Below, piece by piece: positions 1-64,000 of a stretch of 64,000 nucleotides of DNA. The DNA is from an uncultured Bacteroidales bacterium (GTDB lineage Bacteria; Bacteroidota; Bacteroidia; Bacteroidales; UBA932), in NCBI GenBank assembly GCA_946415475.1, contig CAMKSQ010000001.1, positions 124,001 to 188,000 on the forward strand, given 5' to 3'. Within the stretch, counting starts at the first letter, position 1; every line of letters starts with the position of its first letter. The position numbers and the translations under genes are program-made. A model generated the notes under the pieces. The model had not been told where the DNA came from, searched no databases, and worked only from the letters and a program-made list of their open reading frames with translations.

Positions 1-35
1 AAAACAGTTTTTTCATATTAATAATGGTTAATTAG

Positions 36-2615
36 TTATTCATTATCCTGGGATTCCATGTTCTGGGAGTCGCCACCCTCTGCCGGAAGCTCGGTGCCTT
101 CTGCGGCCTGGCTTTCTTCCTCGTCGCTATGGGCGACCACGGAAACGGCGGCAATGGCGTCCTTTTCACGGATGTTGATGAGCTTTACGCCCTGAGTAGC
201 ACGTCCGGCCACACGAATGGTGGAAACGGGCATTCGGATGGTCATACCGCTCCGGCAGATAATCATCAGGTCATCCTCGTCCGTGACGTTCTTGATGGTT
301 ACCAGGGCGCCGGTCTTCTCCGTGATATTCAACGTTCTGACGCCCTTGGCGCCACGGGAAGTCTGGCGGTAATCCAGCGGGTCTGAGCGTTTGCCATAAC
401 CGTTCTCCGAGACGGCAAGTACCTGGCGTTTGCCGGCGTCTTCCGCCAGGGGATCATGGCATACAACACCTACCACGTAGTCCCCTTCAGCAAGATTGAT
501 GCCACGGACACCGGTGGAGGTGCGGCCCATAGCACGGGCTTCCGCCTCATCGAAGCGTACGCAGCGGCCGCCGTGGGCAGCAATCATGATGTTGCAGCGG
601 CCGTTGGTAAGCAGCGCGGCCAGCAGTTCGTCATCCTCGCGGATGTTGATGGCATTGACGCCATTGGTGCGCGGGCGGGAGTAGGCTTCCAGGGAAGTCT
701 TCTTGACCACGCCGTTGCGGGTGAACATCATGATGTAGTTGTTGTTGATAAACTCCTCATCCTTGAGCGTTTTCACGTTCAGGTAGGCACGGACGCTGTC
801 ATCCGGGTCGATCATGAGGATGTTCTGGATGGCGCGGCCCTTGGAGGTGCGGTTGCCTTCCGGAATTTCGTATACCTTGAGCCAGTAGCACTTGCCCTTC
901 CGGGTGAACAGGAGCATGGTGCTGTGGGTGTTAGCAATATAAATGTGCTCGATGAAGTCTTCGTCACGGGTGGCGCTGCCCTTCATACCCACGCCGCCGC
1001 GGTTCTGGGTGCGGAATTCCGTGAGCGGGGTGCGCTTGATGTAGCCCAGGTGGCTGATGGTGATGACCTGGTCTTCATCGGCATAGAAGTCCTCGGGGTT
1101 GAATTCGTCTTCCGAGAGGGTGATTTCCGTGCGACGGGCGTCTCCGTAGCGGGCCTTGAGGTCCTGGGTCTCCGTTTTTACCACGTTGAACTGTTCCTCC
1201 ACCGAGGCCAGGATCTGGTTGCAGCGGTCGATGAACTTCATGAGGTCATCGTACTCGTTCTGCAGCTTTTCACGCTCCAAGCCAACCAGCTGACGCAGAC
1301 GCATTTCCACGATAGCGGCAGCCTGGACGTCCGTGAACTGGTAGCGGTCTACCAGCATCTGGCGGGCTTCGTCAATGCTCTTGGATTCGTAACGGATGAT
1401 ATGGACGATTTCGTCGATGAGGTCCATGGCCTTGAGGAGACCTTCCAGGATGTGGGCGCGCTTCTGAGCTTTGTCCAGCTCGAACTTGGTGCGGCGCACT
1501 ACAACCTCGTGGCGGAAGTCCACGAACTCCTTGATGATTTCCTTGAGGCTGAGGGTGCGGGGACGGCCCTTCACCAGCGCCACATTGTTGAACGAGAAGC
1601 TGGACTGCAGCGGGCTGTACTTGAACAGCAAGTTGAGCACTACGCCGGAGTTGGTTCCCTGCTTGAGGCGGATGACCACGCGGGTTTCTCCGCGGGAGCT
1701 TTCATCGTTGATGTAGGAAATGCCCTCCACCTTTTTCTCATCGGCCAGCTGGGCGATTTTCTCAATCATCTCCCGCTTGTTCACCATGTACGGAATTTCC
1801 GTGACCACGATGGTTTCACGGCCATGGTCGTCTACCTCGATTTCCGTCTTGGAGCGGATGACCACGCGGCCGCGGCCGGTTTCATAGGCTTCCTTGATGC
1901 CGGAAACGCCCATCACGATGCCGCCCGTAGGGAAATCCGGGCCCTTGATGTAGTGCATGAGCTCATCCGTGGTGATTTCCGGATTGTCGATGTATGCGCA
2001 GATGGCATCGCAGCACTCGCCCAGGTTGTGGGGAGCCATATTGGTGGCCATACCCACGGCGATACCCGATGCGCCGTTCAGCAGCAGCAGCGGAGCCTTG
2101 GTGGGCAGTACAGTGGGTTCCTCAAGGGTATCGTCGAAGTTGAGGGTCATGTCCACGGTATCCTTGTCCATATCTCCCAGGACGTCTTCCGCCATCTTCT
2201 GGAGTTTGGCCTCCGTGTAACGCATGGCAGCCGGCGAGTCACCGTCTACCGAGCCAAAGTTACCCTGGCCCTTCACCATGGGATAGCGCTGGTTCCATTC
2301 CTGGCCCAGGCGCACCATGGCGTCATATACGCTGGAGTCTCCGTGGGGGTGGAACTTACCCATGACCTCACCCACGATACGGGCGCTCTTCTTGGTTTGT
2401 CCGTTGTAGCTCAGGCCCATGTTGTCCATGCCGAACAGGACGCGCCGCTGTACGGGTTTGAGGCCGTCACGGGCATCCGGCAGGGCACGGGAAACAATCA
2501 CCGACATGGAATAGTCGATGTATGCGGTGCGCATCTCATGGTCTATTTCCACCTGCTCGATGTAGCCGGTTCCGGGCACTTCTTCCAACTGATTCTTCTC
2601 TTCGTTATTGTCCAT
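36..2615 (-). CDS. gyrA: DNA gyrase subunit A
   Basis: N-terminus with [31 protein letters not shown]-terminal beta-pinwheel repeats; full-length ORF. Confidence 0.98.
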
Positions 2616-2650
2616 TTTATTCGATGAAATTACTTATCTTTATAAACATA

Positions 2651-2681
2651 CAAAGATAAGAAAAAAAATTGATTCCGACAA
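2651..2681 (-). promoter_or_regulatory. Bacteroidota-type promoter for gyrA (TTG-N20-TATCTTTG)
   Basis: Reverse strand reads TTG then 20 nt then TATCTTTG about 35 nt upstream of the gyrA ATG. Confidence 0.6.
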
Positions 2682-2694
2682 CCCTAAAATTGGC

Positions 2695-3564
2695 TTATTT
2701 TGACGATACGTCCACCCAGCGGATATCGCTGTCCCGGCGCCACCAGGTGAGCTGGCGTTTGGCGTAGTGGCGCGTATTGGCCTGGATGTGGCGGACGGTG
2801 GTTTCCAGGTCATATTGACCGTCGAAGTACTCGAAGAATTCCCGGTATCCCACGGTTTGCAGGGCGGGCAGGTCCCGGTACGGCAGCATGGCGCGGGCCT
2901 CCCCTTCCAGCCCCTCTGCCACCATCTGCTCCACACGGGCGTTGATGCGCTCGTACAGCTGCTCCCTGGGCCGCTCCAGGCCCGTTTTTACAATCTTGAA
3001 ATCCCGCTGCTTGAAACTGCGCGTTTTAAAGGAGGAGAAAGGCTGGCCGGTGTACATGCTCACCTCAAGGGCGCGCACCACCCGCTGGCCGTTGTTCATG
3101 TCCAGTTCCTCGTAGGAAACGGGGTCCAGTTCTTTCAACTGTTGGGCAAGCACTTCCACCCCTTCCGACTGCAGGCAGTCCATCAAGTGACGGCGCAGCT
3201 GCAGGGGCACCTCCGGAAAATCGTCCAGACCATAACAGAATGCGTCGATATACAGCATGGACCCGCCGCACATCACCAAATGCTCATGGCCCTCCGCAAA
3301 CAGGCGGTTCACAAGCTCCAAAGCCTCAACCTCATAGATGCCCGCCGTGTAGTTCCGCGTAATGGGAACCGTGCCTATAAAATAATGTTGCACTGCAGCC
3401 AGTTCCTCTTTCGAGGGTGCTGCAGTGCCAATGGTGAGTCCTTGATAAATTTGGCGGGAGTCGCAGGAGATAACGGGAGAGCCAACTTCAAGCGCACGTG
3501 CAATGGCATAGCCGGTTTTGCCGACAGCGGTGGGGCCCAGTATAATCTCCAGCGTTTTGGGCAT
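2695..3564 (-). CDS. miaA: tRNA dimethylallyltransferase
   Basis: ILGPTAVGKTGYAIARAL P-loop, SCDSRQIYQGL, ANTRHYAKRQLTWWRR. Confidence 0.97.
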   Translation of the reverse strand: MPKTLEIILGPTAVGKTGYAIARALEVGSPVISCDSRQIYQGLTIGTAAPSKEELAAVQHYFIGTVPITRNYTAGIYEVEALELVNRLFAEGHEHLVMCGGSMLYIDAFCYGLDDFPEVPLQLRRHLMDCLQSEGVEVLAQQLKELDPVSYEELDMNNGQRVVRALEVSMYTGQPFSSFKTRSFKQRDFKIVKTGLERPREQLYERINARVEQMVAEGLEGEARAMLPYRDLPALQTVGYREFFEYFDGQYDLETTVRHIQANTRHYAKRQLTWWRRDSDIRWVDVSSK

Positions 3565-3566
3565 GC

Positions 3567-4112
3567 CTATTCTTCGCCCTCTTCAAAGATTTCCTTGCCG
3601 TCTTCGTCCTCGTCCTCCTCCGGCTCATCGTCGAAATCTTCATCGTCCAGGTCATCGTCTGCCTCTCCGGGGAGATAACGCTGGCGGTCCGGAAGGTCCT
3701 CGAAGGCTACATAACCGTTCTCGAATTCCACGGGATTGGGGCCTTTGCTTTCTGCCAACTGCGGGAAGTCCGGCTGCACGGCCACGCCTTCCGCCTCCCC
3801 TTCCACGGTGATATTCACACTCTTACGATTGGTAACGTCGTAGAAATACACGAAATCCGTAGCACCGGCCTTGATTACCTTTTCCAGGGAAATTTCATCC
3901 ACGGTACCGGAGCCCAGGTCGAACAGGCCGTAACGGCCGACGACAGAACCGGTAATGTCCAGTGCCTTAAACATGATGATAGCGTCCTGAGGGAACTCAA
4001 GATCCGACCTGATCTGTTTATGAAGGGTGTACAGCGTGGTGGCGCCGTGCACGTTATATACTCTGAAAAATCCCTTGATACCTGAGAGGGTTACTCGCAG
4101 TTTGAATACCAT
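3567..4112 (-). CDS. pRiA4b ORF-3-like (TnpR passenger-like) domain protein
   Basis: Overall pattern LRVTLSGIKGFFRVYNVHGATTLYTLHKQIRSDLEF; acidic C-terminal tail. Confidence 0.6.
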   Translation of the reverse strand: MVFKLRVTLSGIKGFFRVYNVHGATTLYTLHKQIRSDLEFPQDAIIMFKALDITGSVVGRYGLFDLGSGTVDEISLEKVIKAGATDFVYFYDVTNRKSVNITVEGEAEGVAVQPDFPQLAESKGPNPVEFENGYVAFEDLPDRQRYLPGEADDDLDDEDFDDEPEEDEDEDGKEIFEEGEE

Positions 4113-4203
4113 ACTCTAAACACTTCTTTTTTCGGTAACACAAATATACGGCTTTTTTCCCGTTCCGTTGCAAATTATTGCAAAAATCACTAATTTCGTG
4201 TCG

Positions 4204-4806
4204 ATGGAAGAAGCATTCGACGCATATCGTTCCCTGGCGGCACCCTCGGAAGGCCTGTTCAAGGACAACGGGTCCCGGTTCATCGCCCTCGCCTACCCCG
4301 TAGAGACGGAGGAGGAGGTAAAGAACATCGTCGCAGCCCTCAGAAAAGAGTATCACGATGCTCGGCATCATTGCTATGCTTATCGGCTTGGATATCAGGG
4401 AAATATCTTCCGCGCCAGCGACGACGGAGAGCCCGCCGGAAGCGCCGGGCGTCCCATCCTGGGCCAGATAGACTCCGCCGGCCTGAGCGACGTCCTCGTA
4501 GTGGTGGTGCGTTATTTTGGTGGCATCAAGCTGGGCATCCCGGGGCTCATCCGGGCCTACAAAACTTCTACGGCGGATGCCATCGGCAACGGACAAATCG
4601 TCACCAAAATTGCCGGAAACAACTTCAAGGTTCATTTTGAATACTTGTCCATGAACGCCGTCATGAAGGTGCTCAAGGACATGGACCTGACGCCGCGGGC
4701 GCAGGATTTCGGGGAAAGTTGCACGCTGGAAGTGCGGGTGCGGCTGTCTTCCGTGGCAGATTTTAAAAATCGGCTGGAAACTTTCGCAAAAATAGAAGAA
4801 ATATAG
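4204..4806 (+). CDS. YigZ/IMPACT family protein
   Basis: RHHCYAYRLG...ASDDGEPAGSAGRPIL, VVVRYFGGIKLGIPGLIRAY motifs; start set at MEEAFDAYR rather than the ORF-track 4168. Confidence 0.93.
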   Translation: MEEAFDAYRSLAAPSEGLFKDNGSRFIALAYPVETEEEVKNIVAALRKEYHDARHHCYAYRLGYQGNIFRASDDGEPAGSAGRPILGQIDSAGLSDVLVVVVRYFGGIKLGIPGLIRAYKTSTADAIGNGQIVTKIAGNNFKVHFEYLSMNAVMKVLKDMDLTPRAQDFGESCTLEVRVRLSSVADFKNRLETFAKIEEI

Positions 4807-4862
4807 GTTTTATGAATAAAAAATCTTAACTTGCAAGACCATAATTAATATACTAAAACACC

Positions 4863-5939
4863 ATGCCAAAAAAAGTTCATGTTTTTAATGCCGGCCCCTG
4901 CCTGTTGCCGCAGGTCGCCATCGACAATACCATCGAAGCCTTAAAAGATTTCAGCGGTACCGGAATATCCCTGTTGTCCATCAGCCACCGCACCAAGGAG
5001 TGGGATGCCGTCATGGACGAATGCCGCGCCCTGTGGAAGGAACTCCTTCATATTCCCGACACGCACGAGGCCGTGTTCCTGGGCGGAGGCGCATCGCTGC
5101 AGTTCCTGTATGTCGCCATGAATTACCTGGAGAAGAAAGCAGCCTACCTGGATACCGGCGTATGGGCGCACAAGGCCCTCGTAGAGGCCCAGGGCATCGG
5201 TGAGGCCTATGCCATCGCCTGCTCCAAGGACAAGAACTACACCTATATTCCCAAGGGATTCGAAATCCCTGCAGACCTGGATTATCTGCACATCACCACC
5301 AACAACACCATTTACGGTACGGAAATCAAGACGGACATGGACTGCCCCTGCCCGCTCATCGCAGATATGTCTTCGGACATCATGTCCCGCCCGGTGGACG
5401 TGAGCAAGTATGACCTTATCTATGGCGGTGCCCAGAAGAACGTGGGACCCGCCGGCGTCATCTTCGCCATCATCCGCAAGGAATCCCTGGGCCGCGTGAC
5501 GCGCCACCTCCCTACCATGCTCAACTACCAGACCCACATCGACAAACTCTCCATGTTCAACACCCCGCCGGTGTTCGCCATCTTTGTCATGAAAGAGACC
5601 CTCAAGTGGATCAAGAGCATGGGCGGCGTAGAGGCCATCCAGAAAATCAACGAGAAGAAGGCTCAGCTCCTCTATGACGAAATCGACCGCAACTCCCTGT
5701 TCGTAGGCACCGCCGCCAAGGAGGACCGTTCCCTGATGAACGTGTGCTTCGTGATGGCTCCCGGCAAGGAAGAACTCCAGGACGAATTCTTCGCCTTTGC
5801 CAAAGAGCACGGCATGGTGGGCATCAAGGGGCACCGCAGCGTAGGCGGTTTCCGCGCCTCCCTGTACAACGCCTGCCCCATCGAGAGCGTCCAGGCCCTG
5901 GTAGACTGCATGAAAGAATTTGAAGCCCTCAAGAAATGA
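4863..5939 (+). CDS. serC: Phosphoserine aminotransferase
   Basis: [37 protein letters not shown]. Confidence 0.96.
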
Positions 5940-6856
5940 ACATCCTTTTAGCAACCCAAAAGCCCTTTGCCGCAGCCGCGGTTAAAGGCATTACCGATAT
6001 CCTGGAGGCCGCCGGTCATAAGGTAGCCAAATTGGAGAAATATGCGGAGCAAAGTGACCTGGTCGCCGCCGTGGCCGACGCAGAAGCCCTCATCATCCGT
6101 TCGGACAAAGTGACGGAGGAAGTGATGGCCGCCGCCCCCAAGCTCAAGATTGTGGTGCGTGCCGGTGCCGGCTTCGACAATGTGGACCTCGCTGCCGCCA
6201 CTGCACGGGGCATCGTGGTCATGAACACCCCCGGCCAGAACTCCAACGCCGTGGCGGAACTGGCCCTGTGCCTGATGATTTTCATGGCCCGCACCCAGCT
6301 TACTCCGGCCACCGGTTCCGAACTCCTGGGCAAGCGCCTGGGCGTACAGGCCTATGGCAACGTGGGCCGTCTGGTGGGCCAGAAGGCCAAGGCCCTGGGC
6401 ATGGAAATCTGCGCCCTGGATCCGTTCCTCACGGATGAGCAAATCATTGCCGGCGGTGCCCAGCCCGTCCACTCCGTGGAAGAGCTCTATGCTGCATCGG
6501 ATTACCTTTCCATCCACATCCCGGCCCTTCCCTCCACCATCAAGAGCATCGGCTATGACCTGGTCACCCGCATGCCCAAAGGCGCCACGCTGGTGAATAC
6601 GGCCAGAAAGGAAGTCATTGACGAAGAAGGGCTTATGAAGGCCCTGGAGGAGCGCACAGACCTCAAGTATGTGACCGACGTGATGCCGGACAACTATGCC
6701 GCCATGCAGGAAAAATTCGGCATGCGCGTTTTTGCCACTCCCAAGAAGATGGGCGCCCAGACGGCAGAGGCCAATGTAAACGCCGGCCTTGCCGCTGCAC
6801 GCCAGATTGTAGACTTCTTTGCAACAGGCAATCGTAAATTCCAAGTAAATAAATAA
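5936..6856 (+). CDS. serA: D-3-phosphoglycerate dehydrogenase-like 2-hydroxyacid dehydrogenase
   Basis: [39 protein letters not shown]; overlaps the serC stop by ATGA. Confidence 0.92.
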
Positions 6857-6858
6857 TT

Positions 6859-8157
6859 ATGGTACGAGTAAAACCGTTTGCGGCCATTCGCCCGCCCAAG
6901 AATCTGGTAACTGAAGTTGCCGCTCCCCCGTATGACGTCCTTAACTCGGAGGAAGCCCTGGCCATGGCCGGAGAAAAGAGCCTCCTGCACATTACCAAGC
7001 CGGAAATCGACTTTTCTCCCATCGCCGACGAACACGAACAGCGCACCTATGACAAGGCGGTAGCCAATTTCAAAGCCTGGAAAGCCAAAGGCTGGCTGGT
7101 TCAGGACGAGAAAGAAAAGTACTATGTCTATGCCCAGACCATGGGTAACCGCACCCAGTATGGCATCGTCCTGTGCGCCCACACCGACGACTACGAGAAA
7201 GGCATCATCAAGAAGCACGAACTCACCCTGAAGAAAAAGGAAGACGACCGCATGATCCACGTGCGTAACCAGAACGCCAATATCGAGCCCGTCTTCTTCG
7301 CCTTCAAGGACCACGCAGAACTGAACGGCATCATCGCCAAGACCGCCGCCGGCGAACCCGAGTACAAGTTCGTGGATGAGAACAACTTCACCCACACCTT
7401 CTGGGTAATCAGCGACGACGCCGTCATCAAGCGAATCACGGAAATCTTCACCAACGACATCGACGCCTTCTATGTGGCCGATGGTCACCACCGCACCGCC
7501 GCGGCCGCCCGCGTGGGTGCCGAAAAGCGTGCCAACAATCCTCACCACACCGGCAACGAGGAGTACAACTACTTCATGGCCGTGTGCTTCCCGCAGAGCC
7601 ACCTGGCCATCATCGACTACAACCGTGTGGTGAAAGACCTCAACGGCCTCAGCACCAAGGACTTCTTCAAGGCCCTGGAGGAGGATTTCGTGGTGGAATG
7701 CAAGTGCGACTGCACCAAGGACGGCGGCAAATGCGAGTGTGAGTATCCCTGCCACTGCAAGTGCTCCGAGATTTATCACCCCAGCGGGCTGCACAACTTC
7801 TCCATGTACATCGAGGGCGTATGGTACAGCCTCACCGCCAAGCCGGGCCGTTACAATGACAACGACCCCATCGGTGTGCTGGATGTGACCATCCTCTCCA
7901 ACCTGGTACTGGACAAGATCCTGGGCATCAAAGACCTGCGTACGGACAAGCGCATCGACTTCGTTGGTGGTATCCGTGGCCTGGAGGAACTCTCCCGCCG
8001 CGTGGATTCCGGAGAAATGAAAGTGGCCTTCGCCCTGTATCCGGTGTCCATGGACCAGCTCATCAACATTGCCGATACCGGCAACATCATGCCGCCCAAG
8101 ACCACCTGGTTCGAGCCCAAGCTCCGCAGTGGCCTAGCCATCCACTCCCTGGACTAA
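6859..8157 (+). CDS. DUF1015 family protein with cysteine-rich insert
   Basis: RVKPFAAIRPPKNLVTEVAAPPYDVLNSEEA, FYVADGHHRTAAAARVG; co-directional with serC-serA. Confidence 0.9.
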   Translation: MVRVKPFAAIRPPKNLVTEVAAPPYDVLNSEEALAMAGEKSLLHITKPEIDFSPIADEHEQRTYDKAVANFKAWKAKGWLVQDEKEKYYVYAQTMGNRTQYGIVLCAHTDDYEKGIIKKHELTLKKKEDDRMIHVRNQNANIEPVFFAFKDHAELNGIIAKTAAGEPEYKFVDENNFTHTFWVISDDAVIKRITEIFTNDIDAFYVADGHHRTAAAARVGAEKRANNPHHTGNEEYNYFMAVCFPQSHLAIIDYNRVVKDLNGLSTKDFFKALEEDFVVECKCDCTKDGGKCECEYPCHCKCSEIYHPSGLHNFSMYIEGVWYSLTAKPGRYNDNDPIGVLDVTILSNLVLDKILGIKDLRTDKRIDFVGGIRGLEELSRRVDSGEMKVAFALYPVSMDQLINIADTGNIMPPKTTWFEPKLRSGLAIHSLD

Positions 8158-8670
8158 CCCCCATAGCACCACACCAATACTCACGCTTACATTAAGCGAA
8201 TGTTTGGTCCCCTGCTGAGGGATTTCGAGTGAAAAGTCAGCGGCGTCTACAACTTCCTGTTGTACGCCGCTGACTTCGTTTCCGAAGACCAGGGCGTACT
8301 TGCGGCCGTGCTCCCGCCGGAAGTGATCCAACTTCACGGAATGGACGGTTTGCTCCACGGCCGCTACGGTATAGCCTTGTGCCTGTAATTGCTTCACAAG
8401 GGCCACCACGTCTTCCACATGCTCCGATGGCACGGATTCTTCTGCACCCAGGGCCACTTTGTGGAGTTCCGGAGACGGCGGGACGGGACAGATACCGCCC
8501 AGGTAGATTTTGTCTACGCCAAAGGCATCGGACGTACGGAAAGCGCTGCCCACGTTGTGCGCGCTGCGGATATTGTCCAGCACCAACACCAGTCCGCTTT
8601 CCTTCCGGTGGCGATATTGCTCGGCCGTCAATCGACCCAACTCAATATTGAGAAGTTTTCTGTCTTTCAT
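8134..8670 (-). CDS. TrmH/SpoU-family RNA 2'-O-methyltransferase
   Basis: LVLDNIRSAHNVGSAFRTSDAFGVDKIYLGG, LVFGNEVSGVQQEVVDAAD; start set at MKDRKLLN. Confidence 0.9.
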   Translation of the reverse strand: MKDRKLLNIELGRLTAEQYRHRKESGLVLVLDNIRSAHNVGSAFRTSDAFGVDKIYLGGICPVPPSPELHKVALGAEESVPSEHVEDVVALVKQLQAQGYTVAAVEQTVHSVKLDHFRREHGRKYALVFGNEVSGVQQEVVDAADFSLEIPQQGTKHSLNVSVSIGVVLWGLVQGVDG

Positions 8671-8739
8671 GTTGCAAAGGTAAAGGTTTTCTCGTAAATT
8701 TGTAGAAATATAACGCACGTAAAATACTAACCACTTAAT

Positions 8740-10083
8740 ATGAAACGCGATACTCAGCTTTTTGACCTTATCAACAAGGAACAGCAGCGCCAGGCCGCCG
8801 GTCTGGAACTCATTGCATCAGAGAACTATGTCACCGATGAGTTGCTGGAAGCCATGGGCTCCGTGTGCACCAACAAATACGCAGAGGGCTACCCCGGCAA
8901 GCGCTATTATGGCGGGTGCGAGGTCGTGGACCAGATCGAACAGCTGGCCATCGACCGTCTGTGTGCCCTGTATGAGGCAGAATATGCCAACGTGCAGCCG
9001 CACTCCGGTGCGCAGGCCAATATGGCCGTCACCATGGCCATCCTCAAACCTGGCGACACCTTCATGGGGCTGGACCTTTCCATGGGCGGCCACCTTACGC
9101 ACGGCTCCCCCGTCAACGCTTCCGGCATCCTGTATCATCCGGTGGCTTACGGGCTCAACCCGGAAACCGGTCGCATAGACTATGACCAGATGGAGCAAAA
9201 GGCCCTCGAGTGCAAGCCCAAGCTCATCATCGGCGGCGCATCGGCCTACTCCCGCGAATGGGACTACGAGCGCATGCGCGCTATCGCAGACAAGGTGGGC
9301 GCCATCCTGTGGATAGACATGGCCCATACCGCCGGCCTCATCGCCGCAGGCCTGCTGAAGAACCCGGTAAAATACGCCCATATCGTCACTTCTACCACCC
9401 ATAAGACGCTTCGCGGACCGCGCGGCGGTATCATCCTCATGGGCAAGGATTTCGACAACCCGTGGGGCCTCACCACACCCAAGGGTGAGATTAAGAAGAT
9501 GAGCGCCATCCTGAACTCCGCCGTGTTCCCCGGCATTCAGGGCGGACCGCTGGAGCATGTGATTGCCGCCAAGGCCGTGGCCTTCTGGGAGGCTGCCCAG
9601 CCGGAATACAAGGCGTACCAGAAGCAGGTGGCGGCCAACGCCGCCGCCATGTGCCAGGCCTTCTTGGACAAAGGCTACAAGATTATTTCCGGCGGCACGG
9701 ACAACCACCTCATGCTCATCGACTTACGCACAAAATTCCCGGATCTGACGGGCCGCGTTGCGGAGAAAGAACTGGTCCGCGCGGACATCACCGTGAACAA
9801 GAACATGGTGCCCTTTGACAGCCGCAGCGCCTTTGCCACCTCCGGCCTTCGTATCGGCACGCCCGCCATCACTTCCCGCGGCTTTGAGGAAAAGGATATG
9901 GTGCAGATTGTGGAACTGATCGACCGCGTGCTGGAATCGGCCAACAAACACTATGAAGCCCTTACCGCCAAGGAGCCCACGGAGGCCCAGACGGCAGAGC
10001 GTATCGCCCACAAACTTATTCTGGACGAGGTTAAACGCCAGGTCCACACCATGACCGCGGAAAGACCTCTGAACCGCTATTGA
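8740..10083 (+). CDS. glyA: Serine hydroxymethyltransferase
   Basis: [55 protein letters not shown]. Confidence 0.98.
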
Positions 10084-10085
10084 TT

Positions 10086-11378
10086 ATGAAAAAGCGTATT
10101 CTTCTTTTAGGCTGCGTGTTGGCTTTTGTAGCCTGCACCCCCGGTACGCAACCTGTAAAGCCGCTCATCCCCTCCGGCACCACGCCCACCACGCCTTCGC
10201 AACCGGAACAGCCGGGACAGCCGGATGCCCTCAAGGTGGATGTAACCACTGGAGCAGCCAGTGATTTGACCGCCTTCTCTGCAACCCTTAACGGCAGCAG
10301 TGCCGGCGCCAATGCCACCATCCGCGAGGTCGGCTTTGAATGGGGCCCTACGGACCAGATGACCTATACGGAACAGTCCAGCGGCACCACCAGTTTCAGC
10401 GTCCAACTCCTAGACCTGGAGCCGCAGAGCACCTACTGGTATCGGGCCTATGTCATTCTCCAGCGAGACAATGAGATTAAGACCTTCTACGGGGAAAGCC
10501 GTTCCTTTACTACGCAGGCAAAGGACACGCCGTCTTCCTCTTCCGTTCCTGCCTGGGCAGAGATGCCGGTAGTAAACGTCAAGGAGAAGAACAACTATCT
10601 GGTCAGCAGCGCGGACGAGAATCTGTATATTGCCTGGCACTACAGCCCGGATGTCAAAGGGCCCGGCAACAAGCCAGCCCGCAACTATACGGTGTGTTTC
10701 AGTGCGGAAGACCACTGCCCCCTGTGGGTAGCGGCGCCACGGCACAGCATGTATGTGGGCAGTTCCGGACGCACAGATGCGTACAAAGCCGATCCTGACA
10801 TCCCCTCCGACATCCAGTACAAGTCCAAATCTACGGGCGGCGGATGCAACAAGGGCCACATGCTGGGCTCGGCGGAACGCACGTGCTCGCGTGCCACCAA
10901 TGAGCAGGTTTTCTATTACAGCAACATCGCCCCCCAATTGAGCAGCGGCTTCAACACCGGAGGCGGCGGATGGAACATCCTGGAAGATTTTGTAGACAAA
11001 CAGATGTGCAAGGATACCCTCTACGAGGTACTGGGTTGCTACTTTAAACAATACAAAGACGGTTATGGGAAATCAGCCTCCCCCGGAAAAATCTCCTTTG
11101 GCGGGCGTTCAGACGTCTCCATTCCCACCATGTACTACTATGTGCTGCTCCGTACCAAGAACGGAGACACCGGCAAACGGGTGCAGGACTGCAGCGCCTC
11201 GGAGCTCAAGTGCGTGGCTTTTGTCCGTGCCCACAGCAATGACCTCAAGGGGCAAGCCGTGACAAGCAAGGAACTCATGTCGGTAGAAGACCTGGAGCAG
11301 TTAACGGGAGTCACCTACTTCCCCAACGTTCCCAATGCCCCTAAGAGCACCTACTCCGCCGCAGACTGGGGGCTGTAG
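10086..11378 (+). CDS. Exported DNA/RNA non-specific endonuclease lipoprotein with FnIII-like N-terminal domain
   Basis: Lipoprotein signal MKKRILLLGCVLAFVAC; CNKGHMLGSAERT...FYYSNIAPQ matches the DRGH-nuclease core; ATG at 10086 (the ORF-track start is TTG). Confidence 0.85.
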   Translation: MKKRILLLGCVLAFVACTPGTQPVKPLIPSGTTPTTPSQPEQPGQPDALKVDVTTGAASDLTAFSATLNGSSAGANATIREVGFEWGPTDQMTYTEQSSGTTSFSVQLLDLEPQSTYWYRAYVILQRDNEIKTFYGESRSFTTQAKDTPSSSSVPAWAEMPVVNVKEKNNYLVSSADENLYIAWHYSPDVKGPGNKPARNYTVCFSAEDHCPLWVAAPRHSMYVGSSGRTDAYKADPDIPSDIQYKSKSTGGGCNKGHMLGSAERTCSRATNEQVFYYSNIAPQLSSGFNTGGGGWNILEDFVDKQMCKDTLYEVLGCYFKQYKDGYGKSASPGKISFGGRSDVSIPTMYYYVLLRTKNGDTGKRVQDCSASELKCVAFVRAHSNDLKGQAVTSKELMSVEDLEQLTGVTYFPNVPNAPKSTYSAADWGL

Positions 11379-11417
11379 CCTGGAATATAAGTAACTGTCC
11401 ATCAATATTATAGATTC

Positions 11418-11455
11418 ATGGACGGGAGCCCACAGGGCCTCCGTCCATTTATTTA
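11418..11455 (+). terminator. Rho-independent terminator after the endonuclease gene
   Basis: ATGGACGGGAGCCC-ACA-GGGCCTCCGTCCAT, 14-bp stem with one G-U pair, then TTATTT. Confidence 0.75.
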
Positions 11456-11546
11456 ACCCCCTGAGAATGAGGGAATTCCATATCAGGAATATCCATATTT
11501 TTTCTTATCTTTGCAGCCTAATGTACTTTAACTGAACCTGTTTAAT

Positions 11547-12494
11547 ATGAAAATGAACATTCCCCTGATGGCCACTTTGCTGGGTCTGTCCCTGATTGTG
11601 TGTCCCATCATGTACCTCTATGTGGGTCCTGCGCTGGACGAGGTGCAACTTTCTACCCTCAAAACCCTGGGCATAATTTGCGCCTGCAGCGCTATCTATT
11701 GCTTTGTGGTGGGTGAACTTACCGGCAACAATTCCCAAATGGACAAGCTTTGGAGCCTGCTGCCCATTGCCTATACCTGGATTATCGCCATCAATGGCGG
11801 CCTGCAGCTCCGTCTGGTCGTGATTGCCATCCTGGCCACCCTCTGGGGCTGCCGGCTCACCATGAACTTCGCCCGTAAGGGTGCTTACAAACTCAAGTTC
11901 TGGGAGGGAGAGGAAGACTATCGCTGGAGCGTGGTGCGCAGCGGTGCGCCGTTCAATAACAACCGCCTGGCATGGGGTCTTTTCGACCTTTTCTTCATTT
12001 CCATCTACCAGAATGTGTTGGTCCTGATGACCACCTTCCCGGCCCTGGTGAGCATGAATTCCACCGTACCGTTTGGCTGGATGGACGTCATCGCCGCCGC
12101 CCTTATGTTCTATTTCATTCTGCACGAGACCATTGCCGATGAGCAGCAGTGGGCTTTCCAGACCACCAAGTGGAAGATGATCAATACGGGTCAGAAACTG
12201 GAAGATTTGCCGGCTCCGTATAACAAGGGATTTAATACGCACGGCCTCTGGAGCCGCAGCCGTCACCCCAACTATCTGGGTGAGCAGGGCACCTGGTGCG
12301 CCCTTTATCTCTTCTCCGTCGCTGCCGGCGTAGGTGTCTTCAATTGGAGCATCATTGGCGCGCTCCTGCTGATTGTGCTCTTCATGGGCAGTTCCGCCTT
12401 GGCAGAGGAAATCAGCTCCGGGAAATATCCGGAATACGCGAATTACTGTCAGTCAGTTCCCCGGTTCTTCCCTTGGAAGAAATACAACGGATAA
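11547..12494 (+). CDS. DUF1295 (steroid 5-alpha-reductase-like) membrane protein
   Basis: Multiple hydrophobic helices; HGLWSRSRHPNYLGEQ signature. Confidence 0.85.
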   Translation: MKMNIPLMATLLGLSLIVCPIMYLYVGPALDEVQLSTLKTLGIICACSAIYCFVVGELTGNNSQMDKLWSLLPIAYTWIIAINGGLQLRLVVIAILATLWGCRLTMNFARKGAYKLKFWEGEEDYRWSVVRSGAPFNNNRLAWGLFDLFFISIYQNVLVLMTTFPALVSMNSTVPFGWMDVIAAALMFYFILHETIADEQQWAFQTTKWKMINTGQKLEDLPAPYNKGFNTHGLWSRSRHPNYLGEQGTWCALYLFSVAAGVGVFNWSIIGALLLIVLFMGSSALAEEISSGKYPEYANYCQSVPRFFPWKKYNG

Positions 12495-12527
12495 AAAAAT
12501 GCGGGCCTCAGGACCCGCATTTTTTAT
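12494..12527. terminator. Bidirectional terminator between convergent genes
   Basis: AAAAAATGCGGG-CCTCAGGA-CCCGCATTTTTT. Confidence 0.85.
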
Positions 12528-13045
12528 TTAGCTTTGATTAGGTATTCCGTGGAGATGCCTCCGAATTCTTCCAGCACCATCCGTTTGAGTGTGCCGTTTT
12601 TCAGGTAGTCCAGCTCCATGCCGGAATAGCCCTTGGGTTTAACCTTGCGGACCTTGATGACTACGTGCTTGCCGCCGTCCTTATTGTCCGAAACGGTGCA
12701 ATCCGCATCCAGTTCTTCCGCAATTTCCTTGTATTTTCCGGCAAGACCATAGATAATGGCGTTGCTCTCTACCTTGATGGACTTGTTATTCTCCCGGTTG
12801 ATATCCATTGCCACACCGCGCAAATCCATACGCAGGTAGGGACCGTCGATAATGAAGTAGTCGCCGTCCGGTTTGGTATAAAGCATGGCCAGCTGGTCGG
12901 GGGCGGTGAAAGAAATGGTGCCCTCGCTCTTGATGACGCGGCCGGAAATCTTCAGTGTTTTAGCCTGGGTAAATGTGCCTTCCAGGTTCTGTGCTCCTGC
13001 GGCAATACCGCAGAGAAGCAGCGCAAATGTAAGGATTTTCTTCAT
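12524..13045 (-). CDS. lolA: LolA-like outer-membrane lipoprotein carrier protein
   Basis: Signal peptide, EGTFTQAKTLKISGRVIKSEGTISFTAPDQLAMLYTKPDG. Confidence 0.75.
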   Translation of the reverse strand: MKKILTFALLLCGIAAGAQNLEGTFTQAKTLKISGRVIKSEGTISFTAPDQLAMLYTKPDGDYFIIDGPYLRMDLRGVAMDINRENNKSIKVESNAIIYGLAGKYKEIAEELDADCTVSDNKDGGKHVVIKVRKVKPKGYSGMELDYLKNGTLKRMVLEEFGGISTEYLIKAK

Positions 13046-13086
13046 AGCAAGGACAATTTGCTGCAAAAACAATGCCCGCGCGATTT

Positions 13087-13099
13087 TGACATTTTGTCA
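13087..13099. promoter_or_regulatory. Palindrome TGACATTTTGTCA between divergent lolA and clpC
   Basis: Perfect 5-bp arms around TTT in the divergent intergenic region. Confidence 0.4.
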
Positions 13100-13154
13100 G
13101 TTTCCTGCAACGGGCGCGATTGTTGATAAGGGGAAATTGATTAATTTTGTATTC

Positions 13155-15491
13155 ATGCAATTGAAAGTTACCGAGGACCTCAATCTGGTCATTAAATACG
13201 CGCGGGAGGAAGCCATGCGCACCGGCAGTTACGGCATTGGCCCGGACCACCTCTTTTTGGGCATCATCCGCCACGAGGAAAATCCGGCGTTCAAGGCGCT
13301 GCAGGACCTGGCCATTGAGCCGGCAGACCTCAAAGCCTTTATCGACCAGCGCATTTTCACAAACGAGACCATCCCGTACGAGCAAATTGAGAACATCAGT
13401 TTCTCTCGCCAGGCGCAGAACGTGCTCAGTATCACCGTAATGGAAGCCACCCGGCTCAAGAGCCCGGCGGCCGCCCCACAGCATTTGCTGCTGGCCCTAT
13501 GCCGTACCACGGAAAGTTACGGGCAAGTGTACCTGCGCTCGCACGGTGTCGACTATGGCCGCCTGCTGGCCTATATGGAGGACGAAGGTCTCCTGCGTCC
13601 CCAGCAGCCGGAAGGGGAAGAAGAAACGCCCAAGCAGCCCTCACAGGGGCCGGAAGAGGAGCCCGCAGAGGAGAAAAAACTGGACATTGAGGAGTTTGCC
13701 TATGACCTCACCCGCGCTGCCCGCGAGGGCAAACTTGACCCGGTGGTAGGCCGCGATACGGAAATTGCCCGCGTCATCGAGATTCTGGGTCGAAGGAAAA
13801 AGAACAACCCCATGCTCATCGGCGACCCTGGCGTGGGCAAGAGTGCCATTGTAGAAGGCATCGCCCAGCGCATCGCCACCGGAGACATCTCCGCCGCACT
13901 GGCAAAAAAACGCATCCTCTCCCTGGATATCGCTTCCGTAGTCGCCGGAACCAAATATCGTGGCGATTTTGAAAAACGCCTCAAGACCATCATCAAAGAG
14001 GCCTCGGAGAACCCGGACCTCATCTTGTTCATTGACGAGTTCCACACCATCGTGGGAGCCGGCGGTGCTTCCGGAAGCCTGGATGCGGCCAACATGCTGA
14101 AGCCGGCGCTCGCCCGTGGAGAGTTCCAGTGCATCGGCGCCACCACGCTGGACGAATTCACCAAGATTGTGGAGAAGGATGGCGCTCTGGACCGCCGCTT
14201 CCAAAAGATTGTGGTGGAATCTACGGACGTTCCGCAGTCCATCGCTATCCTGCAGCAACTCAAGCCCAAATACGAGGAGTTCCATGGCATTACTTATACG
14301 GACGATGCCATTGAGGCTGCCGTACGCCTGACGGATCGCTATATTACGGACAAGTCGCTGCCGGACAAGGCCATTGACGCCCTGGACGAAGCCGGCTCCA
14401 TGGTCCGCCTGTCGCTGGCCAAAAAGAAAGGCCGCAGCAACGTGGTAGAGGCCGAGGATATCGCCTCCGTGGTGTCCAAAATGACGGGCATTCCGGTTAA
14501 CAAGGTGGCCGAGAGCGAAGGCAACCGCCTGGTAAAAATGCGCGAACGCCTCAAGCAGCGCATCATCGGCCAGGACGAGGCCGTTGAAAAGGTGGTGCGC
14601 GCTATTCAACGCAATCGAGCCGGCCTCAAGGACCCGCACCGGCCCATCGGCACTTTCCTGTTCTTTGGCCCCACCGGCGTCGGAAAGACGCAACTGGCCC
14701 GTTCGCTGGCAGAGTATCTGTTTGACAGCGAGGATAATTTGGTGCGCATCGACATGAGCGAGTACATGGAGAAATTCAGCGTGTCGCGGCTGATTGGCGC
14801 GCCTCCGGGCTATGTAGGTTATGAGGAGGGCGGTCAGCTGAGCGAACGGGTGCGTCGCAAACCCTACTGCGTGGTGCTGCTGGACGAGATTGAAAAGGCC
14901 CATCCGGATATCTTCAACCTGCTGCTGCAGGTGATGGACGAAGGCCGCCTGACAGACAGCAACGGCCGAACGGTGGACTTTAAGAATACCATTGTGATTA
15001 TGACTTCCAACGTGGGCAGCCGCGAGATGGAGGAATATGGAAACGGGATAGGTTTTGCCACAGCGGGCAAGAACGTGGAGATGGACCGGCGTTCCGTGGT
15101 AGAAAAAGCGGTGAAGAAGGCATTTCCGCCGGAATTCATCAACCGTGTGGATGACCAGGTATACTTCAACTCCCTGACCAAGGAATCCATTGAGTCCATC
15201 ATCGACATTGAACTCAAGGACCTGCGGGCGCGTGCGTTGGAAGCCGGTTACAAGCTCACCATCACGCCTTCCGCCAAGCGTTTTATTGCCGATGCAGGCT
15301 ATGACCCTGCCTACGGTGCCCGTCCGCTGAAACGGGCCGTAATGCGCTACGTGGAAGACCCTGTGTCCGAATTCATCATTGGAGACCGCATCCTTGTGGC
15401 CAGGCAGAAAGGCAGCAGCGCCGTGCGTACCCTCCGCGTGAGCCTGTCTCCGGACAAGGAATCCACCGTAGTGGACCTGAAGACGGAGTAA
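13155..15491 (+). CDS. clpC: ATP-dependent Clp protease ATP-binding subunit (ClpC/ClpA-type)
   Basis: Clp N-domain, two AAA modules (GDPGVGKSAIVEG; FGPTGVGKTQLAR); start set at MQLKVTEDLN. Confidence 0.93.
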   Translation: MQLKVTEDLNLVIKYAREEAMRTGSYGIGPDHLFLGIIRHEENPAFKALQDLAIEPADLKAFIDQRIFTNETIPYEQIENISFSRQAQNVLSITVMEATRLKSPAAAPQHLLLALCRTTESYGQVYLRSHGVDYGRLLAYMEDEGLLRPQQPEGEEETPKQPSQGPEEEPAEEKKLDIEEFAYDLTRAAREGKLDPVVGRDTEIARVIEILGRRKKNNPMLIGDPGVGKSAIVEGIAQRIATGDISAALAKKRILSLDIASVVAGTKYRGDFEKRLKTIIKEASENPDLILFIDEFHTIVGAGGASGSLDAANMLKPALARGEFQCIGATTLDEFTKIVEKDGALDRRFQKIVVESTDVPQSIAILQQLKPKYEEFHGITYTDDAIEAAVRLTDRYITDKSLPDKAIDALDEAGSMVRLSLAKKKGRSNVVEAEDIASVVSKMTGIPVNKVAESEGNRLVKMRERLKQRIIGQDEAVEKVVRAIQRNRAGLKDPHRPIGTFLFFGPTGVGKTQLARSLAEYLFDSEDNLVRIDMSEYMEKFSVSRLIGAPPGYVGYEEGGQLSERVRRKPYCVVLLDEIEKAHPDIFNLLLQVMDEGRLTDSNGRTVDFKNTIVIMTSNVGSREMEEYGNGIGFATAGKNVEMDRRSVVEKAVKKAFPPEFINRVDDQVYFNSLTKESIESIIDIELKDLRARALEAGYKLTITPSAKRFIADAGYDPAYGARPLKRAVMRYVEDPVSEFIIGDRILVARQKGSSAVRTLRVSLSPDKESTVVDLKTE

Positions 15492-15509
15492 CGGCGGGCC
15501 GGCGGCGCA

Positions 15510-15635
15510 CTAGAGGCTGGCAGCCTGCTCGAATTCCAGATCCAGATCGCTGATAATATCCTTCAGGGCCTGGAAAGAAGTGGTGGAAGAAATCATGTTT
15601 CCGAGAGCGTCGATGTTGAAATCTGTGTTGCGCAT
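15510..15635 (-). CDS. Small ORF, 41 aa (MRNTDFNIDALGNMISSTTSFQALKDIISDLDLEFEQAASL)
   Basis: Manual translation; ATG lies ~27 nt downstream of a TATCTTTG -7 box (15662-15669, reverse strand). Confidence 0.5.
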   Translation of the reverse strand: MRNTDFNIDALGNMISSTTSFQALKDIISDLDLEFEQAASL

Positions 15636-15740
15636 GGTACTGTTCTTTTAAGTTTCTGGTGCAAAGATACAGCCACCATGCGCCAAACCATTGCGCAAGC
15701 AAAAAATTTTTAGACCTTCATTTAATAAAAGGGATAACCA

Positions 15741-16646
15741 TTATGGAATCAGCCCGATAAGAGACTTACACCCTTCTTCGGGGAACTTGTCATGATGGAC
15801 AAGGTTGAACATAAAGGGAACCCTCACAGCATAATAAGCCAGTATCTTACGTGTGTACTCGCGAAGTGCTGTCGGGGCGCTCGTCCCCAGGTAAGCCGGA
15901 AGAAAAGCGTCCCAGAATGAGACCAGGGTCTCCTGGGTAAGATGCAGAAGGAAATCGGCCCGATTATCTCCTAAATTGTGAGTGATGGTCCAGAACCAGC
16001 CCAGGTCCCACTCGGGGGCTCCATAGCCGAACTGGCCGATGTCAATCCACAGCGTACGATTGCCATCCGTGATGATATTGCCTATGTGGAAGTCTCCATG
16101 AACACAGGTGGAGGGCTCCTGAATCTTGTCAAGGAAAGCCAAGGCGCGCTTCCTGTACTCCGATGTCACGGCATCGCTGCTGAGATAGAACGAGTGCAGC
16201 ACTTCCCTGATAGCGGGGATCCTGTCAGTGTCGGGAGCTGTGGCGTGCAGCTCCAGGGCGGCCTTGGCAAAGGCCTCGACGAGCTCAGGCATCTTCTCCG
16301 GCTCCTGAGACAAGATGCGGGCAAAAGAACGCTTCCCGGAGATGAACTCGTACTCTGCTCCTAGGTGCTCGCCGTCCGTGACAAGCCTGTAGGGTTTAGG
16401 GGTAGGGATACCCAGGTCATAAACGGCCTGCGCCACCTTAAACTCTTCAATGGCCATATCGGCCTCAAAACCGCTCTTGTAGAGCTTTGCAAGGGAATTG
16501 CGGCTGTTGTGCTTATAGGTAATGGCGGTCCCCCCTTCTCCTGACTGCCGGTATTCGTCCAGGTTAATAGATTCGCAGTGTTGCATAACTCGTGTATTGA
16601 AAGTCTGTGTTTTTATGGTGTTTATGCGAGAATTCACGGGTAGCAA
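15741..16646 (-). CDS. TIGR02172-like phosphotransferase (APH/choline kinase fold)
   Basis: CVHGDFHIGNIITDGNRTLWIDIGQFGYGAPEWDLGWF kinase motifs. Confidence 0.8.
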   Translation of the reverse strand: MLPVNSRINTIKTQTFNTRVMQHCESINLDEYRQSGEGGTAITYKHNSRNSLAKLYKSGFEADMAIEEFKVAQAVYDLGIPTPKPYRLVTDGEHLGAEYEFISGKRSFARILSQEPEKMPELVEAFAKAALELHATAPDTDRIPAIREVLHSFYLSSDAVTSEYRKRALAFLDKIQEPSTCVHGDFHIGNIITDGNRTLWIDIGQFGYGAPEWDLGWFWTITHNLGDNRADFLLHLTQETLVSFWDAFLPAYLGTSAPTALREYTRKILAYYAVRVPFMFNLVHHDKFPEEGCKSLIGLIP

Positions 16647-17456
16647 TCAATATCCGTAAATCAGGCCATATTTGTCATGAAGGCTCTTGAGCTTTCCGTT
16701 GGATTTCATTTCCCGGATTGTCTCGTTAACCTTCTTCAGAAGGTCCTCCTGCCCTTTCCGCATCAGGACACCTATCTGCCCTCTGTTAAAAGGCTGGTCC
16801 AGAAGCGGGGCCGAGAGCCTGGTATCGTTATTGACATACCAAGGAGCCTCCGTGATTTCTGTGATCATCACATCGGCCTCCCCCTCTGCTATTTGGTCTG
16901 GGATATCCTCATTCTTCCCATAAACAATAAGAGTACACAGGGGAAGATTCTCCCGGGCGAACGTCTCGTTGAGGCCTCCCGGATTGACCATCACCCGGAC
17001 ATCCGGTTTATTGAGGTCTTTGAGCGTCTTGTATTTTGACGCATCTTCCCTCCGGCAGAGGATGGTCTTACCGTTGCAAAGGTAACCTTCGGACATGTCC
17101 ATCGTCTCCTGCCGAACATCCGTGATCGTGATTCCGCCGATGGCGAAGTCAAACAGTTCCGCTTTCTGGACATCTGCTGACAAGGTTGGCCATGAGGTGG
17201 GGACATAACTGATGCTTACGCCCAGGCTTCCTGCAATCTCCCCTGCCACATCAATCCCGAATCCCCAGTACTCTCCGGTCCCCGGTTCCTTGTAACTTAA
17301 TGGCCGATAATCCCCCGTCGTACCGACAAGAAGGGTCCCCCGTTTTTGGATCTTATCGAGCGTTGGCGTGCTGGACACTCTTTTTTGTAATCCGCAGCCA
17401 ATGGCTAAAAAGCACAAGATAAAGACTGGAAGAATTGTCAGGAGCAATCTTTTCAT
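16647..17456 (-). CDS. Cyclohexadienyl (prephenate/arogenate) dehydratase-like SBP-fold lipoprotein
   Basis: Lipobox LAIGC; GTTGDYRPLSYKE, VPTSWPTL, VMVNPGGLNETFARENL resemble periplasmic PheC. Confidence 0.75.
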   Translation of the reverse strand: MKRLLLTILPVFILCFLAIGCGLQKRVSSTPTLDKIQKRGTLLVGTTGDYRPLSYKEPGTGEYWGFGIDVAGEIAGSLGVSISYVPTSWPTLSADVQKAELFDFAIGGITITDVRQETMDMSEGYLCNGKTILCRREDASKYKTLKDLNKPDVRVMVNPGGLNETFARENLPLCTLIVYGKNEDIPDQIAEGEADVMITEITEAPWYVNNDTRLSAPLLDQPFNRGQIGVLMRKGQEDLLKKVNETIREMKSNGKLKSLHDKYGLIYGY

Positions 17457-17475
17457 CGTTCAATTTTGTTGAGTT

Positions 17476-17649
17476 TCATTGAATTTTCTTCCCGAACGGA
17501 AAAATGGAGCCAATCGCCATCTTGAAATGCTGCATGCCCCAGGGAATGCCGATGATGGTGATGCACATCAGCAGCCCCACAAAATAGTATATGAGGGCGA
17601 TGAGAAGACCGCCCAGTACGAGCCAGAGAATATTTCCAAGAAAGTTCAT
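17476..17649 (-). CDS. Short YccF-domain membrane protein (57 aa)
   Basis: Manual translation: MNFLGNILWLVLGGLLIALIYYFVGLLMCITIIGIPWGMQHFKMAIGSIFPFGKKIQ. Confidence 0.75.
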   Translation of the reverse strand: MNFLGNILWLVLGGLLIALIYYFVGLLMCITIIGIPWGMQHFKMAIGSIFPFGKKIQ

Positions 17650-17677
17650 AATGGTTTGATGTCTTCTTTCTTAATCG

Positions 17678-17934
17678 TTAATACAATTTCTTTTTGACAC
17701 TCCAGCTTCCCATTGTCTTGCCTCGATACTCTATGGTCCGAAAGTCGAAGACCTCGAAGCCCAGTTTCTTGTAGAAAGCGATGTTCTTTTCCGAATTGGT
17801 GAAGAACACCAGTTCCTCGACTGTTTCTCGGGGAACCAGTTGGTGAAGTACTCGTAGTCATCGAAAGCCCGGGTGGCCACCTCCGCCGCCTCCCGGAGCT
17901 CCCGGTGCTTCATCCTGCCAAACGTGAGATTCAT
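17678..17934 (-). pseudogene. GNAT acetyltransferase remnant (internal deletion plus frame change)
   Basis: N-terminal MNLTFGRMKHRELREAAEVATRAFDDYEYFTNWFPEK in one frame, C-terminal VFFTNSEKNIAFYKKLGFEVFDFRTIEYRGKTMGSWSVKKKLY in another; only ~85 codons in total. Confidence 0.85.
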
Positions 17935-18004
17935 CCTAGGAATTGATAGCTATTTAATTAACTGATAAATTTAGCAAAAATCCGCCGATTGCCCAAATTC
18001 ATCC

Positions 18005-18034
18005 GAATTTTCTTCCCGAACGAAAAATGTAGCC
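18005..18034. repeat. Second copy of the yccF 3'-end sequence (direct repeat of 17481-17511)
   Basis: gaattttcttcccgaacgaaaaatgtagcc vs gaattttcttcccgaacggaaaaatggagcc (one indel, one mismatch). Confidence 0.8.
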
Positions 18035-18088
18035 GGGACTGGAAGCATCGGCGGGAAGATAAATATATTGGATGCCTCTCTTGGGGAT

Positions 18089-18220
18089 GTCAAAGGTTGG
18101 TAACACATTTGCGAAAGGTTGGTTTTTAAGATACCAACCTTTTGCGCTCAATGGGGCATTGAAGGCACTCTGGTGAATTTTACGTGTCAAAGATTGGCTC
18201 CTCAAAAACCAACCTTTGAC
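18089..18220. repeat. Cluster of five GTCAAAGGTTGG-like 12-mers forming two hairpins
   Basis: Direct copies at 18089, 18111, 18186; inverted copies at 18133 and 18209. Confidence 0.85.
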
Positions 18221-18333
18221 AAAAACATGACCAACCACTTACGGCATGGCATATAAAAGAGTCTCTGATACCACCTCAGCACCCCCTGGTATTCTTTAAA
18301 GCGACAGGGGGCATTCAATGAAATGCCATTGCG

Positions 18334-18801
18334 TTACAAATACAGCGCATGGGTATTTTTGATTTCGTCCATCACGAAGGAGGAGAGGATGGAGCCGATG
18401 GCGCTGATGTTGCCCAGGACGTTGATGATGAACTCGTTGTAGTACTTCATATCGGGCGCGTAAATCTTTAACAGATAGTCGTATTCGCCGGAAATGTTGT
18501 AGCATTCCACCACCTGGGGGATGTCCCGGATTACGGAGATGAAGTCCCGGGCTACGGCGCGGTTCATCTGCTTGAGCTTCACGGAACAGAATACGGTGAA
18601 TCCCCTACCCAGCTTTTCTGCATCCAGCACGGCCACATACTTTTTGATGAAGCCGCCCTTTTCCAGTCGCTTCATGCGTTCGAAAACGGGCGTGGTGGAA
18701 AGGTTCACGCGCGCAGCCAGCTCTTTTGTAGTAAGTCTGGCGTTCTCCTGCAACGCCCGCAGGATTTGCAAATCCACCGCATCCAATAGCACTTCACTCA
18801 T
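18334..18801 (-). CDS. Lrp/AsnC family transcriptional regulator
   Basis: LDAVDLQILRALQENARLTTKELAARVNLSTTPVFERMKRLEKGGFIKKY. Confidence 0.95.
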   Translation of the reverse strand: MSEVLLDAVDLQILRALQENARLTTKELAARVNLSTTPVFERMKRLEKGGFIKKYVAVLDAEKLGRGFTVFCSVKLKQMNRAVARDFISVIRDIPQVVECYNISGEYDYLLKIYAPDMKYYNEFIINVLGNISAIGSILSSFVMDEIKNTHALYL

Positions 18802-18903
18802 AAGAATAATATTCTAATAAAACCTGTAAAACCAGTATAATTTTTCTATTTATTCCAATTTATACAGCAAATATAGGAATATTTTCCAAATATTTTTAAA
18901 CTC

Positions 18904-18934
18904 TTGTACGTTTTTTCCAATCACGGTATCTTTG
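18904..18934 (+). promoter_or_regulatory. Promoter for metY operon: TTG-N20-TATCTTTG
   Basis: TTG 18904-18906, TATCTTTG 18927-18934. Confidence 0.65.
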
Positions 18935-18938
18935 CAAT

Positions 18939-19082
18939 CCGAAGGGGGTATAGGTACCCAAACCGTCGCTTCGCGACCCCTCCCAAATCGCGACACGCCG
19001 TCTAACGACGTTGCGGCTGTGGGCCCCTCCCTCTTACACGGCCGAGGGTGGCCATGGGTTTGGGTACCTACACCCCCTTCGG
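18939..19082. repeat. 144-bp near-palindromic element with 26-bp terminal inverted repeats and internal hairpins
   Basis: CCGAAGGGGGTATAGGTACCCAAACC (18939-18964) vs GGTTTGGGTACCTACACCCCCTTCGG (19057-19082), 25/26 complementary. Confidence 0.95.
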
Positions 19083-19109
19083 AAAAACAATAAGACTATA
19101 GACTAGACC

Positions 19110-20390
19110 ATGGCAAAGATTGACACATTATGCGTACACGCCGGATACAGCCCCAAGAAGGGCGAACCGCGGCAGCTCCCCATCATCCAGAGCACAACCT
19201 TTAAATATGAGACATCGGACCAGATGGGCCGCCTGTTCGACCTGGAAGAGTCCGGTTATTTCTATACCCGTTTGCAGAACCCGACGGTAGATGCCGTGGC
19301 GGCGCAAATTTGCACCTTGGAAGGCGGCGTGGGCGCTATCCTCACCTCCTCCGGCCAGGCGGCCAATCTCTTTGCCTGCCTGAACATCGCAGGTGCGGGC
19401 GACCACATCATCGCCGCAAACAACATCTACGGCGGCACTTTCAACCTGCTGGGCGTTACGCTGGCCAAATTCGGCATCGAAGTCAGTTTTATCAAGGCCG
19501 ATGCCACCGACAGCGAGATCCAGGCCGCCATCCGGCCCAACACCAAACTCGTTTTTGGCGAAACCCTCTCCAACCCCGGCGTAGAGGTGCTGGACATTGC
19601 CCGTTGGGCCGCCGTCGCACACAAAAACGGCCTGCCGCTGGTAATCGACAATACCTTTGCCACGCCTGTCCTGTGCCGTCCGTTTGAATGGGGGGCCGAT
19701 ATCGTCACACATTCCACCACCAAATATATAGACGGGCATGGAACCAGCGTGGGCGGCGCCGTGGTGGACAGCGGCAACTTCCCTTGGGAGCAATACGCCG
19801 AAAAATTCCCCGGCCTAACTACGCCGGACGAATCCTATCACGGCCTCACCTATACCAAGAAATTCGGAAAGGCTGCGTTTATCACCAAGGCCGTCACGCA
19901 CCTGATGCGGGACCTGGGTAGCACGCAAAGCCCCCAGAATGCCTTCTATCTGCACCTGGGCCTGCAGACGCTGCACCTCAGAATGCCGCGCCACAGCAGC
20001 AGCGCCCTTCAGGTGGCCCGCTGGCTGGAGAACTGCCCGGACGTGGCCTGGGTACACTACCCCGGCCTGGAAAGCGACCCGCACCACAACCTGGCGCTCA
20101 AATACCTGCCGGACGGCTGCAGCGGCGTGCTGTGCTTCGGCCTTAAAGGCGGCCGCGCGTTCGACAACCGCTTCCTGGATGCCCTGAAACTGACCACCAT
20201 CGAAACGCATGTGGCCGATTGTCACACCTGCGTGCTGCATCCGGCATCGCACACGCACCGGCAGCTCTCCGACGAGCAGTTGAAAGCCGCCGGTATCGCC
20301 CCGGACCTTATCCGTTTCAGCGTGGGCCTGGAAGCCCCCGAAGACATTATTGCAGACCTTGAACAGGCCCTGGCCGCAGCGAAAGCATGA
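19110..20390 (+). CDS. metY: O-acetylhomoserine sulfhydrylase/aminocarboxypropyltransferase
   Basis: PLP Cys/Met metabolism family: THSTTKYIDGHGTSVGGAVVDSG, LSNPGVEVLDI, SVGLEAPEDIIADLEQAL. Confidence 0.92.
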   Translation: MAKIDTLCVHAGYSPKKGEPRQLPIIQSTTFKYETSDQMGRLFDLEESGYFYTRLQNPTVDAVAAQICTLEGGVGAILTSSGQAANLFACLNIAGAGDHIIAANNIYGGTFNLLGVTLAKFGIEVSFIKADATDSEIQAAIRPNTKLVFGETLSNPGVEVLDIARWAAVAHKNGLPLVIDNTFATPVLCRPFEWGADIVTHSTTKYIDGHGTSVGGAVVDSGNFPWEQYAEKFPGLTTPDESYHGLTYTKKFGKAAFITKAVTHLMRDLGSTQSPQNAFYLHLGLQTLHLRMPRHSSSALQVARWLENCPDVAWVHYPGLESDPHHNLALKYLPDGCSGVLCFGLKGGRAFDNRFLDALKLTTIETHVADCHTCVLHPASHTHRQLSDEQLKAAGIAPDLIRFSVGLEAPEDIIADLEQALAAAKA

Positions 20391-21376
20391 TACGACAAGA
20401 GATTACGATTAACCTGAACCTGGAATGCGGCGGCGTTCTGGAAAAAGCACGCCTCGTCTTCCATACCTCTAAAGGTAGCGGCAAGGTCATCTGGATCTGC
20501 CACGCCCTTACCGCCAACAGCGACCCTGAAGACTGGTGGCCGGAGATGGTGGGACCGGGCAAGACCATCGACACGGAGAAAAACCGCGTGGTGTGCGTGA
20601 ACAGGCTGGGCAGTGCGTATGGATCCGAGGGACCGGCGCGGGAGAATCCCGCCACCGGGAAACCCTGGATGCTGGACTTTCCGGATGTAACCATCCGCGA
20701 CACCGTACAGTCCTTCGATGCCGTGCGTAAACATCTGGGCATCGAGAAAATCGACCTTTTGATCGGCGCCTCCAACGGCGGGTTCGATGCCATAGAATGG
20801 GCCATCATGCAGCCAGATGTGTTTGACCGCTGCCTGCTGCTGTGCACGGCGCCCCGCATCTCCCCTTTCCTGGGCGCCACGGTGGAAGCCCAGCGCATGG
20901 CCCTGGAGGCCGATCCCACCTTTCGCGAAGCCCGTTCGCTGGAAGGTGGCAGGAATGGACTCAAATGCGCCCGCGCCCAGGCGCTCATCAGTTACCGCTG
21001 CTTCAAGGGATATGGACTTACCCAGGCCGAAGAAGACCCGGACACCCTCTTTGCCGGCCGCGTAGCCTCTTACGAGCGCTACCAAGGCGAAAAACTGGTG
21101 CGCCGCGGCTTTGACGCCTACTCTTATTACTGCCTCTGCAATGCCCTGGACAGCCACAATGTGGGCCGCGGACGGGGCGGTGTGCAAAAGGCCCTGCAGG
21201 GCATCAAAGCCCGTACAACGGTGGTCGCCGTGGACAGCGACCTCATTTTCCCGCCGGCAGAAAGCCGGCAGTGGGCCGCCTGGATTCCCGGTGCCCAATA
21301 TGTAGAAATCAGTTCCAATTTTGGCCACGACGGCTTCCTGCTGGAGACCGCCAAATTATCGGCCCTTATCCTATAA
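20387..21376 (+). CDS. metX: Homoserine O-acetyltransferase-like alpha/beta hydrolase
   Basis: HALTANSDPEDWWPEMVGPGKTIDTEKNRVVCVNRLGSAYGSEGP; ATGA overlap with metY. Confidence 0.88.
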   Translation: MIRQEITINLNLECGGVLEKARLVFHTSKGSGKVIWICHALTANSDPEDWWPEMVGPGKTIDTEKNRVVCVNRLGSAYGSEGPARENPATGKPWMLDFPDVTIRDTVQSFDAVRKHLGIEKIDLLIGASNGGFDAIEWAIMQPDVFDRCLLLCTAPRISPFLGATVEAQRMALEADPTFREARSLEGGRNGLKCARAQALISYRCFKGYGLTQAEEDPDTLFAGRVASYERYQGEKLVRRGFDAYSYYCLCNALDSHNVGRGRGGVQKALQGIKARTTVVAVDSDLIFPPAESRQWAAWIPGAQYVEISSNFGHDGFLLETAKLSALIL

Positions 21377-21379
21377 ACT

Positions 21380-23740
21380 ATGCAAGTACTCAAATTCGGC
21401 GGCACTTCCGTTGCCAATGCGGAAGCCATGCTTCAGACCATCCAGATTGTTCAGAAGGCCCTGGAGGCCGATCGCACCATCGTGGTGAGTTCCGCCATTA
21501 GCGGTTGCACCGACGGGCTCATCGAGTTGGGCCGCCTGGCTGCTTCCCGTGACGAAGCCTACAAAGAGCGCCTGGCTTTCTGGCAGGAAAAACACCACGC
21601 CATTATTGACAAATTGCTGCCGGACGGTTACCGGAACAAGACGCGGGGCACCGTGGACGACCTCTTCGGCCAGCTGGAAAGTATCCTGCAGGGCGTATTC
21701 CTGCTGGGCGAGCTCTCCCCCACCAGCCTGAGTGCCGTGCAAAGCTTCGGCGAACTCTTCTCCACCCGTATCCTCACCGACAGTTTCCTTTCGCAAGGGA
21801 TTGCGTGTCGATGGCTGGACGCCCGCGAGCTGGTCCGCGTGCGGGACGGCGTGGTGGAAAGCGCGGAGACCTACCGGCGCGTGCAGGAGGCCGTTGAGCA
21901 GCATACGCGGGCGGAGTTGTTCATCGTCCCGGGCTTTATCGCCCGCGACCAGGATGGCAAGGTGACCACGCTGGGGCGCGGCGGTTCGGACTATACCGCT
22001 TCCCTCTTTGCCGTCGGCATCCACGCCCGCCGGGTGGAGATTTGGACCGATGTCCCCGGCATCATGACTGCCCATCCGGAGGTGGTGCCGTCGGCCCGTC
22101 CCATTCCGAATATCTCCTATCGCGCCGCACAGGAACTGTCCCACTTTGGTGCCAAGGTGATTTACCCGCCCACCATCCAACCCGTTGTGGCTGAGGGCAT
22201 TCCCATTTACGTAAAAGACACGTTCCACCCCGACGAACCGGGCACGCTGGTGGAGAAAAATCCGCCGCGGGCACAGGGCGGAGCCATAGGTATTGCCCAT
22301 TCCCACGGTCTGGCACTCATCTCGCTGGAAGGCAGCGGCATGGTAGGCGTTCCGGGCTTCAGCTCCCGCCTGTTCGACGCCCTGTCCCGTGCCGGCATCA
22401 ACATCATCCTCATCACGCAGGCCTCGTCCGTGCACTCCATGTGCATCGCCATTGCTGCGGCCGATGCGGAGAAAGCCAGAAGGGCGGCCGATGCCTGCTT
22501 CGCCTACGAAATCTCGCTGGGAAAACTGAATCCGCTGCGCGTGGAGAAGGGCTTTTCCATCGTCTGCGTCATCGGGGACGATATGCTGGGGCACAGCGGT
22601 GCCACCGGTGGCATGCTGGCTGCCCTGAGCCGTCACAGCATCCCCGTACGCGCCACCGCCCAGGGTTCATCGGAACGGAACATCTCCGTCATCGTGCCTT
22701 CCGAAAGGGCCGATGAAGCCATCCGTGCCATCCACCACGAGTTCTTCGACCGTTTTACCAACCAGATTATTCCCTTGTTCATTGCCGGCTACGGCCGTGT
22801 GGGCAAGGCGCTGGTAAACATGCTGCTGGACAATGCGGCCGCTATCGCCAAGCGTTCCGGCAAAGAGCTCCGCGTGTGCGGCCTGGCCCGGAGTACGCGC
22901 TATATTATCGACACGGAAGGCATCGACCTGGCCCATGCCGGTGACCTCCTGGAGGCGGGCACTCCCGGCTCCTTTGTGGATGCCCTGTGCGAGCTTTCGC
23001 TGGAGAATTCCCTTTTCATCGACTGTACGGCCAACGAGGAACTGGGGTTCCGTTATCCGGACCTTTTCCACAGCGGCTATTCCGTGGTGGCCTGCAATAA
23101 GATTCCCTTCTCCGGCACCTATGCCCAGTTTAAAAACCTCCAGCTGGAAGCCCACAAGGCGGGCGTTTCCCTGCGGTACGAAACTACGGCCGGTGCGGCC
23201 CTGCCCGTCCTGGTGACGCTGGACCGCGTGGTGCAGAGCGGCGACACCCTGGTACGCATGGACGCCGTGCTCTCCGGCACGCTCAACTACCTGCTGGACA
23301 ATTACAAAGGCACCGATTGGGAGGCCCTGGTGGAAGACGCCCGCGTCAAAGGTTACACGGAGCCAGACCCGCAGGTGGACCTCTCCGGCAAAGATGTCCT
23401 GCGTAAAATCCTCATCCTGAGCCGCCAGGCCGGCCTTCCGTTGGAAGAGGCCCAAGTGAGGCTGGAGCCCATTCCTGCCGATATCGAGCAGCGGTACAAA
23501 AAAGCCGCAGCCTCCGGAAAGAAGCTGCGGTATGTAGCGTCCGTCGATGCTGAGGGCCACGCAGTAGTGGGCTTGCAGGAGGTGGGACCGGACAGTCCGC
23601 TGTATAGCCTCCGGGGCACGGACAACGCCATTCTCATCACTACAGGCGACTATCCCTCCCCTATGCTCATTCAAGGCGCCGGTGCCGGAACGCGCCAGAC
23701 GGCCGGCGGCCTGCTCAACGACATTATGCTGAGTCTTTAA
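21380..23740 (+). CDS. thrA: Bifunctional aspartokinase/homoserine dehydrogenase
   Basis: LKFGGTSVANAEAM; ACT region; VLSGTLNYLLDNY, ARVKGYTEPDPQVDLSGKDVLRKILIL. Confidence 0.97.
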   Translation: MQVLKFGGTSVANAEAMLQTIQIVQKALEADRTIVVSSAISGCTDGLIELGRLAASRDEAYKERLAFWQEKHHAIIDKLLPDGYRNKTRGTVDDLFGQLESILQGVFLLGELSPTSLSAVQSFGELFSTRILTDSFLSQGIACRWLDARELVRVRDGVVESAETYRRVQEAVEQHTRAELFIVPGFIARDQDGKVTTLGRGGSDYTASLFAVGIHARRVEIWTDVPGIMTAHPEVVPSARPIPNISYRAAQELSHFGAKVIYPPTIQPVVAEGIPIYVKDTFHPDEPGTLVEKNPPRAQGGAIGIAHSHGLALISLEGSGMVGVPGFSSRLFDALSRAGINIILITQASSVHSMCIAIAAADAEKARRAADACFAYEISLGKLNPLRVEKGFSIVCVIGDDMLGHSGATGGMLAALSRHSIPVRATAQGSSERNISVIVPSERADEAIRAIHHEFFDRFTNQIIPLFIAGYGRVGKALVNMLLDNAAAIAKRSGKELRVCGLARSTRYIIDTEGIDLAHAGDLLEAGTPGSFVDALCELSLENSLFIDCTANEELGFRYPDLFHSGYSVVACNKIPFSGTYAQFKNLQLEAHKAGVSLRYETTAGAALPVLVTLDRVVQSGDTLVRMDAVLSGTLNYLLDNYKGTDWEALVEDARVKGYTEPDPQVDLSGKDVLRKILILSRQAGLPLEEAQVRLEPIPADIEQRYKKAAASGKKLRYVASVDAEGHAVVGLQEVGPDSPLYSLRGTDNAILITTGDYPSPMLIQGAGAGTRQTAGGLLNDIMLSL

Positions 23741-25704
23741 TCGACAAAACACATTTCATCCAGGAGATAGCCCGCATGGCCTATCTCCTTTATTATGAAC
23801 AGGATATAGCGGACATCTAAAGAGATGTTGCGGCACACGTCCGGGTCGAAGGCCAGGTCGCTCAGGGTGCCCTCCCATACGCGGTCGAAGTTGATGCCGA
23901 TCAGGTTGCCGTCCGCATTCAGGACCGGGCTGCCGGAGTTGCCGCCGGTGGTGTGGTTGGTGGCCAGGAAACAGACCGGCTGGTCCTCGTGGCCGCCTTG
24001 GGCGTAAATATCCCGCAGCGTCTGGGGAATGTTGTAGTCAAAAATGTCCGGATTGTCCTTTTCGATGATGCCGCGCAGCGTGGAAACCGGATGGTAGTAG
24101 ATGGCATCGGCAGGCCGATAGCCCTCCACATGGCCATAGGCCACACGCAAGGTGAGGTTGGCGTCCGGATAGAAGGCCTTCTCGGGCTCGAACTCCATCT
24201 GCGCACGCATATAGTCGCGGTAGGTTAACTGAAGGGATTCATTCAGCGAACGCACTTTGCTAACGATGGGCCCGGCGAAAAAAGCGTCCAGGGCATCCGA
24301 CAGCGCACGGGCATCCTCCTCGCTGGCAAAGACATCGTCCTTCCAGGCCTCCATGCTGTCGTATTCAGCCCGCTTCTGCAGGAAATACGCAGGCTTGTAG
24401 GCGTCGTCCAAATTCTTGTCGAAGGCTTCCATCAGCGCCACGAAGGTTTCCTCGTCGATGGGCTGGTAGTAGTCCTTCATGTCGAAGGGACGGCCGGAAA
24501 CCATGCGCAGGCGTTCGATGCTGCGGACGGTCTCGTTGTAGTATTCATAGGCCCGATACAGGGCGTTGCGCTCCTCATAGAGATAGGCCAGGTTGTCCAG
24601 CACGTCCTTGTACTGCGTGCCGCGGGCCCACTCCCGGAAACGGGCTTCATAGGCCTGCTTGGTGGCGACGGTCTTCATCTTTTTGAGACCTTTCTCCTCC
24701 CCTTGCCACTTCTTCCAGGCATTGGCCACACCCGCGTATTTGCTGGAATACTGGATGCGTACGGCCTGGCTCTGGTCCATGTACTTCTTCATGATTTGCA
24801 GCCGCATGGTACGCAGGGCAATTTTTTCCGGATCCGACACCTGGGAGATGTATTTCACAGCCTCCGAGTGCACATATTCCTGCGTGCTGCCGGGGCAGCC
24901 ATAGACAAAGGTGAAATCGCCTTCCTTCACACCCGCACGGGAGATTTTGAGGGACTTCTTAGGCGTGTACGGGACGTTGTCTTCGCTGTAATCCGCAGGC
25001 ATATTGTCCTTGCCGGCGTAGATGCGGAAGATGGAAAAGTCACCGGTGTGACGGGGCCACATCCAGTTGTCCGTCTCACCGCCAAACTTGCCGATGGAGG
25101 ACGGCGGAGCACCGACCAGCCGCACATCCCTGTACTCACGGAAGACAAAGAGGAAGTATTGGTTGCCATAATAAAGGGCCTCCACGCTGGCCTTGAGGCC
25201 ATTGCCATCCTTCACAGCCTGCTCCTTGAGCTTGTCACTGTTTTTCTTGACGATTTTAATACGGTCCGCCTCATCCATTTTTCCCGGCTTGTAGCCTTTG
25301 AGTACCAGGTCGGTCACATCTTCCATCCGCTCCAGGAAGCGTACAGTGAGCCCCGGGTTGGGCAGTTCCTGGCTGCGGTTCAGGGCCCAGAATCCGTCCT
25401 TGAGGTAGTCGTGCTCCACGGAGGAATGCTTTTGGATGTAGCCATAGCCGCAGTGGTGGTTGGTGAACAGGAGGCCTTCGTCGCTTACCAGTTCACCGGT
25501 GCAGCCGCTGCCGAACAGTACCACGGCATCCTTGAGGCTGGCCTGGTTAACGCTGTAGATGTCTTCCGCGCTGAGTTTGAGGCCTTTAGCCTGCATATCC
25601 GTAATGCGCTGGGAGATGAGGGCCGGGAGCCACATGCCTTCATCGGCCTTAAGAGGAAACAGGGCGACGGCCAGAAAGACCGTCAGGAGGAACGTTTTCT
25701 TCAT
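23737..25704 (-). CDS. S46 family dipeptidyl peptidase (DPP7/DPP11 type)
   Basis: GCTGELVSDEGLLFTNHHCGYGYIQ and GGNSGSPVLNADGNLIGINFDRVWEGTLSDL; start set at MKKTFLLTVF. Confidence 0.95.
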   Translation of the reverse strand: MKKTFLLTVFLAVALFPLKADEGMWLPALISQRITDMQAKGLKLSAEDIYSVNQASLKDAVVLFGSGCTGELVSDEGLLFTNHHCGYGYIQKHSSVEHDYLKDGFWALNRSQELPNPGLTVRFLERMEDVTDLVLKGYKPGKMDEADRIKIVKKNSDKLKEQAVKDGNGLKASVEALYYGNQYFLFVFREYRDVRLVGAPPSSIGKFGGETDNWMWPRHTGDFSIFRIYAGKDNMPADYSEDNVPYTPKKSLKISRAGVKEGDFTFVYGCPGSTQEYVHSEAVKYISQVSDPEKIALRTMRLQIMKKYMDQSQAVRIQYSSKYAGVANAWKKWQGEEKGLKKMKTVATKQAYEARFREWARGTQYKDVLDNLAYLYEERNALYRAYEYYNETVRSIERLRMVSGRPFDMKDYYQPIDEETFVALMEAFDKNLDDAYKPAYFLQKRAEYDSMEAWKDDVFASEEDARALSDALDAFFAGPIVSKVRSLNESLQLTYRDYMRAQMEFEPEKAFYPDANLTLRVAYGHVEGYRPADAIYYHPVSTLRGIIEKDNPDIFDYNIPQTLRDIYAQGGHEDQPVCFLATNHTTGGNSGSPVLNADGNLIGINFDRVWEGTLSDLAFDPDVCRNISLDVRYILFIIKEIGHAGYLLDEMCFVD

Positions 25705-25768
25705 GACGATGTGTAGATTATTCTTCGGGGACAGAAGTGAGAGTTTGCATATTCCCGACAATGGGTCT

Positions 25769-25800
25769 TTTGCAAATATAGGAAAAATAATTTATATTTG
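25769..25800 (+). promoter_or_regulatory. Promoter TTTG-N20-TATATTTG
   Basis: TTTG 25769-25772, TATATTTG 25793-25800, ahead of the nucleoside phosphorylase. Confidence 0.6.
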
Positions 25801-25824
25801 TGTTTTAGAAGAACCACATGCACT

Positions 25825-26709
25825 ATGAGAATTCCCGAATCTGAACTTATTATCAACGGAGACGGCTCCGTATTCCACATTCACCTGAAACCGGAAGAAC
25901 TGGCCGACAACGTTATCATGGTAGGCGATCCCTCCCGCGTGGACATGATCGCCGAGTATCTCACGGACATCGAGTTCCGCCATGCTTCGCGTGAATTCGT
26001 CTCTGTAACCGGTAAGTACAATGGCAAGCGTATCACCGCCCTGTCCCATGGTATCGGCCCGGACAATATCGACATTGTTATGACCGAACTGGATGCCCTG
26101 GCCAACGTGGACTTCAAAACCCGCGAGGTAAAGCCGGTACACCGCGCCCTCAACATCCTGCGCATCGGCACCTCGGGCGCCCTGCACGCAGACATTCCGC
26201 TGGGCAGCTATGTGCTGGCACACATCAGCGTCGGCTTCGACGGTGTCATGAACTGGTACGCCAACCGCGAAAAAATCACCATCCCGGAAGTGGAAGAGGC
26301 GTTCAAAAAGCACATGAACTGGAACCCGTACCTCCCTTCCCCGTACTTCGTGAAGGCCTCCAACAAAATCATCGACCTCATGAAGGACGTTACGCTTAAG
26401 GGTGTAACCATTTCCGCTCCCGGATTCTACGGTCCTCAGGGACGTATCGTCCGCCTCCCGCTGGCCATGCCCACCATGCTGGAAGACGTAGAGAGCTTCC
26501 GCTTCTCCACCGGTGGCGAGGATTACCGCATCACCAACTTTGAGATGGAAAGCTCTCCGCTGGCCGGTCTGGCCGCCCATCTGGGCCACCACGCCAGCAC
26601 GGTTTGCTGCATCATCGCCAACCGCTACCTCCAGAGCTCCAACCCGGACTACAAACCGGCCATCCGCAAACTGGTGGAACTCTGCCTGGAGAAAATGTCC
26701 ACGCTCTAG
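25825..26709 (+). CDS. Nucleoside phosphorylase (uridine phosphorylase-like)
   Basis: NVIMVGDPSRVDMIAEYL, THG-like LSHGIGPDNIDIVMTEL, FEMESSPLAGLAAHLGH. Confidence 0.9.
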   Translation: MRIPESELIINGDGSVFHIHLKPEELADNVIMVGDPSRVDMIAEYLTDIEFRHASREFVSVTGKYNGKRITALSHGIGPDNIDIVMTELDALANVDFKTREVKPVHRALNILRIGTSGALHADIPLGSYVLAHISVGFDGVMNWYANREKITIPEVEEAFKKHMNWNPYLPSPYFVKASNKIIDLMKDVTLKGVTISAPGFYGPQGRIVRLPLAMPTMLEDVESFRFSTGGEDYRITNFEMESSPLAGLAAHLGHHASTVCCIIANRYLQSSNPDYKPAIRKLVELCLEKMSTL

Positions 26710-26786
26710 CCGCACCGGCGCAAAACGAATTGCCGCGATTGCAAATGACAATGTTCAGCTGCAGTCGCGGCTAATAAAAATAGACC

Positions 26787-28292
26787 ATGAACGAAATCAA
26801 TACCGCTTACGTGTCGGACAAGTACCAGTACACCATGGGAAAGTCTTATCTGGACTGTGGAAAAGAAGGCCAGATTGCCGTGTTTAACCTCTTTTACCGC
26901 AAGGCCCCGGAAAACAACAACTGGGCCGTAGTGAGCGGCACGGAGGAAGTGATAGAAATGGTCCTCAAACTGGGCACGGAGCCGGAGGAATTCTATGAGA
27001 GATTCCTGCCCGGAGATGAGTACAAGGAGTTCCGTAAGTACCTGAGTACCATGAAGTTTACGGGCGATGTGTACACTATGCGGGAGGGTGAGATCGTATT
27101 CCCCAACCAGCCCATCGTCACGGTGGTGGGACCGCTGGTGCAGGCCCAGGTGCTGGAAACGCCCATGCTGTGCATCCTGAACCACCAGATGGCCGTGGCT
27201 ACCAAGGCCTCCCGCGTATGCCGTTCCACGGACAAGCCGGTCTCTGAATTTGGTTCCCGTCGGGCACATGGTCCCTGGGCGGCGGTATATGGCGGCAAGG
27301 CAGCCCAGATTGCCGGCTGCGCCAGCTCCTCCAACATCCTCACCGGCGCGTTCAACAACGTCCCCTCCACCGGCACCATGGCGCACAGCTTCATCACTTC
27401 CTATGGCAGTACGGTAGAAGGTGAACATCAGGCATTTACGGATTACATCAATACGCACCGGGGAGAGAATATCATCCTCCTGATCGACACGTACGATACC
27501 CTGCGCTGCGGCATCAAAAACGCCATCCGCTCCTTCAAGGAAAACGGCATCGACGACAACTACGCCCCCGGTTACGGCATTCGCCTGGACAGCGGAGACT
27601 TGGCTTACCTCTCGCAGGAAGTGCGCCGCATTCTGGACGAGCATGGCCTCACCAAGTGCAAAATATTCGCTACCAACGGGTTGGACGAATACCTCATCAC
27701 GGACCTGGAGCGGCAGGGCGCCCGCATAGACAGTTACGGCGTGGGCGATGCCATTGCCACCTCCAAGGCGGCCCCTTGCTTCGGCAATGTGTACAAGCTG
27801 GTGCAAATAGACGGTCAGCCGGTTCTCAAGCGTTCGGAAGACAAGATTAAACTCATCAATCCCGGCTTCCAAATCACCTGGCGCATATCGGCCCTGGACA
27901 AGGAAAAGGGCAACGCATTGGACGGTTACGTTTTCAAGGCCGATGTCACCTGCCTTCGCGGAGATGCCACGGACCTGGCCATCCAGCACGGAAAAACCAT
28001 CACCATTCGGGACGAGTTTGACTCCTTCAAGACCAAGACCTTCGAGGAGGGGCATTATGACGCCCGGCCGCTCCAGCTCCAGTCCATCAAGTCGGGAGAG
28101 CGGATCGCCCCGTATTATGACCTCCAGACCAAGAAGGCTTTCTATCAGGACAACCTGCGCCACTTCTCACCGGCGGAGCGCCGCCTGATCAACCCCCACT
28201 ATTACAAAGTGGACATCTCCGATGCCCTCTACGACATGAAGATGTCCATCATTGGAAAATTGGTGAAGGAAATCGAGTCCTTTGAGATTTAG
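26787..28292 (+). CDS. pncB: Nicotinate phosphoribosyltransferase
   Basis: EFGSRRAHGPWAAVYGGKAAQIAGCASSSN, GIRLDSGDLAYLSQEVR. Confidence 0.95.
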   Translation: MNEINTAYVSDKYQYTMGKSYLDCGKEGQIAVFNLFYRKAPENNNWAVVSGTEEVIEMVLKLGTEPEEFYERFLPGDEYKEFRKYLSTMKFTGDVYTMREGEIVFPNQPIVTVVGPLVQAQVLETPMLCILNHQMAVATKASRVCRSTDKPVSEFGSRRAHGPWAAVYGGKAAQIAGCASSSNILTGAFNNVPSTGTMAHSFITSYGSTVEGEHQAFTDYINTHRGENIILLIDTYDTLRCGIKNAIRSFKENGIDDNYAPGYGIRLDSGDLAYLSQEVRRILDEHGLTKCKIFATNGLDEYLITDLERQGARIDSYGVGDAIATSKAAPCFGNVYKLVQIDGQPVLKRSEDKIKLINPGFQITWRISALDKEKGNALDGYVFKADVTCLRGDATDLAIQHGKTITIRDEFDSFKTKTFEEGHYDARPLQLQSIKSGERIAPYYDLQTKKAFYQDNLRHFSPAERRLINPHYYKVDISDALYDMKMSIIGKLVKEIESFEI

Positions 28293-31200
28293 CTCGCGGT
28301 TGCCTTCTCCTGCCCCTTGAACACCAGGTAGTAGCCGATGGGCATTACCAGGACGATGAGGAAGATGGATAGGATGGTGCCGAAGCAGATGATTACGCCC
28401 ATGGGCTGCCAGAGAAGGTCGGCCGAGAGAATCATAGGCAGTACGCCCAGTGCCGTGGTGCAGGAGGTAAGGAAGATGGGACGGACGCGGCGTTTGCCAG
28501 CTTCCATGGCGGCCGTGCGGACATCGGCACCGTCTTTAAAGCGCTTGTCTTCCGCATATTCATACATGAGGATGCCGTTGCGCACCACGATGCCCACCAG
28601 CGAAATGAGGCCCAGGGCGGCGGTCATGCCAAAGTCCAGGTTGAAAATCCACATGCCCAGGAAGGCGCCGAAGAGGCATAAGGTGCTCATGGCCATGGTG
28701 AGCAGGGCGATGCTGGCCTTCTTGAAGTGGAACAACAGGAAGACAAACAGGATGAGGCACGCCACAAAGAAGGCAAAGCCGATCTCCGGCCCCAGCACGG
28801 AGTTCAGCGAGGAAAGACCACTGTACTCCACGTGCGCACCTTCCGGTAAATCCAGTTTGTCGATATACCCTTTCATCTCCTTCATCACCCGCGGCTGGCT
28901 AATGCCCATTTTGGTATCGGCATAAACGCTTACGGCAGGTTCCCCGCCCCAGCGGTGCAGTTGCGCCACGTGCCAGTCCGGCTCCACCGACGCCACTTGT
29001 CTGAGCGGGATACTGACACCCGGCAGGGCCGATGTCACCATCTGATCCCCCAGCACGGTATAAGGCATATCGCCCTCCAGACCGTCGGCGTACAAGGTCA
29101 CAGGCAGGGAGCGGCCGTTTTCCCAGACAGAAGCGATGGTCTGTCCGTTGAACGAGCCGGCCAGTTGCAGGGAAAGCAGACCGCGGTTCACACCCAGGCG
29201 CGGCGCCTCGTCCTCGTCCAGGCGGATGTTCACCGTGGGCTGCAAATTGTCGTTATCGGCATGTACCCACTTGAGTTGCGTGTCCATCTGGTTCATCCGG
29301 TCCCGAAGGGCATCGGCAGCGGGATACAGCGCCTCGCGGTCCTCTCCTTTGAGAATCACATGCACCGGCGCCTCTACCAGCTGGTAGTCCATCTGCTTGA
29401 TGCGGAGCAGCGCGTGCGGGAACAGGTTCTCCCGGTTCTCGTATTCGTGCAAAATCTCCACCGTAGCATTGTTGGAGACCGTTTTAACAATCACTTGTGC
29501 CGATGCAGGCGAAGGAATCTTGGGCGCATAGGTGGCGCTGAAACGCGGCACGCTCACATTCAGGTAGGAGGATACTGAGACCACCCGTTCATCGGCAAGG
29601 AAAATCCGCTCCAGCGAATCCGTCACCTCACGTGTGCGCTCCATGGAATTGCCGCCCTCCAGCTCCACCTCCACGCAGAAGAAATCCCGGTTGGCCTTGG
29701 GCACCATCTGGAAGTTGAGCGTAAGGAACATGAGGACGCCCAGGGCTATGGCCGTCAGGGCGCCGCAAACCGTCATATACGGATGCCGGAAGCACCAGGC
29801 CTGCGCCTTGGCGTAAGTTTCCTCGATGAAGCGGAACAGTTTGGACTGAAGGCGGGCCACCAGGTTTTCGTTGCCCCGGTGCGGCTCGCTGATGAAGCGG
29901 GTTTCCAGCGACGGAACCATCGACACGGCATAGACCAGCGAGAGCATGAGCGCGACCAGGATAACCCAGGGGAAGAATTTCACGAAGTCCCGCATGTAGC
30001 CGCTCAGGATCACCTTGATGGGGAAGAACATGAGCGAGATGGCCAGCGTAGCCACAAAAGTGGGCATAAACAGCTCCTTGGCACTGGCGCAGGCCGCATC
30101 CAGGCGGTTCATCCCCCGCCCCAGCTTGTCCATATAGCCATCCATGGTAATGATGGAATCGTCCACAATCATACCCAGACAGGTTATCAGGGCCGCCAGG
30201 GTGACGGTATTCAGTTCGATACCGGTAAAGTACATGATACACAGCGTCATGGCTGTGATGATGGGAAGGCCGGACGATGCGATGAGCGCGCTCTTGAGCG
30301 GAAACAGCAGGAGCATCACCAGCACCACCACCAGCATAGCCACCACCAGGTCGCGCATAAAACTGAAGACGGAGTCCCCTACCACCTTGGGCTGGTCCGT
30401 CACCTTGGTAATGGTAACGCTGTGCGGAAGCTCTGCACGGAATTCCTGCAGGACCTGGTCCACTTCCCGGCCAAAAGCCGTGATATCGTTTCCGGGCCTG
30501 GATTCCAGCGACAGGACGACACAAGGGGTTCCGTTATAGATAACCTCCTCGTCAGCAGCCTGATAGCGACGTTCGATACGGGCGATATCCTTCAGGCGGA
30601 CCACGTCACCGGCCGGGCTGGCAAACACTACGCGGTCGCCAATCTCCTGCTCCGAGGTAATGGCCGGGTCCACATGGATGGGCGCATGCACATACGAGGC
30701 GTCAAAACTTCCGCCCGGAATGGGCATGGACGATGTCTGGTAATTCAGCAGCAGCGTAGCAAGGTCGATGCCATAAGCGCTCACCCGGTCCATATCCACG
30801 TGAACGGCAATCTCGTCCGGGCGCGTGCCCAGGATTCTGATGCTGGAGAGCTTGTCGATGCGGCGCAGGCGCTCACTCAGGACATCGGCCAGTTCCTCCA
30901 ACTCCCCGTATCCCTTGTCAGTAGACTGGATGGAGAGCATGATGGCCGATAGAGCGGTGAAATCATCCAGGGCAGCCACGGCCAGCACACCGGCCGGCAG
31001 CAAAGCCTTTTCCTGTTGCAGGCGGAGCCTGATTTTGGACCAGACCTCGTCCTTCTTGGACATGGGACAATTCAAGTCCGCGTAAATATAGCAGATGCCA
31101 TCCTTGCTCACTGTGTGTGCACTGCTGCGGACCACTTCCTTAAACGTAAAGAGGGTTTTTTCCAGCGGCTTGGCCAGCTGGTCCTCCACCTGCTGGGCCG

Positions 31201-31393
31201 TGGCGCCGGGATAGACGCCCACAACCAGGCCCTGCTTGATTTCGAAGGTGGGAAATTCGTCCTTATTGATCCGGCTTACTCCCCAGATACCCAATACACA
31301 AAGGGCCGCCACAAGAAGATAGACCACCTTCTTGTGGTGGATGGTCCAACGGACCCATCCCGCGATTCCCTTCATGTACTGGCCTACTTCCAT
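28289..31393 (-). CDS. RND efflux permease
   Basis: ~1034 aa AcrB-type architecture; FEIKQGLVVGVYPGATAQQVEDQLAKPLEK, VVRNGILMYEYAEDKR. Confidence 0.95.
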   Translation of the reverse strand: MEVGQYMKGIAGWVRWTIHHKKVVYLLVAALCVLGIWGVSRINKDEFPTFEIKQGLVVGVYPGATAQQVEDQLAKPLEKTLFTFKEVVRSSAHTVSKDGICYIYADLNCPMSKKDEVWSKIRLRLQQEKALLPAGVLAVAALDDFTALSAIMLSIQSTDKGYGELEELADVLSERLRRIDKLSSIRILGTRPDEIAVHVDMDRVSAYGIDLATLLLNYQTSSMPIPGGSFDASYVHAPIHVDPAITSEQEIGDRVVFASPAGDVVRLKDIARIERRYQAADEEVIYNGTPCVVLSLESRPGNDITAFGREVDQVLQEFRAELPHSVTITKVTDQPKVVGDSVFSFMRDLVVAMLVVVLVMLLLFPLKSALIASSGLPIITAMTLCIMYFTGIELNTVTLAALITCLGMIVDDSIITMDGYMDKLGRGMNRLDAACASAKELFMPTFVATLAISLMFFPIKVILSGYMRDFVKFFPWVILVALMLSLVYAVSMVPSLETRFISEPHRGNENLVARLQSKLFRFIEETYAKAQAWCFRHPYMTVCGALTAIALGVLMFLTLNFQMVPKANRDFFCVEVELEGGNSMERTREVTDSLERIFLADERVVSVSSYLNVSVPRFSATYAPKIPSPASAQVIVKTVSNNATVEILHEYENRENLFPHALLRIKQMDYQLVEAPVHVILKGEDREALYPAADALRDRMNQMDTQLKWVHADNDNLQPTVNIRLDEDEAPRLGVNRGLLSLQLAGSFNGQTIASVWENGRSLPVTLYADGLEGDMPYTVLGDQMVTSALPGVSIPLRQVASVEPDWHVAQLHRWGGEPAVSVYADTKMGISQPRVMKEMKGYIDKLDLPEGAHVEYSGLSSLNSVLGPEIGFAFFVACLILFVFLLFHFKKASIALLTMAMSTLCLFGAFLGMWIFNLDFGMTAALGLISLVGIVVRNGILMYEYAEDKRFKDGADVRTAAMEAGKRRVRPIFLTSCTTALGVLPMILSADLLWQPMGVIICFGTILSIFLIVLVMPIGYYLVFKGQEKATAS

Positions 31394-31396
31394 GGG

Positions 31397-32398
31397 CTAT
31401 CGGATTGTTTGTACCCGCATGCCACCGGAGACCTTACGAGTGCCTTCCACAATCAGCAAGTCCCCTTCCTTGAGGCCGCTCTCCACAATAATGTTCCGAC
31501 CGCTGTATCCGCCGATGACAATATCTTTCCGTATCACAATCCCCTGCTCCACACACCAGACATAGCGGCCCTCGGCGCCGGTGCGGACGGCACTGGCCGG
31601 GCAGAGGATATGTGAGCTGGAGGGCATCAGAACGCGTACCTTGCACACCATGCCGGGCAGGAGCGACTTGTCTGTTACCCGTGCCAGGCAGTCATAAGCA
31701 TGGGACAGAGGCTGTCCCACCACACCCTTGGATTCCAAGGTGGCCTGGAAGGTCTTTTCCAGGGCGGGCACTTCTATCTCCACGGCCATGCCGGGGTTCA
31801 ACTGAAGGATTTCCGCTTCCGGAACCGGAAAACGGACATAGGTGCCGTTCCGGTCCAGCACTTGCACCAAAGGCTGAAGGACATCGGCACGAATCCCTTT
31901 CTGGGCATAAACCTCCCCGATGACACCGTCGAAGGGAGCCTTGAGGATGCCTTCTTCCAGTGTTTGGCGGGCAGCAGACTGGGCGGCGCGTGCCTGGGCC
32001 AGCTGGGTTTCAATTTCCACCACTTTGACATCGGCCACGGCGCCACCTTCCTTTAACTTCTGGATGCGCTCGAAGCCGTCCTGTGCCTGTGCGAGCGAGG
32101 CACGGGCCATGTCGAAGGCTGCATTCACCTGTTCTGAATACACGCGGGCCAGCACCTGGCCCTTCTTGACGCTTTGGCCTTGCTTGACAGGAATATCCAG
32201 CAGCGTACCGGCGTACGGGGCCGTGATGACGGCGGAGCCGGTGGCCTCGGCCTTGCCCACATACGAGGCCATCACGTGCGTGGTCTCGGCGGCTACGGGA
32301 GCCACTTTCACCGTAACCGGCTCGGAATGAACCGGTTTTACGCGATGGCCGCAAGCGGCAAGGGCCAGAACGGACAGAAGGAGGAGAATTCTTTTCAT
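31397..32398 (-). CDS. RND efflux periplasmic adaptor (membrane fusion) lipoprotein
   Basis: Lipobox LAAC; GTLLDIPVKQGQSVKKGQVLARVYSEQ; APFDGVIGEVYAQKGIRAD. Confidence 0.93.
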   Translation of the reverse strand: MKRILLLLSVLALAACGHRVKPVHSEPVTVKVAPVAAETTHVMASYVGKAEATGSAVITAPYAGTLLDIPVKQGQSVKKGQVLARVYSEQVNAAFDMARASLAQAQDGFERIQKLKEGGAVADVKVVEIETQLAQARAAQSAARQTLEEGILKAPFDGVIGEVYAQKGIRADVLQPLVQVLDRNGTYVRFPVPEAEILQLNPGMAVEIEVPALEKTFQATLESKGVVGQPLSHAYDCLARVTDKSLLPGMVCKVRVLMPSSSHILCPASAVRTGAEGRYVWCVEQGIVIRKDIVIGGYSGRNIIVESGLKEGDLLIVEGTRKVSGGMRVQTIR

Positions 32399-33540
32399 CA
32401 GTCCAGATTGTCAGGATCGGTAACGGCACTGCCCTTACCCATCAGGTACGTTTTCATGAATTCGTTGATGTCGCCGTCCAGCACGGCCTGGGTATCGGCC
32501 GTATTGTAACCGGTGCGGAGGTCTTTCACCAGCTTGTACGGGTGAAGTACGTAGTTGCGGATCTGGGAGCCCCACTCGATGCGTTTCTTCTGGCCTTCCA
32601 GTTCCGCCTGTTTTTCCTGGCGCTTCTTGAGTTCAATGTCATACAGGCGCGATTTCAGGATGAGGAGGGCCCGCTGGCGGTTGTCCTGCTGACTGCGGGT
32701 TTCCGTATTTTCCACCATGATACCGGAGGGGATGTGGCGTACGCGCACGCCGGTCTCCACCTTGTTCACGTTCTGGCCGCCATGGCCGCCGCTGCGGAAG
32801 GTGTCCCACTCCAGGTCACCGGGATTGATTTCGATATTGATGCTATCGTCCACCAGTGGATAGACGAATACACTGGAGAAGGTGGTCTGGCGCTTGCCCT
32901 GGGCATTGAAGGGAGAGATGCGTACCAGGCGGTGCACACCGTTTTCCGCCTTCAGGTAGCCATAGGCATAGTCCCCTTCCACCTCGATGGTGCAGCTTTT
33001 GATGCCGGCTTCTTCGCCTTCCAGCAGGGACGTGACGGTCATCTTGTAGCCGTTGCGTTCCCCCCAGCGGAGGTACATACGCATGAGCATGGCGCTCCAG
33101 TCGTTGGCTTCGGTGCCGCCGGCGCCGGAATTGATGGTGAGCACGGCGCCCAGGTTATCGCCCTCGTTCCCCAGCATATTCCTGAGTTCCAGGGCCTCCA
33201 CGGCCTCTGTAGCCTGCTGGAAACTTTGCGCCAGTTCCAGGGTTTCCGCCGTTTCCGTGGCTTCCTCTTCCCTGCCGGCGATGCTTTCCTTGGCAAAGTC
33301 GTACAGCACATCCAAATCCTCGGCAAGTCCTTTGGCCTTGTCGAAGTCCGTTACCCAGGACTTGATGCCAGATAGTTTTTTCAGGAAGGCTTCCGCCACT
33401 TTGGGATCGGCCCAGAAATCCGGGGCCAGGGTTTCTTCCGTCTTGGCGGCCACTTCCTTCCGCTTGCCAGGGATGTCCAGACAAGCGTTCAGCGCTGCCA
33501 CACGCTCCTGCAGGTCCTTTATTTGTTCCAGTGTAATCAT
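32398..33540 (-). CDS. prfB: Peptide chain release factor 2
   Basis: GGHGGQNVNKVETGVRVRHIPSGI, RISPFNAQGKRQTTFSS; continuous ORF. Confidence 0.96.
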   Translation of the reverse strand: MITLEQIKDLQERVAALNACLDIPGKRKEVAAKTEETLAPDFWADPKVAEAFLKKLSGIKSWVTDFDKAKGLAEDLDVLYDFAKESIAGREEEATETAETLELAQSFQQATEAVEALELRNMLGNEGDNLGAVLTINSGAGGTEANDWSAMLMRMYLRWGERNGYKMTVTSLLEGEEAGIKSCTIEVEGDYAYGYLKAENGVHRLVRISPFNAQGKRQTTFSSVFVYPLVDDSINIEINPGDLEWDTFRSGGHGGQNVNKVETGVRVRHIPSGIMVENTETRSQQDNRQRALLILKSRLYDIELKKRQEKQAELEGQKKRIEWGSQIRNYVLHPYKLVKDLRTGYNTADTQAVLDGDINEFMKTYLMGKGSAVTDPDNLD

Positions 33541-33630
33541 AGCCTACAAATATACAAATTTTCTTCTATACTTTTTCCGGCCGCCAGCCGTGACAGCTAT
33601 GATATTATAACACAGATACTTACGCAACAA

Positions 33631-33697
33631 TCCTCGTTCGTTTTTCGAACGAGGATTGTATAACAAGTCGCTGACTATCAGCTATTTAAGTATCACC
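33631..33697 (-). repeat. 67-bp two-hairpin repeat, copy B
   Basis: 48/67 ungapped matches to 36401-36467; contains GCTGA-TAG-TCAGC and the long CCTCGTTCG/CGAACGAGG hairpin. Confidence 0.75.
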
Positions 33698-33699
33698 AC

Positions 33700-35103
33700 C
33701 TAGCGGTACACATTGTACTGGGTGTACAGGGAGCCGTACATCTGGCCCAGCACCTCCAGGTAAGGAACGCCCTCGAACAGGGTGGTGCGGTACACGGTGT
33801 TATCGACCATATAGTACTCGATACCGTCCATGACGATGATCTCATAGTCGTCCGGGAGGGAGCTTACCAGGGCACCTGCAGGAGGGACGATGGTGGAAAC
33901 CGTGCCGGAAGCGGAAATGGTGTAGAACACGCCGTCCTGGTAGTAGTACTCGGAGTTGGCGTATGCATAGCTCTGCACCAGTCCCAGGCGGTTGGCCAGC
34001 TCATAAGCGGACAGCGCACGGTTGGCGTTGATGGCGTAAGAGCTATTCCTGGCAATCAGACGGGCATTCTGCTGGGCTATAATCAGGTTCTGCCGGGCGA
34101 TGACGTTGTAATAGTCAAAGGTGCGCGAATAGGTGCGATAGGTGTCGCAGTAATACGCGAAACGGATGGCATGGAACAGCGCCCTGTCGATGGCAACCTC
34201 CAGCGGAGTGCCGAAAGGAGGACGACAAACGACATAGGCTCCGCCGTAAGGACGGTAATAAATGCCGTTGTAGTAGTAATAGTCGATCCCCCAGTGGCGA
34301 ATCCTGCGCCAGTGCGGCGGCAGGCTGTGGATGCGGTAGCCGTAGTAGTGCGGATGATCTCCCCAGAAGTAACCGGCCCGGTCCCAAGGCATCGGATCGC
34401 GGAAACGAGGGGCGATGCGGTACATGTTGTGGCGGTCATCCACGCGCATATCGTCACTGTAGCGGTAGTTGTACCCGTTGTCACGATAAGTGGGGTTCAC
34501 GGGAGCGGAATCCTGCCCCACGCTGGAGGTAAGGCCGCTGCGGCTCACGTTGGAGGAGCGCACGGTGGTTCCGGTGACAGCCTGAGGGTTGTTGCTGGAG
34601 GAGCTCTGAACCGTAGTGGTAGTGGTTCCGGCGGAACGGGCCTGCGAGGAGCTGCTCACCGTATTGGTGGAAGAGCTGCTGCTTGAGGAACGGGCCTGGG
34701 AACCGCTACTCACGGAAGAGCTGCTTCCGCTGGAACGAGTGGTGGTGCCGCTGGAACGGGTAGAGCTTCCGCTGGAGCGGGTAGTGGTGCTGGAGCCGCT
34801 GGAACGGGTTGCCTGCTGGCTGCTACTGCTGCTGGAGCGGGATACATGCGAGCTGCTGCCGGACGAGCGCGTGGTCTGCTGGCTGCTACTGCTGCTGGAG
34901 CGGGATACCTGCGAGCTGCTGCCGGACGAGCGCGTGGTCTGCTGGCTGCTGCCGCTGGAACGGCTGGAGCTGGAGGAACTGCTGCCGGTAGAACGGGTAG
35001 TAGTGGAGCCGCCGCCCGAACGGGACTGGCCCAACATATCGGGAGCCGTGAGCATGGACAGTGCCATTACTAACGATGCGGCATAAGTCAAAAACCTTCT
35101 CAT
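33700..35103 (-). CDS. DUF6515-like exported protein with long Ser/Thr/Arg-rich low-complexity region
   Basis: Signal peptide; SSGSSQQTTRSSGSSSQVSRSSSS repeats; C-terminal WGIDYYYYNGIYYRPYGGAYVVCRPPFG. Confidence 0.75.
   Translation of the reverse strand: MRRFLTYAASLVMALSMLTAPDMLGQSRSGGGSTTTRSTGSSSSSSSRSSGSSQQTTRSSGSSSQVSRSSSSSSQQTTRSSGSSSHVSRSSSSSSQQATRSSGSSTTTRSSGSSTRSSGTTTRSSGSSSSVSSGSQARSSSSSSSTNTVSSSSQARSAGTTTTTVQSSSSNNPQAVTGTTVRSSNVSRSGLTSSVGQDSAPVNPTYRDNGYNYRYSDDMRVDDRHNMYRIAPRFRDPMPWDRAGYFWGDHPHYYGYRIHSLPPHWRRIRHWGIDYYYYNGIYYRPYGGAYVVCRPPFGTPLEVAIDRALFHAIRFAYYCDTYRTYSRTFDYYNVIARQNLIIAQQNARLIARNSSYAINANRALSAYELANRLGLVQSYAYANSEYYYQDGVFYTISASGTVSTIVPPAGALVSSLPDDYEIIVMDGIEYYMVDNTVYRTTLFEGVPYLEVLGQMYGSLYTQYNVYR
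34813..34938 (-). repeat. 63-bp (21-aa) in-frame tandem repeat, two complete copies plus a partial
   Basis: ctgctggctgctactgctgctggagcgggata.. starts at 34813 and 34876 and degenerates from 34939. Confidence 0.9.
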
Positions 35104-35122
35104 AGCTTCTCTGTTTTTAAGG

Positions 35123-36370
35123 TTAATCGTATAAGTAATAATTGCGGGAAAGGGCCTTGAAGGCTTCGGTATCCTTGTTCCAATAGGCCTGGATATCGGC
35201 CACCTTCAAACGCTTCCCGAAATTGACTCTTACATAATCCGTACCACAAACGATATCCAGCATGCGCGTCTTCTTGACGGGATAAGGATTATGTGAGGGC
35301 CAAAGTTCCTGGACAGCCTGCATGACATAGAACTGCAGCAGGGATACCGGCGCCTTTTCAAAATCGGTAAAGAAGAACTGGACGCCATGTACCAGTTTGC
35401 CGTTGTAGTACCCGGCGATGGGCTTGTAGTGGATGGTGCGGAAGGCGACGCCCGGGAGGTTGTAGCTGTCCAGACGGGCCTTGAGGGCATCGGCATCGAT
35501 CCAATCGATGGCAAAGGTCTGGAAAGGAATGGTGTATCCTACTCCCGTATGGATGTGGCCATATTCGCCACAGATGCCGGACGAGGCATAGCACAGGGCG
35601 CTTTCCATGGAAGGGATATTGGGCGAGGGCAGGATCCACGGCAGGCCGGTGTCGCGGAATTGCATCCAACGATGCCAGCCACGCATGGCCACCACGCTCA
35701 GTTTGCACTTGATATGCTCCTGATCACCCTTCTGGCCTTTGTTCAGGCCCTCCTCGTTGATGAGTGCAGCAAACTCCCCTACCGTTAAACCGTACACGAA
35801 CGGGATATGGAACTGGCTCACGAAGGAGTAAAAGCCTTCCTCCACCAGCGGGCCTTCCACCTTGTTGCCGCCCAGCGGATTGGGCCGGTCCAGCACCAGC
35901 ACCTCGATGCCGGCCTTACCACAGGCGCGCATCACCAGGCCCAGCGTAGAGATAAACGTGTAGCAGCGAACGCCCACGTCCTGGATATCGTACACCATGA
36001 TATCGACACCCTTGAGCATGGCCGGCGTAGGCTCACGCGTGCTCCCGTAGAGGGAGAACACGGGCAGTCCCGTCTTGGCATCCGTGCTGCCTTCCACATG
36101 GTCGCCGGCGTAGGCATCGCCACGCACCCCATGCTCCGGACCATACAGCGCCACCAGGTTAACTTCCGGCGCTTCAAAGAGAATGTCGATGGTGGAACGA
36201 AGGTTCCGGTCCACCCCGCTGGGGTTGGTCACCAGGCCCACCCGCTTGCCGCGGAGTTCCTCGAAGCCATTCATCTGTAATACGTCGATGCCCGTGAGCA
36301 CCTGCGCGTGCAAAACTACACTCAAAAGAAGGGAAAGGGTTGTCAGAACGAATTTCTTTGTGACACTCAT
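35123..36370 (-). CDS. namZ: DUF1343 exo-beta-N-acetylmuramidase (NamZ family)
   Basis: GKRVGLVTNPSGVDRNLRSTIDIL, LYGPEHGVRGDAYAGDHVEGSTDAKTGLPVFSLYG. Confidence 0.88.
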   Translation of the reverse strand: MSVTKKFVLTTLSLLLSVVLHAQVLTGIDVLQMNGFEELRGKRVGLVTNPSGVDRNLRSTIDILFEAPEVNLVALYGPEHGVRGDAYAGDHVEGSTDAKTGLPVFSLYGSTREPTPAMLKGVDIMVYDIQDVGVRCYTFISTLGLVMRACGKAGIEVLVLDRPNPLGGNKVEGPLVEEGFYSFVSQFHIPFVYGLTVGEFAALINEEGLNKGQKGDQEHIKCKLSVVAMRGWHRWMQFRDTGLPWILPSPNIPSMESALCYASSGICGEYGHIHTGVGYTIPFQTFAIDWIDADALKARLDSYNLPGVAFRTIHYKPIAGYYNGKLVHGVQFFFTDFEKAPVSLLQFYVMQAVQELWPSHNPYPVKKTRMLDIVCGTDYVRVNFGKRLKVADIQAYWNKDTEAFKALSRNYYLYD

Positions 36371-36400
36371 CTTATTGTAAATCAATTGGTTTTAACACAT

Positions 36401-36467
36401 TCCTCGTTCAAAAATCGAACGAGGATTATATCACAAACGACTGGTAATCAGCCGCTTACTTATCACC
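36401..36467 (-). repeat. 67-bp two-hairpin repeat, copy A (overlaps the murI stop codon)
   Basis: See 33631-33697; stem TCCTCGTTC/GAACGAGGA. Confidence 0.75.
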
Positions 36468-37220
36468 CGCCTCCACCAGGGCAAAAATACGCTGGAGGGC
36501 GGCGGGGTCGCCGGAGGCATGGAGCTCTATGGAGAACGGTCCCGCGCCGGTAACGATTCCGCGCTGTTCCAGTACGTGTACGGTTTGCCGGGCCACGGCA
36601 GGAGCCGGGTCTATCACGCGCACACTGGGACCGGAGAGCCGCTCAATTACCGGCTGGAGGAAAGGATAGTGTGTGCATCCAAGGACGATGGTATCGGCCC
36701 CGGCCGCAAGCAGCGGTTTCAGGGAGGTCCGCACCGTTTCCACGGTTTCCGGGCCATCCAGCTTGCCGGCCTCCACCAGCTCCACGAAGCCCTGCCCCAC
36801 ATGCTCTACTATGCGCACATTGTCCTCATACAAGCCTCTTGTAGTCAGGTACTTGGAGCCCTTTAGGGTGCCAGCCGTGGCCAGCACGCCAATGACCCCC
36901 GTATGGGTCCCCAGCGCCGCCGGTTTCACGGCCGGTTCCATACCCACGAACGGCACGTCCGGATACTCCGCCCGCAGCGTAGCAATGGCTGCCGCGGTAG
37001 CGGTATTGCAGGCCACCACGATGATATCGGCCCCCTTGTCCAGGAGGTATTCCGTGATAAAACGACCGCGCCGCTGGATGTACAGGGACGTTTTTTCCCC
37101 GTACGGGCAATGCGCGTTGTCGGAGAAATAGTGATACTGTTCCTGCGGCAGGACTTTAATGAGCTCCCGGTATACCGAGAGACCGCCGCTTCCGGAGTCA
37201 AATATGCCTATCGTTGCCAT
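36456..37220 (-). CDS. murI: Glutamate racemase
   Basis: MATIGIFDSGSGGLSVYRELIKVLP, DNAHCPYGEK, VVACNTATAAAIATLR, LGCTHYPFL. Confidence 0.95.
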   Translation of the reverse strand: MATIGIFDSGSGGLSVYRELIKVLPQEQYHYFSDNAHCPYGEKTSLYIQRRGRFITEYLLDKGADIIVVACNTATAAAIATLRAEYPDVPFVGMEPAVKPAALGTHTGVIGVLATAGTLKGSKYLTTRGLYEDNVRIVEHVGQGFVELVEAGKLDGPETVETVRTSLKPLLAAGADTIVLGCTHYPFLQPVIERLSGPSVRVIDPAPAVARQTVHVLEQRGIVTGAGPFSIELHASGDPAALQRIFALVEAGDK

Positions 37221-38766
37221 TGGTCTGTCCCCAAGTTTCGTCAATGATGGTGCGCGCATGGGCATCGGCACGGGGCGTGAGCCCAATGTAGCGATGACAA
37301 TGTTCCCCGGCACAAACATCGTACCGGGCATGTACGGGCGCCGCTTCCGGCTGCTCCGTCTTGGCGGGCCGATGGGCCAGCCACGTAACTACCTCTTCCG
37401 TGTTCACCAGATCCGGGCCACCAGGTGCATGCTGGCCAGCCTGCCGGCGCGCCACCAACTCCATGAGCCGCGTACGGATGTCGATAGCGGCCTCTTTGCG
37501 CTGTGCTTCCGGCAACAGTGAAACCACGCTCAGCAGATAATCTTCTGCACCGATTATATTCACCGCCTGCACCTTGCCCCCGTTCACGATGAACTTGAGC
37601 GTGCCGGCAAAACGCATGGGCTCCCCTTCCCCATACAGGATGAAGGAAGGCTCTGCGAAAAGGGTGGAAATGGTGACCGCCTCGAACACCAGTTCATCGT
37701 ACAGAACACCATTATAGTCGATTTTTCCTTCCCGGTACGATACCTGCTGCGGGCCGGCGCCGTCCGAAATAATCTCGAAACCAATCTGAGGAGCCGCGAC
37801 GATGCCCACCTCGATGCGTGGCTGGGTGCGGACAAGACGCCACAACAGGCGTTCTTCCTCCGCTTCGGACAAGGTGACATCGTCATAAATCTGCGACACG
37901 ACGGCTGCGTTTAAGCGGTCGAAGTCTCCTTCTTCCGGCACCACGAAGAAGCCGGCCATGTCCGCCGCACCGGGCGTAATGGCAAAATGGGCGTCCCCTT
38001 CCGCGTAATAGCACTGCGGACGCGAGGCGCTGCGCAGGATGACCGTTGCCCGGAACTCTCCCTCGCTGCAATACGTAAAGGCATTGAAACGGGGTTCCGT
38101 TTCCTCCGCCAACAGGTTCAGGCAGTCCAGAAGCCGGTAAAACAGCTTGGCCATGGACTTGGCGGTGGTGGCGCGCAACATGAAAATTCCCCGGTTAAAT
38201 CCCTGGAAATGATACAATTCGGCATCCCGAACGGAAGTGATGAATCGCAGTTCTGCAGGCGTTTCCCCTCCCCGGACGGTCCGGAGGAGACGCTCCGTAA
38301 CGCGTTCCAGCGGCATGTACCCCTTGGGGCAAGCCTGGAAATGGGCGTGCTGCGGGACCGTGGTACCGCTGTTGGGGCTGTTATAAAAGACGATGTAATT
38401 CTCCAGCTGGGCAGCCAAGTCCAGCATGTCCGGGAATCGGTGCCAGATGGTTTGCGGCGCATGGATATCGCGCGTGATGACCAGGTGGTTGGGGAAAATG
38501 GGCGCCCGGTTTACCAGGATGTTGTACTTGCGTCCTTTCCGGCCCTCGAAAGGGAGGGTATGCTGGTGCTCCATGTAGTTTTCCTCGCACAGCGGGCAGC
38601 CGTGGTCGAAGATGGGCATGCGGCCCGGATTGGATTGGAGCGTAACCAGCAAGCCCCGCAGCGGCATGGTGCGGGTGCGGGTACTCTTCAGTGCCCGGTA
38701 CTTGGCAGCCACCGCCGGCCACACCGACAGTTGGTCGTGTACGAATTTGTCGATATCTGACACCAT
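37198..38766 (-). CDS. DUF4922 (HIT/GalT-like) protein with C-terminal SpoIID-like segment
   Basis: FPNHLVITRDIHAPQ...TTVPQHAHFQACPKG; C-terminal FAGTLKFIVNGGKVQAVNIIGAEDYLLSVVS...YDVCAGEHCHRYIGLT. Confidence 0.75.
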   Translation of the reverse strand: MVSDIDKFVHDQLSVWPAVAAKYRALKSTRTRTMPLRGLLVTLQSNPGRMPIFDHGCPLCEENYMEHQHTLPFEGRKGRKYNILVNRAPIFPNHLVITRDIHAPQTIWHRFPDMLDLAAQLENYIVFYNSPNSGTTVPQHAHFQACPKGYMPLERVTERLLRTVRGGETPAELRFITSVRDAELYHFQGFNRGIFMLRATTAKSMAKLFYRLLDCLNLLAEETEPRFNAFTYCSEGEFRATVILRSASRPQCYYAEGDAHFAITPGAADMAGFFVVPEEGDFDRLNAAVVSQIYDDVTLSEAEEERLLWRLVRTQPRIEVGIVAAPQIGFEIISDGAGPQQVSYREGKIDYNGVLYDELVFEAVTISTLFAEPSFILYGEGEPMRFAGTLKFIVNGGKVQAVNIIGAEDYLLSVVSLLPEAQRKEAAIDIRTRLMELVARRQAGQHAPGGPDLVNTEEVVTWLAHRPAKTEQPEAAPVHARYDVCAGEHCHRYIGLTPRADAHARTIIDETWGQTNGNDRHI

Positions 38767-38801
38767 AACCTTGTAAAGTTACGGCTTTTTTCGGGGAAAT
38801 C

Positions 38802-39392
38802 CTACAATAATGCCATTAAACGGGCACGAATTTGAGGAAATTCAGACTCGAAATTGGGCGTAAGGATACTTTTGCCGAAAGCGGCATCCAGTTCCTCCGG
38901 CGACCACCACTTTCCCTCGGAAACTTCGGCCTCATCCGGGGCGATTTCCGGATGCCCCACCATCGCGTAAATAAATACGAATTCGTTGTCGCGCTCTGTC
39001 TCGTAGGTGTAGGTTGTCAGTGCGATGGGATTGAACGCATGCAGGCCCAATTCCTCCGCCGCCTCACGGTACAGGGCCTCCACGGCCTGTTCACCATAAG
39101 TGACGTGGCCTCCTACCGCCGTATCCCAATAGCCGGGAAGGAGATCCTTGTTCATGGCCCTTTTCTGCAGATAGATATTGCCGAAGCGGTCTATGATATG
39201 CAAATGGACAACCGGGTGCAGGACCTTGGAGCCGCTGTGGCACCAGGCGCGGGTAGCCTGGCCATAGACCAGACCGGACGGCTCCATGAGCGGCAGCATC
39301 TCCCCTTTCGGGATATGCGGCCGGCCCGGGCGGCCGATGGAAGGCCGGGGATAGATGGGAGCGGGCTCCGAAGGATAGACCAGGTCCAACAT
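38802..39392 (-). CDS. NUDIX hydrolase
   Basis: GHVTYGEQAVEALYREAAEELGL Nudix box. Confidence 0.93.
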   Translation of the reverse strand: MLDLVYPSEPAPIYPRPSIGRPGRPHIPKGEMLPLMEPSGLVYGQATRAWCHSGSKVLHPVVHLHIIDRFGNIYLQKRAMNKDLLPGYWDTAVGGHVTYGEQAVEALYREAAEELGLHAFNPIALTTYTYETERDNEFVFIYAMVGHPEIAPDEAEVSEGKWWSPEELDAAFGKSILTPNFESEFPQIRARLMALL

Positions 39393-39395
39393 AAT

Positions 39396-41087
39396 TTACG
39401 CCATTGCAACCAGAATGAGTAACTGCGCCACCAGTACGCGCATGAACATGGACAGCGGATACACCGTGGCATAGTTCACCGACGTGTAGTCACTGCCGTA
39501 CATGCCCTGGGCGAAAGCCAGCACCGGCGGATTGGTGCAGGAGCCGCTGATAAGGCCGCAGATCTGGTAAAAGTTCAGGTGACAGAAGGCACGGGCCACA
39601 ATAAAGGTGATGCAGAGAGGCACCAGGGTGATGATGGCACCGTAGAGGATCCACCAGTAACCACCGCCTACAATCGACTTCCAGAAGTCTGCGCCTGCGC
39701 CGATACCCACGGCGGCAAGGAACATGGCGATGCCGATTTCCCGCAGCATCAGATTGGCGCTGGTGGTGGTGTAAGTGGTGACTTTATACCGGGGGCCGAA
39801 ATAGCCCAGCAGGATGGCGATGATGAGCGGACCGCCGGCCAGGCCCAGTTTGATGGCCTGCGGGATGCCCGGGAAGTGAATGGGAATGGAACCGAAGATG
39901 ATACCCACCACGATACCCAGGAAAATGGGAACCAGATTGGGTTTGTTGAGGGCGTCGTTGGAATTACCCACCTTCTTGGCCAGGTTCTCGATGTTTTTCA
40001 GCGTACCCACGCACATGAGGCCGTCACCCACCTGGATGTACAGGTTGGGGCTGGCCACCAGCTCCACGCCGGCGCGGATGACACGCGTAACGCTTACGCC
40101 GTATGCACTGCGAAAGCCCAGTTCTTTGAGCTTTTTACCGGTGAGTTTACTGTTGGTGACCACGATACGCTGGGTGACCATGTTGTGGTCTTTCACCTGC
40201 CAATCGGACTGATGCATAGGAACTTCCTGACCAAAGAGGATACGGATCCGGTCCACCTCATTCTGCGAAGTCACAATGAGCAGCTTATCGCCCTCCTCCA
40301 AGATGGTATCCGGCTGCGGGAACAGGATTTCATCGCCCTTCATGACGCGAGATACCACAAAATCGCCGCCAAACTCATGCAAGATGCTGGAAAGCTTGTG
40401 ACCAAATATGGCCGGATTTTCCACCATCACATGCATGCGACGGGCCTTTTCCACTTCATCGTCCAGCGCCTTCAGCTGCGCCAGTTCCTTCTTATGGTCG
40501 ATTTTGAAAAGAGCCTTGAACAGGATAATGACGCCAATGACGCCGATGACACCGATGGGATAAGCCACGGCATAGGCCGATGCCAGGTGTCCGGCGGCCT
40601 CGCCGGCCGCCAAGGCGCTGGTGCCTCCGGCGACAGAGGAGTCAATGAACGTTTGCTGGGCGGCACCCAGGCCAGGCGTATTGGTAACAGCGCCGGACAT
40701 CACGCCCACCATGGTGGAAAGACTTTCTCCAGTGATGGCCGAGATGGCATAGGTTGCTACCACAGCCAGAAGGATGTTCATTACGGCCAGAAGGTTCATT
40801 TTTACGCCGCCGCTCTTGAACGAATGGAAGAAGCCGGGGCCCACCTGCAGGCCGATGGAGAACACAAAGAGGATAAGGCCGAATTCCTTCACAAAATGCA
40901 GCATATCCAGATCCATCTGGAAGCCCAAATGCCCCATCAGGATGCCCAGGAAAAGAATCCAGGTTGAGCCCAGGGAGATGCCCTTGATCTTGAATCGGCC
41001 CAGGAAAAGGCCTACGCCGATGACGAAGGCAAGCAGCAAAATGCTGTGGGCGACACCGTATCCGAAAAACAAATCTTTCATAGTCAA
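39396..41087 (-). CDS. AspT/YidE-YbjL family transporter with TrkA-C domains
   Basis: MSGAVTNTPGLGAAQQTFID, two TrkA-C-like regions, LISGSCTNPPVLAFAQG. Confidence 0.9.
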   Translation of the reverse strand: MTMKDLFFGYGVAHSILLLAFVIGVGLFLGRFKIKGISLGSTWILFLGILMGHLGFQMDLDMLHFVKEFGLILFVFSIGLQVGPGFFHSFKSGGVKMNLLAVMNILLAVVATYAISAITGESLSTMVGVMSGAVTNTPGLGAAQQTFIDSSVAGGTSALAAGEAAGHLASAYAVAYPIGVIGVIGVIILFKALFKIDHKKELAQLKALDDEVEKARRMHVMVENPAIFGHKLSSILHEFGGDFVVSRVMKGDEILFPQPDTILEEGDKLLIVTSQNEVDRIRILFGQEVPMHQSDWQVKDHNMVTQRIVVTNSKLTGKKLKELGFRSAYGVSVTRVIRAGVELVASPNLYIQVGDGLMCVGTLKNIENLAKKVGNSNDALNKPNLVPIFLGIVVGIIFGSIPIHFPGIPQAIKLGLAGGPLIIAILLGYFGPRYKVTTYTTTSANLMLREIGIAMFLAAVGIGAGADFWKSIVGGGYWWILYGAIITLVPLCITFIVARAFCHLNFYQICGLISGSCTNPPVLAFAQGMYGSDYTSVNYATVYPLSMFMRVLVAQLLILVAMA

Positions 41088-41830
41088 TATTCCAGTTTTA
41101 CAACAAAGCAGGACTTGCCGTCCACATGACCTTCCACATACCAGGAAGTTCCGTCCTGCAGGCGATAAAGCTGTACCAGCTCATCCGCCTTGGTCTCTTT
41201 GTTGAAATTGATGTACACGTCTTTAAGCGGCTGTCCCGTCTGGGCCGGCGGGAGGCAGTCCATGGCCCACACCACATACCTTGCGTTATTGGTATGGCCG
41301 ATAAGGTCCACGTCCGAGAAGGCCACGCGGTGCTCTGCTACGCATTCCGCTTCCTGATCCTTAGGCAGGACGATTTTAGGGGCCGGTTCCGCGATGGCAT
41401 CGTCCACCTCATAATCCACGGTCATGAAATGGGCCAGGTCCTCCGGACGCACCAGGCGGCGGGTTTCCTCATTGATAACCACCCAGGAACTGGTACAGAC
41501 GACGCTTTGCTCCCCGGCCTGGTTCAATAATTCGAAGTCTCTCAGGTAGAAAAGGCCGGAGGAGCCTTTGTGCCAAGTGTAGAGAGTCACCTGGTCCCGC
41601 CATGCGACCGGCTTTACAAAGTGGATGTGCATGCGGCTGAGCACCCAGGCAGTGTGATGGATGTGCAGGGTATCATAGCCGAAGCCCAGTTCATGGGCTG
41701 CCCAATAGGCAATTTCCTGGGCCAGGTCCATGAAGGCGGCGGGTCTCAGCTGACGCTGGCTGTCCGTCTGGTAACACGGGATGGCAATCTCTTGCCTGAA
41801 TTTGTATCCTTCTCTACTAACCGGCTTCAT
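41084..41830 (-). CDS. Acyl-ACP thioesterase
   Basis: Double hotdog: DLAQEIAYWAAHELGFGYDTL, WVLSRMHIHFVKPVAWRDQVTLYTWHKG, SDVDLIGHTNNARYVVWAMD. Confidence 0.9.
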   Translation of the reverse strand: MKPVSREGYKFRQEIAIPCYQTDSQRQLRPAAFMDLAQEIAYWAAHELGFGYDTLHIHHTAWVLSRMHIHFVKPVAWRDQVTLYTWHKGSSGLFYLRDFELLNQAGEQSVVCTSSWVVINEETRRLVRPEDLAHFMTVDYEVDDAIAEPAPKIVLPKDQEAECVAEHRVAFSDVDLIGHTNNARYVVWAMDCLPPAQTGQPLKDVYINFNKETKADELVQLYRLQDGTSWYVEGHVDGKSCFVVKLEY

Positions 41831-41836
41831 TTTATG

Positions 41837-42712
41837 CTACTTATATAACACTTCTAACTCCTCGGGCGAATATAGGAAGCTGTCCAGCCACTCCGGAGCC
41901 ACCCGGCCAACGACAGCAAGGGCGATACCCGCCACAAGGAGCAAAATGCACAGAGAGATAAGTGTCCAAAGGACGATTTTCTTGCCCTTGTTTGTGGGGG
42001 CGGGCTCCGATTCCGGTTCCGGCGCAACGTCATGGCCGGCTTGATCGGCCATCTCTTCCGGTTCAGGCTCGGGCTCGACCACGGGCTCCGGCTCCACAAC
42101 GGGTTCCGGTTCAGGTTCGACCTCCGGCTCTGGTTCGGGTTCCGGTTCGACCTCCGGCTCCGGTTCGGGCTCGGGCTCTACTACCGGCTCAGGCTCTACT
42201 ACCGGCTCAGGCTCTGCAACGGGCTCCGGTTCTTTTTCCAGAATGGAAGCGAGGGCGGAAACGGCTTCCTCAACCTCCTCCTTAGTTTCTTCGTGGGTCT
42301 TGAGGGAAATGGGCTGCAGGCCAAAACCGGTGGGATAAATATCCAGGTCTTCATCGGCCACAAAGAAAAAATGATTCTCCCGCGTAGCGCGCAGACGGCC
42401 CAGTCCGGGGAAAACGATGGTCTTCTTCAGCTTGAGCACTTCCTTCATCTCCGTGAGGAAGTCCGCGAGGATACGTTCCGCATCCGTTACCGGAATATGA
42501 TTGGCCTGTGCGTAAAGATCCACCAGAAGGGTATCCTCCCCTTGCGTGGGAGAGAAATACAGCCTACGATAAGGCGGAAGGATGGTGTAGCCGCGATCGG
42601 CGAAGGTTGCAGGAACCAGTTCCGTGACAAAACTGCCAACGCCGGGCAGCGTCACGGTATCGTGGTCCATCACCACTTCTTTCACCATTCTGGCGAGCAG
42701 GTCTATATCCAT
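41837..42712 (-). CDS. HU-like domain protein with Glu-Pro repeat linker and C-terminal transmembrane helix
   Basis: [29 protein letters not shown]; ([16 protein letters not shown])n; [26 protein letters not shown]. Confidence 0.75.
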
Positions 42713-42795
42713 TTTCCCTTATAACAACAAATGAACTTACAAAGATACACAAAAATCCGGCACAATAAATCTTTTAAAAAAATTTCTTGAAAAGC

Positions 42796-42826
42796 TTTGC
42801 AGAATCCAAAAAAGGTTGTACCTTTG
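42796..42826 (+). promoter_or_regulatory. tRNA-Asn promoter TTTG-N19-TACCTTTG
   Basis: TTTG 42796-42799, TACCTTTG 42819-42826. Confidence 0.7.
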
Positions 42827-42857
42827 CAATCCCGTTACGGAAATAACGGCAAAATAT

Positions 42858-42931
42858 TCCTCCTTAGCTCAGTTGGTTAGAGCATCTGACTGTTAATCAG
42901 AGGGTCGTTGGTTCAAGTCCAACAGGGGGAG
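42858..42931 (+). tRNA. tRNA-Asn (anticodon GTT)
   Basis: Full cloverleaf; anticodon loop CTGTTAA; T loop TTCAAGT. Confidence 0.95.
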
Positions 42932-42964
42932 CTCAAGCGCTGGCAGCCATGCCGGCGCTTATTT

Positions 42965-43744
42965 TTATTGTTCTTTAAGCACTTCGCGGGCAAGGAGGGG
43001 GCGATTGGTGGTGATTACATCCACGCCCAGGTCCCGGAGGTAGGCCATTTCGCTCTTGCTGTCCACGGTCCAGACATTTACGCTCATTCCAAGAGCATGG
43101 GCGCGCTCTACCCAATCCGGGTGCCTGTGGAAGACCGCGTGGTTATAGTCGATGCCGTTTATGCCGGCCGCGTGGACGGTTTCCGGATCTTTGTCCCCTT
43201 CCAGATACTGGTTGCCAAAGCCGGGCAATTGCTCCGCAATCCAGCGGCAGGCCTCAAAACTGAACGAGATAAACATCACGCGGGAGGAATCCAGGAGCTG
43301 AAATGTCCGCAGTTCCTCTACGCAGGCTTTGGCCAGGGCAAGGGTACGATGCACCGTTTTCTGAGGCTTGATTTCCAGCACCAGCATGCAGGCCGATTGC
43401 GCCCCCTGCCTCAGATAATCGGCCAGGGAAGGAATGGGCTCGCCATTGGAGAGCCGCGTCTTTAATAGACGTTTATACGTATTCTTGCGGATTGAAATGC
43501 CATGGATGGAAGGGTCGTGGTTCACCACAACAAAACCGTCCGCGGTAAGGTGCACATCGAACTCACTTCCCCAGAAGCCATTTTCCTGGGCCGCACGCAG
43601 CGATGCAACGGAATTTTGCGTATTCCCTGCCTCCTCGCACTTCCAGAATCCGCGGTGGGCACAGATTTTCTGCGCCTGCAGAGAGAGAGTGCCCAGCAGG
43701 AAAGCCGTCACCACGATGAATGCGTACTGTTTGAATCTGTTCAC
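42965..43744 (-). CDS. Glycerophosphodiester phosphodiesterase family protein
   Basis: ICAHRGFWKCEEAGNTQNSVASLRAAQENGFWGSEFDVHLTADGFVVVNHD. Confidence 0.9.
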   Translation of the reverse strand: MNRFKQYAFIVVTAFLLGTLSLQAQKICAHRGFWKCEEAGNTQNSVASLRAAQENGFWGSEFDVHLTADGFVVVNHDPSIHGISIRKNTYKRLLKTRLSNGEPIPSLADYLRQGAQSACMLVLEIKPQKTVHRTLALAKACVEELRTFQLLDSSRVMFISFSFEACRWIAEQLPGFGNQYLEGDKDPETVHAAGINGIDYNHAVFHRHPDWVERAHALGMSVNVWTVDSKSEMAYLRDLGVDVITTNRPLLAREVLKEQ

Positions 43745-43759
43745 CTTACAAATTTACAC

Positions 43760-43799
43760 AAAAAAAGAAACCGGACGATGTGTCTGGTTTCTTTTTTTT
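43760..43799. terminator. Terminator hairpin AAAGAAACC/GGTTTCTTT with flanking A and T runs
   Basis: aaaaaaagaaaccggacgatgtgtctggtttcttttttt. Confidence 0.75.
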
Positions 43800-43801
43800 A
43801 G

Positions 43802-43874
43802 TCGGGATGACTCGACTCGAACGAGCGACCCCTACGTCCCGAACGTAGTGCGCTACCAACTGCGCTACATCCCG
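43802..43874 (-). tRNA. tRNA-Pro (anticodon CGG)
   Basis: Reverse strand CGGGATGTAGCGCAGTTGG...CTACG-TTCGGGA-CGTAG...CATCCCGA. Confidence 0.93.
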
Positions 43875-43895
43875 CTCTTGATAAAAAACAAGCTC

Positions 43896-44150
43896 TTAGG
43901 CGAGCTTGTTAATGTAAACTTGAAGACCGCTCTTGAGGTTGGCCGCTTTGTTTTTGTGGATAACCCCGATTTTTGCGAGCTTGTCAATCATGGCGTAGAC
44001 CTTAGGAGCGTTCTCCTGGGCTGCTGCCTTATCTGTCGTGTTGCGGAGGTCGCGGATAGCGTTCCTCGTTGTTTTTGCATAATACTTGTTATGCAGGCGG
44101 TGACGCTCGCTCTGACGGGCGGCACGCGCGGCTGATTTAGTGTTTGCCAT
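43896..44150 (-). CDS. rpsT: 30S ribosomal protein S20
   Basis: [37 protein letters not shown]. Confidence 0.96.
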
Positions 44151-44172
44151 TATTTTACTTTTTTATATTTGG

Positions 44173-44244
44173 TAGTGGGTAGGAGAATCGAACTCCTATT
44201 GCGGGAATGAAAATCCCGAGTACTAACCGTTATACGAACCCACC
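44173..44244 (-). tRNA. tRNA-Glu (anticodon TTC)
   Basis: Reverse strand GGTGGGTTCGTATAACGG...CGGGA-TTTTCAT-TCCCG...ACCCACTA. Confidence 0.93.
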
Positions 44245-44257
44245 AAACTTGGGACTG

Positions 44258-44288
44258 CAAAGGTAAGAAAAATTTTTTACCATCCAAA
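44258..44288 (-). promoter_or_regulatory. tRNA-Glu promoter TTTG-N19-TACCTTTG
   Basis: Reverse strand TTTG (44285-44288), TACCTTTG (44258-44265). Confidence 0.7.
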
Positions 44289-44326
44289 ATTATTTCTCAT
44301 CTTTTTCGGTCCCTGTACCAACTTTT

Positions 44327-46114
44327 TTACTGGACCGTAATTTCCAGGGTCACGATATCCTTTTTGCCGCTCTCCCCTGTTACCTCGGCCTCAATCACAT
44401 GGGAACCCGCCGTAAGGGTAATGGACTCCCCGGAAACGGATGCCCCGTCCAGGGTCCACGCAACGGCCGTTGCCACGTAGCCGTCCGGCAGTTCCAGCGA
44501 AAGCGGGAAACTCTGCCCGGCCGTATAGTTCCCGGCACTGGGGATATACGGGAAATCCAGGCCGGCATTCACCACGCCGCTCACCTTGAAAGAAGCCTTG
44601 TTGCCGGAATAAGCTATCTCGGACAAGGTAATGGCCGTGGGCGCACCGTTCCAACTCTTGGGAGCATAGGAAGTTACATTTCTCCCGCCCGGGAACGGCA
44701 GGTCCGTACCGTCGGCCGTATAGTAATAGGCGCCATATTGGGAATAATACTGCATGCCATAGGAACAATCGTACGGAGAGGCCGATGCCACTACATAGAA
44801 GCAGGGATGCTTACCATTCTCGTTGATGGCATTGTATATATACCACTCGGCCCAAAGCTGCGAGGCTGCCAACGAGCCCGAGCCGGAGATGGGTACTTTC
44901 CTGGAACTTTTATCCACGTGATAGGCAATGAGGCCGGCGGCGGGAATGAACTGGTCCCAGCCCTGTTTGCTGCGGCATTCCAGCAGGATGTACTCCCCTT
45001 CCATATCGGTAGGAATCTTGTAGCCCACCTCGTTTTGCACGCTCGCGAGCGTATAGGCCCCGTTCTTGGGGAATTCCAGAATGGCGCTTTCTTCCAGCCA
45101 GCCAATCAGGATGCGTTCCTCCATGTTCAGGTAAGGCGGCGTCCAGCCGTAGTTGTTATACGAACCGCTGTCCATGAGAGAATAGCCCATGAGCGTGCGC
45201 GCCTGGCCATTGTCCGCGTAGTCTGTGTCGTAGAAATCCGGCAGTCCCATGGCGTGGCCAAACTCATGGCAGATGGTGCCCAGGCCATCGATCGACCCGC
45301 TTCCGTTCAGTTCGGAGCCGCAGGCATACCGGTCCACCCGCTTGCCATCCAGCGTGAGATAAATTCCGCCAGCGGTCAGGTACCACTGGTGCGGCCAGAT
45401 GGTGTCGTCGGAGCCGCCATCGGCTTCCCCTTTGCCGGCATAGACCATGTAAACCAGATCCACATCGCCGTCTCCGTCCAAATCATAGTCGGAGAAATCT
45501 ACCACATCATCAACGGCCTCACAGGCTTCTTTTACAGCCTTCTCCGGATACTTGTCACTGCCTTGGGAATCATTGCCGCCATAGTAAGCCATGTTCTGCG
45601 AGAGTTTGACGGGACCATATACGTCAAAGATGGGTTCGAAAACGCCGTGGGAGTTCTCGTAATAAAAGTCGCGGGCACTCCCGGTAGCGCCGTTGGCGCT
45701 GTAGCCGGGCTCGTTGAGCATATCGCTGAAGGCCTGCCTGGGAGAAGCAATCTTGAAAGAAAGGTCGGCGAACTCCACCAACACCACCAGGAAATGTTTC
45801 TGGCCTATAGCGATAGGCGCCTTGGGACGGGCCGCCGACGCCACCTGCCGCATCGCTTTGCGGCGGATAGTGGCAGCCTGCGCCGCCATTTCCACCGTAG
45901 CACCCTCCACCACGCGGTAGAAACCGTTCTCGTCCATACGAACCACCTGGCCGGCCTGGTTGGTGGTCCAGTGGCCCCATTCGTCGCCATGACGCTGAAT
46001 CAGAATGGTGCTGCCGTCCGGCTGGGTATAGCGGAAGAAACCGGGCTTTGCGGGCTTTGCCAACAGACTAAAGCTACAGACAAGAAGAATTAAAATGGAA
46101 GCTATCTTTTTCAT
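44327..46114 (-). CDS. M6-family (immune inhibitor A-like) secreted metalloprotease
   Basis: Signal peptide; GTICHEFGHAMGLPDFYDTDY zinc motif. Confidence 0.92.
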   Translation of the reverse strand: MKKIASILILLVCSFSLLAKPAKPGFFRYTQPDGSTILIQRHGDEWGHWTTNQAGQVVRMDENGFYRVVEGATVEMAAQAATIRRKAMRQVASAARPKAPIAIGQKHFLVVLVEFADLSFKIASPRQAFSDMLNEPGYSANGATGSARDFYYENSHGVFEPIFDVYGPVKLSQNMAYYGGNDSQGSDKYPEKAVKEACEAVDDVVDFSDYDLDGDGDVDLVYMVYAGKGEADGGSDDTIWPHQWYLTAGGIYLTLDGKRVDRYACGSELNGSGSIDGLGTICHEFGHAMGLPDFYDTDYADNGQARTLMGYSLMDSGSYNNYGWTPPYLNMEERILIGWLEESAILEFPKNGAYTLASVQNEVGYKIPTDMEGEYILLECRSKQGWDQFIPAAGLIAYHVDKSSRKVPISGSGSLAASQLWAEWYIYNAINENGKHPCFYVVASASPYDCSYGMQYYSQYGAYYYTADGTDLPFPGGRNVTSYAPKSWNGAPTAITLSEIAYSGNKASFKVSGVVNAGLDFPYIPSAGNYTAGQSFPLSLELPDGYVATAVAWTLDGASVSGESITLTAGSHVIEAEVTGESGKKDIVTLEITVQ

Positions 46115-46120
46115 AGTCAG

Positions 46121-48349
46121 TTACTTTCTAATAATCACACCTCTTCCCTTGGCATCGCCTACCCATAATTTGCCGTCCTGGTCTTTGAGAACGGTCATGG
46201 GATAATCTTTCTCCACCACCTGGGTTTTATTCTTTTTCCAGTTCACTGAGACAGTGACGGCATCTCCGGGCTGCAGCGCCGTGGTAAAGCCGCTCAGTTT
46301 CACCTGCTCCTTGCCTTGGGGCTCCAGGAGCACAAACTGCAGGGCGCTGCCTTCATAGGAACGCACATACTGGTCTGTACCGGCCTGGTAAATCCGTTCC
46401 TGCTTGCCCAGGTACACGCCCAGGGCATCGTATTGTGTCACAGGAGTAGCAGGAGCACCGAGCTTATGGTATATCAGCACCTCTTTCGTGTTATTACTGG
46501 TATTCGCATAGCAGCTGAAACGCTCAGTGCCGCTCTGTGAATTGTACAGGAGCGTATTGCGGGCACCGGCGGCGGCCTTAATCGTAGCAAGGCCATCGAC
46601 ATCCAGAACAATGCTCCACGTAGCAAAATCCGTAACGTTATCCACCGTAAGCAACTGATTCTTGGAATCATTCTGGGCTGCGAGATAGCCATTCGACACC
46701 TTCAGGTTCCAGGCTCCCTCCCCTCCTTCCAAGGTAATTACAGCTACGCCTTCCTCGGGTTCCGAAACGGTATCGTCCACAATCGTAACAGAAGTACGGC
46801 TGCGATACGTTCCATTCTGGGCACCCATGGCATGGGACTTGGCCTGGTTCACAATCAGGATCTGGTCTCCTTCCTGCAGCAGCGAAGCGTCGGTCAGCAG
46901 TTCAAACGCGCCGGATACCGGCGGTAAGACGGCCTCTTTCGCCTCCTGGGTCACTGTCACCACCTGCTGGAGTTCTCCAGAGGAGAAAGTGATCGTGCCC
47001 TCTCGGGGATCCGTGCTCCCATTGGCCGCCACCGTCACCGTGAACGGCTTGTCTTCCAGGCCCTTGGTAGCAGGAGTCACAGTAATCCAATCGACATCGG
47101 CCACGACCTCCACGGTCACGTTAGCCTTGATTACGAACGGGATCTCTTCCCCTTCTGCACCAACCTGTAAAGCATTTTCCGTGAGGACGATGGCATCTTT
47201 CTGTGCCTGGAGTATCGTAAAGAAATATTCCTTTCCCCCAACTTTGAACGACACCATAGCCATGCGGGCGTCATACGTGTCGTTGGCTGCGATAAGGAGT
47301 TTCGTGCCCGACAACGTCAGCCACGATGCCGACGAAACAAAATCCGTAGCACCGGCAGGGAGTTCGATACTACCCGCCGTTGCATCCATCATTTCCTGCA
47401 TCACCACCGGACCTTCTTCCTCTCCGCCTTCCACCTCGATGTGCAGCACCTTGGCGTAGCTGCTGCCATCGCTGCCATTGGCGATCAGAAGTACTTTGGA
47501 AGATTTTCCGGTAGAAGGGACACTGATGGTCACGATACCCTTGTTGTCCTTGGGCTCGGAGATGGTCACTTTCCAGTTCTCCGGTTCGTAGGAATCCAGC
47601 GTGTAAGTAATGCCGGTGGGTGCTTTTACCTCATAAGAAGCACTCTGCGTCTGGCCGGCCGTCATGTGCTGGAATACGGCATCGTCCAACAAGATTTGCA
47701 GTTTTACCCCGAAGGTACCTCTGGGCAGTTCCAATACGGTATTGTCGGTCAGGGTAATGACCACCACATCCGGATGGGAGGCATCTATCGAGGCGATAGG
47801 ACCCACAACTACCGTTGCAGCCTCTCCCACATAGGTCCAGGCGCCATCGCCCACCTTCACGTACCACTTGCCGTTTTCTACCTTAAACTCCGTGAGCGGA
47901 GCATCCTTTCCGTTCTCACCGTCTTTACCGTCGATTCCGCTCGCACGGACTTTCTCACCACCCACCAGCAGCCACTCACCATTGAGTGTCCAGTAGTAGT
48001 TGCCGTCGGTATCCTGCTTGATGCTCACGGAAGGGCTTACGCCGTCCTCGCCGTTTACGCCATCGACACCGTCTTTTCCGTTGAGGACGGTCTTCTCCAG
48101 CGTGTTGCCGTCTTTATCCACCAGGACGAGCTTGTACCCGGAACCGTCCGGAAGTTCTGTAGCACTTTGGACAAAATACTTCCCACTGATCAGTTTTTGG
48201 ATCAGGCTCACCTGGGAATTGAGTTCCTTTACCTGGTCCTCCACTTTGGCCAGGCGGGATTCAACCTCGGTCAGGCGGCTTTCCAGCTCCCGAGTACAGC
48301 CGGAAAACAGCAGTACCAGCGAGGCCATCACGTAAAATAGTTTCTTCAT
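46121..48349 (-). CDS. Lipoprotein with PL29-N/DUF4988-like domain, collagen-like GKDG runs and BACON domains
   Basis: Lipobox LLFSGC; coiled coil RLTEVESRLAKVEDQVKELNSQ; GKDGVDGVNGEDG; BACON-like WITVTPATKGLEDKPFTVTVAANGSTDPREGTITFSSG. Confidence 0.8.
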   Translation of the reverse strand: MKKLFYVMASLVLLFSGCTRELESRLTEVESRLAKVEDQVKELNSQVSLIQKLISGKYFVQSATELPDGSGYKLVLVDKDGNTLEKTVLNGKDGVDGVNGEDGVSPSVSIKQDTDGNYYWTLNGEWLLVGGEKVRASGIDGKDGENGKDAPLTEFKVENGKWYVKVGDGAWTYVGEAATVVVGPIASIDASHPDVVVITLTDNTVLELPRGTFGVKLQILLDDAVFQHMTAGQTQSASYEVKAPTGITYTLDSYEPENWKVTISEPKDNKGIVTISVPSTGKSSKVLLIANGSDGSSYAKVLHIEVEGGEEEGPVVMQEMMDATAGSIELPAGATDFVSSASWLTLSGTKLLIAANDTYDARMAMVSFKVGGKEYFFTILQAQKDAIVLTENALQVGAEGEEIPFVIKANVTVEVVADVDWITVTPATKGLEDKPFTVTVAANGSTDPREGTITFSSGELQQVVTVTQEAKEAVLPPVSGAFELLTDASLLQEGDQILIVNQAKSHAMGAQNGTYRSRTSVTIVDDTVSEPEEGVAVITLEGGEGAWNLKVSNGYLAAQNDSKNQLLTVDNVTDFATWSIVLDVDGLATIKAAAGARNTLLYNSQSGTERFSCYANTSNNTKEVLIYHKLGAPATPVTQYDALGVYLGKQERIYQAGTDQYVRSYEGSALQFVLLEPQGKEQVKLSGFTTALQPGDAVTVSVNWKKNKTQVVEKDYPMTVLKDQDGKLWVGDAKGRGVIIRK

Positions 48350-48352
48350 AAT

Positions 48353-49360
48353 TTATTGTTTATCATCTGTTTTCCATTCGAATGAGTACAGCAGGGACTC
48401 TACCTGACGCAGATACTGGCGTTTGTCGTAGCGCGGGGCAAAGACAAAAGCCTCCAGCACGATAATGTCTTTCCCGTCCGGGCTATAGAAGGAGTGCGAC
48501 ACAAAAGGGCCTCCCATGAAGTCCCCGTGTACTTCCCAGAAGCCGCGGGTCTCCATAAAGGCACGCCCCCGGTAGCGCAACGAACGCGTCGTAGGCTCCT
48601 GCGCCGTGGAAGTGGTCATATACGAACCTTCGAACATGCCCGGCACGTTGGCTTTCATGATCTGGTTGCGTTTCTGGATGATGTTTTCCAGCGAGAAGAC
48701 ATCGTCACCGCTCGCAGGATATTTGTACGCCATCACATACTGCTGAACGTACTGTTTTTCATCGGCCATCCACACAAAGTCGTCCGTCACCATGCGGCAG
48801 CGGTAGCCCGACGGGAAGTGGATGATGCCGCCCGTCACTTTTTCCATCGGCGGCTGCAAAGCCCTTTCCTCGTACAGTTTGGCGTTGGCGATGACCCGGT
48901 CGCGCTCCGTCTGCTCAAAGAATTCCGCCGGCGTTACGCCCGCCTCCTTGAACAGCGTCAGGGCCTGTTCCGCATCGGCCGCATTCAACTGCACAACGGC
49001 CTGGGGCTGGGCCCACACATTGTTTTTATACAGGACGCCATTGGAGACATTCTGCGGATTGATGTTCACTACCAGCAAGTTCCGGTGCATTTTGAACATG
49101 TTGGTAAAACTGCCCGGGGGCACGTTGGAGACCGCAAACAGGGGCTCGCGCTGTGCCAGATACGGGGTGTCCATGGCCAGGGCTTCGCGGATGGCCACGC
49201 CCAGATTGCCTTCCCACTGCTCGCGCTCAATCACCACCAGCACTTCGCCGGCTTTTCCGCTCACATTGGGGAGCAAGGCTTTCTTATTGCCACTTTTACA
49301 TCCTGCCAATGCCATCACGCAAAGGGCCAGTGCAAGGATACGGGTAAAATGGTGTTTCAT
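48353..49360 (-). CDS. DUF4837 family lipoprotein
   Basis: Lipobox ALAGC; GKAGEVLVVIEREQWEGNLGVAIREAL. Confidence 0.8.
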   Translation of the reverse strand: MKHHFTRILALALCVMALAGCKSGNKKALLPNVSGKAGEVLVVIEREQWEGNLGVAIREALAMDTPYLAQREPLFAVSNVPPGSFTNMFKMHRNLLVVNINPQNVSNGVLYKNNVWAQPQAVVQLNAADAEQALTLFKEAGVTPAEFFEQTERDRVIANAKLYEERALQPPMEKVTGGIIHFPSGYRCRMVTDDFVWMADEKQYVQQYVMAYKYPASGDDVFSLENIIQKRNQIMKANVPGMFEGSYMTTSTAQEPTTRSLRYRGRAFMETRGFWEVHGDFMGGPFVSHSFYSPDGKDIIVLEAFVFAPRYDKRQYLRQVESLLYSFEWKTDDKQ

Positions 49361-49362
49361 AA

Positions 49363-50700
49363 CTAATGGATTAATCGTGAAATGTCGTTGCCGAAGGCCA
49401 GGAACATAAGCAGCAGCAACAGGGCCATGCCGATGAGCTGCGCTATGGTAAGGAAGCGGTCGCTGGGTTTGCGACCCGTAAGCATTTCGTATAGGCAGAA
49501 CACAATGTGACCGCCGTCAAGGCCCGGGATGGGCAAAAGATTCATCACACCCAGCATGATGGAGAGCATGGCCAGGATGTACAGGAACTGGTGCCAGTTC
49601 CACCGAGAGGGGAAAACCTGGCCGATGGCGACAAAACTGCCCACGGATTTGTAGGCGCCCGTGGAAGGCGTTGCCACCAGGCGGAGGTCCCGCAGATAGC
49701 CGCTCACGGAGTCCCAGGCAAGGGCACAGCCGGCCGGAATCGACTCCCACGCGGAATAGGTCCGATGCTGCAAAGAGGGATTGCGGAAGAAGACGCCCAG
49801 CATGCCCAGGCTGTCGGCCTGCAAAGAAATGGCCAACGTATCGTCCCCGCGGAGAACCGTTGCCGGAAGGTGTTCGCCGGGATGCGCCCGCAGTACCTTC
49901 TGGGCATCCTGCAAATAGGGCGTATCGACCCCATCCAGGCCCACAATACGGTCCCCTATTGCCAGTTCGGAGGCATAATTCGGTGACGATGGCATAATGC
50001 TGTCCACCACGAACGGCAGGGCGATGTCGAAAAGGCCGGGCGAATTCACCACCGCCCCCATCAGCGACTGATCCATGTACAGGACCAGGGTATCCGTCCC
50101 GCGAAGGACCGTCACCTTCTCCACTTGCCGGCGAGCCAAATCGGCCTGAAGGGACAGGAAATCGTCCGGTTCATAATTGTCCATGCGCAGGATGCGGTCG
50201 CCGGTGCGGAAGCCCAGCTCTTCGCCCAGTTCATTGACATAGACCGGACTGGTGTTGGGCATGTAATTGTCTCCCCAGATGGCCAGGATGGTGATAAACA
50301 GGACGATAGCCAGGAGGAAGTTGTTCAGGACGCCGCCGCTCATTACGAACAGGCGTTGCCAGGCCGGTTTGGTGCGGAACTCCCAAGGCTGCGGAGGCTG
50401 CTTGAGGGCATCCACGTCCATGGATTCGTCTATCATGCCGGCAATCTTGCAATAGCCGCCCAGAGGCAGCCAGCCAATGCCGTATTCCGTTTCCCAGTGC
50501 GCAGAGGCCGGAATCAGTTTCCGGAACCAGGCCATGCGGGTGGAAAAGAGCTTGAAGCCCCCCACATCGAAGAAAAGGAAGAATTTATCCACCTTGATCC
50601 GGAACAGGCGTGCCCATAGGAAATGGCCGGCCTCATGGATAAGGATGAGGCCCGACAATGCCAGGATAACCTGCAGTATTTTCATCAATACCGGATTCAT
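49363..50700 (-). CDS. rseP: RIP site-2 metalloprotease
   Basis: LILIHEAGHFLWARLF, PDZ regions, NLLPIPGLDGGHIVFCLYE. Confidence 0.95.
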   Translation of the reverse strand: MNPVLMKILQVILALSGLILIHEAGHFLWARLFRIKVDKFFLFFDVGGFKLFSTRMAWFRKLIPASAHWETEYGIGWLPLGGYCKIAGMIDESMDVDALKQPPQPWEFRTKPAWQRLFVMSGGVLNNFLLAIVLFITILAIWGDNYMPNTSPVYVNELGEELGFRTGDRILRMDNYEPDDFLSLQADLARRQVEKVTVLRGTDTLVLYMDQSLMGAVVNSPGLFDIALPFVVDSIMPSSPNYASELAIGDRIVGLDGVDTPYLQDAQKVLRAHPGEHLPATVLRGDDTLAISLQADSLGMLGVFFRNPSLQHRTYSAWESIPAGCALAWDSVSGYLRDLRLVATPSTGAYKSVGSFVAIGQVFPSRWNWHQFLYILAMLSIMLGVMNLLPIPGLDGGHIVFCLYEMLTGRKPSDRFLTIAQLIGMALLLLLMFLAFGNDISRLIH

Positions 50701-51836
50701 ATACGTTCCTGCGCTTTGCGGAAAGCTTCTTCGTGCGTGGCAAAAATCGCCTCCAGCGACGGGTTCTCGATAAAAGGAATCTCCGCCATCACCTGGGCGA
50801 TAATGGCCGAAATATCGTAAAAGCCGATTTGTTCTTTCAGATAGGCAGCGACGGCCGCTTCGTTGGCGGCATTCATGGCGCAGGGAATATTACCACCCCG
50901 CCCGATGGCGTCGAACGCCAGTTGCAGACAAGGGAACTTGCGACGGTCCGGCTCAAAGAAGGTCAAATCCTTGAGCGCGCTGAAATCCAGGCGTTTACCC
51001 TCCAGCGGAAGGCGCTCAGGATAGGCCATGGCCAGCGCAATGGGAAGCCGCATGTCCGGACAACCCAATTGGGCGATAACGGCGCCGTCCACAAATTCCA
51101 CCATGGAATGAATGACCGATTCCGGATGGACCACCACATGGATTTGACTGGTAGGAACCTGGAACAGCCACTTGGCCTCGATCACCTCAAATCCCTTATT
51201 CATCATGGTGGCTGAGTCGATGGTGATTTTGGCGCCCATGTCCCAGTTAGGATGCTTCAGCGCTTGCGACTTGGTTGCCGCAGCAATCTGTTCCCGTGAC
51301 CAGGTGCGGAACGGACCGCCGGAAGCCGTAAGATGAATCAGGCGTACGGGATTGCCCTGCGCACCCAGCAGACACTGGAATATGGCCGAATGCTCCGAGT
51401 CCACCGGATAAATGCGGGCGCCATAGCGGGCGGCCTCCCCCATCACCAGGGAACCGGCGGCCACCAGGGTTTCCTTGTTGGCCAGGGCCAGGGTCTTTTG
51501 GGCACGGATGGCGGCGAGCGTAGGCTTGAGCCCGCTGAAGCCAACCATAGCGGCCACGACCACATCCACCTCGGGTGCCTGCACCAGTTCGCAGGCGGCC
51601 TCGATGCCCAAATGCACCTGCACACCGGGCAATGCGGCCTTTACCTCCGCAAACTTATCCGGATTGCAGATGACTACATGCGGGACATGAAACTGCAAGG
51701 CCTGCTGCACCAACAATTCTGCATTGTTGTTGGCCGACAGCATGAACACCGAGAAACGGGACGGATGCTGCCGCACTACGTCCAGTGTCTGTGACCCGAT
51801 GGATCCCGTGGACCCTAATATTGCGATATTCTTCAT
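50697..51836 (-). CDS. dxr: 1-deoxy-D-xylulose-5-phosphate reductoisomerase
   Basis: IAILGSTGSIGSQTLDVVRQHP, LTASGGPFRTWSREQI, DSATMMNKGFEVIEAKWLF. Confidence 0.97.
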   Translation of the reverse strand: MKNIAILGSTGSIGSQTLDVVRQHPSRFSVFMLSANNNAELLVQQALQFHVPHVVICNPDKFAEVKAALPGVQVHLGIEAACELVQAPEVDVVVAAMVGFSGLKPTLAAIRAQKTLALANKETLVAAGSLVMGEAARYGARIYPVDSEHSAIFQCLLGAQGNPVRLIHLTASGGPFRTWSREQIAAATKSQALKHPNWDMGAKITIDSATMMNKGFEVIEAKWLFQVPTSQIHVVVHPESVIHSMVEFVDGAVIAQLGCPDMRLPIALAMAYPERLPLEGKRLDFSALKDLTFFEPDRRKFPCLQLAFDAIGRGGNIPCAMNAANEAAVAAYLKEQIGFYDISAIIAQVMAEIPFIENPSLEAIFATHEEAFRKAQERI

Positions 51837-52679
51837 CTAAAACTTGATATACTGTGCCGGATCCATCGCCGCACCCCTGTACCACAGTTCAAAATGCAAG
51901 TGATTGCCCATGGTAAGCGAGGAGGAGGAGGCCAGCATGGCCACCGGTGTGCCGGCTTTTACGGCAGCTCCGGTTTTGTGCAGCAATTTCTGGTTATTCT
52001 TGTAAATGGACAACAGGTCGCTTCCGTGTTGGATCATCAGCGTGTAGCCGCTGTCCTGTGACCAGGAGGTATATACCACATTCCCGTCCAGGACGGCCAT
52101 TACCGGGCTGCCCACGGGCGCCGTAATGTCCACCCAGGGATGCAGGCTGCGGTCGAAGCCCTTGGAAACGACGCCCTTAACAGGCGTGTAGAAGGCCATG
52201 GCCTCGATGGGAAGATTCAGGCGCCGGCCCGACGACAAGCCGAACTGTTCTTCCTGCACGACATCGGCACGAAGGAGGGAATCCCGAATGGCCAGGTAGC
52301 GGGCATCCGACACCGTCCGGGAGCCTTCGCGGCCCAACATCAGGGTATCCAGACGGATGGGGTCCTCCCCTGCCACTACACGGCGGAGATTCTCCGTGTA
52401 CAGTTCCCACTGCAGGATACGGGTTTGCAGCGAGTCTATACGCTGGGCATTCTGGACAGCCTGCCTGCGAGACTGGGCGTTGGGATAACCGGGAATGAAC
52501 GTGCGGATGGGTGTAAAAGCGATAAGGCCGAAGATCACCAGGAACGTCACCACTACCACGGAGATATTGGCAATGATGAAGCGGGTTTTGGAAAACCGGA
52601 GGCTCCAGAGCCGCTCATGGGAAGTGGCATCTACCAGGGTGAGACGCAAGTTACTGGCCTTCTTATCTGCTTTGTCCAT
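51837..52679 (-). CDS. M23 family peptidase, membrane-anchored
   Basis: One N-terminal TM; HPWVDITAPVGSPVMAVLDGNVVYTSWSQDSGYTLMIQHGSDLLSIYKN. Confidence 0.88.
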   Translation of the reverse strand: MDKADKKASNLRLTLVDATSHERLWSLRFSKTRFIIANISVVVVTFLVIFGLIAFTPIRTFIPGYPNAQSRRQAVQNAQRIDSLQTRILQWELYTENLRRVVAGEDPIRLDTLMLGREGSRTVSDARYLAIRDSLLRADVVQEEQFGLSSGRRLNLPIEAMAFYTPVKGVVSKGFDRSLHPWVDITAPVGSPVMAVLDGNVVYTSWSQDSGYTLMIQHGSDLLSIYKNNQKLLHKTGAAVKAGTPVAMLASSSSLTMGNHLHFELWYRGAAMDPAQYIKF

Positions 52680-52706
52680 AATTATTCGTATATTTGCACA
52701 CTGTAA

Positions 52707-53192
52707 ATGGACAGAATAATTGGCATAGATTACGGAAGAAGGAGAACAGGCCTGGCGGTCAGTGATCCTCTCGGTATCTTTGCATCTGCCCTGGAAACAG
52801 TTGATTCTACAAAGTTAATAGATTATCTCAAAAATTACGCCAATCGGGAGAGAATCCTTCGCTTTGTAGTGGGCTACCCGGTGAATATGGACGGCAGCCC
52901 GTCGGAGGCCCTCAAAGACGTGCAAGCCTTCCTGAAACAGCTGGAAAAAGCGTTCCCGGATACGCCCGTCACCCTTGAGGATGAACGGTTTACCTCCGTG
53001 CTGGCCCACCGCATCATGATTGACGGCGGCATGAAGGCCTCCCAGCGCCGGGACAAAAAGGAAGTGGACAAGATTTCGGCCGCCATCATCCTGCAAAGTT
53101 ACCTGGACCGGGAAAACGGCGGTTCCCTGACAGTGGACCCCTCGGCCGTGCCCGACAGTTTGTCCATGAATAAGACAAGAAGAAAAAAATGA
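52707..53192 (+). CDS. ruvX: Holliday junction resolvase-like RuvX/YqgF
   Basis: RIIGIDYGRRRTGLAVSDPLGIFA, LEDERFTSVLAHR, DKISAAIILQSYLD. Confidence 0.94.
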   Translation: MDRIIGIDYGRRRTGLAVSDPLGIFASALETVDSTKLIDYLKNYANRERILRFVVGYPVNMDGSPSEALKDVQAFLKQLEKAFPDTPVTLEDERFTSVLAHRIMIDGGMKASQRRDKKEVDKISAAIILQSYLDRENGGSLTVDPSAVPDSLSMNKTRRKK

Positions 53193-53743
53193 TAAAACCC
53201 ATCTACCTGTACGGCGCAGAAGTCCTGCGCAAAACGGCTGCCCCGGCAGACCTGAATGACAAAGCGGGCATCGCTGCCCTGGTGCAAGACCTCAAAGACA
53301 CCCTGGTGGTGGCAGATGGCTGCGGGCTGGCCGCGCCCCAGATTGGTGTAAGCCTGCGCGTCGTAATCGTGGACGGCGACGTGGTGTCAGATACCTATGA
53401 TTACTTGAAAGGCTTCCGCCGCACGCTCATCAATCCGGAAATCCTGGAAGAAAGCGAAGAAAAAGTCACTTATTCGGAAGGTTGCCTGAGCATTCCCGGC
53501 ATTTACTGCGATGTGGTGCGTCCCAAAAAGATGACCGTACGGTACTACAACGAGGATTTACAGCAGGTGACGGAGGAATTTGACAACTTTGCCGCCCGCA
53601 TGATCCAGCACGAGCTGTCGCACCTGGACGGAGACCTGTTCACGGACCACGCCGCCCCTATACGCAAGAAGATGATCTCCTCCAAACTGCAGAACATACA
53701 GAAAGGAAAAGTTCATCCTCACTACAATTCCAAGCTCAAATAG
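53189..53743 (+). CDS. def: Peptide deformylase
   Basis: GCGLAAPQIGVSLRVV, EGCLSIPGIY, QHELSHLDGDLFTD. Confidence 0.97.
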   Translation: MIKPIYLYGAEVLRKTAAPADLNDKAGIAALVQDLKDTLVVADGCGLAAPQIGVSLRVVIVDGDVVSDTYDYLKGFRRTLINPEILEESEEKVTYSEGCLSIPGIYCDVVRPKKMTVRYYNEDLQQVTEEFDNFAARMIQHELSHLDGDLFTDHAAPIRKKMISSKLQNIQKGKVHPHYNSKLK

Positions 53744-54787
53744 CTAGCGCACGCGAATTTTCCGGCCCAATTTAAGTACGGTCTTCTCCGTAAGGCCGGG
53801 ATTGAGCGCACAAATCCGTTTTACAGTGGTATGATACTTCTTAGCGATGCCGGAAAGGGTGTCGCCGCTGCGGATGGTGTGGTACTTCTGCGCGGCAGCC
53901 TCTGCCCGGGCGCGTGCAGCAGCCTCCTCCTTGGCCTTTTTCTCCGCAAGGATGCGGTCTTCCTCGTCCGTGCGGAAGATTTCGTCTTCATCGTCCACAT
54001 TCTGCACATAGCGCTGGTTGGGATTGAAATACCAGCTACGCACTTTAAGCAGCCGGTGACGCAGCGTTCCGGTTTCGAAGTCGATGAGCCAGGAAGGGTC
54101 GAAGGCGGCGCCCCTGTACCGGGTTTCGAAATGCAGGTGCGGTCCCGTAGACCGGCCCGTAGAGCCGCCCAGGCCGATGATATCGCCTGCGCTCACCCAA
54201 TCGCCCGTGTTTACGTTGCGCTTGGACAGATGGCCGTAGAAGGTTTCCAGGCCATTGGCATGGCGGATTACCACCAGGTTGCCATAGCCGCCCACATAGT
54301 CCGAAATGCGCACCTTGCCGGAGAAGGCAGCCGGGACCGGCGTACCCGTAGGATACGGTAAATCCACGCCCTGGTGCCTGCGGCCATGCCGATACCCGAA
54401 CTTGGAGCGGACGGTGGTCTGGTAGGGGCAGCAATAGGTATCCAGCGAATCCAGCACCCAGATGGAGAACTGGTCCGGGATGGGGTCCGGCGACTGACGA
54501 TACGGATTTACGGCACGTTCGTCCCAGAACTCCGAAAAGACGGTGGTGTCGGCTACGGCAGAAGGATCTTTTACGTACCGATAAGTGCCATTGTCATACA
54601 GTACCACCTTAACGGCAGGGTTGCCGGTGTCCAGCGTATCCGCATAGTCGGTCCCCGTGCGGGTATTGGTTTTCACTTCCTGCCGACCGAAGGCATGGCG
54701 CAAAGAGTCGGCCGTGTGGTCCTCCTGCGCGAAAACAGGCAGGAAGACGCACACAGCCGCTAAAAGAAGTACGATTTTTTTCTTCAT
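53744..54787 (-). CDS. M23 metallopeptidase with C-terminal LysM
   Basis: GRRHQGVDLPYPTGTPVPAAFSGKVRI..STGRSTGPHLHFE; YHTIRSGDTLSGIAKKYHTTVKRICALNPGL. Confidence 0.94.
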   Translation of the reverse strand: MKKKIVLLLAAVCVFLPVFAQEDHTADSLRHAFGRQEVKTNTRTGTDYADTLDTGNPAVKVVLYDNGTYRYVKDPSAVADTTVFSEFWDERAVNPYRQSPDPIPDQFSIWVLDSLDTYCCPYQTTVRSKFGYRHGRRHQGVDLPYPTGTPVPAAFSGKVRISDYVGGYGNLVVIRHANGLETFYGHLSKRNVNTGDWVSAGDIIGLGGSTGRSTGPHLHFETRYRGAAFDPSWLIDFETGTLRHRLLKVRSWYFNPNQRYVQNVDDEDEIFRTDEEDRILAEKKAKEEAAARARAEAAAQKYHTIRSGDTLSGIAKKYHTTVKRICALNPGLTEKTVLKLGRKIRVR

Positions 54788-54790
54788 CCG

Positions 54791-56158
54791 TTACCGTTTG
54801 CCGCCGAACTGGCCCACAATGATGGCGTCCGCTTGGGCAATTTTCTCTTTCAGGAGTTCCTGTGAGGTGGCCTCACAGATGAAGCGGAGATAAGGCTCCG
54901 TGTTGGAAGGACGGATGTTGAACCACCAGCCGGGGAATTCCAGGCGATAGCCGTCGAAGTCCATTACCTTGGTGGGGGTCTCCTTGCTTTCGAAATAGGC
55001 CTTTACGGCATCCATGGCGCCCTTCTTGTCCTCTACCTTGTAGTTGATTTCACCGGAGTTCTCATAGCCGGTGAGGCGGTCCATTTCTTCCGAGAGTTTG
55101 ATGCCCTGCTTCTTGAGGGCGCTCACGATACGGAGGACGATGATGCTGGAAAGCATACCGCTGTCGCTGTAGAAGAAGTCCTTGAAGTAATAGTGACCGG
55201 CAAGTTCTCCACCCCACAGACCGTCAATCTCGCGGAGCTTGGGAGCGGCGAAAGCACGGCCGACACGCCAGGTGTGAACATCGGCATTGTATTTGGCGCG
55301 GAGTTCCTCTGCCACGGCCAGGCTGGAACGGATTTCCTGCAGGACGCGCGGATTCTTTTCTCCCCTTTCGTCGCAGAAATAGCGGGCCATCAGGGCAATG
55401 ACCAGGTCCGGAGCCACAAAGCGGGCTTTGTCGTCCACGAACATGACGCGGTCTGCGTCGCCGTCGTAAATGACGCCGATATCGGCACCGGTCTTTTCCA
55501 CCAGCTTCTTGAGGGGCTCTACATTCTTGGGCACCAGCGGGTTGGGCTCATGGTTGGGGAAGCTGCCGTCCATATCGTCAAAGAGATAGGTGGCATTCTC
55601 ACCTTTGTAGATTTCCTTGGCGAAGAGCGTGGCCATGCCGTTGGACAGGTCGAAGGCGATCTTCAGGTTGGAATAGTCCCCTTTGAACTTTTTGAGGAAG
55701 GCGATATAATCCGGCTTGATGTCGATTTCCTTCACGGCGCCCTTCTTGGCGGCGGGCGGCGTGGGACGGCCTTCGTCGATCCACTGCTTGATCTGGCCCA
55801 GACCGGTGTCCAAACCTACGGGCAGGGCATTCTCGCGGCTTACCTTCATGCCGTTGTACTCCGGAGGGTTGTGGGAAGCGGTGATTTGGACCGATGCCTT
55901 GTAGCCGTAGTTGGCCGTACCGAAGTACACCAGCGGCGTGGAGCTGTAGCCGATATCGTCAACGTCTGCGCCGGCATCCGTAATGCCCTTGATAAGGGCG
56001 TCGTGGATTTCCTTGCCGGAGAGGCGGCAGTCGCGGCCTACCAGCACCTTGTCGGTCTTCAGGAGTTCGGGGATGAAATATCCCACCTTATATGCGTCTT
56101 CCAGGTTCCAATCCTTTCCCCAGATTCCGCGGATGTCATAAGCATGAAATGCACCCAT
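54791..56158 (-). CDS. Phosphomannomutase/phosphoglucomutase
   Basis: MGAFHAYDIRGIWGKDWN, TASHNPPEYNGMKV, DGDADRVMFVDD, RPSNTEPYLRFICEA. Confidence 0.94.
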   Translation of the reverse strand: MGAFHAYDIRGIWGKDWNLEDAYKVGYFIPELLKTDKVLVGRDCRLSGKEIHDALIKGITDAGADVDDIGYSSTPLVYFGTANYGYKASVQITASHNPPEYNGMKVSRENALPVGLDTGLGQIKQWIDEGRPTPPAAKKGAVKEIDIKPDYIAFLKKFKGDYSNLKIAFDLSNGMATLFAKEIYKGENATYLFDDMDGSFPNHEPNPLVPKNVEPLKKLVEKTGADIGVIYDGDADRVMFVDDKARFVAPDLVIALMARYFCDERGEKNPRVLQEIRSSLAVAEELRAKYNADVHTWRVGRAFAAPKLREIDGLWGGELAGHYYFKDFFYSDSGMLSSIIVLRIVSALKKQGIKLSEEMDRLTGYENSGEINYKVEDKKGAMDAVKAYFESKETPTKVMDFDGYRLEFPGWWFNIRPSNTEPYLRFICEATSQELLKEKIAQADAIIVGQFGGKR

Positions 56159-56194
56159 AGTGGTTAGATTTTAAAAGTCATTGCACAAATATAG

Positions 56195-56227
56195 CAAAAA
56201 AAAGGGACAGGCAATCATCCTGTCCCT
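56195..56227 (-). terminator. Rho-independent terminator of the 60600-56248 unit
   Basis: Reverse strand GGGACAGG-ATGATTG-CCTGTCCC followed by a T run. Confidence 0.85.
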
Positions 56228-56247
56228 AAAAACATCGTTCCAAACGC

Positions 56248-57543
56248 TTAGAAATTGAACTTGGTCATGCAAATAAAGCGATGATTCATCAGCCAGTGCG
56301 CGTTACCGTACATGCCGCGGGCATTACGCTCTCCTTCGCCGAATTGGGCCGCAGTGAGGTTATATTCCAGGGACAGGGCAAATTTGCCCAGGTTCCAGAC
56401 AACTGTGGGCGTGGCACGGAAGGCCTGCTGGATTTTGGCATCTGCGGAAGTATTCAGCCACAGCTGTTTAACATCGGCCAGATTGGTCGTTGTGCCAAAC
56501 TGCTTCATATAACCCAGCATACACATTACCTGAAACTTCTTGCCGTACTGGAAGCTCACGAAAGAAGCCCAGTCCTGCATGGGCGTATAGGTATACTTGT
56601 AATTCACGTCGTCGATGCTTGCAAGGCCGTAACCGGACAGCAGGTTGAACTGCTCGCCGCTTTGGGCAAAAATGCTCTTGGCCTTCAACTGGAACAAACC
56701 GTTGGTGTATTGGAGGAACACAAAGGGAGAGACGGCGGTAAGAATGCCGCTGGCCTTGTGTTCACGCACATCCATATTGTATCCGCGAACAAGGGTCTCC
56801 GGGCTGGAATTATTATGTCCTACAAAGCCAATAGGTCTGGTGTTTATGATATCCACACCAATCTTGGCCGCAAAGTGGGGGCCCTTATAGCCAAAGCCGG
56901 CATAGAACTCCGGAAGTCCGTATTTATAGTAGTCCTTAACTTTTCCGGAGGGGCCGGTAGGCAGATAGTGGTTAAGATACATCACGCTGGCGGTGAAGGT
57001 AAAACCGGCGCCCAGATTGATATCAGCAGTCAGTTGAGGCGTGCGGCTGAAGGGGTTGAAAGGCGCACCGGACTCGAGGTTGGTCATGTGCGGAAGGTCA
57101 ACCGCCATGGGATGCCATGCCTGGCCAATAGTAAGGCTTACCGGGCTGTTATCCCAGCCCAGTTTCATAAAAGCCTGACGAAGGCGAAGGGTGGGAACCG
57201 AGCCACTAAGGTAGTAAAAGTCGGCCTCCACTTTAGCGGAGATGCCCATTGTACCCCACTTGTAGCCGGTAACGTCCAGGCCAAGGCGAGTTGTGAGGGA
57301 GACGAATCGCCAGTTAAAACCGGCATTCATGTCAACGCCGCCCTTCATGTCCAAATCTTTGGGCATGTAGAAGTACAAGTCTTCCGTCCCGGCGCTCACG
57401 GCACGGGAGTCGGCGGTAAAGTAGTTACGGACAAAACCATAAAACTTGAAGTGCGAGGGCTTCTCCTTTGCGGGAGCCTCCTGCGCAAAAGCGGCGCTGC
57501 CGGTGAGCAGCGCTGCCATTGTGATGATGAATAATCTTTTCAT
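56248..57543 (-). CDS. Outer-membrane beta-barrel (porin-like) protein
   Basis: Signal peptide; alternating aromatic/hydrophobic strands; terminal ...ICMTKFNF; start set at MKRLFIITMA. Confidence 0.65.
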   Translation of the reverse strand: MKRLFIITMAALLTGSAAFAQEAPAKEKPSHFKFYGFVRNYFTADSRAVSAGTEDLYFYMPKDLDMKGGVDMNAGFNWRFVSLTTRLGLDVTGYKWGTMGISAKVEADFYYLSGSVPTLRLRQAFMKLGWDNSPVSLTIGQAWHPMAVDLPHMTNLESGAPFNPFSRTPQLTADINLGAGFTFTASVMYLNHYLPTGPSGKVKDYYKYGLPEFYAGFGYKGPHFAAKIGVDIINTRPIGFVGHNNSSPETLVRGYNMDVREHKASGILTAVSPFVFLQYTNGLFQLKAKSIFAQSGEQFNLLSGYGLASIDDVNYKYTYTPMQDWASFVSFQYGKKFQVMCMLGYMKQFGTTTNLADVKQLWLNTSADAKIQQAFRATPTVVWNLGKFALSLEYNLTAAQFGEGERNARGMYGNAHWLMNHRFICMTKFNF

Positions 57544-57547
57544 TATG

Positions 57548-58987
57548 TTATGCGAAAGGGAATAACTTGGTAAGCCAGAAATAACCCAGGATAAAGCCGA
57601 TGAAACCAATCACCAGACCCACGCGGGTCATATCCTTGGTATCCACCATGCCGGTAGCGGATGCGATGGCGTTAGGCGGCGTGGAAATGGGGAACAGCAT
57701 GGCGATGGATGCGCACACGGCGATGAAGATAATCATGGCGGAAGTGCCACCCAGGGCCAGGAATTCGGCATTGTTGGCAGCTGCGGGGTCTGCCATACCG
57801 TTGGCAACCACGATAAGGATAGGAATCAGCAGTGCAGCCGTTGCAGAGTTGGAGATGAAGTTGGACAGCAGGTAGCACACCAGACCGGCGACCACCAATA
57901 CCAGCACCACGCTCATGCTGCCAAACGGAATGGCCTGGATGAGCACCTTGGCAAGACCGGTATCCTGCAGGCAGTAACCCAGGCAGAAACCACCGGCTAC
58001 CAGCCACAGCACGTTCCAGTTAATTTCCTTGATTTCCTCTTTGCCGAACAGACCGGTTGCGGTGAACACACCCAGCGGAATGAGGGCTACGATGTTGGAG
58101 TTGATATGGGTAAGCTGCTCGGTTGCCCACAGCAGGATGGTGCCCACGAAGGTAATCCACACCACATACAGCTTCCAGTCTTTCTTCTGCTTGCTCTCGG
58201 GGATTTCCAGGACCAGTTTCTTGGTCTTGAACGGGAACATGAAGCGCAGGAGGATCCAGGCAATCACAATCATGATAATCACATAGGGAATCATGTGAAC
58301 GCACCATTCGCCGAAGGAAACATCGATACCGGCCTGCTCCAGGGCACCCTTGGCCGTAGCATTGGGCGGCGTGCCGATGGGCGTGCCGATACCACCGAGG
58401 TTAGCGGCCACAGGGATACTCAGTGCCAGACCGATTTTGCCTTTATCGTCCGCAGGGAGCTTGGAAAGCACCGGCGTAAGCAGGGCCAGCATCATGGCGG
58501 CGGTAGCGGTGTTGCTCATGAACATGGAGAACACGGAAATCATGATGAGGAAGCCCAGCAGTACGATTTCCGGCTTGGTGCCGAAGAGTTTCAGCAGGGC
58601 ACGGGCCAGGGTGACATCCAAACCGTATTTTTCGGCCATGATAGCCAGCACGAAACCACCCAGGAACAGCATCACCACGGGATCTGCCATGGAGGCCATG
58701 ATACGGCCGTAAGGCACCAGCGTGCCGTACTGCGGGTCGCAGAAAAGGCCGATACCCTTGTTGGAAACGGTGAGCAGGGAAATCACGATCACCAGCAGCG
58801 AAGTGGACCAGTTGGGAATGATCTCAAAAATCCACATAAGGGCTGCGAATACGAACAGGGCGATAACACGCTGCTGCACAACTGTCAGGGCCTCGATGCC
58901 GAAGAAAGAAACCGGAACAGCCCACAGGAATATGGTAATTGCCAGCACCAGCGGCAAAAATACCATATACTTAGCATTGAATTTCAT
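57548..58987 (-). CDS. SLC13/DASS family divalent anion:Na+ symporter
   Basis: FMSNTATAAMMLALLTPVL, GGIGTPIGTPPNA, NFISNSATAALLIPI. Confidence 0.93.
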   Translation of the reverse strand: MKFNAKYMVFLPLVLAITIFLWAVPVSFFGIEALTVVQQRVIALFVFAALMWIFEIIPNWSTSLLVIVISLLTVSNKGIGLFCDPQYGTLVPYGRIMASMADPVVMLFLGGFVLAIMAEKYGLDVTLARALLKLFGTKPEIVLLGFLIMISVFSMFMSNTATAAMMLALLTPVLSKLPADDKGKIGLALSIPVAANLGGIGTPIGTPPNATAKGALEQAGIDVSFGEWCVHMIPYVIIMIVIAWILLRFMFPFKTKKLVLEIPESKQKKDWKLYVVWITFVGTILLWATEQLTHINSNIVALIPLGVFTATGLFGKEEIKEINWNVLWLVAGGFCLGYCLQDTGLAKVLIQAIPFGSMSVVLVLVVAGLVCYLLSNFISNSATAALLIPILIVVANGMADPAAANNAEFLALGGTSAMIIFIAVCASIAMLFPISTPPNAIASATGMVDTKDMTRVGLVIGFIGFILGYFWLTKLFPFA

Positions 58988-59001
58988 AAATATTGATACT
59001 T

Positions 59002-60600
59002 TTATTTTTCGTAAGCGATACGGATGTCTACGGGAATGTGCTCCAGTTCCAGGTTCACGATGTCCGCCTTGATGGTAGAAGCCACCACAGCATACTTGTT
59101 CACGAACTCCTGGGCTGCGTCATGGTCACCCATGGCCTGGAGTTTCAGGATTTGGGCGCTCAAATCGGCAACGGCCTGCTCTGTCTTGGCATAGTCGATG
59201 CCATATTTGCCGGAAGCCTTGCGGGCGATAGCCCCCTGCTCCACAAGATAATTGTATATGAGCAGGTTAGCGCGGCCGGTGGCATCACCGAAGCCGAAAC
59301 GCGTGGAGCGGATGATGTTGGCCACGAAGGTGACGAGCACGTCCTGCTTCATGATAAGGGCATCTACGCGGTGGTTTTCTACTTCCTGGGCGCAGAGATA
59401 AGCACCCAGCACGTTGGATTTGGCTTTTTCCAGGGTGAGCGCCTCATTGCCCAGCGCAGTGGAGACCGCACCTTTGCCGGTGATGGTTTCCTTCACGCCC
59501 AGGCCCTTGGCCACCTCGCGGAACACGATATTCCAATAGAAAGCGTTGGCGTCCAGGTGGGCGCAGTCCTGTCCTTCGAACAGCAGCATGCCGGCCGGGA
59601 AAACCGTGCGGTTGAATTTCTCGCGGATGATATTGTCGAACAGGATGGTACGGGTACCGAATTCCTCCTGCACGCGGGTATCGTACGGGAAATTGATGCC
59701 AATAACCTTATAGCCGGCGTTGGTGTATCCGCCGTAATAAATGACGTCGCAGGAGAAAATGTTCGATTCCTCGCCCGGCACAAAGGAGTGATAGATAGCA
59801 TCGCCCGGCAGGGAGGCCTGCAACTCCGGCAGACGCTGGCTCAGGGACTGGAGGCTGGCGGTACGGTCCAGGTTCTTCAGCAGCACATAGGCGCCGTAGG
59901 AAGCCTTAAGGCCGTAGCGTTCATCGTCGATAGTCTCGTTGGGGCCGATTACCAGGTCCATCTTGCTGTCGGTCATCCCCAACCAGGCCTTTTCGCTCTC
60001 ATAGTAGTTGTCCGACAGGAGGGCATCCGCCTTTTTGAGCAGGTACTCGCGTACGCTGGCCTTGATGGTGATGTCCGCGGCAGCACGGAGGATATCGGCC
60101 ATTTTCTTCACCTGGGCCTGATAGGCATCGTGATACCAGACCACCTTCAGGGAGCCGTCATCGGCACGCTGGATGAGCGTGTAGGGGCTATACTTGTCCG
60201 GGTTTTCCAGGGCCTCGAATTCCGCGTCGGTCATGTCTTCCGGGTAGAAGCGGGCGCCGGCGGGCTTGGAGCCATACCCTTCCAGGAAAGGCTGGTTGTC
60301 GATGCGGTTCCAGGGGCCGTAGTTGATGTCCACGAAGGCCTTCACTGCAGGATCCTGCAGGTCGTCGAAGGTGGTCCTGGAGCCAAAACTCTGCTCCCAG
60401 TAGATGGCATCGGCCTGGTCTGCCGCAAAGCGGTATAAGTTCAGAACCTCTTTTCCATTATCGGTGATCCCTGAAAGGTCCGGAGCAGGAATCGTTACCA
60501 GCGCGTAATTCTCCAGCAAACGCTCCCCTTTGCTGGTTTTCTGCTCACAGGAAACCAGGAAAAGCGAGGCCAGACAAAGCGCAACTACCAGTTTTTTCAT
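59002..60600 (-). CDS. Peptidase M49 (DPP III)-like lipoprotein, apparently catalytically degenerate
   Basis: Lipobox LVSC; FREVAKGLGVKETITGKGAVSTAL, LEKAKSNVLGAYL, IIRSTRFGFGDATGRANLLIYNYL. Confidence 0.75.
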   Translation of the reverse strand: MKKLVVALCLASLFLVSCEQKTSKGERLLENYALVTIPAPDLSGITDNGKEVLNLYRFAADQADAIYWEQSFGSRTTFDDLQDPAVKAFVDINYGPWNRIDNQPFLEGYGSKPAGARFYPEDMTDAEFEALENPDKYSPYTLIQRADDGSLKVVWYHDAYQAQVKKMADILRAAADITIKASVREYLLKKADALLSDNYYESEKAWLGMTDSKMDLVIGPNETIDDERYGLKASYGAYVLLKNLDRTASLQSLSQRLPELQASLPGDAIYHSFVPGEESNIFSCDVIYYGGYTNAGYKVIGINFPYDTRVQEEFGTRTILFDNIIREKFNRTVFPAGMLLFEGQDCAHLDANAFYWNIVFREVAKGLGVKETITGKGAVSTALGNEALTLEKAKSNVLGAYLCAQEVENHRVDALIMKQDVLVTFVANIIRSTRFGFGDATGRANLLIYNYLVEQGAIARKASGKYGIDYAKTEQAVADLSAQILKLQAMGDHDAAQEFVNKYAVVASTIKADIVNLELEHIPVDIRIAYEK

Positions 60601-60627
60601 GTAAAATGGTTAATACGGTTTAGCTCG

Positions 60628-60635
60628 CAAAGATA
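60628..60635 (-). promoter_or_regulatory. -7 box TATCTTTG upstream of the M49-like gene
   Basis: Reverse strand TATCTTTG ~28 nt upstream of the ATG; no clear -33 box. Confidence 0.45.
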
Positions 60636-60669
60636 GCAATTTATTATAAGATAACCTTGAATTCACCCA

Positions 60670-60709
60670 CAAAAAAAGGTGCCTCGCCATTTTTACGAGA
60701 CACCTTTTC
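60670..60709 (-). terminator. Terminator downstream of gdhA
   Basis: aaaaaaaggtgcctcgccatttttacgagacacctttt hairpin. Confidence 0.75.
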
Positions 60710-60724
60710 ATGGGGTCGATAGCG

Positions 60725-62068
60725 CTAAATGGTTCCCTGCTCCAGCATGGCGGTGGCCACCTTCATGAAGCCGGCGATGTTGGCGCCCTTCACATAGTCC
60801 ACGGTGCCGTCCGGCTGGGTGCCATATTTGACGCACTGCTCGTGGATGCTCTTCATGATGAAGTGGAGTTTCTGGTCTACCTCTTCCCCGCTCCAGGAGA
60901 TGTGCTCTGCGTTCTGGGTCATTTCCAGACCGGAAGTAGCCACACCACCGGCATTCACAGCCTTACCGGGGGCGAAGAGAATGCCATTGTGCTGGAAGAA
61001 GTGGATGGCGCCAGGCTGGCAGCCCATGTTGGAAACCTCGCAGCAGCACCAGCAACCGTTGGCCTTAAGCTCCTTGGCGTCCTCCTCCGAAAGCTCGTTC
61101 TGGAAAGCGCAAGGCAGGGCAATGTCCACGGGGATGCTCCAGCTCTTCTTGCCGGCGGTGAACTTGGCCTTGCCCGGGAACTTGGTGGCCATATCCTCTA
61201 CCTTATTGCGGTTGGAGGCACGCATAACCAGCATGTAGTCAATCATTTCCGGGGTAATGCCTTCCGGAATCTCGCACACGCCGTCCGGGCCGCTGATGGC
61301 AACCACCTTGGCGCCCAGTTCGCGGGCCTTAGTGGCAGCGCCCCAAGCTACGTTACCAAAGCCGGAGAGCGCCACTTTGCAGCCCTTGATGTCCTTGCCG
61401 GCTTTCTGCAGCAGGTGCTGGGTGAAATACAGGGCGCCAAAACCGGTAGCTTCCGGACGAAGGATGCTGCCGCCCCAGGTGCCGCCCTTTCCGGTGAGGA
61501 CGCCCGTATTGTACTGGCGGGCCAGCTTCTTGTACATGCCATAGAGGTAACCAATTTCACGGCCGCCCACACCTACGTCTCCGGCAGGGATATCCTGGTC
61601 CGGGCCGATGCAGTTCCACAGCTCCAGCATGAACGCCTGGCAGAAACGCATGATTTCGTCGTTGGATTTGCCCACCGGGTCAAAGTCAGAGCCGCCCTTG
61701 GCACCGCCCATAGGCAGGGTGGTAAGGGCGTTTTTGAAGGTTTGTTCAAAGCCCAGGAATTTGAGCATGGAAGGCGTTACAGCCTTATGGAAACGGAGAC
61801 CTCCCTTATAAGGGCCGATGGCACTGTTGAACTGGATGCGGTAACCGGTGTTGGTCTGCACTTCCCCGCGGTCGTCGATCCAGGTTACGCGGAATGTGAA
61901 AATACGGTCCGGTTCCACCAGCCGTTCAACAATCTTGGCTTTCTCAAACTCAGGATGCTGGTTGTACACCTCTTCGATGGATTCCAGAACTTCCTGCACA
62001 GCCTGCAGATACTCCTTCTCCAAGGGATACTTGGCCTGAAGGCGCGCCATGATGTCAGTTGTTTTCAT
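60725..62068 (-). CDS. gdhA: NADP-type glutamate dehydrogenase
   Basis: YKGGLRFHKAVTPSMLKFLGFEQTFKNALTTLPMGGAKGGSDFDPVGKSNDE. Confidence 0.97.
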   Translation of the reverse strand: MKTTDIMARLQAKYPLEKEYLQAVQEVLESIEEVYNQHPEFEKAKIVERLVEPDRIFTFRVTWIDDRGEVQTNTGYRIQFNSAIGPYKGGLRFHKAVTPSMLKFLGFEQTFKNALTTLPMGGAKGGSDFDPVGKSNDEIMRFCQAFMLELWNCIGPDQDIPAGDVGVGGREIGYLYGMYKKLARQYNTGVLTGKGGTWGGSILRPEATGFGALYFTQHLLQKAGKDIKGCKVALSGFGNVAWGAATKARELGAKVVAISGPDGVCEIPEGITPEMIDYMLVMRASNRNKVEDMATKFPGKAKFTAGKKSWSIPVDIALPCAFQNELSEEDAKELKANGCWCCCEVSNMGCQPGAIHFFQHNGILFAPGKAVNAGGVATSGLEMTQNAEHISWSGEEVDQKLHFIMKSIHEQCVKYGTQPDGTVDYVKGANIAGFMKVATAMLEQGTI

Positions 62069-62183
62069 TACAAAAACGATGTTTTAGTGTTTATGGTTAT
62101 AAATAAAAAGGAATTCGCTTCAATTCCGTTACAAATGTAAAGAAATTAAAGCGAAATCCCAATAAAATCCGAAAAGATTTGCG

Positions 62184-62756
62184 CTACTTGGTCTGGGTAG
62201 CCTGAGCGGCTTGAGCCTGGGCCTGGAGTTCTGCCTGGAGGCTTTCCAGAGTACGGTCGGCCGGGATGTTCAGTGCCTTGCGGGCGTCTGCGGTGAGGTC
62301 GATCACCTTGGACTCGTCAAAGTAAAGGGCCTGGGAAACATCGAACAGGACAGTGATGCCTTTTGCCTTGGCAATGTCGTTCACAGCCTTGGCGGCTTTC
62401 TCCTGAATGGGAGCCGTGAGCTGATTCTGCTGCTGCTGGAGTTCCTGGGAGATGGACTGCTGGAATTCCTGGATGCGGTTCTGGATTTCCATGAGCTCAC
62501 GCTCCTTGGATTCGCGGATGGCAGCCGTCCAGCTGGCCTGCTTCTGCTGATACTGACTCATCTTGCCCTGATATTCTTCCACCATGGCGGAGTAGGTTTC
62601 TTCGGCTTCTTTCTGGGAAGCGTTGATGGCCTCGCGGGCGGTATCCATTTCCGGCATCAGCATCACGAGTTCATTGAAGTTCACCTTGCCGATGGTCTGG
62701 GCGGAAAGGGTGAAGGTTGCAAAGGCCGCAAGGGCGATGACAAAGATTTTTTTCAT
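62184..62756 (-). CDS. OmpH/Skp-family periplasmic chaperone
   Basis: Signal peptide; IGKVNFNELVMLMPEMDTAREAI with long coiled-coil; adjacent to bamA. Confidence 0.92.
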   Translation of the reverse strand: MKKIFVIALAAFATFTLSAQTIGKVNFNELVMLMPEMDTAREAINASQKEAEETYSAMVEEYQGKMSQYQQKQASWTAAIRESKERELMEIQNRIQEFQQSISQELQQQQNQLTAPIQEKAAKAVNDIAKAKGITVLFDVSQALYFDESKVIDLTADARKALNIPADRTLESLQAELQAQAQAAQATQTK

Positions 62757-62815
62757 ATCCTTTAATATTAATTGTTTCTGTATGAGATTTCTCGACAAGC
62801 TCGAAATGACAAATA

Positions 62816-64000
62816 TTAGAACTGTTGACCTAACACAAAGTGGAAGTGACTGCCACCGGTGGAACCGCCGTCGAAGCCGTAACCCCAGTCCACACCCAGC
62901 AGACCGATCATCGGCAGGAACACACGCACACCCACACCGGCGCTACGTTTGATCTGGAACGGGTTGAATTCGCGGATATCGCTCCAGCAGTTACCGCCTT
63001 CCAGGAAGGCCAGTACAAATATCGTGCTCTGCGGCTGCAGGATCACCGGATAGCGGAGTTCTACCGTAAACTTGTCGTACACGTTACCGGCGTAGCTAAG
63101 ACCGTTCTGGCTGTACGGGGTGAGCTTGCGCGGGGTTAAGGAATAGTCCTCATAGCCGCGCAGGGAAATGATTTCTGCGCCGTAGGTCATGTAGCCCGAC
63201 ATACCGTCGCCACCCACCTGGAAGTTCTCGAAGGGAGAATAGCCCCAGTTGCGGTTGTAGTAGCCCAGGTAACCGAACTGCGCACGGGTCATGAGCACCA
63301 GGTCGCCCACCAGTTTGGCATACACGGTACCGTTAAACTTCCACTTGTGGTACTCGATCCACTTGTAGCGCTGCGCTGCGGTCCAATCGTCATAATCGAC
63401 ATCCTTCCAGCTGTTCACAGGTACTTTCTTGCCATCCACGTATGTATATTTGCGGAACAGGGAGTACGGCGGAGTAAGTTGCAGCGACAGGCTGAATTCC
63501 GAACCGGTACGCGGGTAAATCTGCTGGTCCGTGGAGTTACGCGTGAGGGAGATGGTATAACTCAAGTTATGGGAAATACCGTCGTTGAAGGCGAAGTAAC
63601 TGTTGGTCCAGTTGGTGAGCTTATACGTTTGCCAGCTCAGGTTGTTGTACAGGACGAAGTAGTTGTCCGGCCACTTCAGGCGCGTACCCAGACCGGCATT
63701 GAAACCGAACACCTCGAACATCTTGTCCGTGGACAGGATACCGATGGCCAGGTAGGAGTCCGTCATACGGGAATAGTACCCGGATACGCTGAGGGAGGTA
63801 GGTTTTTTACCGAACAGCCAGGGCTCCGTGAAACTGGCGCTGAGGGTGGTGTAATAACGGCCGTTGGTCTGGAAACGGAAGGCCAGGTTTTGGGCGTCAC
63901 CCAGCGGAACCGGCCGCCAGGCGCCTTTTTCCAGGATGCGGCGCGTAGAGAAGTTGTTGAAACTGACACCAGCCGTGAGCACGAAGGTATTGCCGCCCCA
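62816..64000 (-). CDS. bamA: Outer-membrane assembly factor BamA, C-terminal part (continues beyond window)
   Basis: Barrel strands ending GWGYGFDGGSTGGSHFHFVLGQQF; FLEGGNCWSDIREFNPFQIKRSAGVGVRVFLPMIGLLGVDWGYGFD; open at window end. Confidence 0.92.
   Translation of the reverse strand, partial: WGGNTFVLTAGVSFNNFSTRRILEKGAWRPVPLGDAQNLAFRFQTNGRYYTTLSASFTEPWLFGKKPTSLSVSGYYSRMTDSYLAIGILSTDKMFEVFGFNAGLGTRLKWPDNYFVLYNNLSWQTYKLTNWTNSYFAFNDGISHNLSYTISLTRNSTDQQIYPRTGSEFSLSLQLTPPYSLFRKYTYVDGKKVPVNSWKDVDYDDWTAAQRYKWIEYHKWKFNGTVYAKLVGDLVLMTRAQFGYLGYYNRNWGYSPFENFQVGGDGMSGYMTYGAEIISLRGYEDYSLTPRKLTPYSQNGLSYAGNVYDKFTVELRYPVILQPQSTIFVLAFLEGGNCWSDIREFNPFQIKRSAGVGVRVFLPMIGLLGVDWGYGFDGGSTGGSHFHFVLGQQF

Follow-up and report, generated by a model that had tools for sequence, protein, structure and literature searches.

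The palindrome in front of metY in the window, as we call the whole 64-kb stretch of DNA that was analysed, is very probably one copy of a small, non-coding, mobile palindromic repeat, a grading that covers its family identity and mobility alone. So far as sampled, the repeat is confined to one genus of uncultured Bacteroidales. Our best explanation of the element as a whole is a mobile cloverleaf core whose outer stem would be remade at each insertion, and we give this a probability of about 0.6.

The palindrome upstream of metY

The top inverted repeat of the window was found at positions 18938-19083, with a score of 24 compared with 14 for the runners-up. Twenty order-1 shuffled windows gave inverted-repeat scores of 14 or less, and the palindrome was confirmed as real and far above chance. 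Where the sequence-only reading had placed arms of 26 nt with 25 of 26 positions complementary, we found 27 bp per arm with one A/C mismatch. These arms form the outer stem P1 (left arm 18938-18964, right arm 19057-19083, both recorded without a strand), which is unique to the metY site and whose inner ends are AAACC on the left and GGTTT on the right. RNA folding of 18930-19110 gave -83.7 kcal/mol versus -55.1 ± 4.4 kcal/mol for shuffled sequences (z -6.5).

Between the arms lies a conserved core of 92 nt (18965-19056) in which the minus strand is the structured one. Three inner hairpins had been drawn here from the sequence alone. The first, P2 (GTCGC-TTC-GCGAC, 18965-18977), was found as drawn, whereas the other two were better drawn as P3 at 18982-19023, with a variable interior and a closure that is always CCC/GGG, and P4 at 19037-19056, which reads CATGGCC-ACCCTC-GGCCGTG on the minus strand. 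All three are assigned to that strand. The linker at 19024-19036 reads TAAGAGGGAGGGG on the minus strand, and its GAGGG and the CCCTC loop of P4 are candidates for a possible pseudoknot.

A promoter-like pair on the plus strand (18904-18934) precedes the element; the sister species G005 has retained it. It consists of TTG at 18904-18906 and, after a gap of 20 nt, TATCTTTG at 18927-18934. The right end of the element is 27 nt upstream of the start of metY (O-acetylhomoserine sulfhydrylase family, 19110-20390, plus strand), which is followed by metX and thrA. Both the promoter-like sequence and the 27-nt gap had already been pointed out from the letters of the window and were found again here.

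Spread of the repeat

The 144 bp of the element matched more than 20 places in its own genome (G000). When 41 genomes were searched, the element was found in 18 of the 25 from the genus (its own genome included) and in none of the 16 from other families. With a covariance model built from the copies, matches were obtained in 50 of the 61 genomes of the genus, at most 40 per genome; the genus figure comes from this covariance-model search, and the absence outside the family from the search of 41 genomes. A pattern scan of GTDB genomes gave at least 119 stretches that carry the element, and all 80 of the titles listed were uncultured Bacteroidales or Bacteroidia assemblies, most of them named from ruminants. 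The number of distinct copies collected was 117.

The sequence-only reading had left two explanations in competition, a regulatory leader and a mobile repeat. The many copies, mostly within unrelated genes, bore out the second of these; most showed no link to Met genes, and among the genomes sampled they occurred in this genus only. In this large genus of gut bacteria a single genome holds as many as about 40 such short palindromes, and many are in frame in housekeeping genes. A limited literature search found no earlier description of such elements in Bacteroidales.

Cloverleaf fold and structured strand

In a minus-strand alignment of 48 copies, the order of the cloverleaf was P1, P4, the GAGGGAGGGG linker, P3, the second GGGAGGGG and P2. 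The search pattern had preset part of P4 and the first linker, and had left the second GGGAGGGG, P2, the variable part of P3 and P1 free. The conserved core is about 60-115 nt long and contains three hairpins, which together with the outer stem make a cloverleaf of four helices. Both sides had changed in 17 of 28 pairs, and 96.1% of the cells were paired, versus 30-45% when the partners were slid. Double-changed cells numbered 223, compared with 67 in shuffles, and the observed covariation score was matched by none of 500 shuffles. For the outer stem P1, pairing was 97% and double changes were seen in 9 of the 10 scored pairs. The covariation supports the predicted four-helix cloverleaf.

Arms of at least 16 nt were present in 114 of the 117 copies, with 106 mismatches in a total of 2924 arm pairs. 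Sixty of the 106 were A/C, and in one sense only: the A was on the P2-side arm and the C on the P4-side arm. The arm mismatches had peaks at 11 and 15 nt from the core. The closing pair of P3 showed the same bias (A-T 73, A-C 33, G-T 0). An A/C mismatch on one strand is a G.U wobble only when read on the opposite strand, here the minus strand. Since the mismatches would be tolerated as wobbles on the minus strand alone, this strand is the structured one, antisense to the metY transcript. The minus strand also folded better in 112 of the 117 copies. Judged from these patterns, the functional single strand appears to be the one opposite to the metY transcript.

Insertion inside genes

In an independent sample of 69 loci, 46 had their copy within an ORF that continued across it and extended for at least 30 codons on each side. 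The in-frame hosts in G000 are a YgiQ-like radical SAM protein, a YggS-like protein, an aminotransferase, MurB, TruB, two M20 peptidases, TilS, TrmB, an ABC ATPase, TruA, RibF, CysS and AtpG, and these in-frame copies contain no stop codon. In-frame copies add some 30-50 residues to the host protein. Hosts differ in the frame and in the orientation in which they read a given core, so that no fixed peptide is selected. Stops in the cores over six frames were fewer than in dinucleotide shuffles (1.83 versus 2.78 ± 0.12). Since the element is read through by host genes in both orientations, a role of the cloverleaf in the host mRNA is improbable.

Other short in-frame inserts were observed in the same loops (L094 in atpG, L125 in murB, L061 and others). 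They encode TPDQVGGDR- or SVIPSEVEES-like peptides, which suggests more small intragenic repeats in this genus.

Identical cores on different outer stems

Unrelated stems of 18-27 bp, only about 40-60% alike position by position, were found on cores with 38-92 identical nt. Most copies have the inner stem AAACC/GGTTT, and only the 5 inner bp are common to the stems.

A second core class, class 2 (GGAACATTTGCCCGTACAGGGTCGCGAAGCGACGTGGA), has one hairpin in common with class 1 and was found in G000 at cysS (L025), an M20 peptidase gene (L026) and atpG (L027). These three copies have identical 38-nt loops and unrelated stems, and each is absent from a close relative. L026 and L027 have exactly 52 identical nt, comprising the loop and about 8 bp of inner stem, after which the arms are unrelated. 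Both inserts are absent from G005, which keeps the left-arm sequence at the M20 gene and the right-arm sequence in atpG. For L228 of G019, signal-peptide coding DNA of the next gene makes up the right arm, of which the left arm is an inverted copy; the right-arm sequence is also present in species without the element, most clearly in G223. In murB, one arm codes for a conserved L-T-P.

The exception to unrelated stems is a set of seven G000 copies (L010-L016, on contigs C59, C38, C11, C10, C5, C3 and C2), which share a stem of about 22 bp. They also share part of their outer flanks and so, in contrast to the rest of the copies, form part of a composite repeat of greater length. The stems as a whole share a loose consensus, GG..TAT......AAACC, beyond what is expected for random host DNA.

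At the intergenic sites L238, L325, L367 and L377, relatives have neither the core nor either of the arms. Since spacers turn over fast, these four sites neither confirm nor refute a host template. Three versions of a protein-level survey of the intragenic copies gave mixed results or were too strict, with a native arm at some sites and neither arm at others. Deletion scars account, or may account, for some of the empty sites (L283 in G079, L054 in G000), and that in atpG may be such a scar instead. The core is flipped between the same arms at L008/L230 and L298/L299, and core flips were seen at a glycosyltransferase site. We do not claim a fixed rule for the native arm, which is the P4-side arm at L228, murB and L026, is the opposite one at atpG, and is obscured by the core flips at the glycosyltransferase site. 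L240/L287, cysS (L025/L448) and ribF were dropped as clean native-arm cases owing to remnant-like or loosely aligned sequence. No target-site duplication was seen at the empty and filled pairs, whose flanks are diverged, and none had been noticed at metY from the sequence alone.

Origin of the outer stem

One arm is host sequence at a few sites (L228, murB, L026 and atpG), which suggests that the stem is rebuilt. The core would carry along about 5-8 bp of inner stem; the remaining 20 bp or so would not be inherited but synthesised at insertion. For this, adjoining host DNA would be copied in inverted orientation, giving the second arm. The data may fit either of two geometries, one in which a strand end snaps back and self-primes synthesis, and one in which a hairpin cap is opened off-centre. 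Elements that keep the frame would survive within genes; others would be found in spacers, the metY leader among them. That this is mobile DNA without ends of its own, each copy receiving from the host a templated palindromic stem of about 20 bp as an inverted copy of the adjoining DNA, we hold to be evenly balanced. If true, it would be an insertion mode that we know from no described element, and stems made from host DNA at each insertion would allow the origin of genomic palindromes to be approached at the level of sequence.

Several observations run counter to a rebuilt stem. The mismatch peaks at 11 and 15 nt and the loose consensus are not predicted by a pure host-copy model, the relatives at four intergenic sites lack both arms, atpG keeps the opposite arm, and seven copies share one stem. 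Alternatively, the stem may be inherited with the element and diverge fast, remaining palindromic through repeated correction of one arm from the other by template switching in the hairpin, with the cores of a genome homogenised by gene conversion. The loose consensus and the intergenic copies that bring both arms are consistent with inheritance; so are the metY orthologues of G000 and G005, which differ by compensatory stem changes and in P3, as if stem and core evolved separately, and the YggS copies, which keep their stem and differ in P3. However, the three class-2 copies of G000, with one 38-nt loop on unrelated stems and each absent from a close relative, argue against it, as do the two of them in which one arm is the host sequence of the sister species, and the arm of L228 that is host coding DNA. 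Because of the mismatch peaks, the consensus, the intergenic sites lacking both arms, the mixed survey and the scars and flips, we regard a core that moves and a stem made anew as only slightly favoured on the sequences compared, and an inherited, corrected stem as a doubtful alternative that still deserves weight.

Comparison with known repeats and candidate mobilising enzymes

By analogy, the element would work most like the Rickettsia palindromic elements. According to a summary (PMC10969869, on Ogata et al. 2000, 2002), these are palindromes of about 100-150 bp in several families, inserted between genes as well as in frame within unrelated ones, without a transposase of their own and described as encoding a conserved peptide. 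The present element is likewise in-frame, intragenic and non-autonomous, with 46 of 69 copies in a read-through ORF. It differs in that one conserved peptide is absent, the core being read in various frames and on both strands, in an outer stem that is different in almost all copies, and in its phylum.

REPINs are short, palindromic, non-coding mobile repeats with a proposed intermediate in the form of a single-stranded hairpin or clover; their ends are strongly conserved, and they sit beside a RAYT gene, outside genes (PMC3116915). The element is also short, palindromic and non-coding, with a similar size and shape, but here the ends vary and the RAYT loci examined carry no copy. MITEs are small, dispersed, non-autonomous elements with terminal inverted repeats, and their ends are inherited. 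Like MITEs, the element is small, dispersed and non-autonomous and has inverted-repeat ends; unlike them, it has no constant terminal inverted repeat (the seven G000 copies excepted), no target-site duplication was seen in the diverged flanks, and no parent insertion sequence was found. The small dispersed repeats (SDR) of Nostoc are cyanobacterial, probably mobile, and have a shared structure supported by compensatory changes. They may resemble the element in these respects, and are much smaller (21-27 nt). The element is placed among the small palindromic mobile repeats, with the variable outer stem as its distinguishing trait.

An ordinary MITE or REPIN moved whole by a transposase in trans, e.g. 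a RAYT (Y1 tyrosine transposase), would be small, palindromic, non-coding and dispersed as the element is. RAYT-like Y1 transposases are common across the genus, G000 has four Y1_Tnp genes, and the seven copies with the same stem are as such a mode would have them. However, inherited ends would be expected, and here they differ in nearly every copy. The element was absent from the flanks of the RAYT loci L430-L443 and L445 (in G000, G005, G016, G019, G003 and G015), some of which carry other palindromes, and G014 has 11 copies yet no Y1_Tnp match in an assembly that is 70% complete. We therefore consider transport of this kind unlikely, and a RAYT partner was rejected on account of the empty flanks. 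A resident RVT_1 reverse transcriptase was also rejected, since no RVT_1 gene was found in G000 or G016, which are copy-rich and 96% and 98% complete. No mobilising enzyme was found among the RVT_1 and RAYT candidates examined. The palindromes at some of the RAYT-like loci are of AATAATCCTCGTTCG and AATCCTCGG types, and these genes and palindromes are likely a REP-RAYT system.

The metY site in relatives

G005, the sister species, carries the element in the same position before metY; its stem has compensatory changes and its P3 is different. In eleven other members of the genus, metY lacks the element and has other upstream neighbours, and among the metY loci read it was in front of the gene only in G000 and G005. 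An Rfam scan of the element gave no match at the gathering threshold, the best weak one having E=0.21.

The other explanation offered from the sequence alone, a structured leader or riboswitch controlling methionine and threonine synthesis, is highly improbable and was rejected: although the element begins just past a promoter-like site, stops 27 nt short of metY and is kept there in G005 with compensatory stem changes, most copies are unconnected with Met genes, the metY of eleven other genus members lacks it, known structured RNA features are absent both as an Rfam match and as conservation before the same gene beyond G000 and G005, the wobble-tolerant strand is antisense to the mRNA, and an Lrp/AsnC-type regulator gene sits divergently next door. 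The hairpin may have an effect on metY expression as a by-product. The case is a warning that a transposed repeat can pass for a striking structured leader. The neighbouring Lrp/AsnC-type gene (18334-18801, minus strand), which scored under the NCBIfam equivalog cut-offs, is divergent from metY-metX-thrA and is likely their ordinary candidate regulator.
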